The notes under the pieces were generated by a model that saw only the letters and a program-made list of their open reading frames with translations, was not told the origin of the DNA and did no database searches. From positions 1 through 31,871 of IMG/VR virus record IMGVR_UViG_3300031659_000049: a stretch of DNA of 31,871 nt; one strand, given 5' to 3'. Both the position numbers and the translations under genes were made by a program. Positions 1-31,871 of the stretch are shown here, piece by piece. The number at the start of each line of letters is the position of its first letter. Position 1 is the stretch's first letter. The stretch comes from a virus.

Positions 1-133
1 CAGGTGTCAAAGCCTTTATAGCCGCTTTAGGCAAATACCTTTCGCCAGTTTTAGCACTAGGCTTTCCAGACTTTGTAGTCCACTTCTGCCCTGTCCATTT
101 CTTTAAAGACTTCTGAGATTTTGCAAGTGCCAT
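1..133 (-). CDS. Small basic phage protein, 5' part only (runs off left edge)
   Basis: An open frame starts with ATG at 133-131 and runs off the window edge without a stop, giving 44 residues that begin MALAKSQKSLKKWTGQKW and continue with a KTGERYLP motif. The start overlaps the preceding stop as TAATG, the coupling used elsewhere in this block. The protein is rich in Lys, Ser, Thr and Trp. From memory, small proteins with the same SLKKWT...TKSGKPS...TGERYLP pattern recur in marine phages and have no known function. No catalytic motif is visible. The assignment as a real gene rests on the coupling, the family resemblance and the lack of a competing frame. Confidence 0.8.
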   Translation of the reverse strand, partial: MALAKSQKSLKKWTGQKWTTKSGKPSAKTGERYLPKAAIKALTP

Positions 134-300
134 TACTTCTTCGCCTTAGCTTTTGCTTTAGCTGACAAGTCCTTTAAATGAAATAACTTTACACTTGTTT
201 TGGTGTGAGACTTATTAGTGTGTAGAGTACCATCAGCCATCTTGTGACTAGAGCCTTTATGCTCTGTGCCGTCTTTCTTATAATGTTTAACACCTTTCAT
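133..300 (-). CDS. Small His/Lys-rich phage protein
   Basis: A 55-residue basic protein beginning MKGVKHYKKDGTEHKG and ending in an Ala-Lys tail (SAKAKAKAKK). The frame stays open for 21 more codons upstream. I chose the ATG at 300-298 because GGAGGAGG lies six bases before it and it overlaps the stop of the upstream gene as ATGA. The repeated His-Lys-x-x-(D)G pattern is familiar from small proteins next to phage lysis genes. Function is unknown, and the charge would suit nucleic-acid or membrane-surface binding, which is only inference. It sits between two other small basic genes after the holin. Confidence 0.85.
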   Translation of the reverse strand: MKGVKHYKKDGTEHKGSSHKMADGTLHTNKSHTKTSVKLFHLKDLSAKAKAKAKK

Positions 301-479
301 TTGTAACCTCCTCCTGCTTCTTTGTATTGTTTGGCAAGCATCTGAGCCTTTCGTGCGCTCCACTGTCCTGCTTTGCCGCCCTTAGTTCCTCTTTTAATTT
401 TATTAAATAAATTCTTACGCATTGTAGGATTGGTATAATTACCTGCCTCATTAACTGTTGACTTTTTCTTTGCCGCCAT
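297..479 (-). CDS. Small basic phage protein with WSARKAQMLAKQYK motif
   Basis: A 60-residue protein beginning MAAKKKSTVNEAGNYTNP, with a conserved-looking central part (TMRKNLFNKIKRGTKGG) and an end of QWSARKAQMLAKQYKEAGGGYK type. I recognise this pattern from small proteins encoded by many marine phages, but no function is known to me. The start overlaps the holin stop as TAATG and has GAGG nine bases upstream, inside the holin gene. Its own stop overlaps the next start as ATGA, so translation is probably coupled on both sides. Confidence 0.88.
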   Translation of the reverse strand: MAAKKKSTVNEAGNYTNPTMRKNLFNKIKRGTKGGKAGQWSARKAQMLAKQYKEAGGGYK

Positions 480-856
480 TACTTGTCCCTCGCTACTGAT
501 TTTGTTTTCTCTACAGTTCTCATTGCACCTAGTCCCAACATGCCCATCAGTACACTTGTAAGAAGTGAACTATCTACAGCAGGGACAGTAAACCAAATGC
601 CTAGTATTGGTGCTAAGATTGTAGAATACATTAAAGCAAATCCGCAGATCCAACCAATAGCAGGTCGCCATCCGCTAACAAACAAGCTCTTGTGCGCCGC
701 CTCAACCTTGTTTACTTCTAACTGTCCTTTAGAAATCTCTTGGGCGTGACGCTCAGACATCGTAGCAATTTCGTGAGCTAAGGCGTTACGCTGATCCTTA
801 TCTTCAATGAACTTGTCAAGCAGTCCGGTCACTGGGCCTATCAGTTTATCTAACAT
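479..856 (-). CDS. Holin, 3-TM (gene-transfer-agent) type
   Basis: A 125-residue protein with a charged N-terminal half (residues 1-55, helical) followed by an SLFVSGWRPAIGWICGFALMY block (57-77) and further hydrophobic segments to about residue 112. The SGWRP...GW motif followed by membrane spans is the signature I know for the 3-TM holin family first described for gene-transfer-agent release. Holins form lesions in the inner membrane so the endolysin can reach the wall. It lies 2 kb downstream of the M15 peptidase in the same transcript. The start is preceded by GGAT/AGAGAT, a moderate ribosome site. The assignment is firm by motif; the timing role is inferred. Confidence 0.88.
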   Translation of the reverse strand: MLDKLIGPVTGLLDKFIEDKDQRNALAHEIATMSERHAQEISKGQLEVNKVEAAHKSLFVSGWRPAIGWICGFALMYSTILAPILGIWFTVPAVDSSLLTSVLMGMLGLGAMRTVEKTKSVARDK

Positions 857-865
857 ATCTCTATC

Positions 866-1342
866 CTATTTTAAAGGGTTTGACAGGTAATCCATACCTT
901 TCCACAAGTCTTCTATTTCACGGCTAATTGTTTTTAGCTGACCGTCAAGCTTGTTTAAGTTAGCTGTCATTAACTCTGCTTTAGCTACAGTAGCTTTCAT
1001 AGTCTCAATGTCTTTCTCTAAACTATCTACATTTTCATCAATCAATAATAGCTTTTCTTGTTGTTCCATAATTGTAATTAGGTTAACGCCTAGTGTTGCT
1101 AACTTGCCTTGAAGCTGTGAGACATCATTGTCTTTTAGTTCTTGTTTAATAAGCAGTAGGCTTTCTTCTAGCGGAGCAATGCTTGGAATAGACACAGACT
1201 CAACAGCCTCTAAACGTCCGTATAGTGAGCTTGCTGTCCATACACCACCACCTAGAGTTGTTGCAAGGCTAAGAAGTATAGCGATATAAACGCCTTTAAA
1301 GCTTGTGCCGCCAATCGTTAGTTCTGTTTCTGCTAAACTCAT
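866..1342 (-). CDS. Membrane-anchored coiled-coil protein, possible lysis accessory
   Basis: A 158-residue protein with one hydrophobic segment near the N-terminus (about residues 16-40, VYIAILLSLATTLGGGVW) and a long helical, Leu/Lys/Glu-rich remainder that looks like coiled coil. This layout resembles inner-membrane spanin subunits and phage scaffold-like membrane proteins, but I see no lipobox partner, so spanin is only a possibility. The start overlaps the upstream stop as ATGA and is preceded by GAGGAG and AGGAGG. It lies directly upstream of the holin, which supports a role in lysis. Confidence 0.8.
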   Translation of the reverse strand: MSLAETELTIGGTSFKGVYIAILLSLATTLGGGVWTASSLYGRLEAVESVSIPSIAPLEESLLLIKQELKDNDVSQLQGKLATLGVNLITIMEQQEKLLLIDENVDSLEKDIETMKATVAKAELMTANLNKLDGQLKTISREIEDLWKGMDYLSNPLK

Positions 1343-2199
1343 CCTCCTGTCTCCTCACAGTTTAGTTGAGTCATAAAGCACTCATAACCTAAATAAGTTG
1401 GGCCAGTAAGATAAAGCTCACTGGTAGCTCCTGATGTTAAGATGTCTTGGTGAGAAACGTACAAGTTAATATTAAACGCATCTGAGCCGTTTACGTATAC
1501 GCTAGTAGCAGGATTCCCAGTAGTCCAAGCAAGGCTTACGGCCTGAGTAGACGCGCTATAGCTCAAGGTGTTTGTTTCAACACGAGTGTTATTATCCATT
1601 GCTCCTTGATCCATAAACGCCACAGCGTCTGGGTTTGCGGCTACGCCCAGAAAAGCTCCTGCGGCATTAGCATGTGTTTCAATATCATCAAGGCTTTGGT
1701 TGTATGTATCAGCATCACTTTGATCTATCGTGAGGGCATCTGTATTTGTAGTAACATATTCCTGCACTGCGGCTTCTTCGTCTGGAGTTGATGCTTCAGC
1801 AGATAGTTCAGCAACTTCTTGTACTGCAAGCATGTCTACTACTACGGCTGTAAAATCTTCTATGGCCGCTTCCATTAATTCAAGTTCGGCGGCGGCCTGT
1901 TCTTCTAAATAATCTTGGGCAGAACCATAAGGCAAGTAAGTTACCATTCCGGCCAGTGCTTGATTATAAGCGTTAACTTGCTCTGTTGTTATGTACGCTG
2001 TACCTGCTAGTTGGCCGTCACTAATTCCTGTGCCAGTGTTAGCATAGCCCATAGCGGCTCCTGTCATTAGGATGCCTGTATTTATCTGATCTATAATAGC
2101 CGCACTGCTTGCTATTAAAGTATCTAACTCACTTGCTTGAACTGCGGAACTGCTCAGAAACAGACTCACTAGAGCTACTATCTTCGTCTTCATTTTCAT
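1339..2199 (-). CDS. Exported protein of unknown function
   Basis: A 286-residue protein with an evident signal peptide (MKMKTKIVALVSLFLSSSAVQA, cleavage likely after A22) and an acidic, Ala/Thr-rich mature part containing a predicted helical middle and a beta-like C-terminal 80 residues. Two late Cys (in GYECFMTQLNCEE) could form a disulfide in the periplasm. The start has AGGAG six bases upstream. Its first 71 bases are read in another frame as the Ser/Glu-rich tail of the upstream gene. No family is recognised; export and position in the lysis cluster suggest action at the envelope. Confidence 0.82.
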   Translation of the reverse strand: MKMKTKIVALVSLFLSSSAVQASELDTLIASSAAIIDQINTGILMTGAAMGYANTGTGISDGQLAGTAYITTEQVNAYNQALAGMVTYLPYGSAQDYLEEQAAAELELMEAAIEDFTAVVVDMLAVQEVAELSAEASTPDEEAAVQEYVTTNTDALTIDQSDADTYNQSLDDIETHANAAGAFLGVAANPDAVAFMDQGAMDNNTRVETNTLSYSASTQAVSLAWTTGNPATSVYVNGSDAFNINLYVSHQDILTSGATSELYLTGPTYLGYECFMTQLNCEETGG

Positions 2200-2851
2200 T
2201 CCCTGCTCCTATACCTAAAATTGAGTTGTACCATATTTGAGTTTTTGTATATTTTATTATCGGTTCAAGCTTAGACCACGTTGCTCTGCGAATAACTCCA
2301 ACCTCACCGTAGTCTGGTATGTACAGGCTTGGTTGCATCTTCATTAAAAGAAAAGCTCTTTTACCTACTACTAATCTACCGCCTGATAGAACAGGACAGG
2401 GCGTTGCAGATATAAATAAAGACCTCCAAACCTTTACGTCTTCACACATCCTAGCAATAGCGGCTACCTTCATTCCTAGATCGCTTAGAACTTTAGCATC
2501 TCTACGCCTATTACAATCAACATCTGATTCGTAACTGCCTTTAGTTATACCTATAATTCCTGTTTGAATTGAACCACCTGATCCCTGCAAACATGTTTCC
2601 ATGCCATTAGACATGTAGCTAGGGGCTATTGCTGAGCCTACTGGCATAGCTCCAGAACTGCCTGCGCCATTGTAAGTGTTAGTTACGCTATCATCTTTAC
2701 TGTTGTTGTTACTACTAACAGTACTGCCCACTGTGTTGGTGTTGAGCGATCCGTCTTGGTTGTTGTCTGAGTCAGTATCTCCCATAGGCTCTTCTTGTGC
2801 ATACAAAACTGACGATCCTAATATAAAGATAAGCGCAACAACTAGTTTCAT
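2129..2851 (-). CDS. Exported hypothetical protein, Asn/Ser-rich N-terminus
   Basis: A protein of 240 residues with signal peptide MKLVVALIFILGSSVLYAQ. A low-complexity Asp/Asn/Ser segment of about 45 residues follows, then a more conserved-looking core (PSYMSNGMETCLQGSGGS, then DVDCNRRRDAKVLSDLGMKVAAIARMCED) and a Ser/Glu-rich tail. I have seen this core pattern in marine phage proteins of unknown function. The frame also allows a GTG start at 2869. I prefer the ATG at 2851 because it gives a clean signal peptide and lies two bases after the endolysin stop, although the ribosome site is weak for both. The four core Cys suggest folding outside the cytoplasm. Confidence 0.8.
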   Translation of the reverse strand: MKLVVALIFILGSSVLYAQEEPMGDTDSDNNQDGSLNTNTVGSTVSSNNNSKDDSVTNTYNGAGSSGAMPVGSAIAPSYMSNGMETCLQGSGGSIQTGIIGITKGSYESDVDCNRRRDAKVLSDLGMKVAAIARMCEDVKVWRSLFISATPCPVLSGGRLVVGKRAFLLMKMQPSLYIPDYGEVGVIRRATWSKLEPIIKYTKTQIWYNSILGIGAGNENEDEDSSSSESVSEQFRSSSK

Positions 2852-2853
2852 CC

Positions 2854-3204
2854 CTAGTAGCACCAACACATAGGTTCGGTTTTGCGAACATCTACGTGAA
2901 CAAAGGACTTAGCAACACCTACGCTCATGCCCAAAGCTGACGCATGTTTAACAATTGCTAAACGCTGTGCGCCTCCAGAGACTTTAATGTCTGCGGCAAT
3001 TCCATGTGCATGTGTTCCTGCTTTTGATTTACGCTTCTCTATACTATGGTCTTTACTTCTGTAGCCGCTTGTAATAATAAACGGAAACCCACAGGCCGCT
3101 CTGAGTTGATCTAGAGCGTGTATGAAATCAACATCCATTTCATTCTCGCCAGTTTCTTGGCAGTTAAAGTCTGAGAGTTTAAAGTATTTAAATTGTTCGG
3201 CCAT
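2854..3204 (-). CDS. M15-type peptidoglycan peptidase (endolysin)
   Basis: A 116-residue single-domain protein matching the peptidase M15_3 / D-alanyl-D-alanine carboxypeptidase-like family. The SGYRS motif is at 46-50. The metal-binding HxxGxAxD pattern occurs as H65-A-H-G68-I-A70-A-D72, and the third ligand H103 lies in FVHVD. These residues should hold a zinc ion that cleaves peptide cross-links or stems of peptidoglycan. There is no signal peptide, so release through the holin is expected. The start overlaps the preceding stop as TAATG and has AGGAGG nine bases upstream. It is the only wall-degrading enzyme I can recognise in the window and therefore the best endolysin candidate. Confidence 0.92.
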   Translation of the reverse strand: MAEQFKYFKLSDFNCQETGENEMDVDFIHALDQLRAACGFPFIITSGYRSKDHSIEKRKSKAGTHAHGIAADIKVSGGAQRLAIVKHASALGMSVGVAKSFVHVDVRKTEPMCWCY

Positions 3205-6200
3205 TAGCTACAGCCTCCTTTTAGTTTGTTTAGCACTTTACCACCTGCGGCCATGTTTAACACTCTCATAGGATCATCCGCGTCCATGTACGCAGTCCCT
3301 GCGCCTTCGTTGTACGGTAAGCCTGTGAGTTTATTTATACGCTCGTCAGGTTCTATAGGCGCATTAGGCACAGGTGTGGATACTTCGCCTCCTGTAGCTT
3401 TAGGCATTAGCCCTGCTTCTTCACGCTCTTCAGGTGTTAAAGGCGCGTTAGATTCTAAGAAAGAATTGTTGGTATCAACTTTTATACTTCCTTCTGGCGC
3501 ACTAAAATTATAATTTTTTAAATTTCCTAACGTAAGAAGATCCATTTCCTCGTAAGCTTTCCATTGCTCAAATTCAGCTTTGTTTATTCCTTGGTTAAAA
3601 CCTTCTATAAATTCAGGAGTTTGTCGAGCAAGTGCTTCAAGTCTATAGGCAGTAGGATCGTGACGCGGAGCTAGGGGTACAAACCGCCCCTCTAAAATAC
3701 TCCCCGCTTTAGCAGGAGAAATTTTATTTTTTATTAAAAGCTCAAAGGCTTCTTCAGGGGTTTTTATTCTAGCGTATGCTGAAGCCTTAATCCACAAATC
3801 TTGTTGATACTGAAACTCAACAGCATTTGTTCTATAAAAGTCTCGCGTCATCTCTTCATCTGTGCTTTCTAAATTCACGCTATCTGTTTTGTTCTGATTA
3901 TTCTGAAGCTTGTAATCTTCAATCGCCCACTTTAAATACTCATCTGCAAGATAGGGTTCCTTTTTAATTCCAAACTGTTCTAGTTTAGCGTACTCAGGAT
4001 CACGAAAACGACCAGACCACTTATTAGATTTTTCATTAAGAGCATCTTTTAATTTTATTAAATTAGTAACAGATCCCGGAATTAATGGTTTAAATCCTTC
4101 AGTAAGTACAGTTCGGAGGTGATCAACATTACTATCTTTATCTGGAAACAGTTGCCGCCCTTGTCTGTCTTCATTATCTTTAGAAAGTGCGGCAGTCGCC
4201 ATATCAATCCAAGGTGATAAGACCATAGACTCCGCTGTAAAAGGATCTGTTAAAGTTTTTATGTATGTCCCTGCCGCCCCTAGCATATAAGCGTCTAGTT
4301 CTTCGCCTTTTAGTTGACCGCTAATAATCCTATCGTATGCCGCTACAAAAGGTTCTTTCATATAATAATATGAGTTTAAAAATTCTGTATTAGTAGTAAA
4401 GTAGTTACCTTCATCATCCATAGAATAAATTAAATCGTGTGCTGAACTAAACTTACTAGACTTTAAAACTCTGCGATCTTCTACTTCTTGATCGTCCATA
4501 TTATAATGATCGTAAGAGCTTTTTGCAAGATACCCATATCCCATATTAGCTGTAGCAAAACCTGCGGCTCTTCGAAGACCACGCATTTTTATAACACGGT
4601 TATCAGAAGCAATTTCTTTAGCCACTTGTTGTACAATGTTTAGACTTGTACGTACTACCTCTACTGGAAAAGAAATATAGTTTCCTAAAGGTATGTTACG
4701 CGCCTGTTGAAATCCCGGAGAAATATTTTGATAGGTGGGAATAGTCTTTTGCACTAAATTAGCAGATCTTCGTTTTAACAGTTCATCAGTTTCATTAGGA
4801 AAAGCTTTGCGTAAAGTTTTAAGCTCTGACTCAAAAGCAATTATTTTAGAAAAATCATCTACGGCCCCATAAACGTCTTGAGGTTTTTTAGCAAGCTTTG
4901 TAGCAAATTTAACAGCCTTAGATTTTCCTGCTCCTATTGTTCTAGATACACTATCTGAACCTTGAAAGCCATCAGAAAGCATGTCTCGAAATTGATTTAA
5001 CTTGACGCTTGAGTCAATTACTCCGTACCCTTGCATCTCTGCTAGATACGAAGCACTTTTTTTCTCGTCAACTTTATATAGTCCTGTAACACGACCAAGA
5101 CCTGCTCTCGCTCCCAAGATTTCATTCTCTAAAGTACCAAGAGCTTTTAAACCTCCCATGCTCAAAGGGTTATGTCCGTTAGCTACAAGAAACGAGGCGC
5201 TTCCAACAGCGTTACGCGCTTGAGTAACATGATTAAATACTGTTTGCATAGATTGTGCTACACCTTGTGCGCCTACATAAAATCTCCATGCAGTCCCGCT
5301 TGCACTTTTTGCTGACAGGGTATCAAATGTGTTTTGTTTATTTAAAACAGCCTTCTCTATTTCAGGAGTAGTCCACTTGTTATCCAGTATAGAATTAGTG
5401 CCTTTAATTTGCACAGTTAATCCGCGATTTACATTTTCTGTTGATTGAATGTATCCGTTTTTTCCTTTTGATAACTGATCTACAACATTATAGTATTGTT
5501 GCATTTCAGCTATACGCGAAAGCTTTGCAAGAGATAAAACAATTTTTTCACTAGGGTCGGTAATCTCTCCTAATAGCGCCCTTACTTCAGGATCGAGTTC
5601 TTTCTTTTTTCTTAATTTAGCTACTTTATTAATTTGATTTACATAGTCTACAACTTCGTCACTGTTTCCAAGTTTCTTTTCAATTTGTATCTTAGCTTGT
5701 TTAAGAGCTTTTGCGTTTGATACAGTCTTCCCTCTTTTTAATGCTTTAGCTTGAATTTTAGCAACATAATATTCTTCAGCGTCTTTCATAACTTTAGAGG
5801 TTGGTTTGTATCCGCTGTCTTCAAAAGCGCGGTACGTAGATCGTATATATTTTCCAAGGTTTGCGATTAGTGTTGCTTTAGACTCATCACTAAATCCTTT
5901 CATGTTTATAACGCGAGTTGTTAGACCGTCTTGAAGTTTACGAAAACTTAAAATTTCACTTGCAACATCTTCAGGAACATCATACTTCTTAGCAAGGGCA
6001 GAAACTTGTTTATTAGGCTTCATGTTTATTATGTCAGTAAGATCAGTTTCTAATAACCTAGTTGTTTTAGAAATTAAATCTTTATTATTTCCCGCGCTAT
6101 TTAATGCGCGATCTAAATGAGTTGCAACAATTTGAGCATCTTGTACAAGTTGTTTCTGTGTAAACTTAGCGTTTTGTTGTGCGTGATGCATTAATGGTGT

Positions 6201-7487
6201 AGAATATCCTTCAGTAGTTAAAAACTTTTGATTCATTCTAGACAAAAAAGAATCTCGTTGTCGAGCTACCTGCGCTAAACCTTCTGGAGTCTCTTCAACC
6301 AATTTTAATTTTTGAGGGTCGAGCATGTTTAATATCTGTCGCTCGTAGTCTAACTGTTTCATTAGTGCTTCTATTTGTTCTTCTTTAGACATTTGAGAAG
6401 GGTGTTTACCCACTATAAATCTTCCAACTGCCTTTGGATTTGTAGCAATTTTAAATACTGCTGTTATTGATAAACTTTCAAAAGATAATTTTAAACGCTT
6501 TGTAAGTTCAGTATCATCTTTATCAGCAGAGAAAAATTCACCCATGTCTCTAATCAAACCAACTCCACCTTCAGTATCTTCAGAGATTGAATCTTCAACA
6601 AAATTAAATAAATTATTATCAGGGTCAATCATTACTTGAGTTGCTACTTCAACGCCAGTAAGCATAGCTAAACCTTTGGCTAAATTATCTTTTCCTATAA
6701 GCTTGGTTGCTATATATTCACCTGATTTTTCTTTAGTTACTACAGTAGTTCTTGCCCAATTAGCTGATTGAGGAACTACACTAGGTATAAGCTTGATTCC
6801 TTTATAGCCTATTTCAGCAACTTTAGCTACCTTACCTGTTGCAAAAACAAAAGCTCCTAACTGTAACCCCATACCCGCTACAGTTTCGGGTTGTGCGATC
6901 TGACCTGTTTCTGGATTTATTACACGTTTGTTCCAATCAACTGCGGAAAAAGCAGGGGCCGTCATATCTATAGCCATATCTGTTAATTTATTTACAAGCT
7001 CTTCACGCTCTTTAGGCTCTAACTTACTCATGTCTAGACCAGTAAGTTTTTCCATAACCCCACTTGCCATTAGATCAACAACGCCGCGAGGTATGCCATA
7101 AAATACTTTTAGAACATCTGTTCCAAGAGCTTTTAAGCCTTCTCTATTTTCTGCACGTTTCTCTGGTGGCGTTTCTAAGTCTCCAAAAAACTTTCCGCTG
7201 TAAGTCCTGCTTGGTTTTTCTTCCTCTATAACTACTTCGTCTTTTTTAGATAATACAGCTTCTACTTCAGCATCAATGCCTTTATAGTTTTCTTTTAAAG
7301 GGCCAAACTCAGGCTGAGAAACTTCCGCATCTTCAAACGGATTGCCTTCAACAACAGTAGTTTTATAGCCTATAGAAAGCTCGTCTTCGGTTTCAAACGG
7401 ATTGCCTTCAATAACAGTAGTTTTATAGCCTATAGAAAGATCGTCTTCGGTTTCGAATGGATTGCCTTCAATTGGGGTTACTTTCAT
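3204..7487 (-). CDS. Very large internal virion (ejection-type) protein, 1427 aa
   Basis: The longest protein in the window. It begins with two and a half copies of a 20-residue unit (EGNPFETEDxLSIGYKTTV), then a long mainly helical body with several hydrophobic stretches (for example FVFATGKVAKVAEIGYKGI near 210-230 and AAGFATANMGYGYLAKSS near 985). It ends with a Gly/Pro-rich tail closing in NMAAGGKVLNKLKGGCS. The size, position after the tail genes and helical make-up resemble T7 gp16-like internal core proteins that leave the head with the DNA. I see no transglycosylase motif. The start abuts the upstream stop (TAA-ATG). The virion role is inferred from context and size. Confidence 0.82.
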   Translation of the reverse strand: MKVTPIEGNPFETEDDLSIGYKTTVIEGNPFETEDELSIGYKTTVVEGNPFEDAEVSQPEFGPLKENYKGIDAEVEAVLSKKDEVVIEEEKPSRTYSGKFFGDLETPPEKRAENREGLKALGTDVLKVFYGIPRGVVDLMASGVMEKLTGLDMSKLEPKEREELVNKLTDMAIDMTAPAFSAVDWNKRVINPETGQIAQPETVAGMGLQLGAFVFATGKVAKVAEIGYKGIKLIPSVVPQSANWARTTVVTKEKSGEYIATKLIGKDNLAKGLAMLTGVEVATQVMIDPDNNLFNFVEDSISEDTEGGVGLIRDMGEFFSADKDDTELTKRLKLSFESLSITAVFKIATNPKAVGRFIVGKHPSQMSKEEQIEALMKQLDYERQILNMLDPQKLKLVEETPEGLAQVARQRDSFLSRMNQKFLTTEGYSTPLMHHAQQNAKFTQKQLVQDAQIVATHLDRALNSAGNNKDLISKTTRLLETDLTDIINMKPNKQVSALAKKYDVPEDVASEILSFRKLQDGLTTRVINMKGFSDESKATLIANLGKYIRSTYRAFEDSGYKPTSKVMKDAEEYYVAKIQAKALKRGKTVSNAKALKQAKIQIEKKLGNSDEVVDYVNQINKVAKLRKKKELDPEVRALLGEITDPSEKIVLSLAKLSRIAEMQQYYNVVDQLSKGKNGYIQSTENVNRGLTVQIKGTNSILDNKWTTPEIEKAVLNKQNTFDTLSAKSASGTAWRFYVGAQGVAQSMQTVFNHVTQARNAVGSASFLVANGHNPLSMGGLKALGTLENEILGARAGLGRVTGLYKVDEKKSASYLAEMQGYGVIDSSVKLNQFRDMLSDGFQGSDSVSRTIGAGKSKAVKFATKLAKKPQDVYGAVDDFSKIIAFESELKTLRKAFPNETDELLKRRSANLVQKTIPTYQNISPGFQQARNIPLGNYISFPVEVVRTSLNIVQQVAKEIASDNRVIKMRGLRRAAGFATANMGYGYLAKSSYDHYNMDDQEVEDRRVLKSSKFSSAHDLIYSMDDEGNYFTTNTEFLNSYYYMKEPFVAAYDRIISGQLKGEELDAYMLGAAGTYIKTLTDPFTAESMVLSPWIDMATAALSKDNEDRQGRQLFPDKDSNVDHLRTVLTEGFKPLIPGSVTNLIKLKDALNEKSNKWSGRFRDPEYAKLEQFGIKKEPYLADEYLKWAIEDYKLQNNQNKTDSVNLESTDEEMTRDFYRTNAVEFQYQQDLWIKASAYARIKTPEEAFELLIKNKISPAKAGSILEGRFVPLAPRHDPTAYRLEALARQTPEFIEGFNQGINKAEFEQWKAYEEMDLLTLGNLKNYNFSAPEGSIKVDTNNSFLESNAPLTPEEREEAGLMPKATGGEVSTPVPNAPIEPDERINKLTGLPYNEGAGTAYMDADDPMRVLNMAAGGKVLNKLKGGCS
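7327..7487 (-). repeat. 60-bp coding tandem repeat, about 2.6 copies
   Basis: The first 53 codons of the 1427-residue virion protein consist of a 60-base unit repeated with very few base differences (roughly 7427-7487, 7367-7426 and 7327-7366). Each unit encodes EGNPFETEDxLSIGYKTTV. The third copy diverges after EGNPFED. Near-identity at DNA level points to recent expansion. Confidence 0.92.
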
Positions 7488-8972
7488 TTAATCTGACTCC
7501 GTATACATTTCATAGTCACCGTCTTCATTAGGTTCATTAGAAACCCAACCTTTACGTGACTTTGACCAAGTGCTATCTGAAGGCGCCCAAGAAGGTTTTT
7601 TCGGGTCATCAGGAGTTGGTTCAGTGTTTTTCACTTGAGCGGTTCTTGCCCCTCTTAAAACAAGCGTCAATCCATTTAATAGTTGACTATAAGTTTTTTG
7701 AATTTCAGGGTTTTGTGGATTATCAATATCGCGCATAAGATTAGGAGAAGCTTTAAGATAAGCTATCATAAACGCTGATTCTACCTCGGTTAATTCTTGA
7801 ATAATGTTTTTTGCGCTTGTATAATTATTAGGATTCATTGCAAAAATATTTAGCTTAACGTGATCTTTTATTTCCATCGTGTCCGGCATGAGTCCTTTTT
7901 TCGTTGCCTCTCTTAAAAAATCTTTATAACCTTCTCTTCCTACCAGAGTTAGTACGTTTGTATGAACAGTATTAGTTTTACCAATTGCAGAAAGAACTTC
8001 TGTGTAAGTAGCGGGTTTTTCATTAGACCCTAGTATTTCTGAAGTAATAACAGGGCTTCCAACTACATCACCTTTGTTGTCTAGTGTACTGGCTATTTGT
8101 ATAGTACGTAGATATCCTTGACCATCTATTTGAGAGGTGTGAGCATACTCAGTTTTATAGCCTTTTGCAATATTAGCTAAGACTTCTTTTCGTTTATCGT
8201 CATCAAGCCTAAGACCTGTTGCCGCCTGTACGCCTAACGCTATGTCCCCAGTTTCAGCCGCAACTTCACGACCTAATTTTAATTTATCTTTAGTTATACC
8301 GTAAAGTTTGGTAGCAATTTTAACCTGCGTAAGACTGCCCATAGCATCATTAAAAGAATCCACAGTCGATACGTTTTTAGAAAGTCTCTGAATAATAGTA
8401 CGCGGGAAAGATGTAGATTCTCGTGAAGCTAATGTCTCTAATGTCCTGCCTGACGCACGACCCGCGGTAAACTCAGTACCGCTACCATAAATTAATTCGT
8501 TTCTTTCCGCACGTTTTTTTGCTTGCGCTTGTATTTCTGGAAGTTTCATAAAAGAAGCTTTCCAAAAAGAATCATTACCTGCTCGATATTTTTCAGGTTC
8601 GTCTATTCTAGCCTGTGCTAATTGTTTATCAGCAAAATCTTGAGCATAATAATTGGTTAAAGTTATGTCTTTATCTTTAGCCGCTTTTCTTTCAGTAATA
8701 GAAACTCCTAGTTCTTTTTCAAATTGAGTTACTTTAATTTTATTGTTTTGAAGTTCAGATCTAGCTAAAAAGTCTTCCGTCTTCTGGGCTGTCCCTGCAT
8801 TGATACTTGCAAATATTTCTTTGCCTATTGAACCCGCCGCTTGTAAAGCAAGAGTTTTAAAAATAGTTTTGTTTTGTTGTTTGTCTGCATACTTACGAGC
8901 CTCTGCTTGTCCTGCGTCTTTACGCGCCCTGACATTTGCAAGCAGTGACGTACCAAAATCTCTAATAGCCAT
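7488..8972 (-). CDS. Probable internal virion protein, 494 aa
   Basis: A mainly helical protein with a basic, Ala-rich N-terminus (MAIRDFGTSLLANVRARKDAG) and no hydrophobic segment long enough to span a membrane. The last 50 residues are Pro/Ser/Asp-rich and end in an acidic tail (EDGDYEMYTESD). I do not recognise a family. It lies between two large putative internal proteins, and its stop abuts the next start, so stoichiometric co-expression is likely. By position it could be the middle member of an ejection complex such as T7 gp14-gp15-gp16, but no residue-level evidence supports a specific match. Confidence 0.78.
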   Translation of the reverse strand: MAIRDFGTSLLANVRARKDAGQAEARKYADKQQNKTIFKTLALQAAGSIGKEIFASINAGTAQKTEDFLARSELQNNKIKVTQFEKELGVSITERKAAKDKDITLTNYYAQDFADKQLAQARIDEPEKYRAGNDSFWKASFMKLPEIQAQAKKRAERNELIYGSGTEFTAGRASGRTLETLASRESTSFPRTIIQRLSKNVSTVDSFNDAMGSLTQVKIATKLYGITKDKLKLGREVAAETGDIALGVQAATGLRLDDDKRKEVLANIAKGYKTEYAHTSQIDGQGYLRTIQIASTLDNKGDVVGSPVITSEILGSNEKPATYTEVLSAIGKTNTVHTNVLTLVGREGYKDFLREATKKGLMPDTMEIKDHVKLNIFAMNPNNYTSAKNIIQELTEVESAFMIAYLKASPNLMRDIDNPQNPEIQKTYSQLLNGLTLVLRGARTAQVKNTEPTPDDPKKPSWAPSDSTWSKSRKGWVSNEPNEDGDYEMYTESD

Positions 8973-8976
8973 GTTC

Positions 8977-9600
8977 TTAAACTCCTGTTGGTCTAGCCAT
9001 AAGGCTACTTGATTGCTCTTCTTCTTCTACTGCGGGGGCTTCCATTAAGCTTGGCTCAGCTTTAGGCTTGTCGAGGTCTACATCGGGTAAAGACTCTAAA
9101 GACTGTTGCATCTCCGCAGTCAGTACGCCTTCAGGAACTTTTCCATTCTTGCTATCTTTAATAAGCTTTTCAATACGGCTTTCTTCTATTTTAGTACCTG
9201 CAAAATCTTCTTCGTCATTTTCGTCATCAAGATCGCCAGTGTATATAGTCATCTCTAAACCTAGACGTTCTGCTAAAGCCATGATCATGTAAGCCGCAGG
9301 TTCTGCAAGCATCAACATTAGATCAGGATTCCAAGCCCCTTCCTGAAACTCAGTAAACAATACAATTTGAACAATGTTCATAATAGGAACACCGTCATCT
9401 ACAGCTTGCATTAAACTAACATAAGTTTTAGGTTCAATAAAAGACTCCCACAAATATTCAGAAGCCTTATGCACTGAGATAAACTTTGGCGCTTGTTCAT
9501 AGGGCGCAGGGCTTTCGGGATCATTAGTCAAAGACTGTCCGGGAATTGGACGGTTAGGACTTGTGCGAAGTTTAGCGTATTCTTCTTCTATTGTTGCCAT
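8977..9600 (-). CDS. Conserved marine-phage protein, likely structural
   Basis: A 207-residue acidic protein beginning MATIEEEYAKLRTSPNRP, with a central hydrophobic segment (NPDLMLMLAEPAAYMIMALAER, about 95-116) that could be a membrane-interacting helix, followed by a highly acidic linker (DDENDEEDF). The IEEEY.KLR..PNRPIPGQSLTNDPE start and the NPDLMLMLAEP.AYMI segment resemble proteins I know from marine podo- and myoviruses, where the function is not established. It sits inside the virion protein block with short gaps on both sides (4 and 14 bases). A structural role is an inference. Confidence 0.82.
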   Translation of the reverse strand: MATIEEEYAKLRTSPNRPIPGQSLTNDPESPAPYEQAPKFISVHKASEYLWESFIEPKTYVSLMQAVDDGVPIMNIVQIVLFTEFQEGAWNPDLMLMLAEPAAYMIMALAERLGLEMTIYTGDLDDENDEEDFAGTKIEESRIEKLIKDSKNGKVPEGVLTAEMQQSLESLPDVDLDKPKAEPSLMEAPAVEEEEQSSSLMARPTGV

Positions 9601-9614
9601 AATTTTAAAACCTT

Positions 9615-10847
9615 TTAAGCTGTTTGAGCAAATTGAGCCATATAGTTACCGTACTGGAATGCGGTGTAACCATAAGGACTAGGACTGTTAGTTACTTGTT
9701 GTTCAAAAGCACGAGCGTTCATAATCTCTGGAGCGCCATACTGTTGTTGAGAACCTCCAAAACTTTCAAAGCTTGGAACGTATGCAACATTACTTACGTT
9801 CTGTACGTTGTATTCTGGCTTTGCTTGAATGCCTGTTTCTTGCATTATTCTAGTTTTAACACCGCTTTTAAATGTTTCTTCCATCCCTTCTGTAACATAG
9901 CCTAATGGATCGTCAACTATCTCTCCTGCTTTTTTGTAGATGTTTGAAGGTACTTCACTAATTCCTGTTCTTAGTCGTTCAAAGAAACTTGGATCAGGTT
10001 GATTTGCGGCTTCAGTAAAAGCACTTGTAGGATCAACATTTCTAAGTGTGTCTGCAAGCCCTGTATTTCTAGTAGGCCCAAGTAAAGATGGGTTTGTTAA
10101 AGGAGGAGCTTCAATTATAGGCGGTTTAAAATTAGGATTAACCTCCATGCCTTCAACAAAGGCCGCAGGGTCTGGAACATAATTTTGGTCTAGACTTGCT
10201 GTAAAATTAGATTCTCCTCTAGCCATTAAATCGTCATAGCCTTTAGCATAATCAGAACCAAGACCCATGCCATCGTTGCCGTAACTTTCAGCCACTGTTC
10301 GATCCATAGCTTTTTGACCTGACTTAGTGTTTAACTTTTCTTCTGTTTTATCTATAGCGTTTGTAACTTTTGAAAAGTCTGTAGTTAAGTTCTGAAATTT
10401 AGAATCAGCGCCAAAACTTCGACTAAACGCACTGTCTCCACCTGTAAAGAAATTTGAAGCGGCATCAAACGTAGTACCAAACATATTGTTACTTGCAGTT
10501 TTTGCAAAGTTTCCAAGAGTATCAGTCACGCCCTGAGTTATATTGTTAAAGACTGTGCCTGCTTTACCTACAGTATTACCTACGAACTGCATTACTTTTC
10601 CTACAGTTTGACCCACTGCGCCTAAAGCACCTCCAACTGTGTTAGTAGCTAATGCACCTGCCGCGCCTGTAAACGCACCTCCAAGTGCCGCACCAACATA
10701 CGGCATAATAAAAAACATAGCTACTTGGCCCAAGATACCAATCTTACCCATAAACTTGCCAAACTTTTTAAAGGCGCTTTTAATGCCCTTGCCAATTTTT
10801 TTAAATGCGCTTTTAATACCCCTGCCTATTTTACTAAAAAATCCCAT
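9615..10847 (-). CDS. Internal virion protein with cationic amphipathic N-terminus
   Basis: A 410-residue protein. Residues 1-36 are a basic amphipathic repeat (IGRGIKSAFKK then IGKGIKSAFKK then FGKFMGK) leading into a hydrophobic Gly/Ala-rich region (37-85, GILGQVAMFFIMPYVGAALGG). The rest is Gln/Asn/Gly-rich and contains a TNSPSPYGYTAFQYGNYMA-like end. Proteins starting MGFFSKIGK... with this organisation are frequent in marine podoviruses near tail and internal protein genes. A role in attaching to or crossing a membrane during DNA ejection is plausible from the peptide-like N-terminus, but is inferred. It is separated by 26 bases from the upstream gene. Confidence 0.82.
   Translation of the reverse strand: MGFFSKIGRGIKSAFKKIGKGIKSAFKKFGKFMGKIGILGQVAMFFIMPYVGAALGGAFTGAAGALATNTVGGALGAVGQTVGKVMQFVGNTVGKAGTVFNNITQGVTDTLGNFAKTASNNMFGTTFDAASNFFTGGDSAFSRSFGADSKFQNLTTDFSKVTNAIDKTEEKLNTKSGQKAMDRTVAESYGNDGMGLGSDYAKGYDDLMARGESNFTASLDQNYVPDPAAFVEGMEVNPNFKPPIIEAPPLTNPSLLGPTRNTGLADTLRNVDPTSAFTEAANQPDPSFFERLRTGISEVPSNIYKKAGEIVDDPLGYVTEGMEETFKSGVKTRIMQETGIQAKPEYNVQNVSNVAYVPSFESFGGSQQQYGAPEIMNARAFEQQVTNSPSPYGYTAFQYGNYMAQFAQTA
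10765..10830 (-). repeat. 33-bp coding tandem repeat (two copies)
   Basis: Two adjacent 33-base units, each encoding an IG(R/K)GIKSAFKK 11-mer of the amphipathic N-terminus of the 410-residue protein. They differ at a handful of bases, several of them synonymous. Confidence 0.8.
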
Positions 10848-10873
10848 TTGCTTTGTCCTTTATATTATTTGTT

Positions 10874-13800
10874 TTACTTCTCTTGATCGTCGTTGTTTTG
10901 TCCACTACCAGTTCCGGTATAACCACTACCACCACCACTGTTATAATCTACAGAATCTACTCCAGAACCAAAACCTGCATTACTTATCATATTTATAAGA
11001 GAACGTGTTGTTGTCCCTGCGTCTTCACCTGCGGCACTTTCATTACCAATAGCTGTAGCAATTAACTGCGCTTCTCGTTGCTCGTTATTTTCGTAGCTTT
11101 GACGTACATAAGCCGCTTCATCTCGTAGTTGTTGCCACAGTTGAGTCTGATCTAATGCAGAAATATTATAAGCGTTCTGAACATTCTGTTGATTAGCGGC
11201 GTTAGCGGCGGCTGTGTCTGCGGTATTGGCCTGTCTTCTCCAAGAAACATTAGACTGCTCTACTGCTTGTGCATTAGCGGCATTCCAAGTATCTCGTTGA
11301 TTGTCAATCGAAGCATTAAACTTAGATATATCTGCTTCAAGTTGTGCAGTTAAAGAGTCAGCTTGTAAAGTGTTTCCTGCTTCAATAGCCGCTGTGCGAT
11401 TAGCTTCAGTGACGTTAAAAGACTCCATAGCATTCTGTGCAGAAGTGTTAAACTGCATCATATTATTAGACTGACTAATCATAAACTGATCAATTTGATT
11501 TTGAGATGTTGCACCAAATTGTTTTGCGGCGTTCTGTGCCGATTGATCAGACAACAAAGACTGTTGTGCTATTTGCTGATCCATTACAATAGCTTGTTGC
11601 GAGTTGCTCAAGTTAGCCATATCTTTAGTCAAGAAGTTTTTAGCATTCTCTACAGACGCACGAGTCCTTGCATCAGCATTAGCTAGATCTGTTTGAGCTA
11701 GTAGCGAAGCATTAGAAAGGGCTGTTTGTTGATCGGCACTAAACTTTGTAGCCGTCATAGTCTGCATAAACTTACTGTTAGCCATTTCCATTTGTTGCTC
11801 GTTGCTCATTTTGCTCATGTCAAAGTTAGCGTTCATTTGAGCATTAAACATTGCGGCGCTTTGCTCGTTGCTAAGATTCGCAAGTCCCATCTGCTGTGCA
11901 AGCTGTGCGTTAACCTGTCCTGCCGCCATCTTCTTTTCAAACATTTGAAGCTGTGCTACGTTTTCAGCATTCATGCTTTCTGAATCAGCTTGGTTTTCAA
12001 AAGTAAGATTAGCTAACTGTACTTTTTCAGAGGCGCTTAACTGAGCCATTTCTGCATTTTGGCGCAAGTCTTCATTCTTAGCCATCATGTTTGTATAGAT
12101 AGTAAGTTTTTGAAGCTGTACTTTACTAGCTTCAGTCATGTTTGCGCTGTTTGTTGCCGCTTCTTCAGACAAGTTAGCTAATTCCATTTGCTGATCGTTG
12201 TTTAGATTAGCAAGATCCATCTGTTGTGCAAGGTTAGCATTAGTCTTTTTAAAGTCTACAAGAACATTAAGGTCTGCTAAACGTCCTTGATTAACAGCCG
12301 ACATAGATGCTCTATCTGTAGCATTCTGTTCGGTTAGATTTTTCATTTCAAGCTGAAGCTCATTAGAAATGTTAGCTTTTTCCATGTCTTGATCTAGATC
12401 GGCTTGTCGCATAATCCTAGAAACTTGAGCGTTATATGTAGCAAGTTTTGATTGCTGATCGGCAGTCATGTCTTGAGAACGTGCGGCATTCATAGCTTGC
12501 AAGTTTGCTAAGTCTGCTTGAACTCCTGCACCTAAAGTAGATATAGCGGCCTGTTGTTTCTGTGCAGATTCTTGTTGTGCTCTCTGCTGAGCCATCTGTG
12601 CATTAGTTAAATCTGTCTCTTGTTTTTGCTGTGCAGTAGTCATTACTGCTTGTTGCTCAAAGCTGTTCTTTTGCTTTTTAATTTCATTAGCCATAGAAGC
12701 TGTTTGAGATGCAGAGGTCTGTGAATTAGCAAGGTTCTGCATACGCACTTGCATGGTGTTTTGTGCAGTAGACATGTTAGCTTGTTGTTCGTTACTTAGG
12801 TTCTGCTGTGCGCGTTGCTGTAGTGCTTGAGCATTGCTCTGTGCAATAGGTAATGCACTTTGGATAATAGCATTGAAGAGCGCATCACGGCCTACAGTAG
12901 AAGTACTTAAACCTCTCTGAGCCATCTTAGCTTCTAAAGCCGCTACAGCAGGTCTAGCCCATGCAGGAGTTTCGCCATCTTCCATACCTGCTAACAAGCC
13001 TTCCATCTGTGTAGAGACTAAGGCTTCAACAGGCAGTGCCGCTACAGCCGCAATAGTTTTAGGGTCTGCGCCAGAATCTATCTGAGCCATTACAGTTGCA
13101 GGGTCTTCAACAAGTGCCGCTGTAACTTCTTTAGGCACATTAGCAACTACTGCTAACATGTCTGCGGCGGCTACCATACGCGCAGGGCCTGTTACTGCAT
13201 CCATTGTTGCGGCTTGGGCTGTTGGAATACCACCAATTTGTGAAGCATTTCCTTTAGAAACTTCGCCTGTGATGCCTTGACGCTCTTGCATATCAACAGG
13301 AGGGACATCTCCAATCTCAGAAGCTTTTCTGCTTTTAGCTTCGCCTACAGCGGTAGTTCGTTCTATTACCGCGTACTCAGGAAGATCTTCTAAATTAACA
13401 CCTTCTTTAGATACTATATCTAAAAGATCTTTTTGCTCTCTTTCAGACATTGTTTGAGCAATGCGATCTGCTACTACAGGGTCTGTAGCTTGAAGTACTT
13501 CGTAACGCTTATCTGATTGTGCGGCTGTAGCATAATCTTTATACTCTGGTCTATCAGCGGCAGTGCCTAATGCGGCTTCTTCAGCGGCGGCATCACGTTG
13601 AGTTTCTGGTGCTTGTGCAGTAACATCTACTTCACCTGCTTCTACTTTAGTTAGGTCGCCCTCAAATTGAGCCGCTACTGTTTTGTCCATTTTGCCTTCA
13701 GTAGTGGTTGCGTCATAACGCTCTGCTTGTTGCCCTTCGCCTGTTAAAGTACCTTCAATTGCGTTGCCTTGATCGGCTGTTAAAGCTCTAGGGTCATCTA

Positions 13801-14737
13801 TTTCTCTACGTGCGCCTGTTTCATTATCATAAACAAATATCTTGCCGTCTGCGGGCATAACTGTCCGGTATAGCCTATCCTTTTTAGGTTTAGTAGAATA
13901 TCCTTTTGGTATTCCTACCTCTCCTGATGTTGCATCTGTAGCGTCTTTAAGCTTTTCAATGTCATCATCACCTGTTACGGTTCCTGTGGGGAGTGTGCCA
14001 TCTTCATTTAGTATTGTGTCTGTTGTCGCTTGGACTAAGGATGCTACAGGCGCGTCTTGTACAATTTTTGTAGGTGCTTCTTTTGTAATGCCTGTATTAG
14101 TAACACCTATAACACCATCAATATTATCATCACTAGTATCATCGTCCTCGACGCTATCATCGTTATCGACGCTATCATCGTCATCGACGCTATCATCGTC
14201 ATCGTCATCGTCATCGTCGTTATTAGTTAATACGTCTTGCGGCCCACCAGAAGGATCAGTATCGGCTGTTGTTTCTTGGCCTGCGCCAAAATACTCTCCT
14301 TGATTACCGTAGTCGTCAGCAAGCTGAGCTATCTGCGCAGGAGTAAGTCCTGTAAAACCATTGCCCATACCACCTGCAACTCCAGTATTTTCTTTGTAGC
14401 CACCACCACCACCCTCAACAGTTTCAGGACTTACTTTAGACCCGCCGCTTGTTGGAGGATCAACAATAACTGTATCTGTTGGAGGTGCTACAATAGGCCC
14501 AGAAGGATTAGGAATTTTTTTAGGCTTAGGTTTAGGCGGGTTGCTGTCATCATAAGGAGCAGGAACCTGTGGCTTAGGCTTAGGCTGTAACTTAGGCTTA
14601 GGCTCTTTAACGCTATCATCAAAAAGATCACGAGGCTTAGGCATAGACCTACCGCCTCTACCGCCTCTAGCATATTGCTTACGTTTCAGAGCCTCTAAAG
14701 ACTTATTAGCGTTTTTCTTTTTTTCTTTATTACTCAT
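10874..14737 (-). CDS. Giant helical repeat virion protein, 1287 aa
   Basis: The N-terminal 140 residues are disordered: a Lys-rich start, a Pro-Lys-rich segment (PKPKLQPKPKPQVP) and Gly runs. A poly-Asp tract follows (about residues 172-205). From about residue 620 to 1200 the protein is built of repeated helical segments of the form QMELANL-(S/N)NEQQ, rich in Gln, Ala, Met and Asn and lacking Pro, predicted to form very long alpha-helical bundles or coiled coils. The C-terminus is Gly/Ser-rich. Similar Gln/Ala-rich LSNEQQ repeat proteins occur in marine phages. By size and place it should be an internal or tail-associated structural protein. Its start overlaps the end of the small membrane-protein gene by eight bases. 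Confidence 0.83.
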   Translation of the reverse strand: MSNKEKKKNANKSLEALKRKQYARGGRGGRSMPKPRDLFDDSVKEPKPKLQPKPKPQVPAPYDDSNPPKPKPKKIPNPSGPIVAPPTDTVIVDPPTSGGSKVSPETVEGGGGGYKENTGVAGGMGNGFTGLTPAQIAQLADDYGNQGEYFGAGQETTADTDPSGGPQDVLTNNDDDDDDDDDSVDDDDSVDNDDSVEDDDTSDDNIDGVIGVTNTGITKEAPTKIVQDAPVASLVQATTDTILNEDGTLPTGTVTGDDDIEKLKDATDATSGEVGIPKGYSTKPKKDRLYRTVMPADGKIFVYDNETGARREIDDPRALTADQGNAIEGTLTGEGQQAERYDATTTEGKMDKTVAAQFEGDLTKVEAGEVDVTAQAPETQRDAAAEEAALGTAADRPEYKDYATAAQSDKRYEVLQATDPVVADRIAQTMSEREQKDLLDIVSKEGVNLEDLPEYAVIERTTAVGEAKSRKASEIGDVPPVDMQERQGITGEVSKGNASQIGGIPTAQAATMDAVTGPARMVAAADMLAVVANVPKEVTAALVEDPATVMAQIDSGADPKTIAAVAALPVEALVSTQMEGLLAGMEDGETPAWARPAVAALEAKMAQRGLSTSTVGRDALFNAIIQSALPIAQSNAQALQQRAQQNLSNEQQANMSTAQNTMQVRMQNLANSQTSASQTASMANEIKKQKNSFEQQAVMTTAQQKQETDLTNAQMAQQRAQQESAQKQQAAISTLGAGVQADLANLQAMNAARSQDMTADQQSKLATYNAQVSRIMRQADLDQDMEKANISNELQLEMKNLTEQNATDRASMSAVNQGRLADLNVLVDFKKTNANLAQQMDLANLNNDQQMELANLSEEAATNSANMTEASKVQLQKLTIYTNMMAKNEDLRQNAEMAQLSASEKVQLANLTFENQADSESMNAENVAQLQMFEKKMAAGQVNAQLAQQMGLANLSNEQSAAMFNAQMNANFDMSKMSNEQQMEMANSKFMQTMTATKFSADQQTALSNASLLAQTDLANADARTRASVENAKNFLTKDMANLSNSQQAIVMDQQIAQQSLLSDQSAQNAAKQFGATSQNQIDQFMISQSNNMMQFNTSAQNAMESFNVTEANRTAAIEAGNTLQADSLTAQLEADISKFNASIDNQRDTWNAANAQAVEQSNVSWRRQANTADTAAANAANQQNVQNAYNISALDQTQLWQQLRDEAAYVRQSYENNEQREAQLIATAIGNESAAGEDAGTTTRSLINMISNAGFGSGVDSVDYNSGGGSGYTGTGSGQNNDDQEK
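14147..14218 (-). repeat. 18-bp/6-bp tandem repeats encoding an acidic (Asp/Ser-Val) tract
   Basis: Three 18-base units (14147-14164, 14165-14182, 14183-14200) are followed by three ATCGTC units. They encode DDDDD-SVDDDDSVDNDDSVE-type sequence in the 1287-residue protein. Such a microsatellite is prone to copy-number change without shifting frame. Confidence 0.9.
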
Positions 14738-14906
14738 CTTTTAATCTACCTTTTTTAATAAGCTTTTGAACAGTTTCTGATTCGTAAATCCTAATGCCTA
14801 GCCATACAATTGTAAACAAAGAAGCAATAGGTGGTAGCCAACTAATCATAGTTAACACTCCTGTGCTTGCCGCCGCTATATCTATTCCTTCTTTTGTTTC
14901 TTCCAT
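14730..14906 (-). CDS. Small single-span membrane protein, holin-like
   Basis: A 58-residue protein beginning MEETKEGIDIAAASTGVL with a hydrophobic span (about 15-42, MISWLPPIASLFTIVWLGIRIY) and a basic C-terminus (VQKLIKKGRLKDE). The start is preceded by AAAGGA eight bases upstream, and the stop overlaps the next ATG by eight bases. The form (short acidic N-terminus, one or two membrane helices, charged tail) fits small phage holins. Position next to tail genes also occurs for the T7-type class II holin. The window already has a 3-TM holin, so this could be a second lysis protein or a virion membrane protein. Confidence 0.8.
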   Translation of the reverse strand: MEETKEGIDIAAASTGVLTMISWLPPIASLFTIVWLGIRIYESETVQKLIKKGRLKDE

Positions 14907-14910
14907 GATT

Positions 14911-15072
14911 TCAATCCTTTGCTTTGTTGCCTAAGAATGCAAACTGCTCTAGAACTTTGTAGGCTTTAGCAACCCACATATCGTCTTTAGGAGTTTCGGT
15001 ATAGTTGCAGATTACTGAGGCTACTGAAACTAAAGATGTTGCTAGTACGTATAAGTCTAATAAATATCCCAT
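14911..15072 (-). CDS. Small hypothetical protein
   Basis: A 53-residue protein, MGYLLDLYVLATSLVSVASV at the N-terminus (hydrophobic, possible membrane helix or signal anchor) and KDDMWVAKAYKVLEQFAFLGNKAKD at the C-terminus. The start overlaps the upstream stop as TAATG and the stop lies five bases before the next start, so it is embedded in the translationally coupled string. No family is recognised. Small size lowers certainty, but the alternative is an unusual 160-base hole in an otherwise gapless block. Confidence 0.75.
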   Translation of the reverse strand: MGYLLDLYVLATSLVSVASVICNYTETPKDDMWVAKAYKVLEQFAFLGNKAKD

Positions 15073-15416
15073 TACCAAGGTACTCCTGTTGCTTGCGCTG
15101 TTGCACGATCAATTTGATTTTGCACTCTTGCTGTACGGTTAGCTTCAATACGCGCTTTAGCTTCTGCCGCTGTTTCGCTACCTTCTTTTAGGCTGTCATA
15201 TATCCAATTAAGCACGTTATTTTCGGTTAACGATGCATAAGCAATATAGCCTGACGCTGAAGCATCATAAGTACAGAGTAGCTTGCCGCCCTCTACCGCT
15301 GAATAAGCAGGAGTTGTGTCAGACAAAGCATTGCAAGTCCAATATGCCTTGATTACGCCACCATCTGCGTCAACGTGTGTCATGTCATTTACTTTCCAAG
15401 TTGTTGTTATAGCCAT
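15072..15416 (-). CDS. Conserved hypothetical protein next to tail fibre
   Basis: A 114-residue protein. The first 70 residues look beta-rich (MAITTTWKVNDMTHVDADGGVI, YWTCNALSDTTP) and the last 35 form a charged helix (EAKARIEANRTARVQNQIDRATAQ). The WKV.DM...DGGVI..AYWT pattern is common in small proteins near fibre or structural genes of marine phages. It starts five bases after the tail-fibre stop. A virion component or fibre accessory is suggested by place only; no experimental function is known to me. Confidence 0.82.
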   Translation of the reverse strand: MAITTTWKVNDMTHVDADGGVIKAYWTCNALSDTTPAYSAVEGGKLLCTYDASASGYIAYASLTENNVLNWIYDSLKEGSETAAEAKARIEANRTARVQNQIDRATAQATGVPW

Positions 15417-15420
15417 GTTT

Positions 15421-18400
15421 CTATTCCTCTAGTGCGGTTATTCTTGCGGTTAGTGATTCAATTAAGGTTTGTTGTTCTTGCATTGCTTTTATAATGTACG
15501 GAGTAAGCCTTCCGTAATCGACCGACCAAGGGTTTTTCTTTTCGTCTTCAAGTCCGACTGATACCGCCTCTGGGTACGTTTTGTGGAGTTCTTGAGCGAT
15601 GAATCCTGTAGAAGTGTTTCCGTGTTTCTTCCAATCAAATTGGCGCGGTTGAACTTTTAATATGTTTGCAAGCTGAGAAGGCATATCTACAATATTTTCT
15701 TTTAATCGCTCATCAGAAGAAGTGTTGTAAGCAACATTAGAAGATGTAGCGGCTGTGGATATACTACCTAGAACGGTATCTGAATCCGCAAACGTCACCA
15801 TTTTATAACCATCTTGAATTGCCGCATCGCCTGAAGTTTGTAAGTATAAAATTGATGATGCGCTGTTGGCAATTGACGAATTGCTGTTCGCTAAATAAGC
15901 AGTAACCACACTAGTGCTAGCACTTAAGGCTGTAATAGCGCTACTAAAAGTAACCGCACCTGAGGTAGCAATCTGTATTGCAGTAGCGTTGTTTGCTGAA
16001 CCAATATAGCTATTGTTATTGATTTTAATAGAAGGGAAAGATGATGCCGAACCTGCAAAGACTCCTGCATTAAACGTAGCCGCGCCTGCCGCTGACATAT
16101 CAAGAGTTAGGGCTGTAATGCCACTACCACCATCAACGCCTTTAAATAACATTTCTCCGTTATTAACATTAGATTGTATGTTCAACGCATCTGAAGAAGT
16201 AAAGAAACTACCGTAATGTGTGCCACCATCTTTAAGTTGTATAACTCCTGCATTATCAGCGTCTAATACTATAACTCCTGTTACGTCTAGTGTTAGGTTG
16301 CCAGTGCCATTCTCAAGATAACCATTAGAATTATCGTGATAAAAAACAATGTCACCATCAGTACCAAGCCTTATAGCATGGTTATCAGTAAGCCTAACAT
16401 CATCACCAAAATACGCTGTGCCGCCTGTTGACATATCAAGGGTAAGGGCTGTGATTGCTGAACCACCATCGTTGCCTTTAAAAACTAAATCTTTATCAGA
16501 TATAGAAGATTCAATAATAAACTCACCGCTTGAACCAGTTTCAATTGAACCTGCTAAAGCTCCACTACCTGTATAAAAAGCAACTAAATCTACAGCACCT
16601 GACGCAGTATTGTGGAACCCACCTGCGTAGTGAGCGGCGGCTGTACTTTGTGCGCCTACCACTGGCCCTGTAGAACTTGTTGCTGAGATAATAGAGTTTG
16701 TAAAAACACTTGACGTACTTCCAACAATTACTTTGCCGCTAGACGTTACTATATTGTTACTAAACGAAGCCACACCTGAAGTACTAAAGTTTAAAACTTC
16801 TCCAGTGCCATCAGAATCTTCTAGTGCTAACTTGTGACTATCTTGATAGTTTTTCCAAACCCATGAACCTGTGTTAGAGCCTACTGAAAGAAAAGCATTA
16901 CCTGCCCCACCGTCTATAGTTAAACCATCATCACCAGTAATTGTTCCTCCTACATTAATTGCCGCATTAAACGTAGCCGCACCTGCCGCACTCATATCAA
17001 GGGTGAGGGCTGTGACGTTACTGCCGCCGTCACTACCTCTGAAAGATATATCTCCATCTGAAATATTTGATTCTATAAAAAAATTGCTACCACTTTTAAA
17101 TAAAGTTCCATAAACAGTTCCATCATCTTTTATTTGTACAACGCCTTGATTCCCCGCATCTAATACAATCAATCCTGCTACGTCTAGTGTTAAATCACCA
17201 CTTGATAAATCTATTTGGGTACCATCTATTGTAATGTTATCTACTACTACACCTGCGTTGGCTGTTACAACACCTGCAACCGCTAGAGTGCTTGCCATAT
17301 CAACAGCACCATCAATGTCTACTACATCAAGGTTAGTTGTGCCGTCTACGTCTATATCGCCTGAGATGTCTAGACTTGCAAAGACTGAAGTGCCTGTAGC
17401 AGTTACTGTGCCTGTTACGTCTATACCCGCGGCATCTATGTGCATACGCTCTGTACCGGCTGTTGAAAACCCAATCGTGTTGTTTGAAGGACGATAAATT
17501 CCATTGTCGTTATCAACACCAATTCTTATTCCGGGATTTGCGGCTGAACCATCAGTGGTACGAATAAGACCACTACCACTCATGTTCAAGTTACCACTGA
17601 TATCTACAGCACCATCAATGTCCACGACATCAAGGTTAGTGGTTCCTGCAACATCTATAGCACCCGACACATCTAATGTAGCCGCGTCAAGTTCTCCAGT
17701 AATGGTTAAGTTCCGTATGCCTGTATAGTCTTTGTTACTATCTAAGATTACTGCCTTAGAAGCTACTGCTGTACCTACTGCTGTACTGCCAATGTCAAGA
17801 GCATTCAGTTCGCCTACTACTGCTGTGATACCATCTAGTGCGTTTAGCTCTTCGGGCGTTGAAGTAATTTGTGTATTACTTGCTACAGCTAATACAGGAA
17901 CTGTACCTGAAACATTCGGCAATGTAATAGTCCGATCTGCTGTAGCGTCTACAGAGGTTAAAGTTGTTTCGTGTGCATCGGCTGTAGAGCCTTCAAAGAT
18001 TACAGCGTTGTTAGAATCCATAGTCACACTGTTAACTGTAGTAAATGTCCCACTTACTGAAACATTAGGAACAGTTAGTGTGCCTGTGCTTGGGTTGTAT
18101 TTTAAATCACCATCAGACTCTAAGCCTAAGTTACCGCCGTCTAAGTCACCACCCGCTGTAAAGACAATAGCGTTGTTTTCGTTTGTGTTTTCGTTGTCAG
18201 TGATTGTAACTGTTGTAGCTACAGCCGCTGTGCCTGAGTAGCCTGAAGAAGTAATTGTGCCTAGTGAGCTACCTGCGTCTGCAAAAGTAACTGTGCCGCC
18301 ATCAGCATCCAGAGTTATGTTACCTGCAACGTCTAGTGTTAAAGCACCGCTTGAATCTATTTCAGTACCGTCTATTGTAATGTTGTCTACTTTTACACCT

Positions 18401-19272
18401 GCATTAGCGGTTACAATACCTGCAACAGCAAGCGTAGAAGCCATATCTACAGCACCATCAATGTCAACAACATCAAGGTTAGTAGTTCCATCTACATCAA
18501 TGTCACCAGAAATATCTAAAGAAGAAGCAGTCAAGACACCTGTAACGCCAAGAGTACCTGCAATGGTTGCGTTTACATCTACATCTAGTGTATCTATGTG
18601 TGCAGTACCATCAAGATATAAGTCTCTCCATTCCTGCGAAGAGCTTCCAAGGTCAAATGCACTGTCAGTATTAGGAATAATATTACTGTTTACATCAGCA
18701 CCGAATACAACATTATCGCTTGCCGCGTCACCTAGAGTAAGCGTACCGCCATTAAGCGTTGTAGTACCAGTAACTACAAGAGTTCCACCGATAGTTGTAT
18801 TGCCTGTTATACCTAGTGTGCCGCCAACAGTTGTGTTGCCTGTTACTCCAAGAGTACCTGCAATGGTTGCGTTAGCGTCTACGTCTAAGGTGTCTACGTG
18901 GATTGTTCCATCAAAGTAGCCGTCTTTAAACTCTAAAGAACTTGTACCTAAATCTATATCACTATCAGTAACAGGAACGATTGCACCATCTTGGATGCGA
19001 ATCTGCTCGACTGCTGAACCACCAACCTCTACAAAGACTCCCCAACGATTGTTAGAACTGTCTACTACAATCTTGTTTAAGAAGTTCTGATCACCAATTG
19101 TATGTATGTTACCACCTTCAGCCGCACCGCCATCGTGTTGGTGTCCGGTAGTGCCAGTAGTAGTGTATGCAAACGCAGATACAAGTTTATTGTATTCGTC
19201 ATTGAAAAGAGCGGCTGTGATTGTATCGCCATCTGTAAGTGTGCTTTGTCGTGTATAACTTGTTCCTGCCAT
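15421..19272 (-). CDS. Tail fibre with C-terminal S74 intramolecular chaperone
   Basis: A 1283-residue fibre. The N-terminus (1-120) carries TGHQHDGG, an HxH motif common in phage fibres, then DLGSSxxEWxDLYLDGTAHIDTLDV-type repeats. The long middle is made of short beta repeats (GTLGVTGNTTVGG, LTLDVAG, ITALTLDMSAAGAATF), typical of trimeric fibre shafts. The C-terminal 98 residues are a peptidase S74 / endosialidase-type chaperone: S1186-D-E-R-L-K1191 matches the Ser-Lys catalytic dyad, followed by GFIAQELHKTYPEAV and a terminal helix. The chaperone helps trimer folding and then cuts itself off before S1186 in known relatives. The fibre should recognise the host surface. The receptor cannot be told from sequence. 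Confidence 0.93.
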   Translation of the reverse strand: MAGTSYTRQSTLTDGDTITAALFNDEYNKLVSAFAYTTTGTTGHQHDGGAAEGGNIHTIGDQNFLNKIVVDSSNNRWGVFVEVGGSAVEQIRIQDGAIVPVTDSDIDLGTSSLEFKDGYFDGTIHVDTLDVDANATIAGTLGVTGNTTVGGTLGITGNTTIGGTLVVTGTTTLNGGTLTLGDAASDNVVFGADVNSNIIPNTDSAFDLGSSSQEWRDLYLDGTAHIDTLDVDVNATIAGTLGVTGVLTASSLDISGDIDVDGTTNLDVVDIDGAVDMASTLAVAGIVTANAGVKVDNITIDGTEIDSSGALTLDVAGNITLDADGGTVTFADAGSSLGTITSSGYSGTAAVATTVTITDNENTNENNAIVFTAGGDLDGGNLGLESDGDLKYNPSTGTLTVPNVSVSGTFTTVNSVTMDSNNAVIFEGSTADAHETTLTSVDATADRTITLPNVSGTVPVLAVASNTQITSTPEELNALDGITAVVGELNALDIGSTAVGTAVASKAVILDSNKDYTGIRNLTITGELDAATLDVSGAIDVAGTTNLDVVDIDGAVDISGNLNMSGSGLIRTTDGSAANPGIRIGVDNDNGIYRPSNNTIGFSTAGTERMHIDAAGIDVTGTVTATGTSVFASLDISGDIDVDGTTNLDVVDIDGAVDMASTLAVAGVVTANAGVVVDNITIDGTQIDLSSGDLTLDVAGLIVLDAGNQGVVQIKDDGTVYGTLFKSGSNFFIESNISDGDISFRGSDGGSNVTALTLDMSAAGAATFNAAINVGGTITGDDGLTIDGGAGNAFLSVGSNTGSWVWKNYQDSHKLALEDSDGTGEVLNFSTSGVASFSNNIVTSSGKVIVGSTSSVFTNSIISATSSTGPVVGAQSTAAAHYAGGFHNTASGAVDLVAFYTGSGALAGSIETGSSGEFIIESSISDKDLVFKGNDGGSAITALTLDMSTGGTAYFGDDVRLTDNHAIRLGTDGDIVFYHDNSNGYLENGTGNLTLDVTGVIVLDADNAGVIQLKDGGTHYGSFFTSSDALNIQSNVNNGEMLFKGVDGGSGITALTLDMSAAGAATFNAGVFAGSASSFPSIKINNNSYIGSANNATAIQIATSGAVTFSSAITALSASTSVVTAYLANSNSSIANSASSILYLQTSGDAAIQDGYKMVTFADSDTVLGSISTAATSSNVAYNTSSDERLKENIVDMPSQLANILKVQPRQFDWKKHGNTSTGFIAQELHKTYPEAVSVGLEDEKKNPWSVDYGRLTPYIIKAMQEQQTLIESLTARITALEE
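17221..17382 (-). repeat. Fibre coding repeat, copy 2
   Basis: Encodes SLDISGDIDVDGTTNLDVV and the following stretch up to DNITIDGT. It is nearly identical at protein level to 18367-18528, but many third codon positions differ. The two copies lie 382 codons apart. Confidence 0.85.
18367..18528 (-). repeat. Fibre coding repeat, copy 1
   Basis: Partner of 17221-17382. The 54-codon block is the same in protein sequence except for a few Val/Ile/Lys changes. A shorter, more distant copy lies near 17580-17690. Confidence 0.85.
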
Positions 19273-19278
19273 GTCTGG

Positions 19279-20880
19279 TTATCTCCTGCCTGATGGGACG
19301 TAATCAACGTATAAGCCGTTAATTGCATAGGGTGCGTTTTGGTCATCACTGGTAATTCTAAAGTTTGCTACGTGTCCACTGCCTTCTACTGCCTGTCTAA
19401 ACATTGGGTCTTTACTGCCACCAAATGTAGCCGCCGCAAATATTGCTGATCCAAAAGCCGAAGGAATTGGAATACCCTCTACTGGATATATTGGAGGCTG
19501 TGGAATATCTAAAGATTCGTAGTCGTATCTAAGTCTTAAAGATGGGAGTATCTGTCCTTCAGGGGAAACAGATATTTTTACGTAGTATAAAGTTTTTCGA
19601 GTTCCAATGTCTCCAAAGTCATAATTGGGTGTAGTATACTTTGCGCTAATATTAAAAGCTATTCCTGAGTCAGAAAAAGCATTTCCTGTATCGTGGTTGT
19701 AAATATAACCTTTATTATCTCCGTGGAATGTATTTTCTACACCGTCTTTGTTAAATCCTGATGTTAATCCTGTTGCTTGTATTCCTTTTGTTTCAGACCA
19801 CTCAAAACCGTTAGGTGTTAAAGTTCCAATAATTCCTAGTGCAGAAGATGATCCACCTCCTACCTGACTAAAGAATAATCTATACTGAGACTTACTGCGG
19901 AGTACTGTGCTTGTAAGTGTAAAGGTGTTTACAGAGTTTGCAAGTGTAGCTATTACTGATTGTATCTGCCTACTTACTGATCCTAATTCAACGTCACCAA
20001 TACGTGCTGTACCTGCTACTGAACGAATACCATCTGGGCTAAGGAATACTAAGTCACCACCAATCTCCTGAATACTATGAGAGCTAAGGCAACCTACGTT
20101 TTGTGTTACTGGAACTATTGCAATATTAGTAGAACTATTTATATTTATAAGCTTGTGAATACTGTTGCGGCAGAAAATCATTAAGTCGTTACGAAAACTT
20201 TTAATGCCTACTACTTGATCTGGAAGTACAATAGCTCCACCTGTAGAACCAGAAAAATCACTAGGATCTAAAAGATTACTATAAAAGATTGTGTTCTTTG
20301 CGCTTGGTGATCCTGCAACAACTAAGTGACTGTCGTGAATAACACATACTGTAGGAGATGTTGTTCCATCTACTGTTACTTCTTCTGCAAAGAATGTGCG
20401 AGAAGCTAAGCCACCAGTGCCTGTCATATTAAATAAGAAAGGCTTGTTTATCCCATCAGTGATTATAAGCTGACCGTAGTCGCTGTTACCTTCAAAGATT
20501 GTAAAAGTTACTTGGGCTTGTCCAGTTCTTGCATCTACGCTACGGTTACTAAAGGTTGTGAAGTTGTCTCCTCCACTGGCTACGCTTGCTTTGTTTAACT
20601 GTAACCAACTTGCTCCATCAACACTAAAGAAAATACCTGTACCGCTACAAACAACTACACCGTCTGCATAAACTTTAAGTCCTAATACAGTTTCACCACC
20701 ATTAGGTCGATTAGATCCAAAAGCTGAGTAACCATTTATACGTCTGTACCCGCCATCTGGATTCACTTCAAAGTTTAATAACTCTGTAGCAACTCCGGGC
20801 TGAGCAAGCATTTCAAGCTGATTAAGGTTGGTGTTTAACCCGCCTCTACAAGAGATACCAAAGGGTTGTGAAGCGGCCAT
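19279..20880 (-). CDS. Tail nozzle / tail tubular protein B-like
   Basis: A 533-residue protein rich in beta structure. The start (FGISCRGGLNTNLNQLEMLAQPGVATELLNFEVNPDGGYRRINGY, with GGLNT followed by LxNFEVNPDGGYRRxxGY) is typical of the large ring protein that forms the lower tail tube in short-tailed phages, the T7 gp12 / P22 gp10 role. Repeated loops of the form GDLVFLSPDGIRSV and IKSFRNDLMIFCRNSIHKL suggest a beta-propeller. It follows the adaptor gene with a TAATG overlap, the standard A-then-B order of tail tubular genes. The role is inferred from order and fold-type; similarity to a particular phage was not tested. Confidence 0.8.
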   Translation of the reverse strand: MAASQPFGISCRGGLNTNLNQLEMLAQPGVATELLNFEVNPDGGYRRINGYSAFGSNRPNGGETVLGLKVYADGVVVCSGTGIFFSVDGASWLQLNKASVASGGDNFTTFSNRSVDARTGQAQVTFTIFEGNSDYGQLIITDGINKPFLFNMTGTGGLASRTFFAEEVTVDGTTSPTVCVIHDSHLVVAGSPSAKNTIFYSNLLDPSDFSGSTGGAIVLPDQVVGIKSFRNDLMIFCRNSIHKLININSSTNIAIVPVTQNVGCLSSHSIQEIGGDLVFLSPDGIRSVAGTARIGDVELGSVSRQIQSVIATLANSVNTFTLTSTVLRSKSQYRLFFSQVGGGSSSALGIIGTLTPNGFEWSETKGIQATGLTSGFNKDGVENTFHGDNKGYIYNHDTGNAFSDSGIAFNISAKYTTPNYDFGDIGTRKTLYYVKISVSPEGQILPSLRLRYDYESLDIPQPPIYPVEGIPIPSAFGSAIFAAATFGGSKDPMFRQAVEGSGHVANFRITSDDQNAPYAINGLYVDYVPSGRR

Positions 20881-21650
20881 TAAACATACCTCATCCGATC
20901 ATCTTTAATATATGTAGGCGTAGGCTCAATAAGGTTAGAACGCATACTGCGTAATCCTTTTTTGTAATCATCTAATGCGAATGATGCCGCCTGTGGATTG
21001 TCTTTGAACTGCCAGATATAGTACCTAGCTCTAGCTTGTAGAACACCAGTATACAAATCTGGGAAAACTATATTGTCGCCATGAGCAACTAGTTTTGTTG
21101 GTAGGTTCCACGCATAAAACCAAACGCGGTATACCTTATCGGGAATAGGGCTGAGTCCAAACTTACGTGAGTCTGGGCTTCTAATAACGGCAGAAGGAAC
21201 ACCGTAGTTTTGTGTGTCTGCATCGTCTAGGTTCTCTCCAATTCTGCGAAAGTCTTTCCATTCTTCAGTTGTTAAGAATTTAAGGTTGCGACTTATGTAC
21301 GGAGGAGATTCTCCAGATACGCCTACAGTAGTAAGATAAAAGTTATCCCAATCTATTGAACTGTAGTCGGTTGTAATATTAGAACTAGCAGGTTTTAACT
21401 CAAAGAAACGCTGACCTATAACTGTCTCAACAAATACGTTTCCGTACATTGGATCTACTGTGCCACTTTCTGCAACAGATAAGAAAGGCCATTGAGGTTC
21501 TTGAGTTATAATATCAAAGTAAGCTCTATTTACTGAGTCTTTAACGTGTTGCTGTACGCCTAACGCACTTGAAAAGGTTGATGCAGTTAAGGCAACTTCA
21601 TTGAGTTCACGAAGAAGTTCATTAGTTAGTTCAAGGTAAGTTGTTGCCAT
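20880..21650 (-). CDS. Tail tubular protein A / gp4-like head-tail adaptor
   Basis: A 256-residue protein starting MATTYLELTNELLRELNEVALT, with VQQHVKDSVNRAYFDIITQEPQWPFL near residues 31-56 and a late RARYYIWQFKDNPQAASFALDDYKKGLRSMR helix. This helical N-terminus, W/P-rich middle and YKKGL-type end are the pattern of gp4/tail tubular A adaptors that dock on the portal and hold the nozzle. It lies directly before the nozzle gene (TAATG overlap) and after the capsid gene, as expected. Confidence is high in the class, moderate in the exact homologue. Confidence 0.85.
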   Translation of the reverse strand: MATTYLELTNELLRELNEVALTASTFSSALGVQQHVKDSVNRAYFDIITQEPQWPFLSVAESGTVDPMYGNVFVETVIGQRFFELKPASSNITTDYSSIDWDNFYLTTVGVSGESPPYISRNLKFLTTEEWKDFRRIGENLDDADTQNYGVPSAVIRSPDSRKFGLSPIPDKVYRVWFYAWNLPTKLVAHGDNIVFPDLYTGVLQARARYYIWQFKDNPQAASFALDDYKKGLRSMRSNLIEPTPTYIKDDRMRYV

Positions 21651-21653
21651 ATC

Positions 21654-21827
21654 TTATTGCGCCTTTGATTTAGTTTCAGTTTCTTTCTTTCCAAAGATAG
21701 CATCCCAGTTATCTTCGTATTTCTTTTTGTTCTCTGGCTTATACCAACTTCCTGTATCGCCTAGTATCTTTCCTTTACTTCTGCCTTGTATCATCACAGG
21801 CTTTGTGTTGCTTCCAAGTATTGCCAT
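21654..21827 (-). CDS. Small basic hypothetical protein
   Basis: A 57-residue protein, MAILGSNTKPVMIQGRSKGK at the N-terminus, then ILGDTGSWYKPENKKKYEDNWDAIF and a Lys/Thr tail. The start has AAGAGG five bases upstream, and the stop is three bases before the adaptor start. It fills the space between the capsid and adaptor genes, where other podoviruses may encode small head-completion or decoration proteins. No family is recognised and no fold can be named. Confidence 0.8.
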   Translation of the reverse strand: MAILGSNTKPVMIQGRSKGKILGDTGSWYKPENKKKYEDNWDAIFGKKETETKSKAQ

Positions 21828-21845
21828 TATAACCTCTTAAAGATC

Positions 21846-21865
21846 AGGGGGCTTTTACACCCCCT
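21846..21865 (-). terminator. GC-rich hairpin after the capsid gene
   Basis: AGGGGG (21846-21851) pairs with CCCCCT (21860-21865) across an 8-base loop. It lies 15 bases past the capsid stop and before the ribosome site of the small gene. On the minus strand it is followed by TGATCTTTAAG rather than a clear T-run, so it may be a leaky terminator or an mRNA-stabilising 3' hairpin that raises capsid protein yield. Confidence 0.55.
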
Positions 21866-21880
21866 TCTCTAATTGCTTAC

Positions 21881-22870
21881 TTAGTCGATACCGTAGAACG
21901 CAGAAACAAGTGCGTCAGGGCGTAAAACTTTAGCACCGTAAACGTGCAAACCACGACAGATGTCGCCAAAGCTATCTGGGTCACGAAGAACCTCAGTGCT
22001 TGTAATGGTCTGAGCCGTTGCAGTAGAACTCATGTGTCCTGCAAGGATCTGACCTGCGGCATTAGAAGTAGCAGGTACGTTGTTAGACTTGTACATATCA
22101 AAACCACGTAGCTTACCAGAAGATACCAATCCATTGCGGATTCCACCTTGTCCGGCGTTGAAGTCTACAGACATTAACTTAGAGCTAGATTGTCCAAGTT
22201 GCTCGTAGAAGCTAGGTGGTGCCAAGAACCAACGTCCTTCCTCTGGGATGTTTTGCTCGTCAAGAAGACGCGCCATGTGTGCCATGACATCCAAAGGATC
22301 ATGCTCGTTAGAACCGAAACCAATGTCCAAGTTACCAGTGCCGTCAAGAGTTCCTGCGGCTAGGTCAGTAGCACTATCGCTACCAAGGATGTGGTTAGGG
22401 CTTGAAGCTGAAACACCTGCAAACATCTTAGCAATTACACCTGCGTCAAATGCGTCACGCAAAGCGTAAGCGGCAGATGAAGATGCAACTTCTTTAAAGT
22501 TTACGTGAGACATAGCTGTTTCAATATCATCAACTTTGAACTTGAATGCGTTAGCAATATCAACGATCAAAGTAGTTTCAATGTCAGTCAGCTTAGTCTG
22601 AGCTACGTCAGCGCCACGCTCATAAGCGGCTACAGTGATTACTGGCTCTTTGATGATCTTTACAGAGTCACCGAAACCTGTGATTTCACCACTGTAATCA
22701 GTGTTGGTAATTGCTTCAGCTACCGATGCCTTACGGAAGAAGTTAAGAACCTTCTTAGAAAAGACTGAGGGTAGGAAGAAGCTGTTAGTTTGACCAGTAA
22801 CTGAGTTACCAAAGTTACCGTTTGTGTCTGTGCTTTGCTCAAATAGAGCGTCTGATGTGTTAAAAGCCAT
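21881..22870 (-). CDS. Major capsid protein
   Basis: A 329-residue protein. The N-terminus (AFNTSDALFEQSTDTNGNFG) is followed by FFLPSVFSKKVLNFFRKASVAEAITNTDYSGEI, an N-arm and strand typical of HK97-fold coats. Then come GFGDSVKIIKEPVITVAAYERGADV, IPEEGRWFLAPPSFYEQL and MYKSNNVPA, signatures of podovirus coat proteins of the T7/marine type. It sits directly after the scaffold gene and before the tail adaptor. No separate protease or large N-terminal pro-region is visible, so assembly is probably scaffold-driven. The start has GGAG nine bases upstream. Confidence 0.92.
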   Translation of the reverse strand: MAFNTSDALFEQSTDTNGNFGNSVTGQTNSFFLPSVFSKKVLNFFRKASVAEAITNTDYSGEITGFGDSVKIIKEPVITVAAYERGADVAQTKLTDIETTLIVDIANAFKFKVDDIETAMSHVNFKEVASSSAAYALRDAFDAGVIAKMFAGVSASSPNHILGSDSATDLAAGTLDGTGNLDIGFGSNEHDPLDVMAHMARLLDEQNIPEEGRWFLAPPSFYEQLGQSSSKLMSVDFNAGQGGIRNGLVSSGKLRGFDMYKSNNVPATSNAAGQILAGHMSSTATAQTITSTEVLRDPDSFGDICRGLHVYGAKVLRPDALVSAFYGID

Positions 22871-22901
22871 GTTATGTTACTCCAAAAAAAGACAATAATG
22901 T

Positions 22902-23750
22902 TTAATCTACTATCCTGCCTTCCATAATAGCTAGGTCAATATCGGCTTCATACTTGTCGAATTGAGCCATAGACAGTTTAGTGATTTCCCGTTGTGACCA
23001 AATCTTAGGCTCTTTGGAATCTATTTGAGTAGTTCTCGTAGATACCATGTCTGCCGCTGAAGATTTGGGGGCTTGTGATTTTCTTGTCTTCTGCTTACTT
23101 CCAATCTTAATACCATTTTCCATCTTATAAAGATCAATAGCTTTTATCGCTAATGAAACATTGTCTGGGTTTTCATAGATCCAACCTTGAATTGCTTCTG
23201 GTTGTTCCTTAGCCCATTCGTGAAACTTGTCATCGCCTCGTATATCCTCAAAATCAGGATGTCGAGAACGCAGTGTAGTCTCCGCTTCTCTACGTTGAAT
23301 GTTTAGCTCTCGTTCTTCAAGAACAGACATCTTAGTTTTCAAAGCTTGTAGTTGCTGTTCACTTTGTAAGTGTGCAACGGTTTCTACAGTTTCATATAGA
23401 TCAGGATACTGCTCTCTAAAATTTTCAAGATCTTCGGTTGACTTAGGCGGGGCATACGCAGGTTGCGTCTCTTGTGCCATCGCTGTAAGCTGTAGTTCTT
23501 TCTGTTTAAAATCAGCTATCTTCTGATCGTAGTGTTTCTTTAGGTCATCGTATCGTTTTTTATAATTTGTATTTCCTTTGGGAGCTTCTTCTACTTGTTC
23601 AGGGGCCGCAGAGCGGGTAGCCTGTGAGGGTTCTTCAAAGAAAAGCGTATCTGCTTTACCTCTACTTGGAGCATCTGGCGTGTGCCAAGCCTTCTTAGAG
23701 TTATACGGATTCGCAGTTGGTTCTTCCATTTGTTCGTTTGCAGTTGACAT
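22902..23750 (-). CDS. Capsid scaffolding protein
   Basis: A 282-residue, strongly charged, helical protein. A disordered N-terminus (MSTANEQMEEPTANPYNSKK) is followed by coiled coil (NYKKRYDDLKKHYDQKIADFKQKELQL and HLQSEQQLQALKTKMSVLEERELNIQRREAE), a central acidic part and a Lys-rich C-terminus that usually binds the coat. It lies directly before the major capsid gene, the standard scaffold place. I start at ATG 23750 rather than the GTG at 23759 because AGGAG is ten bases before the ATG but only one base before the GTG. Confidence 0.87.
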   Translation of the reverse strand: MSTANEQMEEPTANPYNSKKAWHTPDAPSRGKADTLFFEEPSQATRSAAPEQVEEAPKGNTNYKKRYDDLKKHYDQKIADFKQKELQLTAMAQETQPAYAPPKSTEDLENFREQYPDLYETVETVAHLQSEQQLQALKTKMSVLEERELNIQRREAETTLRSRHPDFEDIRGDDKFHEWAKEQPEAIQGWIYENPDNVSLAIKAIDLYKMENGIKIGSKQKTRKSQAPKSSAADMVSTRTTQIDSKEPKIWSQREITKLSMAQFDKYEADIDLAIMEGRIVD

Positions 23751-23783
23751 ATTGATCACACTCCTGTTGGGGCTTGCTAGTCT

Positions 23784-23841
23784 TTCAAGGTGGCTATATT
23801 ACTCGCGTTTGTAATATAGGGTCTTGATACTTCAAGGTGGC
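23784..23841 (-). promoter_or_regulatory. Direct repeat flanking a 9-bp stem hairpin, upstream of scaffold
   Basis: TTCAAGGTGGC occurs at 23784-23794 and 23831-23841 (minus: GCCACCTTGAA followed by a similar A..CAAG.CCC tail in both copies). Between them CTATATTAC (23794-23802) pairs perfectly with GTAATATAG (23811-23819) over an 8-base loop. It sits in the only sizeable gap within the structural block, just after a terminator and just before scaffold and capsid, so an internal promoter, operator or processing site is plausible. No good -35/-10 pair is visible. Confidence 0.55.
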
Positions 23842-23848
23842 CTCTAGG

Positions 23849-23880
23849 TAAAAAAATAATAAAGGGTTCAGCGAACTGAA
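23849..23880 (-). terminator. Intrinsic terminator, minus strand
   Basis: On the minus strand TTCAG-TTCG-CTGAA (23880-23867), a short stem with a UUCG loop, is followed by CCC and a T-rich run (TTTATTATTTTTTTA, to 23849). It begins seven bases after the stop of the 477-residue gene. The stem is only five pairs, so it may be partial and let part of the transcripts pass to scaffold and capsid. Confidence 0.6.
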
Positions 23881-23886
23881 GTAGCT

Positions 23887-25320
23887 TTATCGTATACTTG
23901 GCATTTGGTTAGCAGAGATCATTTGTTTCTTAACCTCTTCTTCACTATCATACGAATCCATATCGTCTTCGCTTGTTAGACCTCCAAATGCTTTCTTCAT
24001 TAAATAACCACCATCAAAGGCTTTCTCAGCTTCGTCCATCATAGTTTGTAGCTGATCAGCGCCCATTTGATCGGTAGCCTTTTTGGTGAAAACAAATTCA
24101 CCATCCGATAACCTTGCGGGAATCGAATCTGATACTCCAGTGCCAAGGCCACTTACTTCGCCTTCGCCAGAGAACTCTCCTGCAACATCCATAACCTTAT
24201 CAAAGATGCCACTTAGACGTTCATCACCTTCTAGAACGCCCATTAAATATTCTTGTTCTTCTGTATCTAAAGACTCGCCTAGTACATAGCCTACGTAGTC
24301 TTCTTCCATCTCATCATCTGGTAGCTGTGAAGCTTCTGCCGCTTCTTTCTCATCTTCTGGGATGTTGTCGTATGTGTCTTCAGGCATCTCGTCTTCCATT
24401 TCCATTTCAGGAGGCATGAGCATAGAGCCTTCAGCGTACTTTAGTTTTCCACCTACATTTTTAGCTTCGCGTACATTATACTCACGACCTTCAAATTCGA
24501 AAAACTCTGCTTTTTCTTTTTTAGCTTTTCGTTGAGCTTCTCTAAAAGCTTTTCCACTATCACTATCTTTTTTATAGGTAGGATAGTCTTCAGGATTTAT
24601 TCTTTCTTCTTCAGAGTCTGACATGACTGCAAGAGTCCCTGCACCGCCTAATAATGTTCCTGCTCCTAATCCTGCTACTCCAGTTACAGCTTTATCATCT
24701 CTTGAAGTTTTTGTAGCTCGTATTAAAGATTTAGTTCTTTCTTGATTTTCAGTTGCAGGTTTTAAAACGCTTGTTACAAAAGCATCTAAATCGCCTTTGC
24801 CCCCACCGCCAGTAGCATAGTTTTCAAACTTGCTTAAATCCCGCTGTTCAGACTTATTGTTTTTTAAAATTTGGTTAAGTTTATCAAAATTATTATCTTT
24901 GACATCATTAATAGCTGTTTGTATTTCTGCTCTTTTAGGTGGTTTTCCTTTTTTAACACTCTTGCTTTTCTTTACAGCCTCTACAATTAATTTTATTATG
25001 CCGCCCCCCGCATACTCTTCACGTTCAGGAGAACTTAATATAGAGCCACCAGACATAAACCCTTGTGTTTGATTTTCTTTAAATCTTCTGTTAGCTTCTT
25101 CTAACTTCCGATCCATTTCTTCTTGGTCTAGCCTTTCTTGATGTTCTTCAGCATCTTTAGACGACATAAATTGTTCAGGATCTTCTTCAAGCTCTTGAAT
25201 TGTAGTGTTTTCAACTCTAACTACCTTACCATCAGCATACATTGCTCTACCGCCATACATCTTGCCTTGTCTTTTTTCTTGTTGCATTCTGTAGCGTTTG
25301 TCATCCATAGATTCTTGCAT
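23887..25320 (-). CDS. Acidic virion-associated protein with SDSIPARLSDGEFV motif
   Basis: A 477-residue protein of low-complexity, highly charged sequence. It has a Lys/Gln/Met-rich start, several short Gly-Gly motifs (MYGGRAMYADGKV, GFMSGGSIL, YAGGGIIKL), a hydrophobic Gly-rich segment (GVAGLGAGTLLGGAGTLAVM, about 230-250) and a Glu/Met-rich acidic middle. The GLGTGVSDSIPARLSDGEFVFTKKATDQMGAD block near residue 400 is widespread at the ends of phage virion proteins of unknown role. It lies between portal and scaffold genes, where a head-internal or portal-bound protein would fit. The start has GAGG eight bases upstream. Confidence 0.83.
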   Translation of the reverse strand: MQESMDDKRYRMQQEKRQGKMYGGRAMYADGKVVRVENTTIQELEEDPEQFMSSKDAEEHQERLDQEEMDRKLEEANRRFKENQTQGFMSGGSILSSPEREEYAGGGIIKLIVEAVKKSKSVKKGKPPKRAEIQTAINDVKDNNFDKLNQILKNNKSEQRDLSKFENYATGGGGKGDLDAFVTSVLKPATENQERTKSLIRATKTSRDDKAVTGVAGLGAGTLLGGAGTLAVMSDSEEERINPEDYPTYKKDSDSGKAFREAQRKAKKEKAEFFEFEGREYNVREAKNVGGKLKYAEGSMLMPPEMEMEDEMPEDTYDNIPEDEKEAAEASQLPDDEMEEDYVGYVLGESLDTEEQEYLMGVLEGDERLSGIFDKVMDVAGEFSGEGEVSGLGTGVSDSIPARLSDGEFVFTKKATDQMGADQLQTMMDEAEKAFDGGYLMKKAFGGLTSEDDMDSYDSEEEVKKQMISANQMPSIR

Positions 25321-25323
25321 TTC

Positions 25324-25554
25324 TTAATCCTCAATTCTTTGTTTGGCTTCTTGTATTTGTTCTTTCAGTTGTAGCAAATTAGCCAGAGAACTCACTCTCC
25401 CCTGCTTGCGGTACAGTTCCAGTTCCGATGTTGCCACCGCCAGTGCCTGTAGCTCCAAGGTTCGGAGGTTGTTGAGATGCTCCTTGAGGGCCTCCCATAG
25501 CTCCCTGTTGTTCGTCAGGGGCGACAGCTTCGCCGCCATTTGCTTGTCCAACAT
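25324..25554 (-). CDS. Small helical protein overlapping the portal gene
   Basis: A 76-residue protein (MLDKQMAAKLSPLTNNRELW at the start, then EALKEHLNNLRTLELQ and a charged helical end) read in a different frame from the last 176 bases of the portal gene. AGGAG lies six bases before the ATG, and the stop is three bases before the next start. The LTNNRELWEALKEHLN...ELYRKQGRVSSLANLLQLKEQI pattern matches small helical proteins I know immediately downstream of portal genes in podoviruses, whose function is unknown. The overlapped portal tail is low-complexity (Gly/Gln/Pro), as expected when a region is constrained by a second frame. Confidence 0.82.
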   Translation of the reverse strand: MLDKQMAAKLSPLTNNRELWEALKEHLNNLRTLELQALAVATSELELYRKQGRVSSLANLLQLKEQIQEAKQRIED

Positions 25555-27553
25555 TTTGCGCTCCTATAATTTGTGCCATCATTGCCGCTTCTTCTGGATC
25601 GTTAAGGATCTCATCAGGGTCAAGATCAAGGCTGTAAGCTAATTCACTTACAATCTTAGAGATCTTAACGAACGGTGCAATAGCAGGATTCTGAGCAGTC
25701 TGTAAGAACATTGTTAGTCGCTGACTGCGTACTTCTTTTTGCATGAGGCTATTTGTACCCATTGCATTTACTTCTAAATCACCTTCAATAGCTAACTCGC
25801 CTTCAAAGAACTGCATGTTCCACTGGTAATATGATCTTCCTAGTGGACGTAACAAGAAATCATCTATGTTCTTAACTACAGTTTTAATGTTGAGACTTGC
25901 CGCACCTAGTAGCATCGACATACCAGAAGCTGTACGAGTCATAGACTGTACGCCTGTCTGTCCGTGAGAGTAGCTAGGTATACCTGTCTGCTCATCTGCA
26001 AGCTGACGGAACTTATCGAACATCTGCAAGTTTTCTTGTGTTGTATTAGGGAACTTAATGCCATGAATAGCTTGACCTTGCATTCCTGACTGCCTTCTGA
26101 ACACTTTTCCGGGATATATTTCCATAGATTGTCCACCTACTAGGGCAGACTCATCAACGTCAAAGACTACTGAGCCAGATAGCGCAAGATTATCAATAGC
26201 CATACGTGCATGACCATTCATTATTTGTTGCGAATCGTCCATATTCTCAGCAACGCCAATACCAAAGAAAGAATAAGGATTACGCTCGTAAGGAAAGGCA
26301 TTGTATGGGAGTCTGTACGGAGTGAATGGATTAACAACCCCACGTAACAGCTTGCCATTACTAACCCAAGCATTAACCTGTACTTCATCTAAATCGTCTA
26401 CCTCGTCTGGGAGTTCCATTCCTGCTTCTCTAGCGTATTGTGCGTCCATTACGCCCCAGTACTCCAATACTTCAAAAAGCCCATCACCATACTCTTCTGT
26501 GTGGTGATTGTCCTTCAATTCAGTCTCATAGTCTTTTTCAGTGTAGTTAGATCCCATAACTAAACATTCGCGGATCTGATCTTTGTTGAAATGAGGTAGC
26601 TTTGCTAGACCTCTAAGCTGTGAGCGGTTCATTTTGTGGCGGTGAAAAGTGTATTCGCAGTCTTCCATTGTTGTTGCATTAGGATCTGGAAAGAAGTCCC
26701 AGATACTTACAAACTCAATGCGCGGTACACGTACTGATAGCGGATTGTACGTTCTTTCGCCTGTCTCTTCGTCTTTTTCCCAACGACTAAGAGTTTTATT
26801 AAAGTTAAATGGGCCTTTAACAACTCCTGTGCCAAACAACGCAGACTCAAACAACGCATTACGCAGTTCAGAAGAGCCATTAGACTCTTCGATCTGGTCA
26901 TGTATTAGTTTTTCCATAAGTCTAGCGGCATCTTTAGCCGGAGCAAGCTGTAAAGCCTGTGGATCAGGGTTAGGGCCATCTTTAAACGCTACACCTGCTT
27001 CGTCTAAAGCATTTTCTAACGCTGATTCACCTGATGAGAACGTAGCTCCTGCTTTTAAAACCTTACCATCACCTTCATATCCTACGTCAAAAGGGTTTAC
27101 AACCTCTTCTGGCGTTTCTTCTTTTTGTTCTGGTTCAGAAGTTTCAATACTAGGAGCATTATCTAAATGTTTATACGTAGAAACACCTTCAGGAACTTTG
27201 GTTTCTTTAACGCCTATCGGGAACTGACCTGTACCAAAGATAACATCTACTAGCTGACCAAAAGCCGCAATGACTTTAGTCTTAGTTACTTTAATAAAGA
27301 CTCTAGACTTCTCAGACTCTCGGAACCTTACGCTTTTGCCGTAAAGTCCACGAAAGTTATGGTAGGCTTGGAGCCATCGAGCTTCATCATGCTCTCTGGC
27401 CCTTTCTGCTTGTGCAAAACGATCTTCTACCAAGCCTACAAATTTGAGTCGTACAGCTTCTTCAAGGGTCAGGTCAAGACCACTCTCGCCTTCTACTGGC
27501 GAAAAGTAAATCTCACCTGCGTTTCCGAATAAACCGTTCTCTTCTTCACTCAT
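25379..27553 (-). CDS. Portal protein
   Basis: A 724-residue protein, close in length to P22-type portals. Visible features are an N-terminal helical region (RFAQAERAREHDEARWLQAYHNFRGLYG), an acidic insert at about 130-200, SRVFIKVTKTKVIAAFGQLVDVIFG, a core with PRIEFVSIWDFFPDPNATTMEDCEYTFHRHKMNRSQL, the YNAFPYERNPYSFFGIGVAENMDDSQQIMN block, and GQTGVQSMTRTASGMSMLLGAAS. These are typical of podovirus portals, the dodecameric ring through which DNA enters. The Gly/Gln-rich C-terminus overlaps the next gene. The ribosome site AAGGA overlaps the upstream stop codon. Confidence 0.92.
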   Translation of the reverse strand: MSEEENGLFGNAGEIYFSPVEGESGLDLTLEEAVRLKFVGLVEDRFAQAERAREHDEARWLQAYHNFRGLYGKSVRFRESEKSRVFIKVTKTKVIAAFGQLVDVIFGTGQFPIGVKETKVPEGVSTYKHLDNAPSIETSEPEQKEETPEEVVNPFDVGYEGDGKVLKAGATFSSGESALENALDEAGVAFKDGPNPDPQALQLAPAKDAARLMEKLIHDQIEESNGSSELRNALFESALFGTGVVKGPFNFNKTLSRWEKDEETGERTYNPLSVRVPRIEFVSIWDFFPDPNATTMEDCEYTFHRHKMNRSQLRGLAKLPHFNKDQIRECLVMGSNYTEKDYETELKDNHHTEEYGDGLFEVLEYWGVMDAQYAREAGMELPDEVDDLDEVQVNAWVSNGKLLRGVVNPFTPYRLPYNAFPYERNPYSFFGIGVAENMDDSQQIMNGHARMAIDNLALSGSVVFDVDESALVGGQSMEIYPGKVFRRQSGMQGQAIHGIKFPNTTQENLQMFDKFRQLADEQTGIPSYSHGQTGVQSMTRTASGMSMLLGAASLNIKTVVKNIDDFLLRPLGRSYYQWNMQFFEGELAIEGDLEVNAMGTNSLMQKEVRSQRLTMFLQTAQNPAIAPFVKISKIVSELAYSLDLDPDEILNDPEEAAMMAQIIGAQNVGQANGGEAVAPDEQQGAMGGPQGASQQPPNLGATGTGGGNIGTGTVPQAGESEFSG

Positions 27554-27564
27554 TTAAGTTTTCC

Positions 27565-28155
27565 TTAGAGTTCTTGGAACTGAGCAATATAAGTAACAGT
27601 AGTAGCGGCAGTTGCAAGGTCTGCTCCAATTGGTCGCAAAGTAATAAAGACATTACGAGCCGCGGCAGAGTACAAAGCACCTGCAATAACAATAGCTTCG
27701 GTAGTTGCGGGGCCACCTTTAGGGCCAACTCCGGTAGTAGCAAACTGGTTAGCCGCTTTACCGTGTGAGTTTTCAATCAGATATAAAGGTACGTTAGCTG
27801 TCCAAGTTACAGCGGCTCCACCGTCATCTAGAACGGCTGTAGCGGCGAGTAACTGCGCTCCTGCTGAAGCAGTACCAATAAAGATGTCTAAGTCATTACC
27901 ACTTGAACCCGCAGTAACGAGGTTACCTTGAGGATAAGCGATTAAGTTAGTTAGGACTGTTCCTGCGGGCTGAGCAATCGTAACAATAGTGTTTGTGTCA
28001 TCTGTAACTGCGATGGTAGCTGTCGTTACTTTTACTTCATTAGTAGTGGTTACTTCTTGATCTGGATTAGTCGTATCTACACGAGCGGCTAATCTACGTA
28101 CATCAATTGCGTTTGATGCGTCATTTACGTCTTTACGAATATTTACTTGTGCCAT
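27565..28155 (-). CDS. Putative capsid decoration / head fibre-like protein
   Basis: A 196-residue, Thr/Ala/Val-rich protein. After a charged helix (QVNIRKDVNDASNAIDVRRLAARVD) it is almost wholly beta-like (EVKVTTATIAVTDDTNTIVTIAQPAGTVLTNLIAYPQGN, FITLRPIGADLATAATTV). The short repeats and lack of Cys fit an exposed virion beta-protein such as a decoration or fibre protein. It lies between the large terminase and portal genes. No named family is recognised. AAGGA precedes the ATG by about nine bases. Confidence 0.72.
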   Translation of the reverse strand: MAQVNIRKDVNDASNAIDVRRLAARVDTTNPDQEVTTTNEVKVTTATIAVTDDTNTIVTIAQPAGTVLTNLIAYPQGNLVTAGSSGNDLDIFIGTASAGAQLLAATAVLDDGGAAVTWTANVPLYLIENSHGKAANQFATTGVGPKGGPATTEAIVIAGALYSAAARNVFITLRPIGADLATAATTVTYIAQFQEL

Positions 28156-28182
28156 AATTACATTCCTTTTATTTTAGTTTGT

Positions 28183-29862
28183 TCAATAACCAAATGTTGA
28201 GTCTACAGGGCTATATAATCTTTCCCGATGAAACTGTCTCATTTGACTTATCGTGTCGTTGATGCGTGGTCGTGACATAATCAGATAACGTAGTGCATCG
28301 TAAGCGTGATCAGGTGCATGAGTATCTACGTCTTCTGGGTTGCGTTTATCCAGAGGAATACTTTGTAGTTCGCGTATCAGGTTCGGGCATGTATTAAATA
28401 ATTGTATTTTGGGCCTACCGCTTTGCATGACTTTTAAGTATTCGTGGATTTGAATCTTTCCTTGTATCCTATTCTTATCTGCTCTCCTGAGCTTGTGTCC
28501 TGCTCTCTGAAGCGTTTCGCCTATCGTTGGGCCTGTAGTACCTGTTCGGCTCCAACACGCTGTATCAAGCACTCCTTGGACTGAGAAGGGGTCTTGCATC
28601 TCCATGGTTGTAATCAGTTCTGCAAGCTCTGTACCTAACAATCCTTTTTGGTATAGTTCTCTGTATACTATTAATGTTCCATCACTGGGATCAACAGCCG
28701 CCCAAATACAGGCGCTCTCTGATGCGTAACCGTAGTCAATTCCTTTTACGCGCTCCCAGTGTACTGGTATTTCAAAAGGCGTAATAACATGTAGCTTTGG
28801 AATAAACTCTGTGAAGGCCGCACCTTCTGCAACATCCCAATTACCTTCTAGGAGTTGCTGACGCTGTGTAGGCGGTAAAGCCTTCAGCATCTTTTCATAG
28901 TTTCCATCTGTTGCTAGGAAAGGATTATCCTGTAGCCTAGCGGGTATAAACTTCCGTGTTAAGCCGTCAGCCCCTTCAAAGGACTCACAGGGTACAGCAG
29001 GGTCAATGTATCTCTTCTTAACCCATGTAGCTCCCGCGCCGCCCGGATTCGCTGTACAACGCATGTAGCATGTAATTGCGCTATCAGTTGTCCGTAACCG
29101 CGATGCAAGATAGTTCCAAGCAAACTCTGTAGGAAGATGTGTAATCTCATCAAACCCTATCCAACTATATGCTTGTCCTTGGTAGCGGTATACGTCTGCA
29201 TCACGCTCCAAGAATCCAAACTCTATCTTTGCACCGCTTGGGAAGTTCCAAAGTTTCTCTACTTCCTTATACTTACATCCCGGAAATGCTTTCGGGTACA
29301 ACTCTCTACTCTTGTCTATAAGCTCTCTAAGTTCTGGCATAGAGCGTCTTATGATTAGACCCCTGTGAGCGGATCTGTGGGCGTAACGTAATGGATCTAC
29401 TAACATAGCGTAGGACTTACCACCTCCTGCCGCTCCACCGTAGAGAACATCTGTTTCTCCTGCGGCAAGGAAGTCTTCTTGTGGGCCTTCGTTGGCCTTG
29501 AAGATAACATCCTCTTGAGCTTCAGTTGCTAAAGAAGAAGGTAAGGATGCTAGTTCAACGTCTTCTATGACATTAGAGCTTTCTGTACCTTCTAACTTAT
29601 TAAGAGTCTTTGTAGTTGTACTTATGGACTTCTTAAAACTATCGACTTTAGCTTGAGCCGCCTTTAATTTCTTTTTCTTTTCTTTTACTGTTCTTTCTGC
29701 ATCCATCTTTGCTTTAGTCTTTGAGTGGTAAGTATAACCACGCCCTTTAGACCCTTTAGCTCTACCTGCTTTCTTACGCGGAGTGCCGTCAACCTTGAGT
29801 ACGAAATTGCCTTCTTCGTCTTTAAGGTAGTTATCAGGATTAACATCCCAATCATCTTGCAT
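28183..29862 (-). CDS. terL: Terminase large subunit
   Basis: A 559-residue ATPase-nuclease that packages DNA. Walker A is GGAAGGGKS (142-150), Walker B is WIGFDE (234-239, D238/E239), and the CTANPGG coupling motif is at 269-275. The C-terminal RNase H-like nuclease shows D376 in GIDYG, D433 in VLDTA and D518/D522 in DHAYDAL. The first 110 residues are an extra Lys-rich coiled-coil arm (KAGRAKGSKGRGYTYHSK, then VKEKKKKLKAAQAKVDSFKK), which may hold the small subunit or DNA. The start overlaps the HTH-like gene by 11 bases and has only a weak ribosome site, so translation may be coupled. Confidence 0.95.
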   Translation of the reverse strand: MQDDWDVNPDNYLKDEEGNFVLKVDGTPRKKAGRAKGSKGRGYTYHSKTKAKMDAERTVKEKKKKLKAAQAKVDSFKKSISTTTKTLNKLEGTESSNVIEDVELASLPSSLATEAQEDVIFKANEGPQEDFLAAGETDVLYGGAAGGGKSYAMLVDPLRYAHRSAHRGLIIRRSMPELRELIDKSRELYPKAFPGCKYKEVEKLWNFPSGAKIEFGFLERDADVYRYQGQAYSWIGFDEITHLPTEFAWNYLASRLRTTDSAITCYMRCTANPGGAGATWVKKRYIDPAVPCESFEGADGLTRKFIPARLQDNPFLATDGNYEKMLKALPPTQRQQLLEGNWDVAEGAAFTEFIPKLHVITPFEIPVHWERVKGIDYGYASESACIWAAVDPSDGTLIVYRELYQKGLLGTELAELITTMEMQDPFSVQGVLDTACWSRTGTTGPTIGETLQRAGHKLRRADKNRIQGKIQIHEYLKVMQSGRPKIQLFNTCPNLIRELQSIPLDKRNPEDVDTHAPDHAYDALRYLIMSRPRINDTISQMRQFHRERLYSPVDSTFGY

Positions 29863-30079
29863 CTTTAGACGCTATCTTCTTTAAACCACTATGAGAGAGC
29901 TTGCGGCCTGTTTGATACTCTAGCCATATAGATCCTTCGCGCAGACTTAATGATTCACTCTTAATTAAATCTACAACCATGTCTAAAGCCTCTATCTCTT
30001 TAAGGATTGGCTCTAGTAAAGCATCGTTCTTCTCATCTAGCTTATAGCCAAAAGGAATAGTGCTACTAGACCTCCTCAT
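29852..30079 (-). CDS. Small HTH-like protein between the terminase genes
   Basis: A 75-residue protein beginning MRRSSSTIPFGYKLDEKN. The IPFGYKLDE...LLEPILKEIEALDMV...SLSLREGSIWLEYQTGRKLSHSGLKKI pattern is like the helix-turn-helix (recombinase-linker) module found in serine recombinases and in stand-alone phage proteins next to terL. It may bind DNA or the terminase complex. It has AAGG six bases before the ATG and overlaps terS by 14 bases and terL by 11. No catalytic domain is present, so it is not itself a recombinase. Confidence 0.82.
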   Translation of the reverse strand: MRRSSSTIPFGYKLDEKNDALLEPILKEIEALDMVVDLIKSESLSLREGSIWLEYQTGRKLSHSGLKKIASKDAR

Positions 30080-30464
30080 AATTACCTTCTATTACTGTTT
30101 CTGTCTTAGCAGGAAGTATAAATAAACCTCCAGAAGTATTAACAGTAACATCTAGCCTATCTGTCTTGCCTAATCCTACACGGTCTAGGATGGTCTGTGC
30201 GGCCTGTATACGCATATTAGCCTGTGGGATAGGTTCTGCACTATCCATAATGTGTACAAGCTTTAAAGCGGCTTTAGGGGCGCTCTGCGCTAAGATGTTT
30301 GTAGCTAGATCTAGTATCTCAGTCTTCAAGCTTTTAACAACGCTATTGATGCTAGAGTTTGAGTACCCTGCCATCTCTCCTGCAAGCTTAGTGTCACCAT
30401 TACAGGTTACTAAGTTATCTATGAAGGACTGTTGTTTAGTTGTTAATTCTTTATTCTTTGTCAT
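30066..30464 (-). CDS. terS: Terminase small subunit
   Basis: A 132-residue protein whose first 50 residues (ELTTKQQSFIDNLVTCNGDTKLAGEMAGYSNSSINSVVKSL) form the HTH of the P22-like small terminase class (LTxKQQxFI...GD..LA...AGYS). The later part is a helix (NMRIQAAQTILDRVGLGK) followed by a beta C-terminus. It recognises the packaging site and activates TerL. No ribosome site precedes the ATG. Instead a perfect TTGACA-17-TATAAT promoter ends eight bases before the start codon, so the transcript probably begins at or one base before the AUG. It is the first gene of the minus-strand block. Confidence 0.9.
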   Translation of the reverse strand: MTKNKELTTKQQSFIDNLVTCNGDTKLAGEMAGYSNSSINSVVKSLKTEILDLATNILAQSAPKAALKLVHIMDSAEPIPQANMRIQAAQTILDRVGLGKTDRLDVTVNTSGGLFILPAKTETVIEGNYEEV

Positions 30465-30471
30465 GTACTAC

Positions 30472-30500
30472 ATTATAGCCCTAGAATGGAGGTTTGTCAA
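30472..30500 (-). promoter_or_regulatory. Perfect consensus sigma-70 promoter for terS (leaderless)
   Basis: On the minus strand TTGACA (30500-30495), a 17-base spacer and TATAAT (30477-30472). The -10 is preceded by GGGC. A start 7-8 bases past the -10 falls at 30465/30464, which is the A of the terS ATG or one base before it. Confidence 0.9.
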
Positions 30501-30512
30501 GTGTTATTTTAC

Positions 30513-30527
30513 TTATTTGTTAAATAA
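30513..30527. promoter_or_regulatory. Dyad between the two divergent promoters
   Basis: TTATTT-GTT-AAATAA, 6-base arms and a 3-base centre, in the 41 bases between the two -35 boxes. A GTAC-GAAA-GTAC element (30530-30541) lies right against the plus-strand -35. Either could be an operator controlling both promoters, but AT-rich dyads can arise by chance. Confidence 0.45.
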
Positions 30528-30541
30528 AGGTACGAAAGTAC

Positions 30542-30570
30542 TTGACAGATTGCGAATCTGAGGCTATAAT
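30542..30570 (+). promoter_or_regulatory. Perfect consensus sigma-70 promoter, plus strand
   Basis: TTGACA (30542-30547), a 17-base spacer and TATAAT (30565-30570), again preceded by GGC. Expected start near 30577. It points away from the terS promoter and would give a leader of about 800 bases before the first plus-strand gene. Confidence 0.9.
30546..30560. promoter_or_regulatory. Operator-like dyad inside the plus-strand promoter
   Basis: CAGATT-GCG-AATCTG, with perfect 6-base arms, covers the last -35 bases and most of the spacer. A repressor bound here would block RNA polymerase. I see no second full copy in the window. Confidence 0.6.
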
Positions 30571-30594
30571 AGATATTAAGCCCTCAGGGTTATA

Positions 30595-30668
30595 TAGCCA
30601 TTCTAGGCTACCTATCTACAGACCCCTTTTCAACAAGGGGAAAAAGAATATCTTCTCCCCAACCCCTT
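30595..30668 (+). promoter_or_regulatory. Structured leader with competing hairpins
   Basis: In the predicted plus-strand leader, TAGCC (30595-30599) pairs with GGCTA (30606-30610). AAGGGG (30635-30640) can pair either with CCCCTT at 30623-30628 or with CCCCTT at 30663-30668; these two stems exclude each other. No T-run follows either, so a plain intrinsic terminator is unlikely. Confidence 0.5.
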
Positions 30669-30748
30669 TCCTGTATAGTCTTTAAAGCCCCGCCCCAATC
30701 TGGTACACACTCTAAACCTTCTCAAAATGTATAACATTGTGTATATAT

Positions 30749-30761
30749 GGGGGGGGAGGGG
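30749..30761. other. G8-A-G4 tract
   Basis: A homopurine run of eight G, one A and four G, with GTATATAT before it and GTATGGCGACC, then CCCC, after it. GGGG (30758-30761) can pair with CCCC (30774-30777). It is the only such tract in this AT-rich region. Confidence 0.7.
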
Positions 30762-30892
30762 TATGGCGACCTGCCCCGCCTAGACAGCCTACTATTTATA
30801 GTCGTTTTCAAGCGGGTCATGCGATCGCCTATCACACCTGAGCTTTAAAGTCCACATAAATTTAACAGATCTGAATCACTAGCAGAAAATAC

Positions 30893-30972
30893 CTTTGAAG
30901 TCTATCAAGTGTGCCAAATTAAATAAATTAAATAGCTTGATAACTGGTGTACAGTGTGATAGGACTCCAAAG
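30893..30972. repeat. Long imperfect inverted repeat, cruciform candidate
   Basis: CTTTGAAGTCTATCA (30893-30907) pairs with the reverse complement of 30957-30972: 14 pairs, one mismatch and one bulged base. Inside it, TATCAAG (30903-30909) and CTTGATA (30936-30942) form a second, partly overlapping pair. The loop is AT-rich (AAATTAAATAAATTAAATA). Confidence 0.65.
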
Positions 30973-31002
30973 CCTTCAAAGATCAATAGCTTTAAACTAT
31001 AA

Positions 31003-31046
31003 AGACTATATAAATTAATATCTTGCAATATACTTTTATATAGTCT
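31003..31046. repeat. Perfect 12-bp inverted repeat
   Basis: AGACTATATAAA (31003-31014) and TTTATATAGTCT (31035-31046), separated by 20 bases. The arms are AT-rich and each holds a TATAGTC copy. Confidence 0.8.
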
Positions 31047-31245
31047 AAGGAATCCTACAAGATTCTAAAACCCTCTCTAATCCATTCTAAGCCATTCTAG
31101 CCATACCCTTTATGATTAATCCTATTTCCTTTTTAAACCCTTCAGAAGCTATTAGACGCTATTGAGTCTCTATAGTCACAGCTAGTTTAAATAAACTATT
31201 GTATTATCTTTTATTGTGTGTTACTCAAGACTCCTTATGTAAATA

Positions 31246-31262
31246 TTTATAACGGTTATAAA
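31246..31262. promoter_or_regulatory. 17-bp palindrome, operator candidate
   Basis: TTTATAAC-G-GTTATAAA: 8-base perfect arms around one base, 40 bases before the -35 box of the third promoter and 123 bases before the plus-strand gene. This is the form of a homodimeric regulator site. Confidence 0.6.
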
Positions 31263-31266
31263 ATCT

Positions 31267-31290
31267 ATTTAATTTAATTTAATTTATTTT
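31267..31290. repeat. AT-only tandem repeat (TTTAA units)
   Basis: Four tandem TTTAA-type units give a 22-base stretch with no G or C just before the promoter at 31302. This is typical of easily melted DNA (UP-like element or unwinding element). Confidence 0.7.
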
Positions 31291-31301
31291 GCTATGGGGT
31301 G

Positions 31302-31330
31302 TTGACATAGGGATTCAACTAGTCCAGTAT
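31302..31330 (+). promoter_or_regulatory. Candidate promoter of the plus-strand gene
   Basis: A perfect TTGACA (31302-31307) and a 17-base spacer lead to CAGTAT (31325-31330), a weak -10. TATGCA three bases on is an alternative with a long spacer. The AT tract upstream may act as an UP element. Weak -10 plus nearby palindrome suggests regulation by an activator. Confidence 0.5.
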
Positions 31331-31384
31331 GCACCTATCAACTTAAAAAACTAAATAACTTTAACCAATACAGGAAATACTAAA

Positions 31385-31871
31385 ATGTCTAATCAAATAA
31401 TCACTACTGAAATTAGTCTTAAAATTGCAATCAAATGTGCCAACGGATTGAAAGCCGGAACAAAAAATAAAGCAATGGTGACAGAGCTAACAACTAGCGC
31501 AGTCATGGCGCACCTAAGCGGTGTTGGTGTTGTTCCTTCGGTCGGCATTAGCGGTGCAGATTTTATTCTTGCTCTTTGGGGAGCCTTGGAAGATAACAAA
31601 GAGGCTCTTGCCGTCTATCGCGCCCAGTTGAACCGCATTAGTAAAAAGATACGCAAAGAGAACGGCGACAAAAACCCTTTAGCTCTAACAGTTAAAGATG
31701 GTGAACTAGTCGATGTTATACCGCGCACCGCTAAAGGCGGTACTGGCGAAGGCGAAGGCGAAGGCGCAGAGACTAGCGCACCAGATACCGCTATAGATCC
31801 CGCGATTAAACTAGCTTTTGAGGTGCTCTCTCGCATGATTAAAAAGGAAAAAGACGAGAAGCAATTGGACG
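31385..31871 (+). CDS. Plus-strand gene of unknown function, 5' part (runs off right edge)
   Basis: An open frame of 162 codons with no stop, beginning MSNQIITTEISLKIAIKCAN. AGGA lies nine bases before the ATG and no earlier in-frame start exists. Features: a helical, Ala/Lys-rich first 60 residues, a basic helix (RAQLNRISKKIRKENG, about 78-93), an acidic Gly-Glu tract (GTGEGEGEGAE, from a GGCGAA triplicate at 31745-31766) and a second charged helix (SRMIKKEKDEKQLD). No family is recognised. The two minus-strand frames opposite are each shorter and have no ribosome site. As the first gene of the divergent arm it may be an early regulator or host-takeover protein; that is inference. Confidence 0.8.
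   Translation, partial: MSNQIITTEISLKIAIKCANGLKAGTKNKAMVTELTTSAVMAHLSGVGVVPSVGISGADFILALWGALEDNKEALAVYRAQLNRISKKIRKENGDKNPLALTVKDGELVDVIPRTAKGGTGEGEGEGAETSAPDTAIDPAIKLAFEVLSRMIKKEKDEKQLD

Follow-up and report, generated by a model that had tools for sequence, protein, structure and literature searches.

A conserved divergent promoter pair with covarying spacer tags as a putative bidirectional transcription hub in an HTVC103P-type marine podophage

When a phage genome is laid out as two arms that run away from each other, from where is each arm read, and by which polymerase? This question is raised by a 31.9-kb virus record (IMGVR_UViG_3300031659_000049), analysed here over its whole length of 31,871 nt, hereafter the window. 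The terminase, portal, capsid and tail genes run leftwards on the minus strand from position 30464, the early arm lies on the plus strand to the right, and two consensus promoters stand back to back where the arms part. The two arms and the gene used as bait for relatives are:

133 to 30464, minus strand: late arm, whose packaging, head, tail and lysis-end genes all share this strand; no other promoter-like site above 10/12
28183 to 29862, minus strand: terL, large terminase, 62% identical to the TerL of HTVC103P; bait for collecting relatives
31385 to 31870, plus strand: first early-arm ORF, which leaves the window edge and is 175-179 aa long in near-identical contigs

The window TerL is 62-68% identical over most of its length to those of the pelagiphages HTVC103P, HTVC104P and HTVC115P; with the TerL of HMO-2011-type phages, it shares 46-50% identity. 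With its related TerL, portal and capsid and a late arm opposite the replication arm, the phage belongs to the HTVC103P/HMO-2011 type, whose members are widespread in the ocean. The near-identical contig L139 extends the early arm with genes for a DUF932 protein, a single-strand-binding-type protein and a primase-helicase, followed by the start of a polymerase gene assigned from its resemblance to the annotated HTVC103P arm. In a 48.9-kb relative (G001), the arms part at the promoter pair and meet again at about 18.6 kb. In contrast to the kinship in TerL, the intergenic DNA has no detectable similarity to any phage record, as blastn of this region against them gave no match. Our literature search found nothing on how HTVC103P- or HMO-2011-type phages order their gene expression, and no transcript data for the group.

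An exact-match scan for TTGACA-N15-19-TATAAT returned exactly two matches in the window, confirming the first-pass annotation of two divergent, perfect TTGACA-17-TATAAT promoters with 41 bp between them:

30472 to 30500, minus strand: P_L, the late promoter, ahead of terS and the late arm; TTGACA at 30500-30495, 17-nt spacer AACCTCCATTCTAGGGC, TATAAT at 30477-30472; exact match, kept in relatives
30542 to 30570, plus strand: P_E, the early promoter; TTGACA at 30542-30547, 17-nt spacer GATTGCGAATCTGAGGC, TATAAT at 30565-30570; exact match, kept in relatives
30501 to 30541, no strand: AT-rich 41-bp stretch separating the two -35 boxes in the window; its length differs among relatives

Both promoters have the sigma70-type consensus with a spacing within 16-18 nt, although scores against this consensus may not reflect true strength in SAR11 or similar hosts. 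Exact matches of this kind are as rare as had been claimed, with 0.09 expected by chance per window and two at once in none of 100 shuffles. In the remainder of the window, the best promoter-like sites reach 10/12, and sites of at least 9/12 are no commoner than in shuffles. The AT-rich stretch between the -35 boxes may hold UP elements. A palindrome, GTACGAAAGTAC, at 30530-30541 abuts the P_E -35 box upstream, and is also found upstream of an unrelated promoter in contig L133, near position 1247.

The pair is strongly conserved. It occurs in nearly every locus with enough sequence among a first set of relatives, gathered through a TerL 81-100% identical to that of the window, and in 110 of the 111 loci with enough sequence upstream of terS in a second, wider set that overlaps the first. 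Summed over both promoters, the score in the second set is 24/24 in 74 loci, 23/24 in 35 and 22/24 in one. The cultured HTVC103P, HTVC104P and HTVC115P share with the window the two-arm layout, the divergent pair and a terS that begins 6-7 nt past the -10 box; both promoters are perfect in HTVC115P, while HTVC103P and HTVC104P have one perfect and one 11/12. The pair is thus real and conserved, and in all likelihood functional. Since the distance between the -35 boxes ranges from 6 to 124 bp among relatives, the two promoters do not constitute a fixed overlapping complex.

As for the polymerase, Sigma70_r2 was found in none of 17 records, some of them complete (controls positive in 10 genomes), and HTH_3, the domain of CI/Cro-type repressors, in none of the 17 (controls positive); PF00940, the single-subunit RNA polymerase, gave no match, nor did it match any control genome. 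Because no sigma factor or CI-type repressor was found, the host RNA polymerase with sigma70 probably opens both arms, as previously proposed, and the lack of any other strong promoter in the late arm argues for the same. The promoter pair, at the divergence of the arms, would then be the single point of departure for both. Structural genes read by sigma70 polymerase, earlier regarded as unusual, are not without precedent: all three gene classes of T5 are reported to use it (PMC7472727), and in Cluster O mycobacteriophages, which have divergent SigA promoters, one SigA promoter drives a leftward gene in the structural operon (PMC4351075).

In the late direction, transcription is predicted to begin at the first gene itself:

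30066 to 30464, minus strand: terS, small terminase (PHROG 2538); ATG 7 nt past the P_L -10 box, in-frame TAG at 30470-30468, no Shine-Dalgarno sequence

The P_L -10 box ends at 30472 and the terS ATG lies at 30464, so that a start at the usual distance would hit the ATG or its neighbour. Shine-Dalgarno-like sequences precede 20 of the 22 late genes in the window, and terS has none. With the -10 box 7 nt before the ATG and no ribosome-binding sequence, the terS message is probably leaderless: terS has the predicted +1 at or next to its start codon and the missing Shine-Dalgarno sequence that characterize leaderless genes. The relatives are consistent with this prediction. Of 52 distinct relatives, 26 have 6-7 nt between the -10 box and the ATG, and the others have 29-46 nt; in the later loci (66 distinct ones, partly the same as in the first set), the gap measures either 6-10 nt or at least 29 nt. 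Gaps of 11-28 nt were found in neither sample. A bimodal distribution of this kind would be expected of messages that come in two forms, leaderless ones and ones whose leader has room for a ribosome site. The predicted leaderless late message is a point that the first-pass annotation did not contain.

The early side differs from the late one downstream of the promoter:

30577 to 31384, plus strand: early leader, about 0.8 kb, with CTTTAAAG palindromes at 30680 and 30843
30579 to 30591, plus strand: stem-loop AGCCC-TCA-GGGTT, the predicted 5' terminus of the early RNA; 53 of 57 distinct relatives can pair over 5 bp or more here

The predicted P_E transcript opens with this stem-loop, whose stem is conserved and whose sequence varies. 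The leader contains conserved blocks, and the palindrome CTTTAAAG, present in the leaders of most relatives, is about 18-fold commoner there than in whole genomes; these copies are possibly origin or protein-binding repeats. Protection of the early RNA, or an origin, is our guess for the role of the stem-loop and leader. An Rfam search of the leader gave only a sub-threshold chance match. A conserved G-rich block, GGGGGGGGAGGGG...CCTGCCCC, lies in the leader at window positions 30750-30780 and in relatives, and could fold or mark a replication element.

Other promoters were noticed in the early arms of relatives. The gene for the ssDNA-binding protein is preceded by a TTGACA-17-TATACT promoter (L139 12073-12101, L112 8791, L118 7342), with an inverted repeat around its -10 box (CGTGG-TATACT-CCACG or TGTGG-TATACT-CCACA) that is common to phages with different spacer tags; this is likely a separate middle promoter with its own operator. 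A late-strand promoter also occurs within the early arm near the DUF932 gene (L135 4112-4155, L050 at about 5.3 kb, L061 at about 5.0 kb), and in L135 a second strong promoter diverges from it.

Host polymerase with its main sigma factor would thus start at P_E on the plus strand to give an early RNA made of a stem-loop and then a long leader. On the minus strand, it would start at P_L, at or beside the A of the terS start codon, to give a leaderless late mRNA covering the packaging, structural and lysis arm of about 30 kb. What might control both starts is suggested by the spacers. The observation that the same GGC stands directly 5' of both -10 boxes holds, and the GGC turned out to belong to a larger, covarying 7-nt tag:

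30478 to 30484, minus strand: P_L tag CTAGGGC, occupying the 7 nt next to the -10 box on its 5' side; covaries with the P_E tag across phages
30558 to 30564, plus strand: P_E tag CTGAGGC, identical to the P_L tag at 5/7 positions; covaries with the P_L tag across phages

These 7 nt vary between phages and tend to agree between the two promoters of one phage. The window has GGC, and tags in other phages include AATATCRCAG, CAGGTG, TAGTCC, AATCAAGTAG, TACGGG and TCAACCC. Over 43 distinct promoter pairs, the match observed in the last 8 spacer nt was reached by none of 20,000 permutations, a procedure that counts related phages as independent; in the same pairs, the first 7 nt examined have no within-phage excess by permutation. 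When each of the about 16 tag classes is represented once, a sampling that corrects for kinship only in part, the match is 4.13/7 against 2.49 +/- 0.34 (p <= 0.0015), and in 23 distinct pairs from outside the first sample it is 3.70 against 2.95 +/- 0.23 (p = 0.0012). Position by position, the within-genome excess falls at -7 to -1, with position -28 also significant; neither in the 5' half of the spacer nor, in general, in the flanks does the match exceed that of cross-genome pairing. The effect is weaker in distant relatives, and several phages (L255, L232, L046 and L064) carry clearly unlike tags at their two promoters, so that it is real but not universal.

These exceptions fit an alternative in which the two promoters are strong constitutive host promoters with no shared operator, and the likeness of the tags comes from ancestry, a spacer preference of the host polymerase, or chance. 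Such an arrangement would also agree with the regulator searches, which identified none (HTH_3 in the 17 records; the 22 early proteins of the window's phage), and the gene order along the 30-kb operon could by itself delay the lysis genes. However, pairing promoters across genomes, by which base composition and host preference are preserved, yields clearly fewer matches, and the match is confined to the -10-proximal half and was replicated in new loci. We therefore hold this explanation to be possible but improbable.

The geometry of the locus raises two further explanations, as the promoters together form an imperfect inverted repeat (31 nt, 74% complementary). Gene conversion, that is, templated correction between the arms of this repeat, could keep the tags alike with no selection for a binding site, but such correction should span the whole spacer or begin at the loop (-35) side, and the -35-proximal half has no within-genome excess; we regard it as unlikely. 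Alternatively, the inverted tags could be a recombination site at which the intervening segment inverts and swaps the promoters. One pair of loci (L067/L076) does align better with one segment inverted, but the sequence concerned is AT-rich and the case weak; inverted matches in other similar pairs are only slightly better than the direct alignment, and no clear pair in two orientations was found among the relatives compared. A search of the 17 records, some partial, for tyrosine integrases (PF00589; this type only, not serine recombinases) also found none. Segment inversion is thus not supported and appears most improbable.

We consider more probable that the tag is a putative shared asymmetric operator, a reading drawn from sequence comparison. 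The site would be phage-specific, asymmetric and common to both promoters, occupying the 7 nt ahead of each -10 box, and a sequence-specific regulator most likely binds both copies in the same orientation relative to each promoter. The evidence for such a site is the statistical covariation of the tags in the one-per-class and new-pair tests. Palindromic operators that seemed visible by eye in the spacers were rejected, as dyads equal those in shuffles (p about 0.6), and so were dispersed stoperator-like sites, of which none was found: in eight phages, copies of the tag elsewhere in the genome occur at about the level of simulated sequence. Because the -35 and -10 boxes are already consensus and their spacing ideal, we infer that a factor bound in the spacer more likely blocks polymerase than helps it, and the bound regulator would thus repress both promoters. 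Given the same place and orientation of the site in both, this factor should act on the two arms alike. The suggestion of the first-pass annotation that a factor at this site delays the late arm is therefore not supported in that form, since one type of site at the same position in both promoters implies the same sense of action on both arms.

Which protein might read the tag? TerS proteins bind DNA, and terS is the first gene of the late arm, so that TerS could read the tag and feed back on both promoters. Yet phages that share a TerS helix (APTSINSVVK) differ in their tags, and the CAG tag is found with several TerS helices; TerS as tag reader was rejected, and we give it hardly any weight. 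No member of a transcription-factor family was found among the 22 early proteins of the window's phage, and the other candidates were also set aside. The first early gene is of two unrelated types, each of which occurs, by inspection, with the same tags. A small HTH protein, 'H' (L016 early arm, 3707-3988), is partly associated with the tag (r = 0.34, p = 0.003, 14 loci) and is missing from several genomes, including the near-complete G001. A second one, hthA (L139 11776-11964), keeps nearly the same helix where the tags differ, and the phage collection contains no relative of it. The LexA-like gp30 has near-identical copies only in HTVC103P and HTVC104P, with no relative among the IMG/VR loci examined.

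Taken together, we favour, with modest confidence, a bidirectional transcription hub of an HTVC103P-type marine podophage, in which host polymerase would read both arms, the late message would start leaderless, and a tag-reading regulator would repress both promoters. More tentatively, and with considerable doubt, the tag could confer specificity on an immunity-like master switch in phages without integrase: each lineage would have its own asymmetric operator, present at both promoters, and a regulator to match, from an undescribed family. If so, one protein could silence the whole genome or exclude relatives, and a tag of the immunity-operator type would bear on whether apparently lytic phages coexist with or exclude each other. 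The shared 7-nt tag offers a testable handle toward finding the regulator. A genome with a single divergent pair whose tags match is a combination not found in the literature searched, which is not proof of its absence.

Three known systems resemble this arrangement in part. In phage lambda, the cI transcript from PRM is leaderless. The lambda immunity region has divergent promoters with CI/Cro operators (PMC6550527), and the window resembles it in having one hub with diverging arms, shared operators (here putative) and one leaderless transcript (here predicted). In contrast to lambda, the window's group yielded neither palindromic operators beyond chance in the spacers nor, among the 17 records (some partial), a CI-type HTH_3 protein or an integrase, a difference from the lambda switch on all three counts. 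The L5/Bxb1-type repressor system of Cluster A mycobacteriophages has asymmetric operators and stoperators that are oriented along transcription, group-specific and present at early promoters; each genome carries 20 to 30 of them along with an identified repressor gene (PMC9283540, PMC6550527). The tags, to judge from their covariation, may likewise be asymmetric, phage-specific sites that are oriented with transcription and placed at promoters, but the window's phage has two such putative sites rather than 20 to 30, and no repressor was found. In the PL1/PR2 region of Cluster O mycobacteriophages (the Corndog group), divergent host-type promoters lie in an AT-rich gap and both mRNAs are predicted to be leaderless, in genomes that have eight to nine promoters and carry a 17-bp palindrome more than 30 times (PMC4351075). 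The window shares the divergent host-type promoters, the AT-rich gap and a predicted leaderless mRNA, but its divergent promoters form a single pair, only one of the two RNAs is predicted to be leaderless, and the putative asymmetric site was found nowhere but at this pair. Divergent leaderless phage promoters are already known from such systems, and the shared tag is the new part.
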